Assembly (NCBI GenBank): GCA_021799575.1
Contig: JAJZAD010000003.1
Span: forward strand, 1-64,000
Reading direction: 5' to 3'
DNA from: a bacterium
GTDB taxonomy: Bacteria > Patescibacteriota > Saccharimonadia > Saccharimonadales > UBA4665
Length of the DNA stretch: 64,000 nucleotides
A model generated the notes under the pieces. The model ran no database searches, was not told where the DNA came from, and saw only the letters and a list, made by a program, of their open reading frames with translations. Positions 1 through 64,000 of the stretch are shown piece by piece. Both the position numbers and the translations under genes were made by a program. The number at the start of each line of letters is the position of its first letter. Within the stretch, counting starts at the first letter, position 1.

Positions 1-70
1 TTGCTTTACGAGCATAACCCGTCACAAAGCCATACATAAAGACTGTTCTATCTACACCCTCATGAGACAT
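1..70 (-). CDS. 5' end of an unknown protein (partial, MSHEGVDRTVFMYGFVTGYARKA...), runs off the window
   Basis: ATG at 70..68 preceded by an AGGAGG-like Shine-Dalgarno on the minus strand; open to the window edge. Confidence 0.5.
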   Translation of the reverse strand, partial: MSHEGVDRTVFMYGFVTGYARKA

Positions 71-229
71 TAATACCTCCTAACTATTTAGTAGCTAGGA
101 GTCCAATATGTTTCTGAACTTATGCAGTAAAATACTTTCTTTTGTTTTTAGTATATCCGACATTAAGTATGACAAGCTCTATAGCGCTCGATAGGTTAAA
201 ATATTGTGCTATTGCTTGATTGTTAAGAG

Positions 230-1156
230 ATGTCTAGTCTACAGTTAACTTTATCTATGCCGACCAGAATAAAATCTAATCCCGAATCATATATCAAACC
301 GTTAAACATGAACCGTCTAGAAGGCAGAATGCTGAGGTTGCCGATAAGCCACGGAAATGAAATTTTATTTGTTGGTGATTTGGGGTCGGATCTGGAATAT
401 TGGTTCGGTTTAATTAGAGCTTTAGCTGATTTCGGCACCGTAACTATGCCCGACCTTCCAGGCATGGGTGGGATGGATAGTTTTTACAAGATCGGTAAAG
501 TACCGTCTATTGATAGTTATTCCGACTATTTAGCGTCTTTTTTCAAGCTAAGATTTAAACGGCAGCGCATCATAATCGTGGCTGTGGGCTTTGGTTTTGT
601 GGTTGCCACCAGAATGCTTGAGCGGTACCCGTCTATTAAAGAACGGGTTAAGATGGTAATTTCGTTAGCAGGATATGCAGATTTTGAAGATTTTGCTTCC
701 AACAAATTTCGTTTGCGAATATATGCGCTTTTGGCAGGTATTTTACGCTACCGGCCATTGTCTATTTTTGTCCATCCGATAATTTTAAATGAAGGTATGT
801 TTAGGTGGCTGTTTTTGGCTAAAGCCGACCAAAGTTTAAGTCCGGGTTCGCTCAGCCAGTTCAAGTTTAAACTGCAGCGTCTAGCTAGTATGGATAAGCG
901 TTCATTTGCGGCCATAGCTTATGAGCTTAGTCGGTTTACTAACTGTGGCGGCCGGGTGGATTTACCGGTTTGGCAGGTTGATCTGCCAAGTCTGTTTATT
1001 GATCGAAACAAGACGGAACAGCACCTGTGCGTAATTTTTAGCGGTTTTTATTTATTGCCACTTAACCGTAGAGTTAATCGTTATCCTGAACTAAGAGATA
1101 AGCGCTCCGCGGCCTATTATCTTCCCCAGGCTCTTAAGCAGCGTCTAATGAGTTAA
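230..1156 (+). CDS. alpha/beta-hydrolase-like protein
   Basis: ORF 308 aa; overall alpha/beta-hydrolase-like pattern (ALADFGTVTMPDLPGMGG, IIIVAVGFGFVVATRMLERYP). Confidence 0.55.
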   Translation: MSSLQLTLSMPTRIKSNPESYIKPLNMNRLEGRMLRLPISHGNEILFVGDLGSDLEYWFGLIRALADFGTVTMPDLPGMGGMDSFYKIGKVPSIDSYSDYLASFFKLRFKRQRIIIVAVGFGFVVATRMLERYPSIKERVKMVISLAGYADFEDFASNKFRLRIYALLAGILRYRPLSIFVHPIILNEGMFRWLFLAKADQSLSPGSLSQFKFKLQRLASMDKRSFAAIAYELSRFTNCGGRVDLPVWQVDLPSLFIDRNKTEQHLCVIFSGFYLLPLNRRVNRYPELRDKRSAAYYLPQALKQRLMS

Positions 1157-1189
1157 TCAGCTTAAACATTGCGTTTAGCTAAAGCTTAA

Positions 1190-2335
1190 GTGATAATTAT
1201 GCCTATGCTCCACTTTATGCGCTTAAACGACGATAAACGTCCAGCGGACAAACTGGAAGTTACCGTGTCTAACCGTACGATGGCCCGGATTATCCTAATT
1301 GTCTTAATAACAATCGGATTAGTGATGGCAGTAGTCAGAATAAAAACCGCTCTAATGCTGTTATTCCTAGCTTTTTTCCTAGCTTTGGCGTTGAATGCAC
1401 CGGTGATACGTATTGCTAAACTGCTACCCGGTAGGATTAAAGGCAGCCGGTTGGCTGCCACATCTATTTCTTATCTTATTGTTATCGCCGTTCTGGCGGT
1501 ATTTTTTGCCTATGTCATTCCGCCGTTTGTACATAATACCGAAAAATTTATAAGCGCCGCACCGCATCTGGTTAAAGAAACTCAGGATCAAAGTAGCGCC
1601 CTCGGCAAGTTTGTGCGCGAACACCACTTACAGTCCGAAGTTAACAATCTTTCTAAGCAGATATCCAGTAAACTTACGGATATCGGGGGCAAGTTATTCG
1701 TGGACATTTACGGAATCGTCAAAGATGTTTTCTCCTTACTGGCCGTCTTAGCACTGGCGTTCATGATGTTAGTTGAAGGTCCCAGATGGTTAACCTTTTT
1801 TAAACAGTTGTTTTTGCCTTTTAGGGACGAGAAAACCATTAGTCGGGTGGGGAAAGAAATGTATGCCGTCATCAAAGGTTATGTTAACGGGCAGGTTCTT
1901 CTCGCGCTAATTGCCGCCATATTGGTAGGTCCGGTGCTGTTTATTATGCATGTGAGCTATCCTGTAGCGCTGATGGTGGTAGTGTTTATTTGCGGGCTAA
2001 TACCTTTAATCGGACATACGATCGGGGCGATTATTCTGACCGTTGTGGCATTGTTTCACTCAATTACGGCTGCCATTATCGTTTTGGTATGGTACATAAT
2101 TTATATTAACTTTGAAAACTATTTGTTGCAGCCTCGTATACAGGCCAATACTACAAATATGAGTCCACTCTTAGTGTTTGCGTCGATTATTGTCGGGATA
2201 AATTTTGCGGGTTTGGTCGGCGGGCTAATAGCTATACCGGTTGCCGGAGTTCTAAGGGTACTGATTATTGAGATCCTTGAATACAAGAATGTACTGCCGA
2301 AGAATTATTTAGAAGAAAATTCCAAACATTCTTAA
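1190..2335 (+). CDS. AI-2E family transporter / PerM-like membrane protein
   Basis: 381 aa polytopic membrane protein with AI-2E family C-terminal pattern (GLIPLIGHTIGAIILTVVALF, ENYLLQPRI). Confidence 0.85.
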   Translation: MIIMPMLHFMRLNDDKRPADKLEVTVSNRTMARIILIVLITIGLVMAVVRIKTALMLLFLAFFLALALNAPVIRIAKLLPGRIKGSRLAATSISYLIVIAVLAVFFAYVIPPFVHNTEKFISAAPHLVKETQDQSSALGKFVREHHLQSEVNNLSKQISSKLTDIGGKLFVDIYGIVKDVFSLLAVLALAFMMLVEGPRWLTFFKQLFLPFRDEKTISRVGKEMYAVIKGYVNGQVLLALIAAILVGPVLFIMHVSYPVALMVVVFICGLIPLIGHTIGAIILTVVALFHSITAAIIVLVWYIIYINFENYLLQPRIQANTTNMSPLLVFASIIVGINFAGLVGGLIAIPVAGVLRVLIIEILEYKNVLPKNYLEENSKHS

Positions 2336-3708
2336 GCTAAATACTGCCAAAGCGGTCCGCTGGGCCGGTCAAGCACCGTTATTCCGTGTTGATTTAATTC
2401 AGCTCTAAGCTGGTCGGCTTTGGTCCAATCCTGTTTGTTGCGTGCCTGCTCCCGTTGCACGATCAGTTGTTTTAATTCTTCTGGTATATCCAACACCTCA
2501 CTCAGCTTGAGTCCTAGTAAGTTGTCGATCGAGTTAATAGTTCCGACTATGGATTTTTTACTTAATGACAGTACTTCGGCTTTATCTAACCAATTCTCTA
2601 AAACGGCTAAGCAAGCCGGTGAGTTAAGATCGTCCTGGAGGACTGTTAATAGATCCGGCGGTGATATTTCTTGTCCGCCTGGTTCTGCTTGAAACATGCG
2701 TGCTGCGAAGTTCCTATACCTAAGCAGACGGGCTTCAGACGCGGCTAATGAATTCCAGTCGAATTTGCTTTGGCTGCGATAGTGGGATTCTAATACCAGC
2801 ATTCTAAGTGTTTCGGGAGTATAACCTTTAGCTTCGATATCCTCTAAAGTCACGGTATTGCCCAAACTCTTAGAAATTTTAGTACCATTAATCAATATAT
2901 GGTTGGTGTGCATCCATATTTTCGCTAATGGCTTTCCGGTCAAAGCCTCGGATTGAGCTATTTCGTTAGTATGGTGGATGGGTATGTGATCGATACCTCC
3001 ACTATGAATATCGAGGGTTTCGCCTAAATATCTTAAGCACATCGCCGAACATTCGATATGCCAACCTGGAAATCCTTTGCCCCAAGGGCTATCCCATTCC
3101 ATGTCACGCTGTACGTTTGAAGGTGAAAACTTCCATAGAGCGAAGTCGCTGGGGTTATGTTTTTCCGGGTTAGGTTCGATTCTGGCACCCGGTTGCTGTT
3201 CATCTAAATCTAACTTTGCAAAGGATGCATAGTTCGGAAACTTAGAGGTGTCGTAATAGATGCCATCACTGGTTCGGTAAGTATAGCCTTTTTTTTCAAG
3301 TCCGAGAATAAAGTTAATTTGGCCCTGAATGTGGTCAGTCGCCTTGGGCATTTGCCATGGCTGAGTGAAGTTCAGCCTTACGAGTCCCTGCTTAAAATAA
3401 TCGGTGTAAAAACTAGCTATTTCCCAGGCGGTTTTGCCTTCGCTCTTGGCCCGTTTGGCCAGTTTATCTTCTCCGGTATCGGCATCGGACGTCAAATGGC
3501 CGACATCGGTAATATTGATTACCCATTTTGGATCAAACCCCGAGGCTTTCAGAGTCCTGATTAACAAGTCGTAACGAATAAAAGTAAACCAATTTCCGAT
3601 ATGCATATAATCATATACTGTCGGACCGCAGGTATAAACTTTAACTTCCGGAGGGTTCTGCGGACTTACCTCCTCTATCTGGTTAGTCAGCGTATTAAAC
3701 AGTTTCAT
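2332..3708 (-). CDS. cysS: cysteinyl-tRNA synthetase
   Basis: VKVYTCGPTVYDYMHIGN, GWHIECSAM, KISKSLGN motifs. Confidence 0.97.
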   Translation of the reverse strand: MKLFNTLTNQIEEVSPQNPPEVKVYTCGPTVYDYMHIGNWFTFIRYDLLIRTLKASGFDPKWVINITDVGHLTSDADTGEDKLAKRAKSEGKTAWEIASFYTDYFKQGLVRLNFTQPWQMPKATDHIQGQINFILGLEKKGYTYRTSDGIYYDTSKFPNYASFAKLDLDEQQPGARIEPNPEKHNPSDFALWKFSPSNVQRDMEWDSPWGKGFPGWHIECSAMCLRYLGETLDIHSGGIDHIPIHHTNEIAQSEALTGKPLAKIWMHTNHILINGTKISKSLGNTVTLEDIEAKGYTPETLRMLVLESHYRSQSKFDWNSLAASEARLLRYRNFAARMFQAEPGGQEISPPDLLTVLQDDLNSPACLAVLENWLDKAEVLSLSKKSIVGTINSIDNLLGLKLSEVLDIPEELKQLIVQREQARNKQDWTKADQLRAELNQHGITVLDRPSGPLWQYLA

Positions 3709-4702
3709 TAAGTAATGCCTTAGTTCTAGTTATAATTTCTTGTTTTAGAGTCTCTAAATCTCTGCTGTCGGTCAACTTAAATCCGCTGGCGAATTCGTGG
3801 CCTCCTCCTCCGAATTGTTCCGCCAGTTTAGCAGCGATCGGGTAGCCGTAGTTTGTACGGATTTTAGCGGTTATTTTTCCAGTCGGATAAACTTTCAGCA
3901 CCACGGCTGCCGCAGTATTGGTAGTTAAGCGCATATCGTCTAAGGCTAACATTGAAGGGTTGTAACTCGGGCTGTACTTTTCGATTTCCGGCCAAGGTAT
4001 CACTAGTAATGCTACCCGGTCGTCATCATAGTACTCGATGCGCTCTAATAGTTTACCCTTGTAGTGTACCAATTCGGGGCTTTTGCGCATCATGTCTCGT
4101 CTTGCTGCTTCCAGAGCCGAAAGCGATACCCCGCCTTCTACTAATTCGGCTATCGTATATACGGTATCGGCAGTAGTGGCATCAGTGGTCAGCCCTAAAG
4201 TATCAGATAGAATTGCGGCTGCCAATGCGTTTTTTGCTACAGTATTTAATGGCCACTTCAACTGTTTTGCCAGCTTATAGATTATTTCCGCGGTAGCAGA
4301 AGCTCCGCTTTTGTTGATGCGCAAGGTTGCGAATTCGATGCTCGATTCGCTAACGTGATGATCGATTATAATTAGCGGCTTTGAACTTAAAGCATGATAA
4401 GCGTGGGGGTTATTTGACAGTAAGGTGTCAATTAAAGACATCGCCGAAGTGTCGACAATGACCGCCAGATCGTATTGATTAGGCAGTATAGCATTAACTC
4501 TGTCTCTACCCGGAAGGTATGACAAATAACCTGGCATATTGACACCACAAACTAAATCAGTATCCTTACCTAACTCCATTAGTATTTGTTCCAATGCTAA
4601 GCTGCTTCCTAAGCTATCTCCGTCCGGATTATCCGGCTGAATAACCACTATTTTATAAGCGGTGGATACCAATTCGTTAAGCTGTTTTGCCTCTTTGATC
4701 AT
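3695..4702 (-). CDS. DHH family phosphoesterase (NrnA-like)
   Basis: DNPDGDSLGSSLAL, VDTSA, IDHH, GGGGHEFASGF motifs. Confidence 0.9.
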   Translation of the reverse strand: MIKEAKQLNELVSTAYKIVVIQPDNPDGDSLGSSLALEQILMELGKDTDLVCGVNMPGYLSYLPGRDRVNAILPNQYDLAVIVDTSAMSLIDTLLSNNPHAYHALSSKPLIIIDHHVSESSIEFATLRINKSGASATAEIIYKLAKQLKWPLNTVAKNALAAAILSDTLGLTTDATTADTVYTIAELVEGGVSLSALEAARRDMMRKSPELVHYKGKLLERIEYYDDDRVALLVIPWPEIEKYSPSYNPSMLALDDMRLTTNTAAAVVLKVYPTGKITAKIRTNYGYPIAAKLAEQFGGGGHEFASGFKLTDSRDLETLKQEIITRTKALLNETV

Positions 4703-5328
4703 GCCGTTTTAGTATCGTTTGAGTTAACGCTTTGACGGTGAATAATGGCTCTTCCTAGGGTAATCTGGTCCGCGTATTCCAGATCGATACCTATTGGCAG
4801 ACCTTGTGCTAACCTGGTGATTTTGAGTTTGCGATTGCCGATTTGCTGTTGAATGTATAATGCCGTCGATTCTCCCTCTACGCTTGCGCTGGTAGCCAGG
4901 ATGACTTCTTTGACTTTATCGTCATCGATTCTCTTAACCAGTTCTCGTATATGCAGCTGCTCCGGAGTTATGCCGTCGATTGGTGATACTAAACCTCCGA
5001 GTACGTGATAAGTCCCTGAAAATTGGCCGGTTTTTTCTATGGCTAAGATGTCGAAAGGCTCACCAACTACCGCCACTATTGTCTTATCCCGTTTAGGGTC
5101 AGTATATAGATCGGATAAGCGTTGACCGGCTGGTACCAGCGCATAGGTTTTTTCGCAGTAACCGATACCGTCTTTAAGGTTATTTAACGCGGTTGCCAAT
5201 TTAGCCGAAGAGTCGTGATTATGGCGAACAAACCAATAAGCGTAGCGCTCAGCTGTACGCGGCCCTACGCCTGGTAAAGTACTAAAGGCTTCAATCAAAT
5301 CAGTTAAAGCTTTCGGCAGCACACTCAT
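4699..5328 (-). CDS. recR: recombination protein RecR (zinc-finger cysteines mostly lost)
   Basis: LPGVGPRTAERYA HhH, TGQFSGTYHVLGGLVSPIDGI Toprim region. Confidence 0.93.
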   Translation of the reverse strand: MSVLPKALTDLIEAFSTLPGVGPRTAERYAYWFVRHNHDSSAKLATALNNLKDGIGYCEKTYALVPAGQRLSDLYTDPKRDKTIVAVVGEPFDILAIEKTGQFSGTYHVLGGLVSPIDGITPEQLHIRELVKRIDDDKVKEVILATSASVEGESTALYIQQQIGNRKLKITRLAQGLPIGIDLEYADQITLGRAIIHRQSVNSNDTKTA

Positions 5329-5358
5329 ATGTCTTTTTTCAACTCGACTGCCTTGCCT

Positions 5359-5652
5359 CTATAACCCGAGACTGCCCAGAGAACCCATTATCGGCTGCAT
5401 CTTCTCGGCCGCAAAACGTTGGCTTTGGTTTACGGCATCGCGGATCGCATCTTCTAGCCAGCGTTCAAGCTGCTCAATGTCTTCAAGATCGACAAAACTT
5501 GGATCAATATGGATTTTTTTTAGTTTTTGTTCCCCGTTCATTTCAACGACTACCGCTCCGTCGCCTTTTTCGACACGTATAACTTGCTTTTTCAGTTCCC
5601 TCTGGATTTTATTTGCCTGCATTAACGTCTTAGTTTTATCTAATCTGCTCAT
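5359..5652 (-). CDS. YbaB/EbfC family nucleoid-associated protein
   Basis: 97 aa, typical size and position next to recR; VVVEMNGEQKLKKIHIDP. Confidence 0.85.
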   Translation of the reverse strand: MSRLDKTKTLMQANKIQRELKKQVIRVEKGDGAVVVEMNGEQKLKKIHIDPSFVDLEDIEQLERWLEDAIRDAVNQSQRFAAEKMQPIMGSLGSLGL

Positions 5653-5721
5653 ATCACTAACTCCTTTTCTTTGAACGCTGCTATGCGTTTATCTCTTAGG
5701 TAGTATAACAAACAAAAGCTA

Positions 5722-6948
5722 CTAATTTAGGCGGTTATTATAGCTGGCTTTAACCTGGGGATTATTACTCCAGGCAACAATGTAAGTCCTGATACCATAA
5801 AAGCCGCTGATTGATAAAACACCTATCATCACGATAAGCCCTACAGCTCTGGCTATATGGTTCCTAGGAAATACATCGAACCACTCTTTAAGCATATATG
5901 CCAGTCCGGTAGCCGCGCAGACGCTTAGTAGCGGTATTAACGACAGTGGGCTTATTAATCCGAATCCGCTTAATAACCATGTTGCCGCTAGGAGGATTAT
6001 CACGCTTTGCCAACGCCAATTAGTAAACCGCATTGCGTAGGTCAAGATTCCGATTAAAATCAAAGCCGTATAGGTTATCGGCAAGACCGGAAGATGCCCA
6101 AGGCTAATAAACGTGCCATCGGAGTAGCTATGAACGAACAAGTCGAGCGGAGTATGAATGAAGCGACTTAAGAATTCATGAAATGCGTGTATGTTATCAG
6201 TAAGTCCATATCCAAGCCAGGTTTTTAATTGTGCAATACTCGCAAAACGGATCAAGAAGTTAGCGATCGGCATCAATAAAAGCAAACCGATACCGATAAC
6301 ACTTAAGCGCAACTTACTGCTTAGCTCTCCAAATGCAGTTTTGATTGGTTTGTATGTGATCCACAACGCGATTAAAGATAACCAAACACCTCCGGGTATA
6401 TATAGCGCGCCAATAAGGAATACAGTTAAAACCAGAAGCGCCACAAATCCGGGCAGTCGATGAACCAGATCAACGGCTACCACTAAAGCGATAGCCAGCA
6501 ACAGTTGCGAACTGACAGGTGTAGCCTCACGGGATAAAGCCAGAAACCCGAAGCTGGTTAAACAAATCCCTGCCGCCAGTAATCCGATTTTGTACCCGTG
6601 CCACGAGCTGGCCAGCCAATACACAGCGATTATCGCCAGTACCCCTATAATCACTGATGTTAGTCTAAGCGACCAGGTGTTTCTGGCGATAGCGTAAGTG
6701 CCGTGTAAAAGGACATAGTAAGGACCGTATAGATAGGAGATGGATTTCCACCAAGGACTATCGATATACAGTTGCTGTTTGGTAACTAATTCGGCGGCAT
6801 TGACGTTACCGTTTGTCTGGCTGGAAAGGCGCCAAAGCAACAGCCCGATCGCGGCTACAACCATGATCACGACCCCATAAGTTTCAGTTTTCTCTGTAGC
6901 CAGTCTTTTAGCTAAATTACCCCTTCGCTTAGTCGGTTTTAAGTACAT
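5722..6948 (-). CDS. polytopic membrane protein, GT39/PMT-like (possible glycosyltransferase)
   Basis: Multiple hydrophobic helices, arrangement resembling PMT/ArnT-type proteins. Confidence 0.5.
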   Translation of the reverse strand: MYLKPTKRRGNLAKRLATEKTETYGVVIMVVAAIGLLLWRLSSQTNGNVNAAELVTKQQLYIDSPWWKSISYLYGPYYVLLHGTYAIARNTWSLRLTSVIIGVLAIIAVYWLASSWHGYKIGLLAAGICLTSFGFLALSREATPVSSQLLLAIALVVAVDLVHRLPGFVALLVLTVFLIGALYIPGGVWLSLIALWITYKPIKTAFGELSSKLRLSVIGIGLLLLMPIANFLIRFASIAQLKTWLGYGLTDNIHAFHEFLSRFIHTPLDLFVHSYSDGTFISLGHLPVLPITYTALILIGILTYAMRFTNWRWQSVIILLAATWLLSGFGLISPLSLIPLLSVCAATGLAYMLKEWFDVFPRNHIARAVGLIVMIGVLSISGFYGIRTYIVAWSNNPQVKASYNNRLN

Positions 6949-6960
6949 ATTGCAAACGGC

Positions 6961-8319
6961 TTAGAATGGAGCACTATGTTTGGTATCTAATGAGCGAAAA
7001 CGCTGCTTATCGTTATCGAAATAAAGTTCCACTGCACCGATCGGTCCGTTACGATGCTTTTTAATTAGAATGTCGGTAATTTTTTTACGATCGGTTTCAG
7101 GGTTATAGAACTCTTCGCGGTAAATAAAAGCTACGATATCGCTGTCCTGCTCCAGGCTTCCCGATTCTCTGAGGTCTGCTAACTGCGGTATTTGCGGGCT
7201 TCGGCTTTCTACTGAGCGGTTAAGCTGTGATGCTGCCAACAAGGGCACATCCAGTTCGCGAGCAATACCTTTCAAGCCACGGGAAATCTCTGAGATTTCT
7301 TGTACCCTGTTACCGTCATTTGCAAATCTCCCGCCTCCGCTCATTAACTGAATGTAATCAACGATAATTAACCCAAGCTTTCGCTGATGGTTTTCTCTTC
7401 TGGAGATAGTTCTTAAATCACTTACCGTTACGCCTGGCGTGTCATCAATATAGATTGGCGCTTCACTTAGGGTTCCCATGGCTTCCCCTATTTTTTCAAA
7501 GTCGGTATCGGTGAGATTGCCCGTCCTGAGGGCCCAAGCGTCAACTCCCGACTCAATACTAAGCAAGCGATCCACCAGCTGTTCCTTGCTCATTTCAAGA
7601 CTAAAAAAGAGAACGGGCTGTTTTGATTTAACTGCCACATTATGAGCAAAGTTTAACATTAGTGCGGTTTTACCCATCGATGGTCTGGCAGCTAGAATGA
7701 ACAGATCAGATCTTTGAAAGCCCGCCAGTAGATTATCCAAATCTTTAAAGCCGGTAGATATGCCTCGCAGCTTCTTTTTGTCCTTATGCAATTCATCAAG
7801 ACGTTCAAAACTTTCAGCCAGGATTGTCTCCAGACTAACCACCGACTGTTTGATGTGTTGTTCGCTGACGGAAAACAGATCGCTTTCCGCCTCTTCTATA
7901 AGCTGGTTTACGGATTTAGTTTCGTCGAAACCTAACGACACCATTTGTTGAGAAACGGCAATTAACCTACGCCTTAATGACTTTTGGGCGACTATGCCGG
8001 CATACTCTTCTATGTGCGAAGCGGTGGGGACGAAATTGGTTAATTCGGTTAGATAGGCTGGGCCGCCGATACTTTTCAGCTGGCCGTTATTTTTTAATTG
8101 ATCGGCAAGGGTTAAAACATCAATGGCCGTACGTTTTTCGTATAGCTCAATCATGGAGCTGAAAATTATTTCATGACGCTTATCAAAGAAATCGTTCGGA
8201 CGAATATTACCGGCAACTTTAACAATAGCGTCGGTGTCGATAAGTATCGAGCCTAAAAGTGATGCCTCGGCATCGATATTCTGTGGCGGTTGTTGCAGCT
8301 CAGTTGTTAGATTGCTCAT
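6961..8319 (-). CDS. dnaB: replicative DNA helicase
   Basis: ARPSMGKTALMLNFA Walker A, FSLEMSKEQL, LIIVDYIQLM, ADLRESGSLEQDSDIVAFIYR. Confidence 0.97.
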   Translation of the reverse strand: MSNLTTELQQPPQNIDAEASLLGSILIDTDAIVKVAGNIRPNDFFDKRHEIIFSSMIELYEKRTAIDVLTLADQLKNNGQLKSIGGPAYLTELTNFVPTASHIEEYAGIVAQKSLRRRLIAVSQQMVSLGFDETKSVNQLIEEAESDLFSVSEQHIKQSVVSLETILAESFERLDELHKDKKKLRGISTGFKDLDNLLAGFQRSDLFILAARPSMGKTALMLNFAHNVAVKSKQPVLFFSLEMSKEQLVDRLLSIESGVDAWALRTGNLTDTDFEKIGEAMGTLSEAPIYIDDTPGVTVSDLRTISRRENHQRKLGLIIVDYIQLMSGGGRFANDGNRVQEISEISRGLKGIARELDVPLLAASQLNRSVESRSPQIPQLADLRESGSLEQDSDIVAFIYREEFYNPETDRKKITDILIKKHRNGPIGAVELYFDNDKQRFRSLDTKHSAPF

Positions 8320-8428
8320 TTAATCTTTTTCTATATCCAAAGACCCTACATCCATCCCTATATTAACCCACATTATATTATCCGAGTTTATCAACGGCCT
8401 AGTGTTTATGAACAGTTTATCCCCCTCA

Positions 8429-9904
8429 TTACTCAATAGTGGCGCCTCCACCGAATATAGAATTAATTGTTTCCAGTTCATCGGGGAAACGTTTATCCGG
8501 TTCGGTTTTATTGAGTTGCGATGGATCAACTCTACATTCAATGATTATGTTTTTTCCTGTCGATTGAAAAATGGCGTTTTGAATTATTTCTCGATTCTTC
8601 GGTTCGGATACCCGCTTTTGATGAAAGGGAAATGCAAACGCTAATTTTATCGTTCCGGAACGGCTAAAATCTACATTCGCCATTCTAACAATCCCATATA
8701 GAGTATTGTATCTGGACTTCAACAGATTAAGCACCTCTTGCCAGGTATTTTGATCTAGGCTTGCTTTAGGCGGTAACTTGTTTCTATTGGCTATAGACTC
8801 TACTAGAGAAGGCTCAATAGGCGTTGGTTTTTTCGGTTTTAGCTTTGCAGCCTGGTCCGGTACGGTCGAATCGAGCGGAGGTGCTTTATCGGATGTCTTA
8901 ATTGGCTTATTGATAGGTTCGGCTTTAACCGTTTTAGGACTCATACTATTTGCTAGGTTTTTCAATATGCCTATTTCTAATGATTGGCTAGGGGCATAAG
9001 AGCCGGGAACTTCGATTAAATTCTCCAGTAATTTCAGCGATATTTCCATAGACAATAGAGGGCTTTGGGCAATAATGCGTTCCCGGATTTTACTTCCTAA
9101 TCGAGAAGCTATATTGGCCGGTGGATATCCTTGTTCACCCAGCTCCTGAAGAGTTTTTACGATACCGCTAACCGAATCTGATTCTATCTGCTCGATTAAC
9201 GTATCTATGAGTTGATCTGGAGGCATCCCGAGTAACGTTAGGACCGTGTCGGCGCTTACCGGCTGGGAATAATTGGAGGCCTGGTCCATTAAGCTGATAC
9301 TATCTCTAAAGCTGCCTTGTCCGTGTTCGGCTATCAGCTTGAGGGCGTCATCGTCTATTTGTATATGTTCGTTATCAGCTATTACTCTTAAGTGAGCCAT
9401 GACTTTAGCGGCTTCGATCGGTTTAAATTGAAAACGCTGTGTCCTACTAATGATTGTTGCCGGTAATTTATGGGCTTCGGTGGTAGCTAGAATAAAGACT
9501 GCATGGCTAGGCGGTTCTTCAAGAGTTTTTAGAAGCACATTAAAGGATTCCCTGGTTAGCATATGTACCTCGTCAATAATATAGACTTTGTATTTTGCAC
9601 TGACCGGTGCGACGTATACCTTTTCGATTAATTCTTTGGTTTCCTCAAGCTTTCGATTAGAAGCCGCATCGATCTCGATAATATCTATATGGCCGCTGTC
9701 ATCTTTATATTCGAGTTGGTTAATATCATGAGCTAGAATACGCGCAATAGAGGTTTTTCCAATCCCTTTAGGCCCGGTAAAAAGATAGGCATGTGCTATT
9801 CGGCCGGTTTTGACAGCCTGAGCCAGGGTTTTGGTAATGTGTTCCTGACCCACTATCTCATCTAACGACCTTGACCGGTATTTACGGTACAGCACTTGAC
9901 CCAT
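8429..9904 (-). CDS. dnaX: DNA polymerase III subunit gamma/tau (without the four-Cys zinc module)
   Basis: YRKYRSRSLDEIVGQEHI, GPKGIGKTSIARI, YIIDEVHMLTRESFNVLLKTLEEPP. Confidence 0.96.
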   Translation of the reverse strand: MGQVLYRKYRSRSLDEIVGQEHITKTLAQAVKTGRIAHAYLFTGPKGIGKTSIARILAHDINQLEYKDDSGHIDIIEIDAASNRKLEETKELIEKVYVAPVSAKYKVYIIDEVHMLTRESFNVLLKTLEEPPSHAVFILATTEAHKLPATIISRTQRFQFKPIEAAKVMAHLRVIADNEHIQIDDDALKLIAEHGQGSFRDSISLMDQASNYSQPVSADTVLTLLGMPPDQLIDTLIEQIESDSVSGIVKTLQELGEQGYPPANIASRLGSKIRERIIAQSPLLSMEISLKLLENLIEVPGSYAPSQSLEIGILKNLANSMSPKTVKAEPINKPIKTSDKAPPLDSTVPDQAAKLKPKKPTPIEPSLVESIANRNKLPPKASLDQNTWQEVLNLLKSRYNTLYGIVRMANVDFSRSGTIKLAFAFPFHQKRVSEPKNREIIQNAIFQSTGKNIIIECRVDPSQLNKTEPDKRFPDELETINSIFGGGATIE

Positions 9905-9982
9905 AAGCTATAAAGTTATTATAGACCAACTGTGTGCTTGAAGCGGTGTTTTCTATTAATTTAGCTACAAAACAGCTGTTAA

Positions 9983-10489
9983 TTACAGTGCGGCTTCAAG
10001 TGCCGCCCACTCAGCACTCTCGTCCTCCGGAATGTTGGCACTAACCTGGTCTCCGGGTTTGGCTTTGAAATAAGTTACGCTGGCTAACAGTACCCGATAA
10101 TTTTTACCGTTGACATTTATAAAGTAATGGCCGTTTTCAAGGCTTAAAGTACCGACCACTTGTTTACGCGGTACAGGACCGATCTGCTTGTATAAAAACG
10201 CACCGTCTTCGGCGATCGTCAGTTTTAAGATGTCTCCCTGAACGAGCTTGGACTTTGACGCGTAGTTAGCCGGCACGGGATATGTTTTACTGTCGCTGCC
10301 GACCATGTTTTGACCGTCAAATACACCCTCAATCACCTTACCCAACGTTTCGTCTCTAACAATAGGAGCAATCTTCTCGTCATCACCAACTAGACTGATA
10401 AGCAATTCACTTGCAGCAGCGAGATTAGTTTCGGCTTCTCTGATAAGTGATCTTAGCCTCTTAATCTGTTTATCTGGTACGTCTGCCAT
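9983..10489 (-). CDS. conserved hypothetical protein, 168 aa
   Basis: Long ORF in the minus-strand block between rplL and dnaX. Confidence 0.75.
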   Translation of the reverse strand: MADVPDKQIKRLRSLIREAETNLAAASELLISLVGDDEKIAPIVRDETLGKVIEGVFDGQNMVGSDSKTYPVPANYASKSKLVQGDILKLTIAEDGAFLYKQIGPVPRKQVVGTLSLENGHYFINVNGKNYRVLLASVTYFKAKPGDQVSANIPEDESAEWAALEAAL

Positions 10490-10593
10490 ATATTTCTCTT
10501 GCTCAGCCTCTTCTCTTAGGATATTTGTATAGGTAAAAAGCTAACTTTAAACTACCATTATTGTCCTATAAAGTCAAAATTTCTGTGGATAAA

Positions 10594-10668
10594 ATACGGA
10601 AGCTTAACATAACTTCTCTTAACTTGGGCTTGTACTTTTAGCCTAATTTAGGTTGTAGGCTTCCGTAT
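10594..10668 (-). terminator. candidate terminator/3' structure downstream of rplL
   Basis: Perfect 10-bp inverted repeat ATACGGAAGC/GCTTCCGTAT followed on the minus strand by TTTTATCC; 55-nt interior with additional self-complementarity. Confidence 0.4.
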
Positions 10669-10690
10669 TCATTAGTTTTTTACCGGATTT

Positions 10691-11074
10691 TTAGTTCAGA
10701 TCGACAGTTGCTCCGGCCTCTTCAAGTTTCTTTTTGGCAGCCTCGGCCTCTTCTGTCTTGACTTTCTCAAGTATCGGCTTGGGGGCGGTATCAACTAAAG
10801 CTTTGGCTTCACCCAGCCCTAAATTGGTGATTTCCTTTACCGCCTTAATTACTGCTACTTTTTGCGAACCGGGATCTTTCAGAATTACGTCGTATTCACT
10901 TTTAACTGCCTCTTCCGGGGCAGTTTGTTCAGCACCTGCTACTGGAGCTGCAACAGCTACAGCTGCGGCTGCCGGCTCGATACCGTATTTTTCTTTTAGC
11001 GTATTACTTAGTTCATTTACTTCTAGAACTGTTAATCCTACCAGTTCTTCGGCTATTTTTTCAATATTTGCCAT
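10691..11074 (-). CDS. rplL: 50S ribosomal protein L7/L12
   Basis: Ala-rich hinge and [42 protein letters not shown]. Confidence 0.97.
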
Positions 11075-11096
11075 TGGCTTCCTCCTTAAATTATAT

Positions 11097-11618
11097 TTAT
11101 GCTGCTTTTGCTTTCAAACCGGAAATAATATTTGTTAGGTTGCCGTTCGTAGCAGCAACGATTGAACGAATTGGTGACTGGAGTAGAGCTATTACTGAGC
11201 CGATTAGTACAGGTTTGTTTGGTAAATCGGCCAGTGTTTTAACCTGTTCGGCATCTAACCATTTGCCTTCAGTGGTAATGGCACCTACAAATTCGACTAT
11301 CGGTTTTTGCTTTGCGAAAGTGGCGATACTTTGTGCCGGAGCCACCTCGTCTTCCGGATTGAAAGCATATATAAGCATACCTTGCAATTGACTTAAGTCC
11401 AGGTTTTTATATTGTTCTAAGTGTTTGATCGATTGCATGACTAGCCGGTTTTTAACTACTTTGATGGTTGTATTACCGGTTTTAGCCTGAGACCTTAAGG
11501 TCTGCATATCTTTAACCGACATTCCCTGATATCTGGCAATGACGGTAAGCTTAGATGTTTTCAGCAGTTGCTCTACGTTTTCAACTACCTGCTCTTTTTT
11601 CGATCTTGATAAAGGCAT
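11097..11618 (-). CDS. rplJ: 50S ribosomal protein L10 (internal start [10 protein letters not shown] preferred over the 11663 ORF start)
   Basis: L10 N-terminal pattern; Shine-Dalgarno-like AAGGAAG just upstream of 11618. Confidence 0.93.
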
Positions 11619-11818
11619 GTTGCTTCCTTGAAATGTCTTTAGAAAGTAATTCGTTAAAAACAAATGGTATCGACCGGACCATTTGCGACTTTGACAGCTG
11701 CCTATAAAAAAGTCTTTTCGCGTCTATTAAGACCAAAGACTGTTTTACTTTATCGAGTGACATACACCTCGGCGACATTATTAAGTGCGAAACACCGTCG
11801 CTGTCTTTGGCAACTTGA
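11619..11818 (-). promoter_or_regulatory. ribosomal protein L10 leader (mRNA autoregulatory element)
   Basis: Minus-strand 5' UTR containing CCAAAGACAGCGACGGTG...GTCGCCGAGGTGTATGTC, resembling the L10 leader family and located directly upstream of rplJ. Confidence 0.75.
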
Positions 11819-11824
11819 GTAGAA

Positions 11825-11853
11825 ATTATACCAGACTACAGATCATTACGCAA
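11825..11853 (-). promoter_or_regulatory. rplJL promoter: TTGCGT-17 bp-TATAAT
   Basis: Minus strand reads TTGCGTAATGATCTGTAGTCTGGTATAAT; correct spacing, immediately upstream of the L10 leader; its -35 lies inside the 3' end of the 76-aa CDS. Confidence 0.65.
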
Positions 11854-12066
11854 AGGTTGAATAGTTCGGCTTAATATTTCTTCGGCAATTGTTAACCCCG
11901 CCAGTTCACGGTTATTTTTTTGATATTCAGATTCGGCTTGTTCGATAATGGCTTTAGGGGCTGCCGGCGGATCTTCCGGTAAGGGTAGTGACTCAAAATC
12001 ATTCCTAGGATAATATCCGTAGTACCGGTATCCTCTAGCTATAGCATCTGCCGAGTCGTGGGACAT
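11836..12066 (-). CDS. hypothetical 76 aa protein
   Basis: ORF with AAGGAG Shine-Dalgarno just upstream of ATG. Confidence 0.6.
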   Translation of the reverse strand: MSHDSADAIARGYRYYGYYPRNDFESLPLPEDPPAAPKAIIEQAESEYQKNNRELAGLTIAEEILSRTIQPLRNDL

Positions 12067-12094
12067 ATGTTTCTCCTTGATTAATAATTAAAAT

Positions 12095-12194
12095 AGGCTT
12101 CTTGGTTGAAGCCTTTCTGACTGTTTTCGGACGTGGATTTCGTTTTTAGCAAACGAGGGCTTCAACCACTGGCGAGTCCAGTCCGCTACGGACT
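12095..12194 (-). promoter_or_regulatory. structured leader with mutually exclusive hairpins upstream of the 76-aa CDS
   Basis: AGGCTTC/GAAGCCT hairpin next to the RBS competes with GGTTGAAGCC/GGCTTCAACC (12104-12113 vs 12158-12167); third hairpin AGTCCG-CTA-CGGACT at 12180-12194. Confidence 0.5.
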
Positions 12195-12342
12195 AGAATG
12201 AACAACATTTCTTCATTTCGCCTAAGGTTCAAGCACATAGGCAATTGTTTACTATAAAACCTGGTATGTAGTCAAATATTTTTTAACTTCATGAAGGCAT
12301 TTTTGTCTTCTAAGTTGACAAAATGTGGTATAAACAATCTAT

Positions 12343-12636
12343 ATGGATCATGAATACGACTGGCAAAATGATGGAGGTATATTTATTCCGGAAAATGATT
12401 CCGGTCATGCTCTAGCCGAAGAGATTGATGACATTTTTCGGCATACGGGTTCTTCTCTCGAACAATACATGAAGAGGTATTATCCTGATCCGAAAATGGA
12501 TATTGTGCCATCTAAACTTAGTCTTAAAGAAAAGTTTGCTCTGGGGGCCTTTATAGGGGTTGCTGCCGTAGGAGGAGTTACCGGATTTTTCTATATCGCC
12601 AGCCAATTCATGGAATCCGTTAAGTATACACACTAG
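12343..12636 (+). CDS. hypothetical single-TM protein, 97 aa
   Basis: ORF with hydrophobic segment FALGAFIGVAAVGGVTGFFYIA near the C-terminus. Confidence 0.6.
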   Translation: MDHEYDWQNDGGIFIPENDSGHALAEEIDDIFRHTGSSLEQYMKRYYPDPKMDIVPSKLSLKEKFALGAFIGVAAVGGVTGFFYIASQFMESVKYTH

Positions 12637-12837
12637 GTTAGACAAGAGTTATACAAGGTATTTTTACGTGTTTATAGCGTTATGATTAATAATCGGCTGG
12701 TATGTTCGTAAGACTTTTACTGCTTTTTTTTAAGCTTAATTCGCTTACCAGTTGTTCAAAAATATAGATCAGTGTTTATTTGACTACTTGACAGTATAGT
12801 TGCATAGGCGTAATGTTAATTTCGGTTTTTAAAAAAA

Positions 12838-13278
12838 ATGAGTATCAGTGTCGAAAATAGGTTAGGAGTGAAGCCAGCTAATGGTGTGGAAACACCTATT
12901 GCTATGGTATCTCTTGAAGAGCAGATCATAAAGCATTTAGGCTGGTTGTTTCAAGAGCGTTTAACTCACATACCCACCTTAAATGTTGGATTAAAAACGG
13001 TTGAGCAAGGCATAAGAGACGAAGCCGTGAAGAGAGTGCTTAAGGAGTTAGGAATAGAAGAAGTTCCTGATTCTTACCATCCCAATTATGTTCGGTATGG
13101 AGATATTGAGTATTACAAAAAGTTTGATGAAAGCGCAACCATGCCTCAGTGTGAACCGTTACTTGTGCTGGATAGTTCCGGAAATGACACTGGAATTACC
13201 ACTAACATAGGTTGCTCATATGTGCTCGGACCTCGAAAAACCGATATCTATGGTGTAACCTTTCATATCCTTCAGTAA
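12838..13278 (+). CDS. hypothetical protein, 146 aa
   Basis: ORF with no competing ORF on the other strand. Confidence 0.55.
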   Translation: MSISVENRLGVKPANGVETPIAMVSLEEQIIKHLGWLFQERLTHIPTLNVGLKTVEQGIRDEAVKRVLKELGIEEVPDSYHPNYVRYGDIEYYKKFDESATMPQCEPLLVLDSSGNDTGITTNIGCSYVLGPRKTDIYGVTFHILQ

Positions 13279-13314
13279 AACAGTGGCGGCTTGGTCTACT
13301 GACCACGCTATCGT

Positions 13315-15666
13315 TTAACTATCTGAGGCTTGTTTGGCTAGTTTTGCCATTTTAAATTGAGTGTATTTTTCGGCTGCTAATCTGTTTAATTCCGGATCTT
13401 CATCCTTGTTAATAAATATCATACCTGCCGCCAATAACGGATGTACCTCTGAAACTTTATCGTGCATTGCCTGAACCAGTTTCCTATAACCCGGATGTCC
13501 TTGCGGGCTGGTTCTGAGCTCGTGAAGATGATAAGCCTCTCTGGCGTTATAGGTTACTTTCCAGCGTAAACGATGACCTAGCAAGGTAGCATACTGGGCT
13601 TCGTTTTCGTATCCGGCTGCCTGTAATTCGCTATATAATTTAACGGATATATCAAAAGCCTGTTCAAATTGTTCGCTAAGGCCCGCTTCATCAACTAACT
13701 TAGGTATTTCGTATCCGTAGCGCGGGTTCAGTTTTTGCCAGACTAAATCGTCAACCATTCGGTGTCGTTGTAAATCTCTAAAAATACCGTAATCGCAAAT
13801 TAGATCCCAACTGTAATGAACTTTTTCCAAGGCTCTTCCCGGTCGATGCCGCCGATTCAGCCTTTCTCCCAAATAAGTCGTTACGACTTTAGTTTTCTGC
13901 TCGAAAGTCCATTTAGCCAGTATATCTCTGATTGATGCAAGCGGTAGATTGCTGTACTCATAAAGCATATCGGCGACAATATCCAGTTCGTTTCTAGGCC
14001 AAAAGTCTACAAGTGCTACGCTTTCGGTTTGGCTTGGAGCGATTGTTTTATTAATTGTCTTATCTGCGAGTAGCTGCATTGCTTTCTGGTTGTTGGCCTT
14101 GTAAGCCACAAATGCACCGCCACGCTCGGGTTTATCTGCCCGTTCTAGGAACATTGGCATTATTTTACGTGCCTCGTTGAGGAGTTTTTGTCCTGTTTCT
14201 CTGGCTTCGGACATCGGATCGGCTAATAAATGCATGATCATAGATTCTAGAGCCTGAGCCGAGGCGAAAATACCGACAGTTGAAGTGGTACAGACAGGTA
14301 AAATCGAACGGGCTGCATCACAGGCCTGAGCCTTGACTGCCGATCGAAAAGCGGCGTCACGTTCGTTTTTATTCACTTTGCTGGTAGCTTCAATGTAACT
14401 TGTTAATTTGTGCACCATGTCAGAGTAAATATCGAATATTTTATCCATAGACCTTACATACTTACGTTTGAGGGTTGATTCTAAATCCCGAGGTGTAAAA
14501 TACCGATAATGATTATGTTCATCTTTCTTATCGAAATAAATGTAGCGAGTTGATTGTTCCAGATATGCTGCGAGCCTTCCCCACTCTAACTTTTTAGTTA
14601 GTAAGTTCGAAGCATCTTCTACTACCATATGTATGCCTGTTAGTTGTTGCACCGAATCATCTCCATAAGCAGTAATAACCCGTTTCAACAAGTCTGCATC
14701 CCGTCCCGCTTGGGTGACATTGGCAAATTCATCAAGCAGAGTAACGCGCATGTCGTCACCGCGTCTAGAAAGCCTAGCCATGGCTGCTGCTACCGTTACC
14801 GGGGACAGATTATTATAAAAAGCATAAACGTTTGAATCCAGACTTGTAACATAGGACTTGAGTAACAACTTACCCCGTTCGGTAATTGCATAGCCTTTAT
14901 CTTGCTTGACGACCAGTAGCTCGGGATCGATGTACTGTTGTGGCGAGGCTTTGGTTGTTAAAGGCGGCTCAATACTTGTACTCGTGTCCGGGATAGAGCT
15001 TCTCCTTATCTCGGTTTTGGTGCTGTCCTGTAGCGAAGTCCTCTCAGCCATTGTTTTAACTACGATCGGCCAAATTCTCTGGGTTACTTCTTCCTTTGAA
15101 CCGTTCGCAACAACAACAGGGAAACCGCGTTGGTTGGCCTCCCAGAGATAACCGGCTCTTACTCTTTCTAAAAATTCGGCATCTAAATTATCGAATCGCT
15201 CACCTTGATTAATTTTTTGCTTGCGCTCCAATAGGGTCTGGACCGGCGCGTCCAATACTATCGTGAGATCCGGTTCGATACCGTTAACCGCAAAGTTGAT
15301 AATCCGGTTAATGGTTTCATAGTCAGGTACATCTCCCCTGCCATAATACTGGACCGCCAAGGTTGTTAAATAGCTACGGTCGACTATACAATAAATGCCT
15401 TTTTCCGTGCTGTTTTTTATCACCTGTAGTGACTGAGCACGCGCTGCGTTGTACAGTAACACTTCAGTGATGGTGTTAATCGGATAGTTCGGGTCCTGTG
15501 TCAGATGACGAATAGCTCTAGCCGTAAGGTCACTTTGCGAATCTGGTTCACGAAGTGTTTTGACGGCCAAACCGGCAGACTGTAACCGTTTAGCCAATTC
15601 CGAAACTTGAGTCGTCTTACCGACGCCTTCCGGGCCTTCGATTACAATATATTTGCCCTTAATCAT
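13315..15666 (-). CDS. thymidylate kinase fused to tandem ThyX-like (FAD-dependent thymidylate synthase) domains
   Basis: N-term IEGPEGVGKTTQ and DRSYLTTLAVQYYG (Tmk); ThyX-like segment 1 with EWGRLAAYLEQSTRY and segment 2 with LQRHRMVDDLVWQKLNPRY. Confidence 0.85.
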   Translation of the reverse strand: MIKGKYIVIEGPEGVGKTTQVSELAKRLQSAGLAVKTLREPDSQSDLTARAIRHLTQDPNYPINTITEVLLYNAARAQSLQVIKNSTEKGIYCIVDRSYLTTLAVQYYGRGDVPDYETINRIINFAVNGIEPDLTIVLDAPVQTLLERKQKINQGERFDNLDAEFLERVRAGYLWEANQRGFPVVVANGSKEEVTQRIWPIVVKTMAERTSLQDSTKTEIRRSSIPDTSTSIEPPLTTKASPQQYIDPELLVVKQDKGYAITERGKLLLKSYVTSLDSNVYAFYNNLSPVTVAAAMARLSRRGDDMRVTLLDEFANVTQAGRDADLLKRVITAYGDDSVQQLTGIHMVVEDASNLLTKKLEWGRLAAYLEQSTRYIYFDKKDEHNHYRYFTPRDLESTLKRKYVRSMDKIFDIYSDMVHKLTSYIEATSKVNKNERDAAFRSAVKAQACDAARSILPVCTTSTVGIFASAQALESMIMHLLADPMSEARETGQKLLNEARKIMPMFLERADKPERGGAFVAYKANNQKAMQLLADKTINKTIAPSQTESVALVDFWPRNELDIVADMLYEYSNLPLASIRDILAKWTFEQKTKVVTTYLGERLNRRHRPGRALEKVHYSWDLICDYGIFRDLQRHRMVDDLVWQKLNPRYGYEIPKLVDEAGLSEQFEQAFDISVKLYSELQAAGYENEAQYATLLGHRLRWKVTYNAREAYHLHELRTSPQGHPGYRKLVQAMHDKVSEVHPLLAAGMIFINKDEDPELNRLAAEKYTQFKMAKLAKQASDS

Positions 15667-16372
15667 ACGGCATACCTTCTATTGGTGTAGGCATAGATCT
15701 TTCGTCTTTGTAGGCTTTAGGTAGCAGCATGTCCGGTGACCAGGTTCTAACAATCGTTTCCAGGTCAGAACCCTGCTGGTATTTACCGCTAAAACCGTTA
15801 TTTCTACCTTCCCCGTAACTGCCTTCTACTGGGCCTGTTTCCAAGAATACAGCCTGGGCTATTCTTTCCCCGACCGGTAATAGTATTGTTTCGCGTTGAT
15901 TCAAGTTGTAGATCTCTAAAGTTAGCCGGTTAATGTATCCCGGATCTACCCAACCGGCATCAAAACATACCGCTACACCGTTGCGTCCCCAACTAGACCG
16001 GGATTTTAGTTCGTAGGCACCAGGAGGCAAAATACCGAAAAATTCGTGTGTGTGAGCTAAAATGCGTTCGCCGGGTTTTAAAGCGATTACAGGGTGTTCC
16101 AACGGAATATTATTCAGGGGCTGGAAACCGTTTTGCTTGATCCATTGGGACTGGCTGCTGGCTTTATATGGTCCGTCAAAATAACGCTCCACGTCTTCCT
16201 TGTCAAAGGGGTTGTATATTGTGCGCTCATTCATACGCTCAATGCGATAATAATAATAACCTAGAGTTACGTCTAAACTGGCGTGGGCAATGTGTTTCGG
16301 GTTAAACGGCACACAAATAATATGCCCGTTCGTAATCGCATCTCGTATTTGGGTGTTACTGTAGACTCCCAA
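15659..16372 (-). CDS. dcd: dCTP deaminase / dUTPase-family protein
   Basis: ELKSRSSWGRNGVAV, DPGYINRLTLEIYNLN, GERIAQAVF. Confidence 0.9.
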   Translation of the reverse strand: MGVYSNTQIRDAITNGHIICVPFNPKHIAHASLDVTLGYYYYRIERMNERTIYNPFDKEDVERYFDGPYKASSQSQWIKQNGFQPLNNIPLEHPVIALKPGERILAHTHEFFGILPPGAYELKSRSSWGRNGVAVCFDAGWVDPGYINRLTLEIYNLNQRETILLPVGERIAQAVFLETGPVEGSYGEGRNNGFSGKYQQGSDLETIVRTWSPDMLLPKAYKDERSMPTPIEGMPYD

Positions 16373-16504
16373 AGTATCCTCGCTTGTTTCAGGCTATTTT
16401 ACTAATTTTATTGGCAAAATAGCAAATGTAAAAACCACCACTAATGTGCCGCTCGAAAAGGCTATGACTTCGGTTATAATTAATACAAGATTTCAAAAGG
16501 TCAA

Positions 16505-18208
16505 ATGTTTAAACAATTACGGTTTCGACACAGTCACGTAGTAAGTCTCATCAGTCTTTTGGTTTTAGTGTACGGGCTGTTTATTATTGGCAGTACTTTA
16601 GTTGGACAGTTCAAAATTCATCGGCTACATTTGTTAAGTTATTTCTCCATTGACGTTCACATATTGTTTGGCTTGGGCTTTGTTTATCTGAGCCTATTGT
16701 TACTGAAACGTAAACGCAACGCATTATATCTGGCTACCGTTGCTTTTGCGGTTTTATTAGCAGATGGAATAGTGGAGATCGCATTACATCCGGCTAGCCA
16801 TAAATTAAATTTTGCCATAACTGTTAATTACATTATTTTACCGGTCATTATTACGGCTGCGTTAATTCTCTATCGCAATGAGTTTAAAGTTAAAAGCGAT
16901 TTTCAGACTTTCATGGGATCGATTAAACTAGCCGTGGTAGTAATAATTATCACACTTATGTATGGCGTTAGCGGCTTTTTATTGATGGATAAGTCTGACT
17001 TTCACCAAGAGATCGGTTTCACTAGTGCTCTACACCACACCGTCGACCAATTCGATTTAACAACTTCTCAGCCTTTGATAGCTTATACCAAGAGGGCTCA
17101 ACTGTTTTTACATTCCTTATCAATTATAAGTATCGGTTCGATTGTTTTTTTAATGATTTCTCTGGTGCAGCCGGTTAAATCCAGATTAGGTAATGATGAA
17201 GAATCACGTAAAAGGATTAATTCGCTTATGGAACGATTCGGTGCACCGAGCGAAGATTTTTTTAAACTATGGCCAAGGGATAAACATTATTTTTTTGATT
17301 CCAGTGGCAATGCCGCTCTTGCCTATAAAACCAAACGAGGCGTGGCTTTGATTCTTGCCGATCCGGTAGGTGATGAAAATTCGTTTAAGCAGTTATTGAG
17401 GGAGTTTCACGACATGTGTTGGTCCAATGACTGGCAGCCTGCCCTGATACATGTTGACGCGAAATATAAGTGGCTGTATAGAAAAAGCGGTTATCAGCTA
17501 CAGTTGATCGGTCAAGAAGCTTTTGTTAATGTAGAGCATTTTTGTAAGCAAACCCGGAATAATAAATATTTTAGAAACATCGTTAACCGCTTCGGTAAGG
17601 AAGGCTATACGTTTGAAATTCTAAATCCTCCGCATAATAAGGCCAAAGTTAATCGTTTACGCGTAATATCCGACGAATGGTTATCTAAGCCGGGCCGGAC
17701 GGAAAGAGGTTTTGTAATGGGGTATTTTAGTGAAGAGTACCTTCAAAAGTGTAGTTTGGCGGTTGTTAAAGATTCCGCCCGGAATATCCAAGCATTTTTG
17801 AATATTATCCCTTCTACTAGTTTTAATCGAAAAGAAGTGACATATGATATGCTGCGCGCTGCGAAGTCTGCTCCACCAAATGTTAACGACTTTTTGTTGC
17901 TAAGTCTCATCGATTGGACTGATGTTAAAGGTTATAAGACCCTAAATATGGGCTTATCACCGTTAATCGGTTTAGACGATTCGCAGGCGGACAACGGCCT
18001 TATCACTAGCGTGCTTAGGTTTGCCTATACGAATGGCGATAGGTTTTACTCGTTTAGTGGTCTTAAAAGGTTTAAAAGCAAATATGAACCCGAATGGGTT
18101 GATAAAATGATTGGCTTTAAGGGAGGGCTTAGAGGCTTCAGCAAAGCCATGAACGCATTACTGCCAGCCATGAGTGTCTCTTCCGGTCTAAAGCGCAAGT
18201 CGGATTGA
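16505..18208 (+). CDS. membrane protein with MprF-like C-terminal DUF2156 (aminoacyl-phosphatidylglycerol transferase-like) domain
   Basis: N-terminal TM helices then KLWPRDKHYFFDSSGNAALAYKTKRGVALILADPVGD ... GFVMGYF ... LNMGLSPLIGL. Confidence 0.8.
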   Translation: MFKQLRFRHSHVVSLISLLVLVYGLFIIGSTLVGQFKIHRLHLLSYFSIDVHILFGLGFVYLSLLLLKRKRNALYLATVAFAVLLADGIVEIALHPASHKLNFAITVNYIILPVIITAALILYRNEFKVKSDFQTFMGSIKLAVVVIIITLMYGVSGFLLMDKSDFHQEIGFTSALHHTVDQFDLTTSQPLIAYTKRAQLFLHSLSIISIGSIVFLMISLVQPVKSRLGNDEESRKRINSLMERFGAPSEDFFKLWPRDKHYFFDSSGNAALAYKTKRGVALILADPVGDENSFKQLLREFHDMCWSNDWQPALIHVDAKYKWLYRKSGYQLQLIGQEAFVNVEHFCKQTRNNKYFRNIVNRFGKEGYTFEILNPPHNKAKVNRLRVISDEWLSKPGRTERGFVMGYFSEEYLQKCSLAVVKDSARNIQAFLNIIPSTSFNRKEVTYDMLRAAKSAPPNVNDFLLLSLIDWTDVKGYKTLNMGLSPLIGLDDSQADNGLITSVLRFAYTNGDRFYSFSGLKRFKSKYEPEWVDKMIGFKGGLRGFSKAMNALLPAMSVSSGLKRKSD

Positions 18209-19081
18209 TGGCCCCATTGAAGTACTTAGGTATGCGCTTAAGACGTAGGTGCTTTTAACGGATGCCGGTTTATTAGATTTTATACTGTTTAATACGGCTG
18301 TTAAGTTGTTTAAGATTTTAGTCGGTGCGAAACTAACTTTACCGATCGGAATGTGCAAGTTGCCGCCACTATCTACGCGGTATTCGACCCTACCCGATTT
18401 AGCTTCGCTTACCGCTTTAGCTATATCGTTAGTGACCGAACCGCTTTTAGGATTAGGCATTAGACCCCTGGGGCCGAGTGCTCGTGCGTATTTTCCCAGT
18501 TTAGGCATTTGACTCGGAGTAGAAATGAGAATATCAAAACTGTAACTGCCGGCCTCAAGTTCTTTGATCACCTCGTTTTCTCCTACTAAATCGGCTCCGG
18601 CGTCAACTGCCGTTTTAGCGTCATCTCCTGATACAAACACCGCTACTCGTACTTCCTTACCACTACCTTCCGGTAACAGTACACTGTCGCGGATGTTTTG
18701 GTCTGATTGTTTTGGATCCACATTCAAATGCACATGCAATTCGACTGTAGCATCGAACTTTACGGGGTTTGTCTTACTTATCAGTTGACTGGCCTCTTTG
18801 AGCTCGTACGTTTTGGATTTATCAATCAACTTATATATGTCACGATAAGACTTCGATCGTCTTTCGAGCAATGATCGGGTTTGTTTAGGCTTAGGTATAG
18901 GCGTATTGGTGTCTTCTTTGTTCTCCAATAGTCTGGCTTTTTTAGCTTGTTTGGCTCTAGCTTCTGCTAAAGACTTTGAACTGCGTTTGCCGGCTTTTGC
19001 TACAGCCGGATTTTCATTCTTAACAGGATTTTTGGTTTCAGCGGGTTGCTGGTCCTGCTTTTGCTTACTCTTATCTGTCAT
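18188..19081 (-). CDS. rplA: 50S ribosomal protein L1 with basic N-terminal extension
   Basis: [20 protein letters not shown]-terminal [10 protein letters not shown]. Confidence 0.96.
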
Positions 19082-19134
19082 TTCTTACCTTTCGTGGTAA
19101 TAACGGTTTTTTAGGCCTCCCACAATTTATTGAA

Positions 19135-19569
19135 TTAGCGGTCGTCTATTTCTACACCCATGCTGCGCGCCGTTCCAGCGACCATCTTTTTAACCGCTTC
19201 AATGGCGTCAGTATTCATGTCTTTGGCCTTTTCTTCGGCGATTCTGGTTAAATCGGCTTGAGATAATTTTTTGGTTATCTTTTCGCTGTTGGGCTTACCT
19301 GATCCTTTGTCGATTTTTAATGCAGCCCTAATCCGGTCGTCAGTCGGAGTTGATACGACACGGAAATTCATAGTTCTATCCTCATAGATTGTTATATGAA
19401 CTGTGACTTCAGACCCTTGGATGTCTTTCGTTTGTTCATTAAACGGGTTGATAAAATCCATCATATTTACCCCGTATTGACCAAGGATACTACCTACCGG
19501 TGGTGCTGGACTTGCTTGCCCACCCCTAAGTTTCATCTTTAAATTAGCTTTTACTGCTTTGTCTGCCAT
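19135..19569 (-). CDS. rplK: 50S ribosomal protein L11 (start at MADKAVKANLKM)
   Basis: L11 pattern KLRGGQASPAPPVGSILGQYGVNMMDF; GGGAG Shine-Dalgarno upstream. Confidence 0.96.
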   Translation of the reverse strand: MADKAVKANLKMKLRGGQASPAPPVGSILGQYGVNMMDFINPFNEQTKDIQGSEVTVHITIYEDRTMNFRVVSTPTDDRIRAALKIDKGSGKPNSEKITKKLSQADLTRIAEEKAKDMNTDAIEAVKKMVAGTARSMGVEIDDR

Positions 19570-19587
19570 AAAATCTCCCGATGTTAT

Positions 19588-19633
19588 CCGGCCAATTGAA
19601 CTAAACTTATCCCGAAGATTTTCGGGTGGCCGG
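19588..19633 (-). promoter_or_regulatory. candidate L1-binding autoregulatory hairpin in rplK-rplA leader
   Basis: Minus strand: CCGGCCA-[CCCGAA AATC TTCGGG]-AUAAGUUUAGUUCAAU-UGGCCGG, ending 18 nt before the rplK ATG. Confidence 0.5.
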
Positions 19634-19968
19634 TAGAGTTGCGTAACAGATAATAATACTAGCAAATTAAGGAGTTGTTAGCAATAGATCTTTTAAGCTG
19701 ATACGTCGTGTCTGAAAGAGTAACTTTTTAACCGGACTGACACTCTTGGTGCGGTTTGAATGTGAACACAATAAGGCACGGCAAATTGGCTTTTAGGATA
19801 TTTGTTGCAATTAACTAAAACCGTACTGAGGTAGAGTCACTGTTCGGACAGTACCCGTAAAAAGTCAATGAGACCAATCTCTTAAGCTAAACTAAACTAA
19901 TGTTACCGAAAATATAAACTATTTTATTAATCAATTTAAATAATAATTTTTGTGTAGCGCTTAAATGC

Positions 19969-20526
19969 CTAGACGCGTTTTACCTGCAAGCTATCTAATT
20001 CAACCGGTGTTTCACGCCCGAACATATTGACCAACACTTTAAGTTTGCCTTTTTGGACGTCAATTTCGTTAATCGTACCATCAAATCCCTTGAATGGTCC
20101 GTCAATAATATTAACTACCTCGCCGATATTATAGTCGATCTTGTGTTTCGGCTGCTCTAATCCCATGCGTTTTTGGATTTTCTCGATTTCTTCCTGCTCA
20201 ATAGGTGTAGGGTCGGTGCCACTGCCTACGAAGCCGGTAACGCTCGGTGTGTTGCGAACGATATACCAGGCGTCTTCGCTGAGTTTCATTTGCACTAGGA
20301 CATATCCTTGAAAAATGCGTTTTTCAACCACACGGCGTTTACCGTTTTTAATCTCAATCATTTTTTCTTTAGGTACCAAAACCTGAAAGATTTTATCCGC
20401 CATATCTAAACTATCCGCCCTTTGGCGAATACTTTCTGCGACCTTTTCTTCGTAGCCGCTGTAGGTATGTATAGCGTACCAGCGTTTACTGGTGTCATAT
20501 CGCTTATTAGTAGTTACTGTTGCCAT
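19969..20526 (-). CDS. nusG: transcription termination/antitermination protein NusG
   Basis: KRWYAIHTYSGYEEKVAESI, FQGYVLVQM, GPFKGFDGTINEID. Confidence 0.97.
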   Translation of the reverse strand: MATVTTNKRYDTSKRWYAIHTYSGYEEKVAESIRQRADSLDMADKIFQVLVPKEKMIEIKNGKRRVVEKRIFQGYVLVQMKLSEDAWYIVRNTPSVTGFVGSGTDPTPIEQEEIEKIQKRMGLEQPKHKIDYNIGEVVNIIDGPFKGFDGTINEIDVQKGKLKVLVNMFGRETPVELDSLQVKRV

Positions 20527-20540
20527 CTTTAACTCCTTTA

Positions 20541-20960
20541 TTAGTGATGGTTTCCTAAAATGATTAGTTTAAATAGGTGGCTTAAACCGAAATCTAGTGA
20601 TGCGAGTACTGCTCCGAAAACAATTGCAAACCCCAAGACAGCCACCGTTAAACGTATACTTTCTCTTCTTGAAGGCCATGTGACCAACTTTATTTCTCGC
20701 CAACTGTTCCTAAAGTATTTAGGTAAAATAATTCTACCTAAAAAGCTCAGAATTTTACCGATAATTCTAAAGGTTCTGTACTTGCCTAAAAACGAAACTA
20801 TTTGCCTGAATGGCTTAAAAATCGGACGCGTTATACTCTTTAATCTTGGAGGTTTGATAGACCTCTGTTTTTTACTAGTTTTAGCTGCCTTCTCGCGGAT
20901 AGTAACGGCTGGTCTAAGCTGTCTTTTCTTCTTTCTGGGTGTATTATTATCGTCCGTCAT
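20541..20960 (-). CDS. secE: preprotein translocase SecE with long basic N-terminal extension
   Basis: NSWREIKLVTWPSRRESIRLTVAVLGFAIVFG; adjacent to nusG. Confidence 0.9.
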   Translation of the reverse strand: MTDDNNTPRKKKRQLRPAVTIREKAAKTSKKQRSIKPPRLKSITRPIFKPFRQIVSFLGKYRTFRIIGKILSFLGRIILPKYFRNSWREIKLVTWPSRRESIRLTVAVLGFAIVFGAVLASLDFGLSHLFKLIILGNHH

Positions 20961-21118
20961 CACTCTCTTTCCCGAACACATGGTTAAATTAAAAAACCCT
21001 ACAATCTATTAAGATTGTAGGTCTTCAAAGTCAATACTAACATTTAAGTTTGACTATTTTCAAGTACTTAATAACCTAAAACTATTCTAGATAAATCAAG
21101 TTAATATAAACTTAAGTT

Positions 21119-22594
21119 ATGCAACAAATTATAGTCATAATGCTCTTAACCGGAGCGGTGGAAATAATGCTAACTTACCTAAGCATTTGGGTGCATAGAA
21201 GACCGATTGCCATTCCGTTAATTGCTATTTTAAGTTTTTCTACGACATGGCTCATAGTTACTCAGCCCCGATACTGGTTTGTTTACGCACTGGCCTTTAT
21301 TTCATTATATAGTTTGTTTAATTTGTTTCGAGCTTATGCCAGTCATATTAATACCGAACACCTGAGGATGATTACCAGAAAAACGGCCTTAGTATTATGG
21401 TTAATGCAGCTGGTTATTGGCGGCATAGGAATAATGTTTTATTACGTATCTCCTGGGTTCAATGTTCCATTAGTGTTAATTGGTCTTGACTGCCTAACAG
21501 CAGTCAGTCTGCTGTCTTCAACTTTGCGTAGTGCTCATATAACGAAAACCCTACATTTAAAAACCAGGATAATTAGTACTGAGGTTCCGACTTTAACCGT
21601 GGCTATACCTGCACGCAATGAAAGTGAGTCGCTATATGAGTGCCTACATTCGTTAATCAATAATGATTATCCTAAATTGGAAATCTTAGTACTCGATGAC
21701 CATTCTACTAATAGACGGACTAGTGAAATAGTGCGTTCCTTTGCCCATGACGGAGTAGAGTTTATTCCCGGAACAGAGTTTAGCGAAGAATGGCTAGCAA
21801 AAAACTGGGCGTACCAGCAACTATTGGAAGCTGCTAACGGGCAGCTGATACTGTTCTGCGGAGCGGATGTCAGGTTTGACCAAACTTCACTACGTTTTCT
21901 GGTTTCGGCTTTAGTGTCGCGTAATAAACGCATGCTATCCGTAATGCCGCACAGTACTATACCCGTTAGTTTTTTCCGTTCGGTTTTTAAAGAACTAAGG
22001 TATGGGTGGGAGCTTAGTTTGCCGCGAAGGAAACTTGAACGTCCGCCGGTACTATCTACCTGTTGGCTTACATACCGAGATTTTTTAATTCAAAATGGCG
22101 GATTTAGGGGTATTGGCCGCAAAGTTTCGCCGGAAATATACTTCGCCAAATTAGCTACTAAAAAAGACCAATACAGCTTTTTTCGCTCTCCGCTATTGAC
22201 TAGCGAGAAAAATTTACCAGATCAAAAAGAAACCGCAATCAGGCTTAGGTATCCACAACTACACCGACGGATTGAGGTAGTAGCGGCGTTAGCTTTCTTC
22301 GAAATAATGCTGGTCGGGCTTAGCGTGTGGTATGCGGTAAATGGTGCCATTCATCAGTCTTGGATGGTATTAGCGCTTAGTTGTCTAGCTTATGTTTTGT
22401 TTGCATTTAACTTTTCCTGGCTTTATAGGCTGATTTACGGAAAATCTAGTCTGATGAGCTTTATTGCCTGGCCGTATGTAATTGTAGCGGATTTATGGTT
22501 AATGCATTTATCGATGTATAAGTATGAACTGGGAGAGGTTGTCTGGAAAGGACGCAGCATATCTTCGTCGGTTATGTTTCAGGATGCCGATTGA
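21119..22594 (+). CDS. family 2 glycosyltransferase, membrane-associated
   Basis: VAIPARNESESLYECLHSLINNDYPKLEILVLDDHS, flanking TM helices. Confidence 0.88.
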   Translation: MQQIIVIMLLTGAVEIMLTYLSIWVHRRPIAIPLIAILSFSTTWLIVTQPRYWFVYALAFISLYSLFNLFRAYASHINTEHLRMITRKTALVLWLMQLVIGGIGIMFYYVSPGFNVPLVLIGLDCLTAVSLLSSTLRSAHITKTLHLKTRIISTEVPTLTVAIPARNESESLYECLHSLINNDYPKLEILVLDDHSTNRRTSEIVRSFAHDGVEFIPGTEFSEEWLAKNWAYQQLLEAANGQLILFCGADVRFDQTSLRFLVSALVSRNKRMLSVMPHSTIPVSFFRSVFKELRYGWELSLPRRKLERPPVLSTCWLTYRDFLIQNGGFRGIGRKVSPEIYFAKLATKKDQYSFFRSPLLTSEKNLPDQKETAIRLRYPQLHRRIEVVAALAFFEIMLVGLSVWYAVNGAIHQSWMVLALSCLAYVLFAFNFSWLYRLIYGKSSLMSFIAWPYVIVADLWLMHLSMYKYELGEVVWKGRSISSSVMFQDAD

Positions 22595-23715
22595 ACGGTT
22601 TTCGGTATTTCCCCAATATTTGGGAAATGTACACTGAATGTCGAACCCTTATTCAATTCGCTTTTAAAATCGATCGTGGCATTAGTCAATCTAGCTAATT
22701 TCATGGTCACGTACAGTCCCAGTCCGGTTCCGTGAGCATTACGTGTTCGTGCGTCATCAGCTCTATAGAATTTGTCAAAAATCCTTTCCTGGTCGGCTTT
22801 ACTGATACCGATACCGGTATCCGATATACTGACTTCAACTCCATCGTTTTTTTGATTAGCACTAATATTGACGTAACCTTTAACCGTATATTTTAGTGCG
22901 TTAGTGATAAAATTTTGCAGGATTTCGCGGACGTAAAGTTTAGAAGATCTTAGAATTTCCAAATTAGGATCCAACTCAGTTTTTATTTCCAGACCTCTTT
23001 TAGTTGCTTCGGGTCGATAATTACGGCTAAGCTCAATCAGTAAATCGTGCATATTGATAGGTTCGACTTCAAGTGTCAATTTACCCCGTTCGGCACGGCT
23101 TAAAGTTGCCAAATCGTTTATCATGTCGGAAAGATAAAGTATTTGGTTGTGTGCTTGGATTAGAGCTTGTTTTATTTGGGTTAAATCACCTACTCCTTTT
23201 TCGCGCTCTAAAATAAGTTGCGCATTGGATATGTTTCCCTCGGCTATAGTTATCGGAGTTCTAAGTTCATGCGATACTACGCTAATAAACTCATCGCGTT
23301 CCTCTTCCAATGATTTTTCGGTCGTAATATCTCTTAGCAGTAACACATATCCTTTCTGTCCGGTACTGCCATAGCCCAGTTTAACCGGAGCGATGCTCAA
23401 GTACAGGTTCGAAATACTGCCGTCGGTATATACCAGGCGCAGATCGCGGTTAGTAGTTGGCAGCGAGATCGAGCGTACTAGTTCTTCTACATCAACCGGC
23501 TGGTTGTTTTTGTCAATCGGTTTGAGAATTTCTCTTAAGGAATCGCCGATCTTAAGGTTGTTTCGATCTAGTATATTAAGCGCCGCACCGTTGAATAGCA
23601 CTATCTTTATTTGTTCATCTACGGCGATTACTCCGTCCGCCATGTTATTAATTAAGCTGGTTAAACGGATGTAAGCAATTTTATCCTGGTCTTCAGTTCT
23701 GTTTAGCGGTATCAT
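22579..23715 (-). CDS. PAS-domain sensor histidine kinase (no obvious TM segment)
   Basis: FISVVSHELRTPITIAEGNI H-box, NFITNALKYT, DTGIGISKADQERIFDKFYRADDAR, GTGLGLYV. Confidence 0.95.
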   Translation of the reverse strand: MIPLNRTEDQDKIAYIRLTSLINNMADGVIAVDEQIKIVLFNGAALNILDRNNLKIGDSLREILKPIDKNNQPVDVEELVRSISLPTTNRDLRLVYTDGSISNLYLSIAPVKLGYGSTGQKGYVLLLRDITTEKSLEEERDEFISVVSHELRTPITIAEGNISNAQLILEREKGVGDLTQIKQALIQAHNQILYLSDMINDLATLSRAERGKLTLEVEPINMHDLLIELSRNYRPEATKRGLEIKTELDPNLEILRSSKLYVREILQNFITNALKYTVKGYVNISANQKNDGVEVSISDTGIGISKADQERIFDKFYRADDARTRNAHGTGLGLYVTMKLARLTNATIDFKSELNKGSTFSVHFPNIGEIPKTVQSAS

Positions 23716-23769
23716 TTCTAAACGCTTATATAATGTTTCTTGTATTACGTTAATGCTTATTGTAACTTA

Positions 23770-24498
23770 TTAAGCCTGATTTAAGCCATTAGATCCGAAT
23801 ATTAATTCCGGACGATAATTCTTGAGTCGTTTTCTCAGAATTTTAACATCTGGAGATATCTGCTCTAAGAATGACCAAAATTGCGGACTATGATTAAGTT
23901 GCTTGGTGTGTGCCAGCTCGTGCAAGATTACGTAATCAACCAGCTCCTCCGGTAGTTGTATTAAGAATAAGTTTAAGGTGATATTAGCTTCTCGATCGCA
24001 GCTTCCCCAACGGCTTTTTAAACGTTTAATCTTAACTTTATTTACCGGTAACGAATAATTATCCGACAAGATTTTAACTCTTGCCGGCAACAAAGAAAGG
24101 GCGTCTTTTTTTATTGCTTTAATTGCTGCCGATTTAGCAGCGGTTTGAACTAGTTCATTAGTAAAACTAATCCCAAGAGGATAGCTGATAACAATTTTGT
24201 CACCCTGGATCCTGGTAGTTATCCTAAGAGAGTTATTAGTCTGTTTTTTGAAATAAATAACCGATCTTTTGCCGATTGTCTGTCCGTGACTGATGAGCAT
24301 GGGTTTTATGGCGTGTTTAATTATCCAATCGGATCTAGAGCGAGCAAAGTCTATTCCCACTTTATATGGTGCGTAGTACGGAATAGATATTCTAACTTTA
24401 CCTTCAGGTGATATCGTAATCCTGACATTACGGTTTGCGCGGTTTTTAACAACTGTTAAACGTCCTATGGGTTGAAGCTCGAATGTTTTTGCGACCAT
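23770..24498 (-). CDS. YgjP-like metallopeptidase (DUF45/M48-like)
   Basis: SRWGSCDREANITLNLFLIQLPEELVDYVILHELAHTKQLNHSPQFW. Confidence 0.93.
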   Translation of the reverse strand: MVAKTFELQPIGRLTVVKNRANRNVRITISPEGKVRISIPYYAPYKVGIDFARSRSDWIIKHAIKPMLISHGQTIGKRSVIYFKKQTNNSLRITTRIQGDKIVISYPLGISFTNELVQTAAKSAAIKAIKKDALSLLPARVKILSDNYSLPVNKVKIKRLKSRWGSCDREANITLNLFLIQLPEELVDYVILHELAHTKQLNHSPQFWSFLEQISPDVKILRKRLKNYRPELIFGSNGLNQA

Positions 24499-24522
24499 TT
24501 TTGTTTCTCAACAGATTCTTTA

Positions 24523-25188
24523 TTATCTGATTATAATATTGCGGCGACGGTTTAGATCCACTCTTCCGGCACGCGGATCTGGAACAAGATTCGTGAGCTC
24601 GGGTTTTGGTACCCCGCTGTTGGCATCATGAAGTCTAATAAGATTCATGTCGTTTAGTTTCTTCAGGATTGCGGATAACTGGGTATTAAAGACGTGTTTA
24701 CCGCTAATCACTACGTAATCTTCTATATTGGTCGGATTTTGCATTGACTCTAAGATTGAATCAAAAGTAGTTCTATCCAGCGGTGAAGCATATCGGTCGT
24801 CGGCTTTTCTGCGATCGCGTTGTTGAGTTCTTAAAAATGCCGATTCGATATCTATCTGCAACCATATCACTAACGGCTGAGCATGTAATTTGCGAGCTAG
24901 ATTCCTTAGGTTTTGTCTCTGAGCTGCCCTTAGTGCATTGGTATCATAAATGACGCTAATCCCGGCATTTAAAAACTCATGTGTCATGTAGTCCAAGAGC
25001 TGAGTCACAACTTGGTTTTCTTGACGGTCGTATGTAGGGCTCTTGAAGATCTCATGCCTGATCTTTTCGCCCTGCAGATGAGCTGCTTGAAGATGTTCAG
25101 ATAATTGTCTGGCAACGTAACTTTTACCGGATCCAGGGAAGCCGTAAAGCATAATTAATAACGGTGTAGTAGGCTCAACCTTACTCAT
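24523..25188 (-). CDS. P-loop AAA/zeta-like nucleotide kinase
   Basis: LYGFPGSGKSYVARQLSEHL, VIYDTNALRAAQRQNLR. Confidence 0.8.
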   Translation of the reverse strand: MSKVEPTTPLLIMLYGFPGSGKSYVARQLSEHLQAAHLQGEKIRHEIFKSPTYDRQENQVVTQLLDYMTHEFLNAGISVIYDTNALRAAQRQNLRNLARKLHAQPLVIWLQIDIESAFLRTQQRDRRKADDRYASPLDRTTFDSILESMQNPTNIEDYVVISGKHVFNTQLSAILKKLNDMNLIRLHDANSGVPKPELTNLVPDPRAGRVDLNRRRNIIIR

Positions 25189-25420
25189 TACTGTCTATGT
25201 ATATCAGATTTAACTTTCAATTCAAAGCATAAGCTCATTTACAAAATGCTTAATAGCCAAAACACGGCGGTTTATTTAAAGAAGGCAAAGGTTTATTTAA
25301 TTAACTTCGGCACCAAATAATAACAAGAATACTATTTATCGGTAGTTAGTAGGGATCTATATTGCCGGATTTGGGAAAACAGATTTATATGCGGTATATT
25401 TGTACCGGGTCTATTTTTTT

Positions 25421-25494
25421 AGGGGTGTCCGTTAATGGTAAGCGGCAGCTCTCCAAAAGCTGTGCTGTCGGTTCGAGTCCGACCACCCCTGCCA
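25421..25494 (+). tRNA. tRNA-Trp (anticodon CCA)
   Basis: AGGGGTG/CACCCCT acceptor, CAGCT-CTCCAAA-AGCTG anticodon arm, GGTTCGAGTCC T-arm, encoded CCA. Confidence 0.96.
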
Positions 25495-25590
25495 TTGTGA
25501 AATTTCGACTACCTAATTAACGAGTGTCCGTATTTATTTTTTTAAAAGGTTAAACTGAAATATTATTAGTATTTTTTTAAACAATCATGA

Positions 25591-27369
25591 TTAAAGTTTG
25601 ATGCCGTAAGCGAGCAACTTTTTCTTATTCGCTAAAGTATGTTTTTGTTGAAGAAGTAGTAGTTGGGTATAAATACCACCGCTATTCTCGAGCTGCTTTG
25701 GAGATCCGACTTCGTCAACTTTACCGTCTTTTAAGGTAACTATAGTGTTAACCTCCGCTATCGTACTTAATCGGTGCGCAATTATCAAAGTAGTCCTTCC
25801 CTTCATAAGCCTTTCCAGAGCTAGGTGAACCTGTTGCTCGCTTCTAGCGTCAAGGTTACTGGTTGCTTCATCAAGCACTAATATGGGAGAATTTTTTAAG
25901 AAAGCTCTCGCAATAGCGATACGCTGTTTTTCACCTCCGGATAATTTTAGCCCTCTTTCGCCTATTTCACTGTCATAGCCGTCTTTTAGCTTGCTAATAA
26001 AATCATGAGCGTTAGCGGCTTTTGCTGCCTCTATAATTTGTTCGCGACTGGCGCTAGCATTGCTGTAAGCAATATTTTCGCTTATAGTGCCAGAAAATAA
26101 AGCAGCGTCTTGGAAGACTACGGCAATTGCTTTCCTGAGCGTTGTTAGGTCCATATGCTTAATATCTACTCCGTCTATTGTGATTGATCCGGCTTCAGTT
26201 TCGTACAGGCGTAGCAGTAAATTGACAATCGTAGTTTTTCCGACCCCGCTTTCTCCGATTAATGCCGTTTTACTGTAGGGTATTAATTCGAAAGTTAGGT
26301 CTCTAAACAGTCTACGTTTGTCATACGAAAAACGGACATTTCTAAATCTTACAGCACCAGTTTTTACTTCATAGAGTTTTTTGATACTGAGGTCTAACGG
26401 AACCTGCTCTTCTTCCATTACCCGAAAATAATCATTTGTATTGGCGATAGCCCGCTGACTTTGATCGACTAAAAAGCTGATAGAAAAAATCGGTATTCTA
26501 ATTAACATAGCGTATTGGATTAACATCACCATTGTTCCCAGACTGTATTGCCCTTTGGCCGTCATTACAAAAATATACACAAAAACCGCTAAAAAGATGA
26601 CGTTTAATATCAGGCGCCTGATTACATCGCGCTTATGCCAAAACTTACTTTGCGGCTTGGTTAAGCCAATCACTTTATCGAATCGTTTCTTAAAAAAGCT
26701 TAATTCTCGTTTTTCTTGAAGGAAACTTCTTACAACTTTTATTTGCCCGATTGTTTCGGCGAACCGGCCACTAGCAATATCTATATTTTGGTTTATTGAC
26801 TGCTGAAATTCCTGCCATTTACCGCTCGACAGCATAGTTAAGAATATAAATACCGGATAAAGTGCTAACAGCATTAAGGCTACGGGCCAGGAAAAGTAAG
26901 CCACGATTGCTAAAGAAAATATAGTACTGAAGATAAACTGCAAAAAGTTGTTTGAAAGCATCTGAACGAAGTCCGATATCTGATTAATTCCGCGGTTCAT
27001 ACGGTTAATAATCGTGCCGGTAAGTTCATTGTCAAAATAGGACTGTGGCAGAAATAATAAATGCTCATAATAGCGTTCACTCATGAGTTTCTGAAGTTTT
27101 ACAGCAAGGATATCCCCGTAATAACCGCTGAAGTTCGAAAATAAAGTTTGTCCAACATCGGTAATGAAGATTAGCACTGCAAAAACAGCTACTAAGGCGA
27201 CGTCAACTTTGCCTCCGGATAATAATTTAGTAATTTGATCAATTGCGCCTTTAGTAAACAAAGGTGTAAGTTGGCTCATTCCAGCCAACAAGATAGTTAG
27301 CAGACTAATACCCAGGTAATATTTCCATAGGCTGGAAGCAAATTTAAAAATTTTAATTAGTGATGCCAT
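25591..27369 (-). CDS. ABC transporter, fused permease/ATP-binding protein
   Basis: GESGVGKTTIVNLLLRLY, LSGGEKQRIAIARAFLKNSPILVLDEATSNLD. Confidence 0.95.
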   Translation of the reverse strand: MASLIKIFKFASSLWKYYLGISLLTILLAGMSQLTPLFTKGAIDQITKLLSGGKVDVALVAVFAVLIFITDVGQTLFSNFSGYYGDILAVKLQKLMSERYYEHLLFLPQSYFDNELTGTIINRMNRGINQISDFVQMLSNNFLQFIFSTIFSLAIVAYFSWPVALMLLALYPVFIFLTMLSSGKWQEFQQSINQNIDIASGRFAETIGQIKVVRSFLQEKRELSFFKKRFDKVIGLTKPQSKFWHKRDVIRRLILNVIFLAVFVYIFVMTAKGQYSLGTMVMLIQYAMLIRIPIFSISFLVDQSQRAIANTNDYFRVMEEEQVPLDLSIKKLYEVKTGAVRFRNVRFSYDKRRLFRDLTFELIPYSKTALIGESGVGKTTIVNLLLRLYETEAGSITIDGVDIKHMDLTTLRKAIAVVFQDAALFSGTISENIAYSNASASREQIIEAAKAANAHDFISKLKDGYDSEIGERGLKLSGGEKQRIAIARAFLKNSPILVLDEATSNLDARSEQQVHLALERLMKGRTTLIIAHRLSTIAEVNTIVTLKDGKVDEVGSPKQLENSGGIYTQLLLLQQKHTLANKKKLLAYGIKL

Positions 27370-27542
27370 AACGCATCAGTATACGTTTTAGCCCTTAAGA
27401 GGTAAATACGTCTAACTTTAAGCAGCTTATACCCTATCCATCAAAGAGTTTTTATAACCGTCAACAAGAGAATTTTTCCCCAAGTCAGGTCGAGAATCTA
27501 AAAAAGTTCATATAAAGGTTGTGCTTAATGCGTAAAAGGTCA

Positions 27543-27548
27543 TATAAT
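27543..27548 (+). promoter_or_regulatory. candidate -10 element (TATAAT) for the alpha-glucan cassette
   Basis: TTGTGC-18 bp-TATAAT followed by AGGAGG before the GT4 ATG. Confidence 0.45.
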
Positions 27549-27588
27549 GATCAGGAGGCACTATAAAAAAATTTAAACAAAAGACTTA

Positions 27589-28794
27589 ATGAAAGTGTTA
27601 ATGCTTGGCTGGGAATTACCCCCGCACAATAGCGGCGGTTTAGGAGTAGCTTGCTATCAGTTATGCGAAGCTCTGTCTAAAAACGATGTCGATCTTGAGT
27701 TTGTGCTGCCCTATCAAGCCGAACATAATATCACGTTTATGAATGTCCGGGCAGCCCGTCCTGCAGGAGTAATAGACGTTATTAAATCCGGTATTGCCTA
27801 TGATAGCTACAAATACGTATACCGCGATGGGCACGAGGAGTATAGCGATATCTATTCACAAGTTCGTTTTTATGAGCAAGCAGTATCGGATTTAGCTAAA
27901 AACCTATCCTTTGATATTGTTCATGCGCATGACTGGCTGACTTTTAGGGCCGCCTTAAGAATTAAACAAGATAAAGGTTGTCCGATAATTCTTCATGTTC
28001 ACTCCATAGAATCCGATCGTGCCGGGGGCAATAAAGGTAATCCTTTGGTAAGAGAAATTGAAGAAACTTCAATGCTCTATGCCGATTCTATCATAGCTGT
28101 CAGTGAGTTTACAAAACGTCGTATCTGTAGTGAATATGCTATACCAGAAGACAAGGTTGAAGTTGTCCATAATAGCGTTGATCGGTCTGCCCTAGAGGCT
28201 CCTTCCAAAGAAAACGCTTATCGCTACTTGAACCTGCTTAAACAAAACGGTTATAAAGTTGTTACGAATGTCGGCAGATTAACCGTACAAAAAGGACTGG
28301 TTAACTTTCTTCAAGCAGCCAAAATGGTAACTGAACACATAGACAGAGTTATATTCTTAATTGTTGGTGCCGGTGAGCAATATCAAGAATTAGTGACGCT
28401 TGCCGCAGAGTTGGGTATAGGCGACAAGGTAATTTTCAGCGGGTTTCTGCGAGGTAAGGACTGGCGTGATTCGTACTCTATTGCCGACCTATTCGTAATG
28501 CCTTCAGTTTCTGAACCTTTTGGTATTACACCGTTAGAAGCCGGTTTTTACGGTGTACCGTCGCTTATTAGTAAACAGTCAGGTGTTGCTGAAGTTCTCA
28601 ATAATTGTCTGAAAGTTGATTTTTGGGATATTAACGAAATGGCTAATAAGATTGTAGGTGCGTTAAGAGATGATCCATTACGGGATACAATGCGTGAATC
28701 ACTAGATAGAGAGTTAAATACCTTCAGCTGGGACTTACCTGCCAGTAAGGTTAAAAACTTATATAATCGACATTTGGAAGGGGCAGGTGCATGA
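27589..28794 (+). CDS. family 4 glycosyltransferase (glycogen-synthase-like)
   Basis: MLGWELPPHNSGGLGVACYQL, HAHDWLTF, SEPFGITPLEAGFYGVPSL. Confidence 0.9.
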   Translation: MKVLMLGWELPPHNSGGLGVACYQLCEALSKNDVDLEFVLPYQAEHNITFMNVRAARPAGVIDVIKSGIAYDSYKYVYRDGHEEYSDIYSQVRFYEQAVSDLAKNLSFDIVHAHDWLTFRAALRIKQDKGCPIILHVHSIESDRAGGNKGNPLVREIEETSMLYADSIIAVSEFTKRRICSEYAIPEDKVEVVHNSVDRSALEAPSKENAYRYLNLLKQNGYKVVTNVGRLTVQKGLVNFLQAAKMVTEHIDRVIFLIVGAGEQYQELVTLAAELGIGDKVIFSGFLRGKDWRDSYSIADLFVMPSVSEPFGITPLEAGFYGVPSLISKQSGVAEVLNNCLKVDFWDINEMANKIVGALRDDPLRDTMRESLDRELNTFSWDLPASKVKNLYNRHLEGAGA

Positions 28795-30002
28795 AATCGA
28801 TTCAGCTTTACCTGCACGTTCATCAGCCTTACAGATTGCGTAAATTCAGTATCTTTGATAGCGGCGTTAGCCATGACTACTATAATGATGCGTTTGCAAG
28901 TGATAATAATAAATCCAACCGGCAGGTATTGCATAAGGTTGCGCATAAAAGTTATTTACCGACTAATGACCGTCTGGCTAAGTTGTTAAAAAAGTACCCG
29001 GACTTCAAGTTTAGTTTATCTATGTCCGGAGTCTTATTAGAGCAACTTGAAAACTGGGAACCCGAAGTATTGGCTTCATTCCAATCACTAGTGGACAGCG
29101 GCAGAGTTGAATTAGTAGGAGAAACATATCACCATTCACTGTCATTCTTCTACTCACGATCGGAGTTTGAAACTCAAGTGAAAATGCATAAGGATATCAT
29201 AAGTCGGTTATTTAATCAAAAACCGTCGGTTTTTAGGAATACAGAACTGGCCTATAACAACGATTTGGCCGCTTGGGCGGCGAGAGCCGGATATAAATCG
29301 GTTTTGGCTGAAGGCTGGCACAGTATGTTAGGCTGGAGAAGCCCGAATTATGTATACTCACCGGTCAGCGCTCCGGGTATTAGACTACTGCTTAAGAATT
29401 ATAGTCTGAGCGATGATATAGCTTTTCGTTTTGGTGACAGTAATTGGAATGAGTATCCTTTAACGGCAGATAAATTTGCACATTGGTTAAGTGAAGATAA
29501 GGATGCCGAGGTGTTTAACCTGTTTATGGATTATGAAACTTTTGGCGAGCACCAGTGGGAAGAAACTGGTGTATTGGACTTTTTGTCACATCTTCCTGAA
29601 GAATGGCTAAAAACCGATTCTCATAAGTTTATGACTCTAAGTGAAGCGGCGGAGAACATTGCTCCGGTTGGTGAAATTGATTGTCCGGACACTGTCACCT
29701 GGGCGGATACGGAAAGAGACTTAAGCGCCTGGCTGGGTAATGCAATGCAGCGTAACGCCATAGAGGCATTGTATAAACTTGAGGAACCGATAATTGATCT
29801 AAATGACTGGTCAATAATAGAAGACTGGCGACGCCTACAGACATCCGACCATTTTTATTATATGTGTGTCAAGTGGTTTAACGATGGTGACATCCATGCT
29901 TACTTCAGCCCATATGAATCACCGTATGATGCCTACATAAACTTCATGAATGTTTATCACGACTTGAAGGCAAGACTTATTGAACGGGGTGTTTTAGTTT
30001 GA
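28791..30002 (+). CDS. glycoside hydrolase family 57 (alpha-amylase type)
   Basis: YLHVHQPYRLRKF, GETYHHSLSFFYS, FRNTELAYNNDLAAWA, FMDYETFGEHQW. Confidence 0.93.
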   Translation: MKSIQLYLHVHQPYRLRKFSIFDSGVSHDYYNDAFASDNNKSNRQVLHKVAHKSYLPTNDRLAKLLKKYPDFKFSLSMSGVLLEQLENWEPEVLASFQSLVDSGRVELVGETYHHSLSFFYSRSEFETQVKMHKDIISRLFNQKPSVFRNTELAYNNDLAAWAARAGYKSVLAEGWHSMLGWRSPNYVYSPVSAPGIRLLLKNYSLSDDIAFRFGDSNWNEYPLTADKFAHWLSEDKDAEVFNLFMDYETFGEHQWEETGVLDFLSHLPEEWLKTDSHKFMTLSEAAENIAPVGEIDCPDTVTWADTERDLSAWLGNAMQRNAIEALYKLEEPIIDLNDWSIIEDWRRLQTSDHFYYMCVKWFNDGDIHAYFSPYESPYDAYINFMNVYHDLKARLIERGVLV

Positions 30003-30030
30003 TAAAACATAATAGTTAGGGGGTGGAATA

Positions 30031-31962
30031 ATGTCGCGACCTGTAGTTTTAAGCAATGGTAAAATGTTTGTCGGTTTGGATGATAACGGATTAGTCCATG
30101 ATTTTTACTATCCTTATGTCGGTTTGGATAACTTAACCAATGCTCGTAGCATACCCCATAAGATCGGTGTCTGGGTCAATGGCATGTTTTCTTGGGTAGA
30201 TGACGGAAGCTGGCATGTTGAGCTGGATTTTGAAGCCACAGCATTGATCGGGCACGTTAAGATGCGTTCAGAAAAGCTTGGAGTTAGTCTGGAATTCCAA
30301 GATTTTCTAGATAAGGAATATGATGCCTTGGTCCGACGCATTAAAGTTAAAAACGACTTTACTAAAGAACGAGAAATAAGGCTGTTCATGCACCAGGTAT
30401 TTGAAATTTCTAGACGAGGACGGGGTGATACGGCGCTATATGTGCCTGATGATCATTACCTGCTCGACTATAAGGGACGCTGCAGTCTGTTAATTGCCGG
30501 CAAGTTTGTCGATGGGGGGAGTTTTGATCAATACGTCGTCGGGAGCTTTGGCGTGGAAGGTAAAGAAGGGTCATATATAGATGCGGAAGACGGTGAGTTG
30601 AGTTGCAATCCAGTCGAACATGGAGGAGTGGATAGTGTAATCCGTTTCGCTCGGAGATTAGAGGCCGGTGGGACATATGAGGTCGATTACTGGGTAGTTG
30701 CAGCCGAAAGCCAATACGATGCCCAATTGGTTCATACATATTTAAAGCACTACGATATTACTGAGCGAGAAGAAGCGATTAGGATTTACTGGCACGAGTG
30801 GATTACCCCGGCGCTGGAAAAACTTCAAAATCTTCCGGAAGAACACCGTATAGCTGCAACCAAGAGTCTATTGGTGATTAAAGCTCATTGTGACGATCGC
30901 GGATCAATATTAGCCAGTGGCGACTCGTCAATATTTAATTATGGTCGAGATTATTATTGTTATTGCTGGCCCAGAGATGCTGCTTATGCTCTCTGGCCGC
31001 TTATAAGACTCGGGTTGTATCAAGAGGCAAAAAACTTTTTTAACTTTGCAAAGGATACCTTGCATAAAGAAGGCTATATGATGCATAAATACCAACCTGA
31101 CCGGGCGATTGGTAGTACCTGGCATCCGTTGATACATAATCGGGCAAAAGAATTAGCTATTCAGGAAGATGAAACCGCCAGTATGATCTTTATGATCGGA
31201 GAATATTACCGGGTTACTCAGGATGAAGACTTCATAAAAAACTTTTATGACAGTTTTATTTCTCCGTGTGCGCAATTTATCTGCCATTATGTAGATAAAG
31301 CCACCGGTCTTCCCCATTCAAGCTATGATCTTTGGGAAGAGAAGTTTCTAACTACTACTTATACCACTTGTACGGTAATTGCTGGTCTAGACACGGCGGT
31401 TAAGTTAGCTATGTTAACAGATCATCCTCAGGATGCGGACGTGTGGCGTCAGGCAGCCAATGATTTAAGAGCTAATCTGAAACCTTTGCTGCATCCTGAT
31501 GGCTACTTTCGAAAGGGTTATTTGCTCGGTAAGGACGATCCCACCAGTTATGACGATGTAGTAGATATCTCTTCTCTATACGGGCCTTTTATGTATAGCG
31601 GTCTTAATTTAGAAGACGAACGAATAGTTAAGACCGAAGAAGCTGTCAGATCAAAACTGGCTGACGTTGTACCTATAGGTGGAGTTATACGCTATGAACA
31701 CGACAATTACTTTTTAAAAGACAGTAAATTCTCAGGTAACCCCTGGATAGTTTGTACGCTTTGGTTGGCACAGTATCTGATTGCTAAAAAAGACAAGGAT
31801 TCAGCCATGAGGTATCTGTCGTGGGCTTTAGAGCGCCAATTACCTAGCGGGATATTGAGCGAGCAATTTGATCCTGAAACCGGTAATCCTTTAGGCGTAG
31901 CACCGTTAGTATGGAGTCATGCCGAACTAGTGAACACGCTTTTGGATTATTATGAAATCTAA
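30031..31962 (+). CDS. glycoside hydrolase family 15 (glucoamylase-like)
   Basis: [57 protein letters not shown]. Confidence 0.93.
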
Positions 31963-32162
31963 CGTCGTTTAGGCGCTTCGTTTCGTCCAAGATTTTTTTT
32001 GGTTTCGGTGAAGATTACGTGTTTTCTAAGCTTAGGACTATACTTGCGCAGACTAAGCTTATCCGGGGTATTCATACTATTCTTGGTTGTGTAGTAGATA
32101 CGCTCTCCGCTCTCCTCACTGAGTAAACCGATTATCTTGCGCTTATCTCCCTTTTTGGCCAT
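31959..32162 (-). CDS. rpmG: 50S ribosomal protein L33 (cysteine-free)
   Basis: [33 protein letters not shown]. Confidence 0.88.
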
Positions 32163-32199
32163 AGATTAATATCCTATCAATTTATCGTTATTATGTAAA

Positions 32200-32275
32200 T
32201 GGAGCCGACAGAGGGACTCGAACCCACGACCTGCTGTTTACAAAACAGCTGCTCTACCAACTGAGCTATGTCGGC
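32200..32275 (-). tRNA. tRNA-Thr (anticodon TGT)
   Basis: Minus strand GCCGACA...TGTCGGC-T-CCA; anticodon arm GCTGT-TTTGTAA-ACAGC. Confidence 0.96.
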
Positions 32276-32335
32276 ATACCGAGTTAAAAGTGTAGCAAAA
32301 ACAGAGATAATTTGCTATATTTAGACGGTTAAAAA

Positions 32336-32411
32336 GCCGCGATAGCTCAGTTGGAAGAGCGCATCCATGGTAAGGATGAGGTCCCGGGTTCGACCCCCGG
32401 TCGTGGCTCCA
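32336..32411 (+). tRNA. tRNA-Thr (anticodon GGT)
   Basis: GCCGCGA/TCGTGGC acceptor, CATCC-ATGGTAA-GGATG anticodon arm, CCA encoded. Confidence 0.96.
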
Positions 32412-32420
32412 CGAGCATTT

Positions 32421-32506
32421 GCAGGGATAGTGAAGCGGTCAAACACGACTGTCTGTAAAACAGTTGGCATACGCCTTCGGGGGTTCGAATCCCTCTCCCT
32501 GCACCA
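32421..32506 (+). tRNA. tRNA-Tyr (anticodon GTA)
   Basis: GCAGGGA/TCCCTGC acceptor, ACTGT-CTGTAAA-ACAGT anticodon arm, long variable arm, CCA encoded. Confidence 0.96.
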
Positions 32507-32560
32507 CGGCTTTTTTATATCTGTTAACATTTGGTAGAGCGTATAGTCTGTCAGAACAAA

Positions 32561-32878
32561 ATGCTGAACTTTGAAGAGTTAACAAAACGTACAATTGATA
32601 TCTGCGATAAGTATGACGAGCTTAATCAAACGAAGCGTGGAGTGATATGGAATGAACAGCAGCTAATGGCTGGCTTCATCGGAAATGTTGGTGATTTAGC
32701 TAAAACTATGATGGCTAAGCATGGTTTACGTGCAATGAACAACGTTGACACAAAATTAGCGCATGAGCTAAGCGGCTGATTATGGTCTGTACTGCATCTA
32801 GCAAAGAAGTACAATATCGACTTGGCAAAAGTGTTTATGAAGACTATGGACAAGTTGGAAAATCATATTGATTTAGAG
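32561..32878 (+). pseudogene. MazG-like nucleotide pyrophosphohydrolase interrupted by in-frame TGA
   Basis: MLNFEELTKRTIDICDKY...VDTKLAHELSG*LWSVLHLAKKYNIDLAKVFMKTMDKLENHID reads continuously in one frame across TGA 32777-32779. Confidence 0.8.
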
Positions 32879-33032
32879 CTAGGATTATTGTCCAGTATGA
32901 GTACTCGTCGGTACGTTATACCATTCCATGTATCAATTATATTTTTGGCCCGCCGGCGCAACACCCAAACTGTCAGATCTAATCTGAAAGACTCTTGTAC
33001 GGTGAGGTTAATCGCTGTTTCGTACATAGTCT

Positions 33033-33380
33033 CTACAGTTTTTTAAAATACTCTTTTAATACTACAGCGTCGTTATGCTGTTCGTCTTTAGCTCCATAAA
33101 CCAGGGTGGCAGGGCCACCTTTAAGTTGACCCTGCAAGGTTGCGACAGCATTTTTATTAGCGTCAAGCTCTTTTTGGTAGCGTTTTTGAAACTCCGTCCA
33201 TTTAGCTGGGTCGTGGCTGAACCATTTACGTAGTTCAGCGCTAGGAGCAATGTCTTTAAGCCACAGGTCTATCTTGGCTTTGTTCTTGCTGAGGCCGCGA
33301 GGCCATAACCTGTCAATAAGGATACGCTTGCCGTCTGAGTCCGCTGGTTTTTCGTATACACGTTTAACTTGAACGTTCAT
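33033..33380 (-). CDS. DUF488 family protein
   Basis: VKRVYEKPADSDGKRILIDRLWPRGLSKNKAKIDLWLKDIAPSAELRKWFSHD. Confidence 0.93.
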   Translation of the reverse strand: MNVQVKRVYEKPADSDGKRILIDRLWPRGLSKNKAKIDLWLKDIAPSAELRKWFSHDPAKWTEFQKRYQKELDANKNAVATLQGQLKGGPATLVYGAKDEQHNDAVVLKEYFKKL

Positions 33381-33405
33381 TGTTACCTTCCTAACCTAGA
33401 TTTAT

Positions 33406-34119
33406 TTAGTACCCCGGAAATTCTTCTGTTTTTATATTGTCTTCGTTTACATTTAAGCTAACTAATAATTGGCGCATGGCTTTGACCATCCCCTCAGGAC
33501 CAGACAGGTAATAGATCGGTGCATTCAGGTCCGGAACATGACGCTTAATCATGTTCGCATCAATGTGGCCGCGCTCGCCGTTCCAATCTACAACCGATGT
33601 ATCGGTTACTACTGGTACGTATGTAAAATTAGTTTTTACTATAACCAAACGATCAAAATCTGCAGCAAACGGCGCGTCATCCGGTGTTTTGTTTGCGTGG
33701 AGCAAGGTTATCTTATGAGCGGTTTTATCATGAGCAGCTTGATAGATCATGCTGCGAACCGGTGTTACTCCAATGCCTCCAATGATAAATACAGCCGGGG
33801 TTGATTCTGTCTTATGTAGCGTAAAGTCACCATAGGGTCCATCCAGTTTCACTTCCGTGCCAAGCGGTAAGTCTCTCAACACTCGTTTAAAAGCTGTATT
33901 GCGCAGACGCGTGGCAACACCAATGTCCATTTCATAAGGAGCAGTAATGAATGAAAAACCGCGCGTATTGCCTTCTTCATCAGTTTCCGGCGGATTAATT
34001 AAAGTGTAATCCGAAAACTGACCGGCACGATACTCAAAACCTTTCGGTTTTTCAAAATAAAAGGCCATTGTATCCTTAGCAATTTCTTGCTTTTTAAGCA
34101 GTTTGACGTTTGTGACCAT
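33406..34119 (-). CDS. ferredoxin-NADP reductase-like FAD/NAD oxidoreductase
   Basis: RAGQFSDYTL, KLDGPYGDFTLH, IIGGIGVTPVRSMI, YYLSGPEGMVKAM. Confidence 0.93.
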   Translation of the reverse strand: MVTNVKLLKKQEIAKDTMAFYFEKPKGFEYRAGQFSDYTLINPPETDEEGNTRGFSFITAPYEMDIGVATRLRNTAFKRVLRDLPLGTEVKLDGPYGDFTLHKTESTPAVFIIGGIGVTPVRSMIYQAAHDKTAHKITLLHANKTPDDAPFAADFDRLVIVKTNFTYVPVVTDTSVVDWNGERGHIDANMIKRHVPDLNAPIYYLSGPEGMVKAMRQLLVSLNVNEDNIKTEEFPGY

Positions 34120-34444
34120 ATGAAACCTCCTTTTTACTTCCCCAAGAATGCTCGCAGCCTTCTATGCAATACTTTTCAACATGTTTTCTAATCTGCCGGA
34201 AAAGAGGGGCTACGGTGTCCTCATTGATTGAATAGATCCGCTCTTTGCCATCTTGTTTGACCGCTACAAAATGGCATTGCAGGAGTTGCTGGAGGCTGTG
34301 TGATACAGCAGATTGTTCGGCATTTAAAGCTTTAGCTATTGAGGAGACACTTTTCGGACCTTCATTGTTAAGCAACTGCAGCATTTTCACGCGCTGCTTG
34401 TTGCCCAGGGTTATAAAGAAATGGTCGAAGGAAGGATACCTCAT
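34094..34444 (-). CDS. ArsR/SmtB-type winged-helix transcriptional regulator
   Basis: RVKMLQLLNNEGPKSVSSIAKALNAEQSAVSHSLQQLLQCHFVAVKQDGKERIYSI. Confidence 0.92.
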   Translation of the reverse strand: MRYPSFDHFFITLGNKQRVKMLQLLNNEGPKSVSSIAKALNAEQSAVSHSLQQLLQCHFVAVKQDGKERIYSINEDTVAPLFRQIRKHVEKYCIEGCEHSWGSKKEVSYGHKRQTA

Positions 34445-34464
34445 ATGAACATACTATCATATGA
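34441..34464. promoter_or_regulatory. candidate ArsR operator TCATATGA-N8-TCATATGA
   Basis: Two perfect 8-bp palindromes, 16-bp period, overlapping the regulator start codon in the divergent intergenic region. Confidence 0.6.
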
Positions 34465-34490
34465 AAGTAAGAATGCTGTAATCTGAATAT

Positions 34491-34902
34491 ATGCTTCTTA
34501 GACCATATACACCCGAGCGATTCCGCCGGAGAGTATTTGGCCAGCTATGGATGTTATCCTTGCAATTTTTGATAGGCATGACGCTTAACTTCCTTGGCTA
34601 TCACACAGTTGGCGTAAGGCGCTCTTTCTATATAGGTTTTTTTAGTGGCTCATATTGTAAATGCTATAGGTCTTCTAGAGGGTAGTTTGTATATAACTCT
34701 TAAAAATAACAGTATACTTGCACGATGGGCCGCCGTGGCTATAATCCTAACTTTTTGCGGCGGTTTATTAACGGTAATAACAAAATCTGATTGGTGGTCA
34801 TTTGTAATGACTTTTGGGTTTATAGTTTCGCTGTGGCTATACGGTCTGCTTTATGTGAGCGCTGATCGTATCGTTCGAGACAATAATAAAACTGACGAGT
34901 AA
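34491..34902 (+). pseudogene. small polytopic membrane protein, reading frame split at a T7 tract
   Basis: ORF 34491-34685 and ORF 34645-34902 join into one coherent hydrophobic protein (..SFYIGF LVAHIVNAIGLLEGSLY..) if one T of the T7 run is removed. Confidence 0.6.
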
Positions 34903-35076
34903 GGTTTGATAATATTTTTTTGTTCTTGCGCAATTCCTAATTTGAGCCGTTAAAATATAGTGGGTCCAGTGGTGTTAAAAGCCAGGATAGGATTTCTAAC
35001 CCGGCTTACTAAGGATTACCAAAAATTAAATGTCACTTGCAATATAATATACTCAATAAGTGTTGGTTACTTTTAC

Positions 35077-35733
35077 TTAAACCATTACTCTACGCTTCGG
35101 CCTTAACATTTTTTTAGGACGATTAGTAAGTTTACTGATTCTTTTAAGTTTTAATTGTAGTATTTTAGCTTCATCGATCATACCGTGGCTAATGTAAGCT
35201 TTGAGTAATAATGTATATGTCTCTTTATTTGGTTCTAGTTCGGCTGCCTTTTCCAGTTCGAGAAACATATGCTTATAGTTGCCTAATTTTTCTTGAACTT
35301 TGGCATAGGCTACATGTCTGGCTGCAAGGTTATCTTCCAGTTTCAAGGCCTGTTCAAAAGCAACTGATGCTTTGTCATAGTTTTCAGTTTCGTAATATAT
35401 TAAGCCCAGATTATGTAATGAGGATGGTGTCGCTTCAATACTGCTTGCTATTTCAAAGCAATCGATAGCGTCTCTGTATTCTTTTTGTTTGGCGTAAAGA
35501 ATTCCTAAACGATTATATGCAGCAGCGTTTCGTTCGTCTATTTTTAGAATTGTTAGCAGTGCTTTTTCTGCTCTTAGTAGACGATTTTCTTTCATACTGC
35601 TATGAGCAATATCCCAGAGCTTTCCGATTCTATCACCAATCTTGCGTGATGCGCTAGCGAACTCGTCGTCATGAATTGTGACGTTGTAATACGCTAATGA
35701 CGCAAAAGCCGCGACGATTAATAATTCGTACAT
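35077..35733 (-). CDS. TPR-repeat protein with N-terminal TM segment
   Basis: Tandem TPR-like units AAAYNRLGILYAKQKEYRDAIDCFEIASSIE / PSSLHNLGLIYYETENYDKASVAFEQALKLE. Confidence 0.88.
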   Translation of the reverse strand: MYELLIVAAFASLAYYNVTIHDDEFASASRKIGDRIGKLWDIAHSSMKENRLLRAEKALLTILKIDERNAAAYNRLGILYAKQKEYRDAIDCFEIASSIEATPSSLHNLGLIYYETENYDKASVAFEQALKLEDNLAARHVAYAKVQEKLGNYKHMFLELEKAAELEPNKETYTLLLKAYISHGMIDEAKILQLKLKRISKLTNRPKKMLRPKRRVMV

Positions 35734-35757
35734 TGGATTATCTTATATAAGTATATA

Positions 35758-36636
35758 TTAAGATTTACTAATTTGTAGCATAAAGCTGGTAAGAACTAAC
35801 CTGAGGTTGGCATTTGCTTCTATTTTTGTTTGGGCATCATTGGCTGCGTATAAAACCTTAAGCCATCGTCCAGATTGTTTTTCTTCTGGAGATCTTAGCG
35901 CATAATTGGCCATCTGCTGCAAAATACCTAGTGTATTTTTAGACAATACTTTATTTTTTTGTAAATCATTGATCATTAACAATCGTTCATAGGTGTTGCG
36001 TTGTAATATGTCGCGTGCAACTGATGCGGACTGAGCCGTTATATTGTTATCCATATCTGACGCTATGACGCTTGCTAAACCTACCATTCCACCACTCATA
36101 TTAAGCACTTTACTGATATCCAATTCACCTATCCTTAATGATTTAAGATGCTTCTTTAACTCTTCTTCACCCGGATTAGTAAGTACTATTTCATGTATAC
36201 GTGAACGAATTGTTGGCCTAAGTAAGTTAGGGTCACGGGCGGTTAATAAAAATATGGTGTTGATTGGCGGTTCTTCTAAATTTTTTAATAAAGCGTTTTG
36301 TGCCGGTATACTCATGTGGTCGGCATCATCGATGGTTATCACGCGGGTAGTGTTTTTAGTATTTCCTATCGGTACTTTTAAAGATAAGAAATGATTGATC
36401 TGTTTGATAGAATCAATTGATATATTAGGCCTGTTTTGATCTTTATTGATCTTAAGCAAGCATTGTTGTTTGTCTAACCCAACTAGATCAGAATTGAGTA
36501 ATTTAGCGGCTAACCAGTTCAAAACCGTAGTTTTACCGCTGCCACTATCGCCGATTAGCAATAAACCTTGTGACGGGTTGTTTATAAAGCTCTTCAATCT
36601 TCGACTCAATTTTTGGTTAAGAAGTGGCTCATCCAT
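35758..36636 (-). CDS. holB: DNA polymerase III delta'-like clamp-loader subunit (no zinc module)
   Basis: LLIGDSGSGKTTVLNWL, IDDADHMSIPAQNALLKNLEEPP, LRPTIRSRIHE. Confidence 0.85.
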   Translation of the reverse strand: MDEPLLNQKLSRRLKSFINNPSQGLLLIGDSGSGKTTVLNWLAAKLLNSDLVGLDKQQCLLKINKDQNRPNISIDSIKQINHFLSLKVPIGNTKNTTRVITIDDADHMSIPAQNALLKNLEEPPINTIFLLTARDPNLLRPTIRSRIHEIVLTNPGEEELKKHLKSLRIGELDISKVLNMSGGMVGLASVIASDMDNNITAQSASVARDILQRNTYERLLMINDLQKNKVLSKNTLGILQQMANYALRSPEEKQSGRWLKVLYAANDAQTKIEANANLRLVLTSFMLQISKS

Positions 36637-37498
36637 TCTCTATATCTTTCGGCATCTTTACAAACTTGCTAAATTCCCGGGGTAAAGCAGTACTAAATGT
36701 GACAATTCCTTTTTCTTTAAGCTTTATTTTTAAGCTGGCAGCATGCAACATTAATCTGTCAGCCTTTTCACCGCCATATACCGCATCACCTACTATAGGG
36801 TGGTTTATAGCTTTAAGATGAACTCTAATTTGATGCGTCCTGCCGGTCAGAGGCGATAGCTCAATTAAGCTATATTTATGGTTTGAAACGATAACTTTAT
36901 AAAAAGTAATGGCTTCTTTACCATTGGCGCCGGGTCTAAAAGTCGACGGTTTCTTCGGGTTTCGTTCGATAGGCATATTAATTTTGGCCGCTAAGGGGTC
37001 AAGCGTTCCGCTTATTATGCAATAATAGTTTTTTTTAACTTGTCGTTTGGCAAATTGTTGTGCTAAGTATTTTCTGGCCTCTTCAGTTTTAGCTACGATT
37101 ATCAATCCGGACGTTCCCCTGTCTAAGCGGTGTATAATTCCTGCTCGGTTGCCGACTAAATTAGGGCTGATCTTATCTCGTATAAAACTAGCGACGCTGG
37201 TTTCGGTGGAATAAACTCCTTTGGCATGAGTAATGATTCCGCTAGGTTTATTAAGCACTAAACAGAAATCGTCTTCATAGATAATCGGCATTGTAATTGT
37301 GTTAGCCTTAAAATCTTTAAATTTGAAGTTTAATGACACTTTATCCTTATCGGTCAATTTAAACGAGTGCTTGGTGACAGTTTTGTTATTGACTTTGACT
37401 TTACCTTCATCAATCAGTTTTTTGGCCAAGGATCTGCTACCATCCGGAATTTTGTTAGCAATTTGTTTGTCTAAACGGATTCCATTCTCGGCTTTCAT
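36629..37498 (-). CDS. RluA-family 23S rRNA pseudouridine synthase (RluD-like)
   Basis: IIHRLDRGTSGLIIVAKTEEARKYL, LSPLTGRTHQIRVHLKAINHPIVGDAVYG. Confidence 0.95.
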   Translation of the reverse strand: MKAENGIRLDKQIANKIPDGSRSLAKKLIDEGKVKVNNKTVTKHSFKLTDKDKVSLNFKFKDFKANTITMPIIYEDDFCLVLNKPSGIITHAKGVYSTETSVASFIRDKISPNLVGNRAGIIHRLDRGTSGLIIVAKTEEARKYLAQQFAKRQVKKNYYCIISGTLDPLAAKINMPIERNPKKPSTFRPGANGKEAITFYKVIVSNHKYSLIELSPLTGRTHQIRVHLKAINHPIVGDAVYGGEKADRLMLHAASLKIKLKEKGIVTFSTALPREFSKFVKMPKDIENG

Positions 37499-38653
37499 TC
37501 AGCTCCTTAGACCCACTGCTTTTTGCACTTTTAGTAATTGATCATTGGCAATTTTATTCATTATTGCTTCGCTCTCAATCAGTTTATTATGGATCTTGGT
37601 TTCATCTACTTGATCAACTTTAGTTTGTAGGTTTCGTAAGAAGTCCACTATTCTCCCTGCCAACTCATCTTTAAGCGGTCCGTATTGTTTTTGGCCTATA
37701 TAATTCTCCTTGTTACCCCCCAAGAGAGTTAATAAGTCTAATAAATTGCTTATACCTGGTTGCCGGTTATAGTCATAGTTTATTTCGCCTAAGCTATCTG
37801 TTTCCGAACCCAGGACCTTCTTTTTGGCAATATCCGGTTGATCATTCAAAAATAGCGTTCCCTTTTCGGAATTAGAACTCTTACTCATTTTTTTGATTGG
37901 GTTTTGTAGATCTCTAATTCGTAACCCTTGGTCTTTTCCGAAAAATTCGTGTTGTTCCTTTACCGGTTTAGGTATTTTAAATAATTCATTAAACCGTTTA
38001 TTCATTCTATATGCGATATCCCTGGCAAACTCTAAATGCTGTGTTTGATCGTCTCCAACCGGTACATAGTCTGCGCCGTAAAGCAATATATCGGCAGCCA
38101 TGAGTACGGGGTAGTTAAATAATCCCACGCTTATGTCATCAGCCGATCGTCTTTCATAATCGTTAATGGTGTTAAGGATAAATTGATAACTGTTGTTGAC
38201 ATCCTGATAATCGTATTTGTCACCGTAGCGATTTCTCATTTCCGAAACGTGGTTTGCTATTTGGTTTAGTGTTTCTTTAAGGTCGTATAAATCGGATTTG
38301 TCTTTAAATTGTGTCATGCGGCTCATCTCTCCGAAGCTCGTAAAACAGTCTAGTATCCAAGTCAATTCGCTATGGGCTGGAATATAGCTTTGACGATAAA
38401 TATAGACATTATGATGATCGATAGGTAGTCCAGCTGCAACAAATAATTTTAAGTTTTTAGAAATCTGAGTTTGAAGTTTAGAATGATCGATCTGAGTAGT
38501 AAAACTATGCAAGTCCGGAATGAATAAATTTATCTGGTATTCATCGGCATGTTTTTGAGCTATATCTACAATCGGTAATAACGCACCGAAGTAGTTTCCT
38601 ATGTGAAGATCCTGGTTAGCTCTAATACCCGTTAATATTACCGGTTTACTCAT
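37499..38653 (-). CDS. trpS: tryptophanyl-tRNA synthetase
   Basis: TGIRANQDLHIGNYFGAL, ADILLYGADYVPVGDDQTQHLEFARDIAYRMN, KKMSKSS. Confidence 0.96.
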   Translation of the reverse strand: MSKPVILTGIRANQDLHIGNYFGALLPIVDIAQKHADEYQINLFIPDLHSFTTQIDHSKLQTQISKNLKLFVAAGLPIDHHNVYIYRQSYIPAHSELTWILDCFTSFGEMSRMTQFKDKSDLYDLKETLNQIANHVSEMRNRYGDKYDYQDVNNSYQFILNTINDYERRSADDISVGLFNYPVLMAADILLYGADYVPVGDDQTQHLEFARDIAYRMNKRFNELFKIPKPVKEQHEFFGKDQGLRIRDLQNPIKKMSKSSNSEKGTLFLNDQPDIAKKKVLGSETDSLGEINYDYNRQPGISNLLDLLTLLGGNKENYIGQKQYGPLKDELAGRIVDFLRNLQTKVDQVDETKIHNKLIESEAIMNKIANDQLLKVQKAVGLRS

Positions 38654-38839
38654 AGTTGTTTATTATTATACAGATTCATTGTCAATCATGATTAATTAAC
38701 AAATTACTGATGTAATGAAATCGTAATTTGTTGATTATCAAATTAAAGCTATTGGTTTTGTTTGAGGATCATTTAAGCTTGAATATCAGATACTACCTTT
38801 AGACATTTTTATAAAAGTTGCACTAGTCTTGTGGTTTGC

Positions 38840-39247
38840 TTAGCGTTTGGTAAATTGTCTTTGCTTACGAGCAGATTTGAAACCAAACTTCTTTCGTTCC
38901 TTTTCTCTTGGATCTCGCCCTAGTAAATCGGCTCTTTTAAGCGTTGACTTAAAGTCCGGGTTATATACTATTAAAGCCTTTGCTACACCTAAACTTATAG
39001 CTTCAATTTGACTGTTGTGTCCACCACCGTTAACTTTTGCGAAGACATCGAATTTACCTAGCATATCCACTGTCAAAAAAGGGGTATTTAATTTATTAAG
39101 CAGGAACTTACTACCGCAGAAATAATCGTTTGCCGTTTTCCCGTTGACTTTAATGTCCCCTTTACCACTCATAATACGCACTCTAGCTGTAGAGCTTTTT
39201 CTGCGTCCTAACGCGTAATAATATACTGATTTAGTAGTACTGGCCAT
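38840..39247 (-). CDS. rpsI: 30S ribosomal protein S9
   Basis: YALGRRKSSTARVRI ... KRADLLGRDPREKERKKFGFKSARKQRQFTKR. Confidence 0.97.
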   Translation of the reverse strand: MASTTKSVYYYALGRRKSSTARVRIMSGKGDIKVNGKTANDYFCGSKFLLNKLNTPFLTVDMLGKFDVFAKVNGGGHNSQIEAISLGVAKALIVYNPDFKSTLKRADLLGRDPREKERKKFGFKSARKQRQFTKR

Positions 39248-39249
39248 GT

Positions 39250-39699
39250 TTAAGTATTATTCTCCTTGGTAATAATGATCTTGGTTGGTTGCTGGGCAGT
39301 GTGCACATGCTCAGATCCACTATATACCTTTAATCGTGCTAAGCGCTGTTTTAAAAGTTTATTATTCGGTAGCATTCCTCTAACAGCTTTTATAATAACT
39401 TGTGTAGAATCGTAGCTTAGTTGATCGCTTAAAGTGCGTGAATGTAGTCCACTCGGATATCCACTATGCCGGTAATAGAGCTTTTGAGATAGTTTTTTAC
39501 CTGTTATCTTTAGCCTATCGGCATTAGTAATCACTACATAGTCACCACAGTCTATGTGAGAGCTAAATTGAGGCTTTCCTTTACCAAGTAATAATTTGGC
39601 GGTAATAGATGCTATGCGGCCTAGACTGGCTTCCCTCGCATCGATTTCATACCAAACTCGGTTTATATCTGTAGGTTTAATTGAATATGTTTTGCTCAT
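39250..39699 (-). CDS. rplM: 50S ribosomal protein L13
   Basis: WYEIDAREASLGRIASITAKLLLGKGKPQFSSHIDCGDYVVITNAD. Confidence 0.96.
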   Translation of the reverse strand: MSKTYSIKPTDINRVWYEIDAREASLGRIASITAKLLLGKGKPQFSSHIDCGDYVVITNADRLKITGKKLSQKLYYRHSGYPSGLHSRTLSDQLSYDSTQVIIKAVRGMLPNNKLLKQRLARLKVYSGSEHVHTAQQPTKIIITKENNT

Positions 39700-40124
39700 A
39701 AGTTAACCTGCTGTTCGGTATCCTTAGTATCAGCGGTTGCTTCGTGAGTTTCTTCTTGCGGGTTTAAAGTGTCAACGAATTCAATACTGGCCATTTGTGT
39801 ATTATCGCCCCGCCTGTTGCCAGATCGTTTTATCCTTAAATATCCACTTGATCTGGTTTTTAGCTTAGGTGCAATTTCATCAACTAATTTATGAGCCGCT
39901 GAAACGTTGTTTAGATTTTTTATTATTAATCTTCTTTGATGAAGGTTAGCTTTTTTAGCTTTTGTTATCAGCTTTTCTACGTAAGGCCTTAACTCTTTGG
40001 CTTTGGCCTCGGTAGTTTCTATTTTACCGTGAATAATTAGCGACTCGGCCAAGCTTTTAATTAAAGCCTGACGTTGATCCGTCTCGCGGTGAAATTTCCT
40101 TCCTTGATATCCGTGCCTATGCAT
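39696..40124 (-). CDS. rplQ: 50S ribosomal protein L17
   Basis: MHRHGYQGRKFHRETDQRQALIKSLAESLIIHGKIETTEAKAKELRPYVEKLIT. Confidence 0.96.
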   Translation of the reverse strand: MHRHGYQGRKFHRETDQRQALIKSLAESLIIHGKIETTEAKAKELRPYVEKLITKAKKANLHQRRLIIKNLNNVSAAHKLVDEIAPKLKTRSSGYLRIKRSGNRRGDNTQMASIEFVDTLNPQEETHEATADTKDTEQQVNL

Positions 40125-40132
40125 ATATTTTC

Positions 40133-41086
40133 TTACAACTCCAATTCGGCCATTTTTTCTTTAACTTCGTCTAGTGCTTTGCTGCCGAAACCTTTCAGAT
40201 CTTTCAATTCTGCTTCATTTAAAGCAAATAGGTCTTTAATAGTGTGGATGTCGTTATTAATTAACGCATTAGTAGTTCTAGCTGATAAGTTTAAATCTTC
40301 AATAGAAGTGTTTAACGCGGCCAGCTCATCTCCGATTATGTCGTCAGGTTCTCCCTGATTTTTGTTATTGTCTGGTTCTAAACTGGGACTAGGCTCTACT
40401 CTAGTCTTACCTGCCAGTGCGCTGTACTGATTGACTAAAATAGCTGCTGCTTCTTCGAATGCGTCATTAGGCGTAATTGTTCCATCCGTGTCTATGGTAA
40501 TTATTAGTTTATCAAGGTCGGTAACCTGACCAACACGGGTGTTTTCAACCTTATACCTGACTCTTAATACGGGAGTAAATACGGCATCAAGCGCAATCAT
40601 GTCGCTGGGTTTTTTTAAAGATCCTTCCTCGATGGTTCTGTAGCCTCTACCCACTTCAACGATCAGATCGATCGTCAGTTTGACTTTATCGTCGTCGATA
40701 GTGGCAATAACATGGTCTGGATTTACAACCTCTACATCGGCGTTTAAAGCTATGTCTTTTGCAGTAACTGCTCCTTTGCCCTGTTTTACTAAACGAAGGT
40801 TCTGTTGTTCGTCTCCGTAAACCCTAAATCTTATGCCTTTAAGATTCATCATGATATCTACAACATCTTCTTTGACACCCTTAACGGTAGTAAACTCATG
40901 ACTAACACCTTCAATTTTAAAAGCGGTTATAACGGCACCGGAAATACTGGATAGCAACACCCGGCGTAAAGAATTACCCAAAGTCATTCCGTAACCGCTA
41001 TGTAACGGTTCGATGGTAAATGTTGAAGAATTCGGGCTGTGCTTGTCTATCTTTACAATGCCCGGTGTGTGAATTAGGTTTGACAT
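40133..41086 (-). CDS. rpoA: DNA-directed RNA polymerase subunit alpha
   Basis: FTIEPLHSGYGMTLGNSLRRVLLSSISG ... C-terminal HhH domain. Confidence 0.97.
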   Translation of the reverse strand: MSNLIHTPGIVKIDKHSPNSSTFTIEPLHSGYGMTLGNSLRRVLLSSISGAVITAFKIEGVSHEFTTVKGVKEDVVDIMMNLKGIRFRVYGDEQQNLRLVKQGKGAVTAKDIALNADVEVVNPDHVIATIDDDKVKLTIDLIVEVGRGYRTIEEGSLKKPSDMIALDAVFTPVLRVRYKVENTRVGQVTDLDKLIITIDTDGTITPNDAFEEAAAILVNQYSALAGKTRVEPSPSLEPDNNKNQGEPDDIIGDELAALNTSIEDLNLSARTTNALINNDIHTIKDLFALNEAELKDLKGFGSKALDEVKEKMAELEL

Positions 41087-41109
41087 AATTTTATACTGTT
41101 ACCTCCATA

Positions 41110-41727
41110 TTAACGTGAATAATATTCGACAATTAGCTGCTCGTTTATGTCCGGTTCGGCATCCTCTCGCGAAGGAAGTGATACGACTGTTACTTCACCT
41201 TTCTTGCGATTGACTTTCAACCATTCTGGAATTGTTGATGGTGCTGGACTGACATCATCTAAATTCTTAAAATACTGCCCGTTAAGGCTTCGTGGTCGGA
41301 ATATTAAACTATCATTAGTTTTTAACTGGATTGACGGTATGTCTATACGTTTACCGTTTAACATAAAATGTCCGTGGCTGACTAGTTGTCTGGCTGATCG
41401 TCGTGAAATAGCGAACCCCGCTCGATAAACTACATTATCGGCTCTTAATTCAAGCATTTGTAGTAGAACTTCACCCGACATACCCTGACGGCGCGAAGCT
41501 TCACGCATTAGTTTGGCGAATTGCCTTTCTAATAACCCGTATAACCGTTTGACTTTTTGTTTTTCTCTTAGTTGTTGAGTGTACTGGTTTGATTTGGGTG
41601 GTCTAGCTGATTGTCCGTGTTGGCCGGGAGGAGATGGACGTCTGACTAATGATTTATGTGCTTTAGGGTGTAAGGCGTAGCCTTCCCGCCTACTCATTTT
41701 TACAATTGATCCTAAATCTCTTGCCAT
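41110..41727 (-). CDS. rpsD: 30S ribosomal protein S4 (cysteine-free)
   Basis: S4 domain ELRADNVVYRAGFAISRRSARQLVSHGHFMLNGKRIDIPS. Confidence 0.96.
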   Translation of the reverse strand: MARDLGSIVKMSRREGYALHPKAHKSLVRRPSPPGQHGQSARPPKSNQYTQQLREKQKVKRLYGLLERQFAKLMREASRRQGMSGEVLLQMLELRADNVVYRAGFAISRRSARQLVSHGHFMLNGKRIDIPSIQLKTNDSLIFRPRSLNGQYFKNLDDVSPAPSTIPEWLKVNRKKGEVTVVSLPSREDAEPDINEQLIVEYYSR

Positions 41728-41735
41728 TTTATATC

Positions 41736-42206
41736 CTAAACTCTTCTAGCCTTTCTCGGTCTGACTCCACCATGGGGCACTCCGGTAACATCTTTTATCG
41801 ATTCGATATAAATATCTTGCTGTGCGATTGTCCTGATTGCTGCATCTCTTCCTAGACCTATACCTTTGACAAACACGTCGGTAGAGGTAAATCCGTATTG
41901 GTTTTTGGCATTTTGTGCAGCTTTTTCTGTCGCAACTTGAGCCGCATAAGCAGTACCCTTTTTAGATCCTCGGAATCCTACACTTCCGGCACTTGAACTG
42001 GATATTACAGCTCCTTTATCGTCGCTAAAAGTTATGATTGTGTTATTAAAAGTTGCTAAAATATGTACTTGTCCTTTAGCTACATTGCGCTTAACCTTAC
42101 GTTTTGTTGTAGTGGACTTTATCTTAGTTACCTCGGTAACTGAGTTAGAGTTGTTTTTTTCATTAATACTGTTTGCTAACTGTTCTGTCATAGATTGCTT
42201 GTCCAT
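41736..42206 (-). CDS. rpsK: 30S ribosomal protein S11
   Basis: GQVHILATFNNTIITFSDDKGAVISSSSAGSVGFRGSKKGTAYAAQ. Confidence 0.96.
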   Translation of the reverse strand: MDKQSMTEQLANSINEKNNSNSVTEVTKIKSTTTKRKVKRNVAKGQVHILATFNNTIITFSDDKGAVISSSSAGSVGFRGSKKGTAYAAQVATEKAAQNAKNQYGFTSTDVFVKGIGLGRDAAIRTIAQQDIYIESIKDVTGVPHGGVRPRKARRV

Positions 42207-42592
42207 TAAGTCTTTGCCGCTACCTTCTTGGCAGTACCAGCTACGGTTAGCTTCTTTCCTCGTCTGGTTCTGGCGTTAGTTCTTGTTCTTTGACCTCTTG
42301 TAGGAAGATTAACACTATGTCTGATTCCGCGGTAACTTTTTATATCCTTAAGTCGTTTAATGTTGCCGCTAACAATACGCTGGAGTTCTCCTTCAACGGT
42401 GTAATCGTTGTTGATTACTTCTTGAATTCGGGAAATCTCGGAATCATTTAAATCTTTAGTTCTTAATGTGGGTTCGACTTTAGCCTTATTAAGGATTAAA
42501 TAACTGGTTTTTGGACCAATACCGTATATGTATGTCAAAGCCACCCATATTTGCTTATCGTTTGGTAACGTTACACCTGAAATTCTAGCCAT
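42206..42592 (-). CDS. rpsM: 30S ribosomal protein S13
   Basis: ARISGVTLPNDKQIWVALTYIYGIG ... RGIRHSVNLPTRGQRTRTNARTRRGKK. Confidence 0.97.
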   Translation of the reverse strand: MARISGVTLPNDKQIWVALTYIYGIGPKTSYLILNKAKVEPTLRTKDLNDSEISRIQEVINNDYTVEGELQRIVSGNIKRLKDIKSYRGIRHSVNLPTRGQRTRTNARTRRGKKLTVAGTAKKVAAKT

Positions 42593-42595
42593 AAT

Positions 42596-42712
42596 CTAAC
42601 CCTGCCTCTGCTTATGTTTAGGTTTACGTTTGTTGATGACGTATACCCTTCCTTTGCGGCGGACGATTAAATCATCTGAACTTATCTTTTTAACGCTGGC
42701 ACGCACTTTCAT
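42596..42712 (-). CDS. rpmJ: 50S ribosomal protein L36 (zinc ligands lost), absent from the supplied ORF track
   Basis: Translation [38 protein letters not shown], between rpsM and infA. Confidence 0.95.
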
Positions 42713-42759
42713 GCGGATCAAATGCCTCCTTAAGGCCCGACACACTGCCGATTAATTTA

Positions 42760-42981
42760 TTATGCTTTGCGATACGTGATTCTGCCCTTAGTCAGATCAT
42801 AAGGTGTCAACTCTACCGTAACGCTGTCACCTGGTACTATACGTATAAAATGTTTTCGCATCTTACCGGCAACGTGAGCTATAATACGATGGCCATTTTC
42901 CAGCTCAACGCGGAATTGCGTACCCGGCAAAGTCTCAACAACTGTGCCGCTGAGCTCGATTACTTCTTTGCTGTCAGCCAT
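42760..42981 (-). CDS. infA: translation initiation factor IF-1
   Basis: [65 protein letters not shown]. Confidence 0.97.
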
Positions 42982-43202
42982 ACTTATAACTAAGGCGCAA
43001 TTATATCAATAGGATAGTAACTTTGTAAAGGGTTTTATAACTCTTTTCAAGAGACAGCCAAATTTACCCTTGCCCGCCTTCTTTTAATGGTAGTTATATT
43101 TTATCACATATTATTTTTTTGTTTTAAAGTAAGTTAACGTTTTAGCGAGCTTTTTTTTGTTTTAACTGAATTTTAACTATTATTCCGTAATTCAATAACA
43201 CT

Positions 43203-44690
43203 TTACTTGTGTAGTCTAGGTATAAAACGTAATCGTCTGGCTCCTGTTGCAGATTCTGCACCTGTAACAGGTTCGTAAAAGAAGTCAGGTTGGCTATATT
43301 GATCATAGGTAATCATAAGTGCTCGTGATTCTACAGCTCTCAATGTTTGTAAGGACACCGATACCAATATAAGTATCGACGTTCCGCCGATTGTAATATT
43401 CTGATTAACAAATATTTGTGCGACAATCGGGATTAAGGCCAGAATACCTAAACTTGTAGCTCCGAACAAAGTTAGCCGGTTAACTATTTTCGATAAATAT
43501 ACTTCAGTTTGATGACCGCTTCTAACGCCTTCTATAAAACCGCCTTGTTTTTGCAGGTTCTCAGCTATTTCCTTCGAGTTAAAAGTAATGCTGGTATAGA
43601 AATATGTAAATACAAACACTAACAAAAAATATGTGACTGGGTAAATATAGGCTTTAATCCCCTCGGTAGCAAAACTTGTAGTGGAAGGGGTTTGGAACCA
43701 TGCAGTTAAGTCCGACCCTATATGAGCTAAAGTCGGATCTTTAGAGCCACCCATTATCTGTCCTGCAAACCCCGGTACACTTAAGAATGCCACCGCAAAA
43801 ATAATCGGTATGACTCCCGCGGTAATGAGCTTGACCGGCAGAGTAGTAGTTACACCTCCATATGCTCTGTTACCTTGCACGCGTTTGGCATAGTTTATAG
43901 TCAGATTTCGCGCTGCTTCATTCAATTTGACCACTATCCATGTTAAGAGTACCGTAGCAAATATTATGATTATTAAATACGTAAATGCCCGGTTATCCAT
44001 AGGTAAAGTGTGGTTGAACAATTTCCAACGATCATTTTTGCCTAATTGTGCATCTACTATATTGTAGATATTCGAAGGTAAACGGCTTACTATCCCGACT
44101 GTAATTAGCAGCGAAATTCCGTTCCCTATACCTTGTTCAGTTACTAGTTCGCCTAGCCACATTAAAAGCATTGATCCGCCGGTGAGCGCTGCAACCATTA
44201 TTACCCATTGCATAATTGATGCATGCGCGGTTATATTGCCTGTACCGCTTAGACTTTGTGCAGCTTCACGGATTAAAAAAATTGAACCGATTGATTGGAC
44301 TATGGCTAGCGGAAAAGTTAATATACGGGTGTATTGATTGATTTTTTTCTGCCCGAATTCACCTTCCTTATGTAGTTCTTCAAGTTTCGGTATGGCTTTT
44401 GTTAATAGCTGCATAATTATCGACGCATTAATATACGGTCCCAAGCCGGCTATCATTATAGAAAAGCTGGCAAAGGCACCACCGGTAAGAACGTTGATAA
44501 AACTTAGAAATTGCGGTGCATTTTTTGAGTTGAATAAATTTGACAATACCTGATGCAAGTTTTGCGAATTTCCTAGAGGTATCGGAATATTGATTAACAC
44601 CCTGAAAATCACAATCATTCCCAGCACTGCTAAAATGCGTACTTGCATATCACGGTGTTTTAGAGATTGCCAGATAATTTTCCAGTTCAT
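43203..44690 (-). CDS. secY: preprotein translocase SecY
   Basis: GGAFASFSIMIAGLGPYINASIIMQLL, GIGNGISLLITVGIVSRLP. Confidence 0.97.
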   Translation of the reverse strand: MNWKIIWQSLKHRDMQVRILAVLGMIVIFRVLINIPIPLGNSQNLHQVLSNLFNSKNAPQFLSFINVLTGGAFASFSIMIAGLGPYINASIIMQLLTKAIPKLEELHKEGEFGQKKINQYTRILTFPLAIVQSIGSIFLIREAAQSLSGTGNITAHASIMQWVIMVAALTGGSMLLMWLGELVTEQGIGNGISLLITVGIVSRLPSNIYNIVDAQLGKNDRWKLFNHTLPMDNRAFTYLIIIIFATVLLTWIVVKLNEAARNLTINYAKRVQGNRAYGGVTTTLPVKLITAGVIPIIFAVAFLSVPGFAGQIMGGSKDPTLAHIGSDLTAWFQTPSTTSFATEGIKAYIYPVTYFLLVFVFTYFYTSITFNSKEIAENLQKQGGFIEGVRSGHQTEVYLSKIVNRLTLFGATSLGILALIPIVAQIFVNQNITIGGTSILILVSVSLQTLRAVESRALMITYDQYSQPDFFYEPVTGAESATGARRLRFIPRLHK

Positions 44691-44796
44691 CTAATGCTAT
44701 ACTACCCTCTCAAAATGTATCCTATATGGGTTGAATAATTCATTTATTATCTTAACATGTAGACGTCTGTACGTTTGCATAAGAAATGGCTGTAAC

Positions 44797-45267
44797 CTAC
44801 TTTTTGTCTTTAGGTTTAAGCGGTCTAGCTAAGATTGCAATTTTTGTGAAAGTACCACCCGCAGATTCAATTTGATTAATTGCAGCCGAAGATGCCGACG
44901 GCAGCATTACTTTAAATGGTTTTTTTACCTCTCCACGATTGAGTAATTTTATCTTTTGATAGGGATTGTCAATAATACCTTCCTTAATAAGCGTTTCGGG
45001 GGTGATGGTAGTATCTTTTAAGGAGTTTATTTGATCTGTAAAGACAACTGCCGCTTTACTTCTATAGCTTTTAAATCCCGGAAGTTTAGGCAATTGCTGC
45101 ATGAGCGGGTTTTGTCCACCTGCAAAGCCAGGACGTTTAGTCGACCCGGCTCTTGATTTTTGCCCTTTAGTGCCTCTTCCCGCAGTTTTTCCCTTACCGG
45201 CCGCAATCCCTCTTCCTAATCGCTTAGGAGACTTCAGCTTGCTAACTTTTAAATCGTTAACTTTCAT
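44797..45267 (-). CDS. rplO: 50S ribosomal protein L15
   Basis: RLGRGIAAGKGKTAGRGTKGQKSRAG. Confidence 0.96.
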   Translation of the reverse strand: MKVNDLKVSKLKSPKRLGRGIAAGKGKTAGRGTKGQKSRAGSTKRPGFAGGQNPLMQQLPKLPGFKSYRSKAAVVFTDQINSLKDTTITPETLIKEGIIDNPYQKIKLLNRGEVKKPFKVMLPSASSAAINQIESAGGTFTKIAILARPLKPKDKK

Positions 45268-45815
45268 TATTTACTCACTTTCACTGAATTGGTTTTATTG
45301 CCTATAGTTTTGATCGGTTTGACCCAATCTTTAGATGTTTTGAGTTGAGATAAGGCACTAATAGTTGCGTAGGCTGTGTTAGCTTTATTGGAAGACCCTA
45401 GTGATTTACTTAAAATATTACTAATGCCTCCTATTTCCAGGATGCTACGAATTACACCGCCGGCTATTAATCCCGTTCCAGGCGCAGCTGGTTTTAGTAA
45501 AATCTTAGCACCTGCTACTTTCGCTTCGACTTCATGCGGGATTGTATCTTTATACATTGGAATTTTAATTAGGTTTTTTTTCGCAACTTCACTGGCCTTA
45601 GTGACAGCTGCAGTTACATCCGCTCCTTTTGCGATCCCGATGCCGACTTTGGATTTGTGGTCTCCTACGGCCACAAGAGCCCTAAATCGGAATCTTCGTC
45701 CGCCCTTAACAACTCTGGCTACACGATCTATATGCAAAGTTAGTTCGTCAAACTGTTGTTCGCCGCTGTTTTCTACAGCCGACACTACTTTTTTACTTTT
45801 GAAGGTATTTTCCAT
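45267..45815 (-). CDS. rpsE: 30S ribosomal protein S5
   Basis: VVKGGRRFRFRALVAVGDHKSKVGIGIAKGADVTAAV. Confidence 0.97.
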   Translation of the reverse strand: MENTFKSKKVVSAVENSGEQQFDELTLHIDRVARVVKGGRRFRFRALVAVGDHKSKVGIGIAKGADVTAAVTKASEVAKKNLIKIPMYKDTIPHEVEAKVAGAKILLKPAAPGTGLIAGGVIRSILEIGGISNILSKSLGSSNKANTAYATISALSQLKTSKDWVKPIKTIGNKTNSVKVSK

Positions 45816-45817
45816 AA

Positions 45818-46174
45818 CTAAAATTCCAGTCCTTCTGCTCTTGCGGCATCGGCGAAAGCTTTAATTCTACCGTGATACAATTTATTACCTCTATCGAATA
45901 CAACATTTTTAATCCCGGCTTTTTTAGCTTTTACAGCTAGTTCTTTTCCTATTTGCATAGATTTTTTAGTGATGCTGTTGTCATTATTTTTCATACCGAC
46001 ACTAGACACAAATACGATGGTTTTTCCATGATTGTCATCTATAAGTTGAGCGCTGACATGTCTTAACGAAATATGTACACTTAAACGGGGCCTTTCAGCT
46101 GTTCCATGTATTCTGGAACGAACTCTTTGTTGCCTTAGTTGTGCGGATTTAGTCTTATGCATTAATCGGTTCAT
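45818..46174 (-). CDS. rplR: 50S ribosomal protein L18
   Basis: RPRLSVHISLRHVSAQLIDDNHGKTIVFVSS ... VFDRGNKLYHGRIKAFADAARAEGLEF. Confidence 0.96.
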   Translation of the reverse strand: MNRLMHKTKSAQLRQQRVRSRIHGTAERPRLSVHISLRHVSAQLIDDNHGKTIVFVSSVGMKNNDNSITKKSMQIGKELAVKAKKAGIKNVVFDRGNKLYHGRIKAFADAARAEGLEF

Positions 46175-46179
46175 AATTA

Positions 46180-46719
46180 CTATTTTTCCTTACCGCTTTT
46201 TCCACTTTTACGAATAATGACTTCATTCTCATAACGAATACCTTTGCCCTTGTAAGGTTCTGGTTTTCTAAGTGAACGGATATCGTTTGCTACCTGGCCG
46301 ACCAGTTGTTTATTGATCCCGCTGATTATAATAATGTTTTGTTCGACATTGGCGTTTATTCCTTCAGGAAGTGGGAAATTAACTTCGTGAGAATAACCAA
46401 GAGACAATTTAAGTACGTTACCTTGGAGATTCACTCTATATCCTACGCCTATCACCTCTAGTTTTTTACTATAGCCTTGGCTAACGCCAATCACCATATT
46501 ATTTATCAAAGAACGCATCAGGCCGTGATTAGCTCTAATCTTTTTGTCGTCACTGATTCTGCCGACACTTAAAGTATTACCTTCTTGATTAATAACAATT
46601 CCTTCGAGTACTTTGACATTTAAATTACCTTTGCTTCCTGCAACACTAACGATTCCTTTGTCAATATTAACATCGACACCTGATGGAATAATTATAATTT
46701 GTTTGCCTACTCGACTCAT
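46180..46719 (-). CDS. rplF: 50S ribosomal protein L6
   Basis: SRVGKQIIIIPSGVDV ... PEPYKGKGIRYENEVIIRKSGKSGK. Confidence 0.96.
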   Translation of the reverse strand: MSRVGKQIIIIPSGVDVNIDKGIVSVAGSKGNLNVKVLEGIVINQEGNTLSVGRISDDKKIRANHGLMRSLINNMVIGVSQGYSKKLEVIGVGYRVNLQGNVLKLSLGYSHEVNFPLPEGINANVEQNIIIISGINKQLVGQVANDIRSLRKPEPYKGKGIRYENEVIIRKSGKSGKEK

Positions 46720-46720
46720 A

Positions 46721-47122
46721 TTAATAAACCTGACAGATTAATTCTCCACCTAGATGTTGTTGCTTGGCCGTTTGACCGCTCATAACTCCTTTTGACGTCG
46801 AAATAATCACAATGCCTCGACCGTTTTTGACCGAAGGTATCTCTTTAGACTTTGCATACAAGCGTTGACCAGGCTTTGATAAGCGTTCAATTGAATTGAT
46901 GCGTGTATTTTGTCCTTCTGAGGCGAGTTGAATCCGGATTTTGTTAATTGAACTGGAACTATCTAAATCAACACGATCAATAAACCCACATTCTTGCATG
47001 ATTTTGGCAACGTCGGCTTTAGCCTTTGAATAAGGCATACTCACTTCGACTTTGTTAACTGCTATAGCATTACGTATACGAGTAAGCATATCGGCTATAG
47101 GATCGGTTGATAAATTGCTCAA
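46721..47122 (-). CDS. rpsH: 30S ribosomal protein S8
   Basis: DPIADMLTRIRNAIAVNK ... GRGIVIISTSKGVMSGQTAKQQHLGGELICQVY. Confidence 0.96.
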   Translation of the reverse strand: MSNLSTDPIADMLTRIRNAIAVNKVEVSMPYSKAKADVAKIMQECGFIDRVDLDSSSSINKIRIQLASEGQNTRINSIERLSKPGQRLYAKSKEIPSVKNGRGIVIISTSKGVMSGQTAKQQHLGGELICQVY

Positions 47123-47134
47123 ATTATACTCCTC

Positions 47135-47404
47135 TCACCAACTGGATTTAGTTACACCAGGAATTTCTCCTCGGCTAGCGTGTTCCCTAAAACTTATTCG
47201 ACTTAATCCGAACTGACGCATATATCCTCTTGGACGATTGGTTTCAATACAACGATTCTTCCATCTGGTAGGTGAACTATTACGCGGTAATTTAGCCAGT
47301 CCTTCGTAATCACCTAAGGCTTTTAATTCATTACGTTTAGCCCTGTAGCTATTAATCATCCGTTGTCGTTTTAGATCTCGTACCACAATTGATCGCTTGG
47401 CCAT
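47135..47404 (-). CDS. rpsN: 30S ribosomal protein S14 (zinc-free long form)
   Basis: [33 protein letters not shown]. Confidence 0.96.
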
Positions 47405-47985
47405 TAATTTTTCTCCTTCGTAAAAGGCATGCCCATTTTGGCAAGTAGCGCTTTAGCATGGCTCTTATCCTCAGACTTAATTACAAAAATCACTTGAAGT
47501 CCATGTACCGGAGATGTTTCTTCGAAACTAAGCTCCGGAAAGACTGATTGGTCTGTTAATCCTAACGCATAATTACCCTGTTTGTCAAAGGAGTTAACAC
47601 TTACGCCATGGAAGTCTCGCAATCTAGGCAGTACGATACTGATTAGCCTGTCCATAAACTCATACATCCGATCGCCTCGCAATGTAACTTTGAGACCTAC
47701 TTTGCTACCTTGTCTGAGTTTAAAAGTTGCAATCGATTTTTTAGCGGTAGTTGTTATAGGTTGTTGTCCGGTAATTTTACGTAGCGTATTTATGGCCGTA
47801 TCTATGAGTTTATTATCTTCTTTGCCTTTTCCCAGTCCTGCAGCCACGATAATTTTTTCTAGCCTAGGGACTTGATTAATATTAGTTAACTTGAGTTCAG
47901 ACTCGAGTTCGTTGATAATTCTGGTATTATACTCGGTTTTAAGTCTAGGCATATACGGTTTGAGTTTTGCAGTAGCGGTTGCCAT
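47404..47985 (-). CDS. rplE: 50S ribosomal protein L5
   Basis: [14 protein letters not shown] ... [32 protein letters not shown]. Confidence 0.96.
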
Positions 47986-48311
47986 TACTTTATCTCCTTA
48001 TCACTGGCTACGAAAAATCTTTTCTTACCGCCCTCGGATTGAACATAGCGTATTCGGCTGGCTTTTTTTAGTGTTGGTTCATATATGCCGACCTTAGAAA
48101 TATTAATCGGCTTATTAATTTCTACAATGCCACCTTGAGGTTGAGATTTATTGGGTTTTAAATGTCGCTTGGCTACGTTAACGCCTTCGACAATAACGCT
48201 GTTAGCTTTTGGTAAAACAGATATAATTTTGCCGGTTTTACCCTTGTACTTACCGTTTCTTACGATTACGGTATCACCCTTTTTTAGCCTGATCTTATAA
48301 CTGTTATTCAT
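47985..48311 (-). CDS. rplX: 50S ribosomal protein L24
   Basis: IRLKKGDTVIVRNGKYKGKTGKIISVLPKANSVIVEGVNVAKRHLKP. Confidence 0.96.
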   Translation of the reverse strand: MNNSYKIRLKKGDTVIVRNGKYKGKTGKIISVLPKANSVIVEGVNVAKRHLKPNKSQPQGGIVEINKPINISKVGIYEPTLKKASRIRYVQSEGGKKRFFVASDKEIK

Positions 48312-48680
48312 TTATAAAACCTCCGGAGCTAAACTGACGATCTTGGAATAACCTTTATCTCTAAGTTCTCTAGGGACAGGCCCGAATATACGAGTTCCTC
48401 TAGGTGTTTTATCTTCGGCTATCAGTACTGCGGCATTATCATCAAATTTTATGGTTGTACCGTCACGGCGTCGGATTTGGTCTTTGGTCCTGACTACTAC
48501 TGCCTTAACCACAGACTTTTTCTTAACCAAACCATTCGGAGTCGCATCTTTTACCGTGGCAACAATGATATCTCCGACTCTGGCATAACGCTTACGGCTT
48601 CCACCTAATACTCTTATGCATAAAATTTCTCTAGCACCGCTGTTATCGGTCACAACCAATCTACTTTCTTGCTGTATCAT
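48312..48680 (-). CDS. rplN: 50S ribosomal protein L14 (start [19 protein letters not shown])
   Basis: L14 signature; ORF extension to 48731 overlaps rpsQ and is probably not translated. Confidence 0.95.
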
Positions 48681-49005
48681 TGTTTTTCTCCGTATTATCC
48701 AACTCTTCATCTGCTTTCTTTTTAGTCTCATCAGGCATTAATACCGACAGGTCTTCTTTACTGAGCGCCTGTTGTTCAATAATCTCGGTTAATTTAAAAT
48801 GTTTTCTCGCACTTAGCGGGGCACACTCTTTTATAGCCACCCTGTCTCCGATTTTAGCCTGATTCTTTTCGTCATGTACTAAATACTTTTTAGTATTTAT
48901 ATATGCTTTGTGGTACAGAGGATGAGTTTTGTGCGCCTGGACGCTAACTACAATAGATTTATCCCCAGCTATAGATACCACATTACCGATGAGCTGTTTA
49001 GACAT
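48661..49005 (-). CDS. rpsQ: 30S ribosomal protein S17 with charged C-terminal tail
   Basis: [66 protein letters not shown]. Confidence 0.95.
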
Positions 49006-49205
49006 TATATCTTCTCCTTAGCAAGTTGTTCGGCTAATATAGTTAACATCCGCGCCAAGTCTTTACGTTTATTTCTAACCAAACGGACATTAGTAGTTTC
49101 ACCGAGCTTATTCTTGGTTTTAAGTTCACTGATTTCATCTCTTAGCTCACTGCTCTGTTTTGTCAGTTGCTCTGTTGACAGTTTACGAATGTCGGCTATC
49201 TTCAT
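49005..49205 (-). CDS. rpmC: 50S ribosomal protein L29
   Basis: KIADIRKLSTEQLTKQSSELRDEISELKTKNKLGETTNVRLVRNKRKDLARMLTIL. Confidence 0.95.
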   Translation of the reverse strand: MKIADIRKLSTEQLTKQSSELRDEISELKTKNKLGETTNVRLVRNKRKDLARMLTILAEQLAKEKI

Positions 49206-49209
49206 CGTA

Positions 49210-49623
49210 TTAAACCTCTTCTCTGACTAAAAATCTTGTTTTTACGGGTAGTTTATTGCCCGCTAAACGCATTGCTTCACGAGCGGTTTCTTCAGTTACG
49301 CCTTGCATTTCAAATAATATTGTTCCTGGTTTAACCTTAGCTACAAAAAACTCGGGACTACCTTTACCGCTTCCCATTTTGACATCTTGCGGTTTGCGCG
49401 TAACCGGAGTATGAGGAAAGATTCGAATCCAAATTTTACCGCCACGTTTTATATATCTTGTCATTGCTTGTCTGGCAGCTTCGATCTGTCGAGAGGATAA
49501 TCGTTCGTGACCTTGTGCTTGCAAAGCATAATCGCCGTAAGCTATATAATTACCTGATGTCGCCACTCCACTGACACGACCTTTTCTAACCTTTCGATAC
49601 TTTGTGCGTGAAGGAATTAACAT
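49210..49623 (-). CDS. rplP: 50S ribosomal protein L16
   Basis: [16 protein letters not shown] ... [34 protein letters not shown]. Confidence 0.97.
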
Positions 49624-49624
49624 T

Positions 49625-50254
49625 TTAGGTTACCTCACCTTTATAAATCCAAACTTTAACACCTATAATTCCGGCATTGGTAAACGACGGTACATATGCA
49701 TAATCTATGTCAGCTCGCAAAGTATGTAACGGTACTGATCCAGCAACTTCTTTTTCACGCCTACTCATTTCTGCGCCGTTTAAGCGACCAGCAACTTCTA
49801 TTCTGATACCTTTAGCACCAGCTCTCATAGTCGCTGCACTGGCACTTTTAATAGCCCGTCGGAAACTCATTCGTCTTTCGAGTTGGTGAGCTATATTTTC
49901 GGCAACTAATTTAGCATATAAATCAGGTTTTTTGACTTCCTCAATATTTACTCTCGTCGGAGATTTGTATATTTTTTCAATCTCGTCTTTTAATTCAGTA
50001 GCACCTGTACCGCCTCTACCGATCACCACGCCCGCCTTTGCGGTGTATATAGTCACCGTGACTAAGTTAGGAGTACGGCTAATTTCTACTCTGTTGATAG
50101 CTGCGCGGCTACCCAGTCTTTTTTGAATTAGCTGTCGAGTCTTTAAATCATCTGACAAGAAATTGGCATAGGTTTGCTTACCCGCAAACCAACGGCTGGT
50201 CCACTCTTTATTGAGCTGTAATCGCATACTGATAGGATTAACTTTCTGGCCCAT
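49625..50254 (-). CDS. rpsC: 30S ribosomal protein S3
   Basis: [24 protein letters not shown] ... GVVIGRGG. Confidence 0.97.
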
Positions 50255-50661
50255 TAGTTATTCTCCTTAACTCTACTAGCGGATTTAGTACCGGTGTCTT
50301 TAACTGAAGCTTTAATCTTAGCTTGGCGTTTTTCTCCGTCGATTACAACTTTAATATGCGAAGATTTCTTCTGGTAACGGTTAGACATACTCCGTGCAGC
50401 CGGACGTGAACGCTTAAGTCTTGGACCGTTATTGACGCTGATTTCGATGATTTTTAGACTAGCGGGCTTATAACCGTGATTATAATCGGCGTTTGCTCTA
50501 GCACTTTCAATCACCTTTTTTACAGCGATGGCACTACGTCTCGGAGTATGCTCCAGAATGGTGATTGCATCATTAACTGTCCTTCCACGTACCAAGTTAG
50601 CCACTACCCTTACTTTACGTGGGCTATGTTTAATTCCTTTTGCTATAGCTTGAACTGGCAT
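50254..50661 (-). CDS. rplV: 50S ribosomal protein L22
   Basis: AIAKGIKHSPRKVRVVANLVRGRTVNDAITILEHTPRRSA. Confidence 0.96.
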   Translation of the reverse strand: MPVQAIAKGIKHSPRKVRVVANLVRGRTVNDAITILEHTPRRSAIAVKKVIESARANADYNHGYKPASLKIIEISVNNGPRLKRSRPAARSMSNRYQKKSSHIKVVIDGEKRQAKIKASVKDTGTKSASRVKENN

Positions 50662-50665
50662 TGTC

Positions 50666-50956
50666 TTATTCCTTGTTACCGATCGCTTCTGACTTAGCTA
50701 ATTTTCCACCATGACCTCTGAATTTGCGTGTTGGAGCAAATTCACCAAGTTTATGTCCGACCATATTTTCGGTGATAAAGACTGGCACATGTACCTTTCC
50801 GTTGTGTACGGCAATGGTCCGGCCAACGAATTCAGGTGCAATAGTGCTAGCTCTGGCCCAAGTTTTAACTATACTTCTATCCTCTGGACTCAAGGCAGCA
50901 ATTTTCTTAGCTAGTTTATAGTCTATAAACGGGCCTTTTTTGAGCGATCTACTCAT
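50666..50956 (-). CDS. rpsS: 30S ribosomal protein S19
   Basis: [15 protein letters not shown] ... [21 protein letters not shown]. Confidence 0.97.
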
Positions 50957-50962
50957 ATTATC

Positions 50963-51799
50963 TTATCTCCTCTTTCCTGTATGCCGGCTACGAACTATTA
51001 GCTTATCGGTAGACTTATTATGCCTGGTCTTATAACCAAGAGTTTTTTGACCCCATGGCGTTCTCGGTGCTTTGGCCATACGATGTCTACCGCCGTCTCC
51101 TCCTCCATGCGGGTGATCTACAGCGTTCATAACCACTCCACGAACAGTCGGTCTAATCCCTTTATGACGATTTCGTCCGGCTTTACCGAGTCTAACATTC
51201 TGATGCTGTTCATTGCCGACTGCACCAATACTGGCATTACATTCTACTCGAAACAACCTGACTTCTCCACTGGGCAGTTTGACTTGAGCTTTAACATCAT
51301 CTTTAGATATTAACTGAGCTGAGCTACCAGCGACCCGGACGATCTTTGCCCCTTTTCCCGGAATTAATTCTATAGCATGAATTATGCTGCCTAACGGTAT
51401 GTTTTTAAGCGGCATTCTATTTCCAGTGTCGATGCTAATATCACTACCTGACTTTAGTTTTTGTCCTTTAACTAAACCTTGAGGGGCAATTACATAGTGA
51501 TACGCTCCGTCAGCGGTTTTTAGTCTGGCAATTCTAGCGCTTCGATTTGGATCATACTCAATTTGTTCTACCGTTCCTTTAAAACCGCTAGGCAGCGTAA
51601 AACTTATTTGCCGGTACAAGCGTTTACTTCCGCTACCTTTATGACGGACGGTTATTCTTCCTTGATTGTTACGTCCGACATTTCTATTTAGCCTAAAGGT
51701 TAATGATTTAAGCGGTTTATCGGTAGTTACACCAGCCTTATCTTGACTAGTCATGCCTCGCCGAGCGTTAGAGGTAGGATTATATTTTACGATCGACAT
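50963..51799 (-). CDS. rplB: 50S ribosomal protein L2
   Basis: NNQGRITVRHKGSGSKRLYR ... RGVVMNAVDHPHGGGDGG. Confidence 0.97.
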   Translation of the reverse strand: MSIVKYNPTSNARRGMTSQDKAGVTTDKPLKSLTFRLNRNVGRNNQGRITVRHKGSGSKRLYRQISFTLPSGFKGTVEQIEYDPNRSARIARLKTADGAYHYVIAPQGLVKGQKLKSGSDISIDTGNRMPLKNIPLGSIIHAIELIPGKGAKIVRVAGSSAQLISKDDVKAQVKLPSGEVRLFRVECNASIGAVGNEQHQNVRLGKAGRNRHKGIRPTVRGVVMNAVDHPHGGGDGGRHRMAKAPRTPWGQKTLGYKTRHNKSTDKLIVRSRHTGKRR

Positions 51800-51804
51800 A
51801 ACAA

Positions 51805-52236
51805 TTACTCTTTTTCCTTATTACGGGCCAGCTTCTTGGGTCGTAGCGCTAGCCGGCCTTTATTCTTCTTATCTTGTTTCTCAAGTTGTTTTGCCATTTC
51901 TTCTTGAACTTTTTCGGCCTGATTTTCTTCTTCCTCGATAGCATTAAAGAATGGTAAAGATTCACCCTTCATTAAACTGATGTATGCCTTTTTATAGTCC
52001 TGATCAGTTCCTTTAATCACCCTGCGTCCTTTATCTGATATGGTACGTCTGGCCTTACCCTTAACATTAACAACCCGCACGGATTTGACCTTAACTTTAA
52101 ATTGTTCCTCTATCGTTTCTTTAATAGTTAGGCTATTGACCTTGTTGTTTACGTCTACTACATATACACCTTGACTGCTTAAGGAGTAGGTCTTTTCACT
52201 TAGTCGTGGTAGAAGATTAATAGGTTTCTGCTTCAT
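51805..52236 (-). CDS. rplW: 50S ribosomal protein L23 with charged C-terminal extension
   Basis: INLLPRLSEKTYSLSSQGVYVVDVNNKVNSLTIKETIEEQFKVKVKSVRVVNVKGK. Confidence 0.94.
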   Translation of the reverse strand: MKQKPINLLPRLSEKTYSLSSQGVYVVDVNNKVNSLTIKETIEEQFKVKVKSVRVVNVKGKARRTISDKGRRVIKGTDQDYKKAYISLMKGESLPFFNAIEEEENQAEKVQEEMAKQLEKQDKKNKGRLALRPKKLARNKEKE

Positions 52237-52246
52237 AATAATTCCT

Positions 52247-52903
52247 TTATAGGGACTTTTTTAATTTCCTGTCTTCCTTAAGCCACTCGGTGATGGTATC
52301 GGTAGCGCTTTTAGTAATAACTAGGGTATCCGCATCTATTAAGCGAGCAATATTTAAATATTTAGCATTTACAACCAATACATTAGTTAAATTTGCTGCT
52401 GCGAGTTTGAGTTCTTTGTCCACCTGATCAACGACAATCAACGTATAGCCGTCAACTCCAATTTTAGACAACAGTTCGTTAAGTACTCTAGTTTTAGGTT
52501 GCTTCAATTGAATATCTTCAATAATTCTTATCTTATTTTCGCTGTTTAATATGGACAAAGCTTGACGGATTGCAGCACGTTTAGCTTTCAAGTTTAGCTT
52601 TTGGGTGTAATTTTCTTGTCCAGTAGGACCGAAAACGATTCCACCACCTACCCATAATGGAGTACGGCTTGAACCAACTCTGGCTCGACCGGTTCCTTTT
52701 TGCCGCCACGGCTTTTTGCCGCCTCCTCTAACCATACCGCGGGTTTTGGTAACAGCTAGATTCTTTCGACCATTAGCTAAATATGAACGATAAGCTTGCG
52801 CTAATAGATCATGATTTATCTTTTTGACTCCAAATACATCGGTATCAAGTTTGAATTGAGTTGTCATTTTAGTTCCGGTTTTAGAGTAAGATAGGACTGA
52901 CAT
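52247..52903 (-). CDS. rplD: 50S ribosomal protein L4
   Basis: GMVRGGGKKPWRQKGTGRARVGSSRTPLWVGGGIVFGP. Confidence 0.96.
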   Translation of the reverse strand: MSVLSYSKTGTKMTTQFKLDTDVFGVKKINHDLLAQAYRSYLANGRKNLAVTKTRGMVRGGGKKPWRQKGTGRARVGSSRTPLWVGGGIVFGPTGQENYTQKLNLKAKRAAIRQALSILNSENKIRIIEDIQLKQPKTRVLNELLSKIGVDGYTLIVVDQVDKELKLAAANLTNVLVVNAKYLNIARLIDADTLVITKSATDTITEWLKEDRKLKKSL

Positions 52904-53517
52904 TATTTAGCCTCCCGAAGTATAACTAAACCTTTTTTGGGCCCTGGAACTGCTCCTTTAACACCTATAGAGTTGGATTCACTGTCTATATAAGCAATTT
53001 TAAGACCTTTAGTCGTAACTTTACTTGCACCCATTCTACCGGGCATCTTTTTGCCTTTTAGAATATGCTGAGGATACATAGATCCGATTGATCCGACTCT
53101 CCGATAACTGCGCCCACCGTGCGTTTTACGACCACGGTGGAATCCGTGTCGTTTGATTGTGCCAGCCCAACCTTTCCCCTTACTGTTAGCAGTAACATCT
53201 ACAGTATCCCCGACATTAAAAATGTCGGCCTTAAGCACGTCGCCGACATTAGTTTGGTCATTGTTTTCATCAATTCGGAATTCTCTTATAACTGATGGCA
53301 TTTCTTTTATTTCTTTAAAAGATCCTGCCAACGGTTTAGAAAGCTTTTTAGCTTTTTCGGCGCCGATAATTAGAGCACTATAACTGTCTTTCTCAACTGT
53401 CCGTTTGCCTATAACTTGATTATTTACGGCAGACAGAATAGTTATCGGAGTTAGTGTTCCGTCGCTGCCGATAATTGTAGTCATGCCTACTTTGCGTGTA
53501 ATTAATGCTTTCATCAT
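52903..53517 (-). CDS. rplC: 50S ribosomal protein L3
   Basis: GKGWAGTIKRHGFHRGRKTHGGRSYRRVGSIGSMYPQHILKGKKMPGRMG. Confidence 0.97.
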   Translation of the reverse strand: MMKALITRKVGMTTIIGSDGTLTPITILSAVNNQVIGKRTVEKDSYSALIIGAEKAKKLSKPLAGSFKEIKEMPSVIREFRIDENNDQTNVGDVLKADIFNVGDTVDVTANSKGKGWAGTIKRHGFHRGRKTHGGRSYRRVGSIGSMYPQHILKGKKMPGRMGASKVTTKGLKIAYIDSESNSIGVKGAVPGPKKGLVILREAK

Positions 53518-53728
53518 CTTGTTCGGATAATTATTGTTTGATTAGTCTTAAATCTATTCCTAATACCTTGCCGGCATCAGCTCATAAACTAACCAGAATT
53601 GTTTAAAGTGGCTTTGAGTCAATTAAGCCAAACTAAATACACCTTCTTTAACTTATCTGATAATTGATACCGTAATAGATTATCAACTTAACACTAAACT
53701 GTCAATGTGTTGAACTTATTACTGCATT

Positions 53729-54055
53729 TTACATTTTGATCTCGACGTCACATCCGGCAGGAAGAGATAAATTCATTAAACTATCGATTGTTTTGGGTGT
53801 CGGTTCAAAAACGTCTATCAACCTTTTATGAACGCGCATTTCAAATTGCTCGCGGCTCTTCTTATACACATTAGGACTTTTAATGACTGTAAAAACGGAT
53901 TTTCTGGTCGGTAACGGTATAGGCCCGGCTAAACTTGCTCCGGTACGTAGTGCAGTGTCTATAATCTGTTTAGCCGCCTGATCTATGACTTTGTGGTCGT
54001 AAGATTTCAGTCGGATTCTGATCCTCTGCTTATTATCGGTCTTAGCTTCGCTCAT
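53729..54055 (-). CDS. rpsJ: 30S ribosomal protein S10
   Basis: [38 protein letters not shown]. Confidence 0.97.
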
Positions 54056-54106
54056 TTTCTAATATTCTACTGGTTTAAAAGTTATCAAGACGTGTCACAA
54101 TACTAA

Positions 54107-55288
54107 TTATTTGACGATTTTAGTAACTACACCTGCTCCTACAGTACGTCCACCTTCACGAATTGCAAATCTTAAGCCTTGATCCATAGCTATCGGTGCT
54201 AACAACTTAACATTGAAAGTTACTGTATCACCGGGCATTACCATTTCTTTATCGGCTGGCAGTTCTACTTCTCCAGTAACGTCCGTGGTACGGAAATAAA
54301 ATTGCGGCTTATACCCTTTAAAGAACGGTGTGTGTCGGCCGCCTTCTTCTTTGGTTAGAATATAGACTTCACTTTCAAATTCAGTGTGAGGAGTAATCGT
54401 ACCAGGTTTGGCTAGAACTTGTCCGCGTTCGATGTCATCGCGTTCAATACCTCTTAATAAAACTCCCGCGTTATCGCCTGCCCGGCCTTCATCAAGTTGC
54501 TTCTTGAAAGCTTCGATACCGGTGACTACCGACTTTTTGGTCGGACGAATACCCACGATTTCGACTTCATCATTCATTTTAACTACGCCTGATTCGATCC
54601 TTCCCGTGGCTACAGTACCTCGACCCTTGATTGAGAACACATCTTCAATCGGCATCAGGAACGGTTTGTCAAGTTCACGTACCGGTTCAGGAATATAATC
54701 ATCCATAGCATGGACTAATTCTAAGATCGAGTCCTCGTTCTCTTTATCGCCTTCGAGCGCCTTTGCGGCAGATCCTCGTATAATTGGACAATTGCGGTCG
54801 TATTCATACTTAGCTAATAAATCACGAATTTCTTCTTCTACCAGGTCAACCAGTTCCGGATCGGCTAGATCCATTTTGTTCATATAAACAATAATGCTTG
54901 GCACACCTACCTGGCGGGCAAGTAATACGTGCTCGCGGGTTTGCGGCATCGGTCCGTCTGCAGCGCTTACTACTAATATGGCTCCGTCAATTTGCGCTGC
55001 TCCGGTAATCATGTTTTTAACATAGTCTGCGTGTCCAGGCATGTCGACGTGCGCGTAATGGCGTTTTTCGCTTTCGTATTCCTGGTGAGAAGTTGCAATA
55101 GTGATTCCTCTGGCCCTCTCTTCAGGAGCCTTGTCGATCTGATCATAAGGTACGGGTTTGTTAACTTCGCTTGGTAGTCTTTTTGCTAAAACTGCGGTAA
55201 TTGCTGCAGTCAGAGTTGTTTTACCGTGGTCTACGTGTCCCATGGTTCCGACGTTGACATGCGGTTTACTCCGGTCAAAAGTGGCCAT
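54107..55288 (-). CDS. tuf: elongation factor Tu
   Basis: [60 protein letters not shown]. Confidence 0.98.
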
Positions 55289-55477
55289 TATTGATTACTC
55301 CTTGTAATAGTTTATGCTAATAATTAAGTTATACTATCGTGACATAAGCTTCAAAGGCTCACGTTGGATATCAGTGTTTGGTAGTATAGATAATAGCACT
55401 ACCTTTGTAAAGTGTTTTAGGCTGAATAATATCTTATTGATATCATTTATTTAAAAATAATGACGTAGTATGTAATT

Positions 55478-56296
55478 ATGGCTCAAGAAGACAGGTCCTA
55501 TTCAATTGCTTATCAACTTTATGGTAACGGTCCATTATCTGAGGTGTATAAGAATCTAGATATGTTGACGGATATAGATCGGAAACTAGAAGCGGTGGGT
55601 AAGATATTGTATTTTGCCGAATCAGATATTCAAACGGAACAAATCGATGATTGGATGGCTGATTTGGAAGATAAAGCCGATTTTATTCATGCAAAAATCG
55701 AAGATAATCTAGTAGAGGCTTCAAATGAAATATCTAAGCAGAACACACGCACAATATCGGGTGAATATGATAGCCTGTCTGTTTTTCTAGGTTACATTAG
55801 TTATCTAGCTCAAGTTGGACGAGAAATTCAACAGGTATCAAATTTAAAGGATATGAGCGAAACAATCGCCGTTGGGGTACTGTCGTTGTTGCCGGGTGTT
55901 CCGATTATTCACCGACCTGATTCATTACATCCTAGGGCAATGGTAATTGGCGATAAGTACCCTAGTTTAAGCATTAGGTATATAGATGCATTTGACCAAT
56001 CGATTGACAACTATAGCGGTATTTCAATTACCTTTTTAGGCAAAGTGGCAGTACGGATGGTTGACAAACCGAGAGTCATCAAAGTCAACCCAAATACTTT
56101 TCTTCGAGGATCGATGGTTATCGGGAGCAACGCAATTAACAATTACCTTGATGATTTGGATTCTCAAAGTAGTAATAATCCTAATTTTGATTACAGGATT
56201 TCAACTCTTATATCTGACTTGGGTATGCTTTACCAGCCTAAAGATAAACATTACGATGACGAGCTAATGGGAGAGATAAACCTTTTCCACTCTTAA
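55478..56296 (+). CDS. hypothetical protein, 272 aa, antisense insertion between tuf and fusA
   Basis: Long ORF on the strand opposite to the surrounding str operon; no competing minus-strand CDS. Confidence 0.75.
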   Translation: MAQEDRSYSIAYQLYGNGPLSEVYKNLDMLTDIDRKLEAVGKILYFAESDIQTEQIDDWMADLEDKADFIHAKIEDNLVEASNEISKQNTRTISGEYDSLSVFLGYISYLAQVGREIQQVSNLKDMSETIAVGVLSLLPGVPIIHRPDSLHPRAMVIGDKYPSLSIRYIDAFDQSIDNYSGISITFLGKVAVRMVDKPRVIKVNPNTFLRGSMVIGSNAINNYLDDLDSQSSNNPNFDYRISTLISDLGMLYQPKDKHYDDELMGEINLFHS

Positions 56297-58383
56297 TGCT
56301 TAAGATTCTTTGCAATTATACCTTCCGTAATATGCGTGGGAACGTCCTGATAGTGGTGTAGTTCCATGCTGGAACTGGCACGTCCTTGAGTCATAGAACG
56401 CAGATTAGTAGTATAACCGAACAATTCCGCTAACGGTACCAGTGCGGTAATTTCTTTGATACCTGACGATAAATCTTCCATAGTTTCTATTCGCCCGCGT
56501 TTGGCATTTAAATCTCCGATTACATCACCCATGAATTCTTCAGGAGTAACCACCACTAATTTCATTATCGGCTCCAGTAATACCGGGTTAGCTTTCTTGA
56601 CACCTTCTTGTAAGGCAATTGACCCGGCAATCGAAAATGCCATTTCCGATGAATCCACGTCGTGGTAACTCCCATCGTATAGCTCGGCTTTAATATCCAC
56701 GACCGGATATCCGGCTATTACGCCGTTAGAAAGAGCTTCTTCAATCCCTTTCCTGACTGCAGGAATATATTCGCTGGGGACAACACCGCCTTTTACTGAA
56801 TCTATGAACTGGAAGCCGGCACCTTGTTCATTAGGAGATAATCTAATCCAGACATCACCGTATTGACCTCTACCTCCAGTTTGACGAATATATTTACCCT
56901 GTACTTCAACGTTTTCTTTACGAATTGTTTCTCTATACGCTACTTGAGGTTGACCGATATTGGCCTCTACGCCGAATTCTCGCTTCATTCGATCGACGAT
57001 TATTTCCAAATGCAGCTCACCCATACCGGAAATTATTGTTTGTCCCGTTTCATCATCCACCCGGATGCGGAATGTCGGATCTTCTTCAGCCAATCTTTGC
57101 AGCGCCTGACTCATTTTTTCTTGGTCAGCTTTAGTTTTTGGTTCAATCGCAATTGAAACGGGAGGTTCTGGAAAAGATATACTTTCTAAAATTATCGGAT
57201 TTGAAGGATCACAAAGTGTATTACCGGTAGTAGTACCTTTTAAGCCTACTATAGCGGCTATGTCGCCAGCGGTTACTTTAGCCACATCTTCCCGCTTATC
57301 GGCTTGCATGCGAACGATTCGTCCGACGCGTTCTTTTTCGTTTGTAGAACTATTAAGGATGTAGCTACCGGCATCGATTTTACCTGAGTAGACTCTAAAA
57401 TATGCTAATTTGCCGACAAAAGGGTCAGTAGCGATTTTAAAAGCTAGTGCTGTGAATGGTTCATTTTCAGTCGGCTTTCTCTCTATTTCTGCCCCGGTTT
57501 TAGGATGTTTACCCCATGTCGATCCGCGATCCATCGGACTGGGCAAAAAATCAGCTACTAAATCTAATAATTTTTCTACAATTACACCTCTTCCATCTCC
57601 TCCGGTGACCGGAAAAAACTTTCCGGAAAGGGTAGCTGAACGTACAGCCCTAGTTACATCTTCATTGCTCATACCTTCTTCACCGACCTCCAGGTATTTG
57701 TCCAGCATTTCTACATCTTCTGCAACCGAGTTTTCAATCAACAACGAACGATATTTTTTTACTTCGTCTAACATTTCTGCCGGAATATCTCTTTCAACAA
57801 GCTCATGATCAGTATAGTCTTTATAGGTGTAGGCTTTCCTGGAAATTAGATCTACTACCCCGTTAACAGATTGTTCAAAACCAATAGGTAAATGTACTGG
57901 AAAGGCTAATCTATTCAGCCTAGCGTGGATTGAATCGAGTGACTTATAAAAGTCACCTCCTGTCTGGTTAATTTTATTTATGAAACAGATTCGCGGGACG
58001 TTATATTTATCGGCCTGACGCCATACAGTTTCGCTTTGACTCTCTACTCCCATTTTACCGTCGAAAACTACTACTGCACCGTCTAATACCCGAAGACTAC
58101 GCTCTACCTCTACAGTAAAGTCGATATGCCCTGGTGTATCAATAATGTTAATTTGATGCCCTTTCCAATAACACGTTACAGCTGCCGATACAATAGTTAT
58201 GCCACGCTCTCTCTCTTGAGCCATCCAATCGGTTGTAGTTTCTCCTTCATGAACGGCACCGATTTTATGCTTTAAGCCTGTCCGATATAAAATGCCTTCT
58301 GTGGTAGTGGTTTTCCCTGCATCTATATGAGCTATAATGCCAATATTGCGTAAGGACTCAATCGGATAATTTTTCATTGACAT
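56293..58383 (-). CDS. fusA: elongation factor G
   Basis: IGIIAHIDAGKTTTTEGILYRTG, DTPGHIDFTVEVERSLRVLDGAVVVFDG. Confidence 0.98.
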   Translation of the reverse strand: MSMKNYPIESLRNIGIIAHIDAGKTTTTEGILYRTGLKHKIGAVHEGETTTDWMAQERERGITIVSAAVTCYWKGHQINIIDTPGHIDFTVEVERSLRVLDGAVVVFDGKMGVESQSETVWRQADKYNVPRICFINKINQTGGDFYKSLDSIHARLNRLAFPVHLPIGFEQSVNGVVDLISRKAYTYKDYTDHELVERDIPAEMLDEVKKYRSLLIENSVAEDVEMLDKYLEVGEEGMSNEDVTRAVRSATLSGKFFPVTGGDGRGVIVEKLLDLVADFLPSPMDRGSTWGKHPKTGAEIERKPTENEPFTALAFKIATDPFVGKLAYFRVYSGKIDAGSYILNSSTNEKERVGRIVRMQADKREDVAKVTAGDIAAIVGLKGTTTGNTLCDPSNPIILESISFPEPPVSIAIEPKTKADQEKMSQALQRLAEEDPTFRIRVDDETGQTIISGMGELHLEIIVDRMKREFGVEANIGQPQVAYRETIRKENVEVQGKYIRQTGGRGQYGDVWIRLSPNEQGAGFQFIDSVKGGVVPSEYIPAVRKGIEEALSNGVIAGYPVVDIKAELYDGSYHDVDSSEMAFSIAGSIALQEGVKKANPVLLEPIMKLVVVTPEEFMGDVIGDLNAKRGRIETMEDLSSGIKEITALVPLAELFGYTTNLRSMTQGRASSSMELHHYQDVPTHITEGIIAKNLKH

Positions 58384-58406
58384 ATTTTTAGTTTATATGA
58401 GTTATT

Positions 58407-58886
58407 TCAACCTCTAGCAAAATGAGCAAACGCTCTGTTAGCCTCAGCCATGCGATGGGTATCTTCGCGCTTTTTAACTGCTGCACCTTGGGAGTTGTAC
58501 GCATCTTGAAGTTCAAGAGCTAATCTATCGGCCATACTCATGCCTTTTCTGGACCTGGCAGATTGAACTAGCCACATGATTGTAAGATGAGTTTGTCTTT
58601 GTCCCTTAACTTCAAATGGTATCTGATAGTTTGCACCACCGATTCTACGTGAACGGGTTTCAAGATACGGCTGAATATTTTTATATGCTTGCTCAAATAC
58701 TTCTAAAGGATTATCTACCTTCAGTTTGTCTGCAGCTTTTTGCATACTGGTATAAACTATTTGTTCCGCAAGTTGTTTTTTACCATTTAGCATTACCCTG
58801 TTAATGAGTCGTTGCACGAGAATACTGTTATATAATCTATCAGGCTCGATTTTTCTAGTTAAAGCTTTGGTAGTTTTTCGTGGCAT
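58407..58886 (-). CDS. rpsG: 30S ribosomal protein S7
   Basis: VQRLINRVMLNGKKQLAEQIVY ... ETRSRRIGGANYQIPFEV. Confidence 0.97.
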   Translation of the reverse strand: MPRKTTKALTRKIEPDRLYNSILVQRLINRVMLNGKKQLAEQIVYTSMQKAADKLKVDNPLEVFEQAYKNIQPYLETRSRRIGGANYQIPFEVKGQRQTHLTIMWLVQSARSRKGMSMADRLALELQDAYNSQGAAVKKREDTHRMAEANRAFAHFARG

Positions 58887-58924
58887 TATCTTTCCTTATA
58901 ATCTGCTTTTAAAGCTCGTGTCTT

Positions 58925-59332
58925 TTAAGCTTTCTTGGTTCCGTATTTACTACGTCCCTGTTTACGGTTATTCACTCCTTGAAGGTCAAGCGTACCGCGA
59001 ACTATATGATATCTGACGCCGGGTAAATCTTTAACCCTCCCGCCGCGCACTAGAACTACTGCATGTTCTTGCAAGTTATGACCTTCGCCACCTATATACG
59101 CCCAAACTTCGTATCCGTTCGTTAAACGAACTCGAGCTACTTTTCTTAATGCCGAGTTAGGTTTTTTCGGCGTTTTAGTTGTTACCTTGATACAAACTCC
59201 TCGTTTAAACGGAGCTTGTTTCTCATAGTTAACAGTTCTTAAGTTATTGACAACTCTTAACATAGCCGGCGATTTACTTTTGTGAGTAACTTTAACTCGG
59301 GGCTTTCTGATTAATTGATTTATAGTAGGCAT
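58925..59332 (-). CDS. rpsL: 30S ribosomal protein S12
   Basis: [11 protein letters not shown] ... KGVCIKV-type [63 protein letters not shown]. Confidence 0.98.
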
Positions 59333-59565
59333 ATAATTATTATTGGCATTTAATCCTATGATGGCCTAAATCGACCATGAACTTTCAATTTTCGCTTTGC
59401 TTAATCACGCTTATTACGATACCTGTCGTAATCAGACTACTAATTAAGTGGTTCGTTCAAACCATTTAGCACTTTAGGCGCTTACTAAACTTATTATCTT
59501 AGTTTGTGTTGCATTCTACCATTTAGTTCCATTCTCTTCAACAGATATTTTGATCTGTTAATAAT

Positions 59566-62500
59566 TTAGGCATCGACCAGCTCCTTATTTTCATCAATAT
59601 AACCCGTGCCGACCGGTATTTTTCGTCCTAAAATTACGTTTTCTTTAAGACCGAAAAGATGATCGACTTTACCTGATGTAGCAGCCGAAATTAACACGCG
59701 GGTAGTATCTTGGAATGAAGCAGCAGAAAGAAATGAGTCGGTAGACAAGGAAGCTTTGGTTATACCTAATAGCAGTTGAATATATTTAGCTGGGCGTTTA
59801 CCTTCGGATACTAGTCTTTCGTTTGTCTCACTGGCCGATAGTTTAGACACGATATCTCCGGTTACGAATTCACTGTCGCCGCTATCCTCAATTTGAACCC
59901 TGCTGAACATCTGACGTACAATAATTTCCAGATGTTTATCTGATATGTTTTGCCCTTGACCTACGAAGATCTTTAAGATTTCGTTCATGATATAGCGTTG
60001 GGTTGCTTCAATTCCCTGCAGTCGCATCAAATCGTGCAGGTTAATTGAACCACTGGTTAAACGCTGTCCGGCAATTACCTTATCTCCGTCTTTAACAATC
60101 AGCTGCTTAAAGCCTGGGATCTCATATCTGACCACGCTTTGCTTAACCGGAGTTATGATTATCTGGGTATCAGTAAAGTTAAGTTTTCCTGCCATCGGCG
60201 CAACTATCGGTTCACTTCCATCCTCGTTAGCCGCAATAACGTCTCCGACTTGGACATCTGTTCCGGTTGCTAACTTAGCCTTACGCTCGTTTAACTCAAA
60301 AGTTAGATTCGACTTGTCATCAGCGGTAATTTGAACAATGTAATGATCGGCTTCTTCCCAAGCGTTGACAGTACCCGAAATATCCGACAAGTATGCCATT
60401 CCTTTAGGTGATCTGACTTCAAATAACTCTTCAATACGACTTAAGCCTTGAGCTGATTCGTCTGCTACTAACGCTCCGGAACGATGCTTAGAATCGAGAC
60501 TAAGTTGAGTACCGGGTTCGCCAATACTTTGTGCGGCAATAACCCCTATTGGATGATGACTTTTAACTAATTCGCCGGTAGCGGGATCAACACCGTAACT
60601 CTCTCTCGGGACACCTCTTACGCTAGTGCAAGATAGTACACTCATAATCTTAACACCGTCCAGTTTAGTATCATCCTCGATAGCTTTAGCAATTTCGGGA
60701 GTAATTATTTCACCTCTCTTTACATACTTTCCGATGTTCTCAGCTGCGCAACGCCCGCTTAAACGGTTAGCATACGTAGTTCCGATTTCTTCAGCATCCG
60801 ACCTATACATTACAAATCCCGGATCAAGATTTTTTTCATCATCGATAGTAAAAACATCTTGAGAAACGTCAACCAGGCGTCTAGTCAAGTACCCAGCATC
60901 GGCAGTCTTAAGGGCAATATCTATTAAAGCCTTTCTGGTACCCCTGGTTCCGGTAAAATACTCTAGGGGATCTAATCCGCGAATATATCCGGATTTAATC
61001 GGCAACTCGATGGTATGTCCTGCGACGTCTTGTAAGACGCCTACCATACCGACGGTCATTTTCATCTGCGAAATATTACCTCTAGCCCCCGAAGTAATAG
61101 CTACGGCCATTGAAGAATCACGATTAACGGTTTGCGCGGCTAATAATTCTTGGACTTGATTTTCAATTTTAGTCCAATTTTCTACTACCAAGCGGGACCT
61201 CTCTTCGTCAGTTATAAAACCTTGTTCGTACTGTTCGGAAATAGCCGATGAACGTTCATCGCCTGCTTTAATGAGCTTATCCATGCCGGATATTGGTTCA
61301 AAGTCGCTCATACCCATACTGATGCCTGAAAAAGTAGCGTAACTAAAACCTAGATCTTTGAGTGAGTCAGCTATGGTGGCTGTCCTTTCTTGTCCGTATC
61401 GGGCGTACACTTCAGCCAACACGCTTTGCAGTTTCTTTTTAGTCATAGCCTCATCTTGAAACGGAAAGTCTTCAGGAAATGTCTCGTTAAATAGTAGTCT
61501 ACCGGCAGTTGTCACCCGTATACTGTTCCTAAACGGAACTTTAACAAAAGATTGTAAATTAATTTTTCCTCTGTCGAGTGCTAAAATTACCTCGTCTATA
61601 CTACTGAATGGAACTAAACTGTCGGCGGTTTTCCCGGGACGGGTGTAAGTCAGATAGTAACAGCCGAGCACTATATCTTGTTCGATGTGTAATATAGGCG
61701 ATCCGTCTGCAGGTTTTAGCAAATTCCTATTAGAGGCCATAATTTCTTTGGCTTCTATTTGTGCCTCTTCACTTAGCGGCAAATGTACTGCCATCTGGTC
61801 GCCGTCAAAGTCGGCATTAAAACCTCTACAAACTAATGGATGCAACTGGATTGCTCTACCTTCGATTAGTACAGGCTGAAAAGCCTGGATACTTAGTCTG
61901 TGCAAACTTGGGGCTCGATTGAGCAACACGTACTTTCCTTTAATTACTTCGTCAAGTGCATCCCATACGACTGTCTCACCTAGTTCGATTAATCGTGTGG
62001 CGCTACGAATGTTATGAGCCAGCTCTTTAGCAATTAACTCGCCGATAACAAACGGTTTAAATAATTCTAGAGCCATCATTTTAGGCAAGCCACATTGATA
62101 AATCTTTAGCTCAGGACCGGAAACGATAACCGATCGTCCTGAATAATCGACTCGCTTTCCGAGCAGGTTCTGACGGAAACGTCCCTGTTTGCCTTTTAGC
62201 ATATCGGATAATGATTTCAGCCTTCTTCTTTGTCCCGTGGCAGAAACAGCACGACCGCCTCTGGCCGCAGAATTGTCAATTAAGGCATCGATTGCTTCTT
62301 GTAGCATCCGTTGTTCATTACGTCTAATAACCTCTGGAGCGTTTAAATCAATTAACTTTTTAAGACGATTATTACGGTTAATAACCCTCCGGTAAAGATC
62401 GTTAAGGTCAGACGTTGCAAAACGGCCTCCGGTTAACTGGACCATCGGTCGTAAGTCAGGAGGAATAACCGGTAAAATAGATATACACATACTTCCCGGT

Positions 62501-63369
62501 TGTATACCGGCTAATTGTATACTCTCTAACAGACGGAGCCGCTTCATTAGTCTTTTTCGCCTTTGCCCTTTAGCGTCTTGAACTTCTTCATCAAGTTCTT
62601 TTATTAACTTACCTAGATCTATTTCATCTAGCAGCTCTTTAAGCGCCGATCCTCCCATGCCTACCTTAACAATCGCTTTCAACTCACTTGGTAAGGCACG
62701 GTACTCGGTTTCGTTTATCAGGTTTTGTTTAACCAAACCTGACACTTGATCTTTATAAGCCTCAAATTCCGCGTTAAGTTCATCGATTTCCTTAGATTGC
62801 ATTTCGGCTAACGCTTTAATATTAGCGTTTTCGTCTTTAGCCTCATTTTCGAAACGTAACTTTATTGCTTCTTTAGCGGCATTAAATTCCGCTTCTTTGT
62901 CGGCTAGCAGTCGGTCGCGTTTAGCCTCGTTAACCGATATAACAACGAAACTGGCAAAGTAAGCGACTCGTTCCAGATTTTTTACAGTCATACCTAACAT
63001 TAATCCCATAGCACTCGGTGTCCCGCGTAAAAACCATATGTGTGCTACGGGCACAGCAAGATTAATATGTCCCATACGTTCTCGTCGGACAATACTCTTG
63101 GTAACTAGCTCACCATTTTTATCTACTGCAGCCTCTCGGCTTCTAACCCCTTTATATTTGGCATCATGCGGGTTAATATCTTTAACCGGGCCAAAAATAC
63201 GCTCGCAAAACAATCCGTCCCGTTCTGGCTTTTGAGTACGGTAATTGATTGTTTCCGGTTTCGTGACCTCGCCGTAGCTCCAGTCTAAAATATCTGACGG
63301 GTTAGCGATAGCTAGTCTTACCGCATCAAAATCCGCTATATCGGTACCGTAACTAAAATTCTGAGCCAT
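59566..63369 (-). CDS. rpoC: DNA-directed RNA polymerase subunit beta' (start [17 protein letters not shown] preferred); both zinc-binding sites degenerate
   Basis: FGEV-like [65 protein letters not shown]. Confidence 0.97.
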   Translation of the reverse strand: [1267 protein letters not shown]

Positions 63370-63373
63370 TATC

Positions 63374-64000
<627 letters not shown>

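Follow-up and report, generated by a model that had tools for sequence, protein, structure and literature searches.

The protein encoded at positions 13315–15666 (minus strand) of the 64,000-nucleotide stretch of contig JAJZAD010000003.1 that was analysed (the window) joins a thymidylate kinase (Tmk) and two tandem ThyX repeats in a single polypeptide of 783 amino acids, and probably both synthesises dTMP, at composite ThyX sites, and phosphorylates it, by means of a tethered kinase. The frame is open throughout, with no interruption, and Pfam assigns Thymidylate_kin to residues 9–198 (1.8e-29) and Thy1 to two stretches (3.6e-37). The three-part architecture had been proposed in a sequence-only reading of the same DNA; HMM searches, predicted structures and 62 distinct fused relatives all agree with it. 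The P-loop, DRS, EWGR, YLEQSTRY and QRHR motifs were likewise located where that reading had placed them.

The kinase domain (residues 1–207; 15046–15666, minus strand) passes the family cut-offs of both TIGR00041 (113.9 vs 83.25 bits) and Pfam (103.2 vs 27), and its predicted structure matches that of the Thermotoga maritima Tmk (PDB: 3hjn) with a Foldseek TMt of 0.91. It includes the P-loop EGPEGVGKTTQ (residues 10–20), AARAQ (residues 74–78), DRS (residues 96–98) and the lid motif ERKQKINQGERF (residues 147–158). The P-loop, DR motif and fold are shared with bacterial thymidylate kinases of the TIGR00041 type, from which the domain differs in being part of a larger polypeptide and in carrying AVQ in place of AYQ (DRSYLTTLAVQ vs DRxxxSxxAYQ), the tyrosine being replaced by V. 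One fused relative (L018:250-2586) has lost the kinase DR motif (ESSFIANIV), and its Tmk half may be inactive.

A flexible linker (residues 208–250; 14917–15045, minus strand), of which residues 211–242 are predicted by AlphaFold to be disordered (pLDDT under 50), leads into ThyX repeat 1 (residues 251–530; 14077–14916, minus strand; Thy1 match at residues 290–504), the putative dUMP and lid half, which contains EWGR (residues 361–364) and YLEQSTRY (residues 368–375). Repeat 2 (residues 545–765; 13372–14034, minus strand), the putative FAD half, has its PF02511 match at residues 552–743 (13438–14013) and contains QRHR (residues 633–636). In the profile search of the genome ThyX was thus recovered in both halves, at 65.8 and 64.8 bits against the Pfam Thy1 cut-off of 24.8. 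The AlphaFold model has a mean pLDDT of 87.4 over the whole chain; that of the tandem ThyX part (mean pLDDT 89.3, pTM 0.85) matches T. maritima ThyX (PDB: 3g4a) in Foldseek with a probability of 1.00 and a TMt of 0.70, which identifies the ThyX fold, although an rmsd of over 4 Å counts against the bifunctional synthase-kinase. The protein scored 58.9 bits with the thyX equivalog model TIGR02170, under the cut-off of 87.9, and its ThyX part is therefore classed as a variant of the ThyX superfamily and not as an equivalog.

To map the active-site residues, T. maritima ThyX was taken as the reference for an alignment of both repeats, anchored by ten tool-derived canonical ThyX sequences from Patescibacteria; the T. 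maritima numbering is consistent with the residue numbers in the papers cited below. In the window protein, repeat 1 has E370, S372, R374, Y375 and R453, with WGR in place of RHR, while repeat 2 has R634-H635-R636, N707, R709 and R718 and has lost SxRY. The RHR...SxRY motif is whole only when the repeats are combined, RHR coming from repeat 2 and ExSxRY from repeat 1. The sequence-only reading had found a divergent QKLNPRY in repeat 2; NPRY is indeed present, but it does not align with SxRY, where repeat 2 has a gap or other residues, and the lid tyrosine position is occupied by W.

The same division is found in a set of 111 tandem ThyX proteins. In T. maritima numbering, repeat 1 keeps E86, S88, R90, Y91 and R147 in all 111, R78 and H79 are changed to W and G in 104, and R165 is changed to Q in every sequence. 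Repeat 2 keeps R78 in 111, H79 in 109 and R80 in 110, as well as R165 and R174 in 109 (the two remaining rows have gaps there), Y91 is replaced by W throughout, and R147 by Q in 93. Because the same residues are retained in nearly all of these relatives, the pattern is more than chance. The partition was the same in all 29 stand-alone tandem ThyX relatives detected outside Saccharimonadia in the genome scan, and among 20 examples examined from other Patescibacteria classes, most confine SxRY to the first repeat and RHR to the second. The loci L143-L162 from these classes score weakly against the domain models and mostly combine ExSTRY in repeat 1 with RHR in repeat 2, which suggests an old, unnamed ThyX subfamily.

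In Mycobacterium tuberculosis ThyX, subunit A contributes RHR and Arg199, subunit B contributes Ser71 and Arg190, and subunit C contributes Ser105, Arg107 and Tyr108 (PMC6514825), while in PBCV-1 ThyX Arg182 comes from one monomer and Ser88/Gln89 from the other (PMC3498832). Taken together, these contacts and the residue map equate subunit A with repeat 2 and subunit C with repeat 1, in agreement with the earlier proposal that active-site residues are partitioned between the repeats. The residues of role B are divided: Arg165 survives in repeat 2 and Ser55 in repeat 1, position 55 of repeat 2 (the Ser/Thr55 of role B) being an almost invariant Arg. On this residue pattern, role B would be taken by repeat 2 of a second chain.

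Canonical ThyX (FDTS; T. maritima TM0449, M. tuberculosis ThyX; PF02511) and the fusion are alike in fold, in the FAD/dUMP residue set and in having sites shared between subunits. Whereas the canonical enzyme is a homotetramer with four identical sites built from one gene copy, the fusion has two specialised repeats. Two chains would pair and, with four ThyX repeats between them, re-create the ThyX tetramer; in both, repeat 2 would stand for the published subunits A and B and hold FAD through its RHR motif, its late Arg and a residue of the Arg165 type, and repeat 1 would stand for subunit C, its Glu, Ser, Arg and Tyr gripping dUMP and forming the lid. Read in this way, the partition implies one composite site per chain, and the two other sites of the dimer, lacking both halves, would be dead. 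At a competent site the carbon of CH2-folate would reach dUMP by way of FAD, and the dTMP so formed would be phosphorylated to dTDP by the tethered Tmk. The direct coupling of dUMP methylation to dTMP phosphorylation that had been suggested from the sequence would go a step beyond this reading, and the predicted disorder of the linker offers no grounds for assuming a fixed tunnel. A bolder version, i.e., a flavin enzyme hard-wired for half-of-sites activity, in which the two live sites would supply dTMP to the tethered kinases so that dUMP passes to dTDP with little dTMP released, and an arrangement attained with each of two separate lineages of kinase, appears to us rather unlikely.

The genomic context was also considered. 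The fusion is the sole Thymidylate_kin match in the window's genome, which is 92% complete and in which there was no match to a second Tmk, a second ThyX, any ThyA or any thymidine kinase; SHMT, as the carbon source, and DHFR are present. Each repeat alone is degenerate, and five related genomes (G125, G075, G071, G119 and G132) encode a Tmk whose fused ThyX part is clearly decayed, as would fit a pseudoenzyme that acts on the kinase as scaffold or regulator and has no thymidylate synthase activity. The decayed copies, which have lost RHR and other motifs (L038:2351-4642, L039:5164-7080, L044:2938-5004, L045:2800-4809 and L046:3100-4734), are, however, accompanied by a replacement synthase, namely ThyA in three of the five genomes and a separate intact tandem ThyX in the other two. 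Among 27 genomes with an intact fusion, full-length ThyA was found in one and short partial ThyA matches in two (Fisher p 3e-5, uncorrected for shared ancestry, with four of the five decayed copies in one family). This co-occurrence points to the ThyX part as a working synthase where it is intact. As the two halves also jointly retain nearly the full residue set, both in the window and in other tandem proteins, and the window's genome has no match to another thymidylate synthase, the pseudoenzyme is quite improbable.

Neither repeat of the window protein has the equivalent of T. maritima His53 (the residues are D and P) or of Gln75. These losses, the Arg at position 55 of repeat 2, the low TIGR02170 score, the altered kinase motif and the incompleteness of the genome also weigh against the bifunctional synthase-kinase. 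His53 has a role in folate/flavin stacking (PMC11940539), and its loss, like the TIGR02170 score below the cut-off, would be compatible with a ThyX part that yields another product, e.g., a differently modified pyrimidine nucleotide, for phosphorylation by the kinase. Set against this are T. maritima H53A and H53D structures with bound ligands, which exist according to their PDB titles, the retention of dUMP contacts equivalent to S88, R90 and R174, a fused kinase that is of the Tmk type and passes TIGR00041, and the position of the ThyX part as the only candidate for the essential supply of dTMP. We consider a different product very improbable.

The fusion architecture is real and widespread in its group. 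Classification of all loci with custom HMMs gave 62 distinct fused sequences in Saccharimonadia, of which 41 have a kinase of the window's type (TIGR00041) and 21 a second type that matches NF005923/PRK07933 (L019, L020, L021, L023, L025, L027, L030 and others). Full-length matches of approximately 760–800 amino acids occur in several families among 147 genomes of the class, and those in a scan of named genomes were Candidatus Saccharibacteria. Within the window's own family, Thymidylate_kin lies in a frame of 767–860 amino acids in 45 of 59 sampled genomes, one of which (G132) has the decayed copy. The possibility that neighbouring genes had been joined by assembly, which the sequence-only reading had itself raised, is ruled out by the occurrence of the same single frame in all 62 sequences from many independent assemblies. 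Cleavage or internal starts could still give separate enzymes, as the disordered linker would permit and as the unfused relatives in which tmk adjoins tandem thyX, overlapping it in some, might suggest; taken as a whole, the explanation that the parts are fused only by assembly or annotation, or act as separate enzymes, has very little likelihood.

No Tmk fusion was found outside Saccharimonadia among 380 sampled Patescibacteria genomes, where the listed Thy1 frames outside the class reach at most 619 amino acids, or among the phage, plasmid and viral contig matches. Nor was a report of a Tmk-ThyX-ThyX fusion found in the literature searched, most subscription journals being outside its reach. 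The pseudo-dimeric ThyX is far more widely distributed than the fusion and is not unique to it. Tandem ThyX without a kinase was found in the genome scan in Acidimicrobiia, Nitriliruptoria (including Euzebya) and Chloroflexota, as well as in other Patescibacteria classes; based on similarity spanning both repeats, it was also identified in plasmid records from Bacillus and Parabacteroides, annotated as ‘FAD-dependent thymidylate synthase’, and in phage Tunturi_5. These stand-alone proteins share the two-repeat architecture of the fusion, and the 29 from the genome scan its residue partition, but they lack the kinase domain.

A dCTP deaminase-like gene (dcd; 15659–16372, minus strand; TIGR02274 87.7 bits, below the cut-off of 92.8) overlaps the fusion gene by 8 bases. 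The two are likely to belong to the same operon, in which dcd would supply the route to dUMP; promoter and terminator scans gave no usable signal. Beyond dcd, and transcribed away from both genes, is a gene (16505–18208, plus strand) for a 567-residue protein matching positions 319–827 of the MprF (lysylphosphatidylglycerol synthase) model far under the equivalog cut-off (324.5 vs 600 bits). Directly upstream of the fusion, and often overlapping it, dcd is present at 67 of 75 fused loci, and in several unfused Saccharimonadia tandem thyX directly follows tmk, with dcd further upstream. This shared gene order suggests that dcd, tmk and thyX formed an operon, in that order, and that its last two genes were then fused. 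The presence of two kinase lineages requires either two or more fusions or a single exchange of kinase, between which the tree does not decide. The ThyX tree alone needs 8–11 label changes for kinase type and gives no support for the fused sequences as one clade. The AU test does not reject a tree in which the second kinase type forms a single clade (p 0.50), so several separate exchanges were set aside and the claim is limited to two kinase lineages. At five loci an extra stand-alone Tmk-like kinase gene, mostly of the DR(S/G)PLS/T type, precedes the fusion (L059:1779-2435, L069:3-629, L071:56-688, L077:1788-2429 and L103:13-651); none was found in the window's genome.

Other fusions in the dTMP pathway include the protozoan DHFR-TS and the TK-TMK chimera of a shrimp virus. 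They resemble the present protein in placing consecutive pathway steps on one chain, but they consist of different enzymes, with neither a flavin-dependent synthase nor a split active site. Because TIGR02170 misses the window protein, tandem ThyX, whether stand-alone or fused, needs an annotation model of its own. The partition in 111 proteins constitutes a natural test of site sharing in ThyX, i.e., of which subunit gives which residue, and it predicts one FAD per chain. In these streamlined bacteria two consecutive steps of the route to dTTP are joined in one polypeptide, and any benefit of this proximity, such as channelling between synthase and kinase, may be asked of the fusion as a tractable system.
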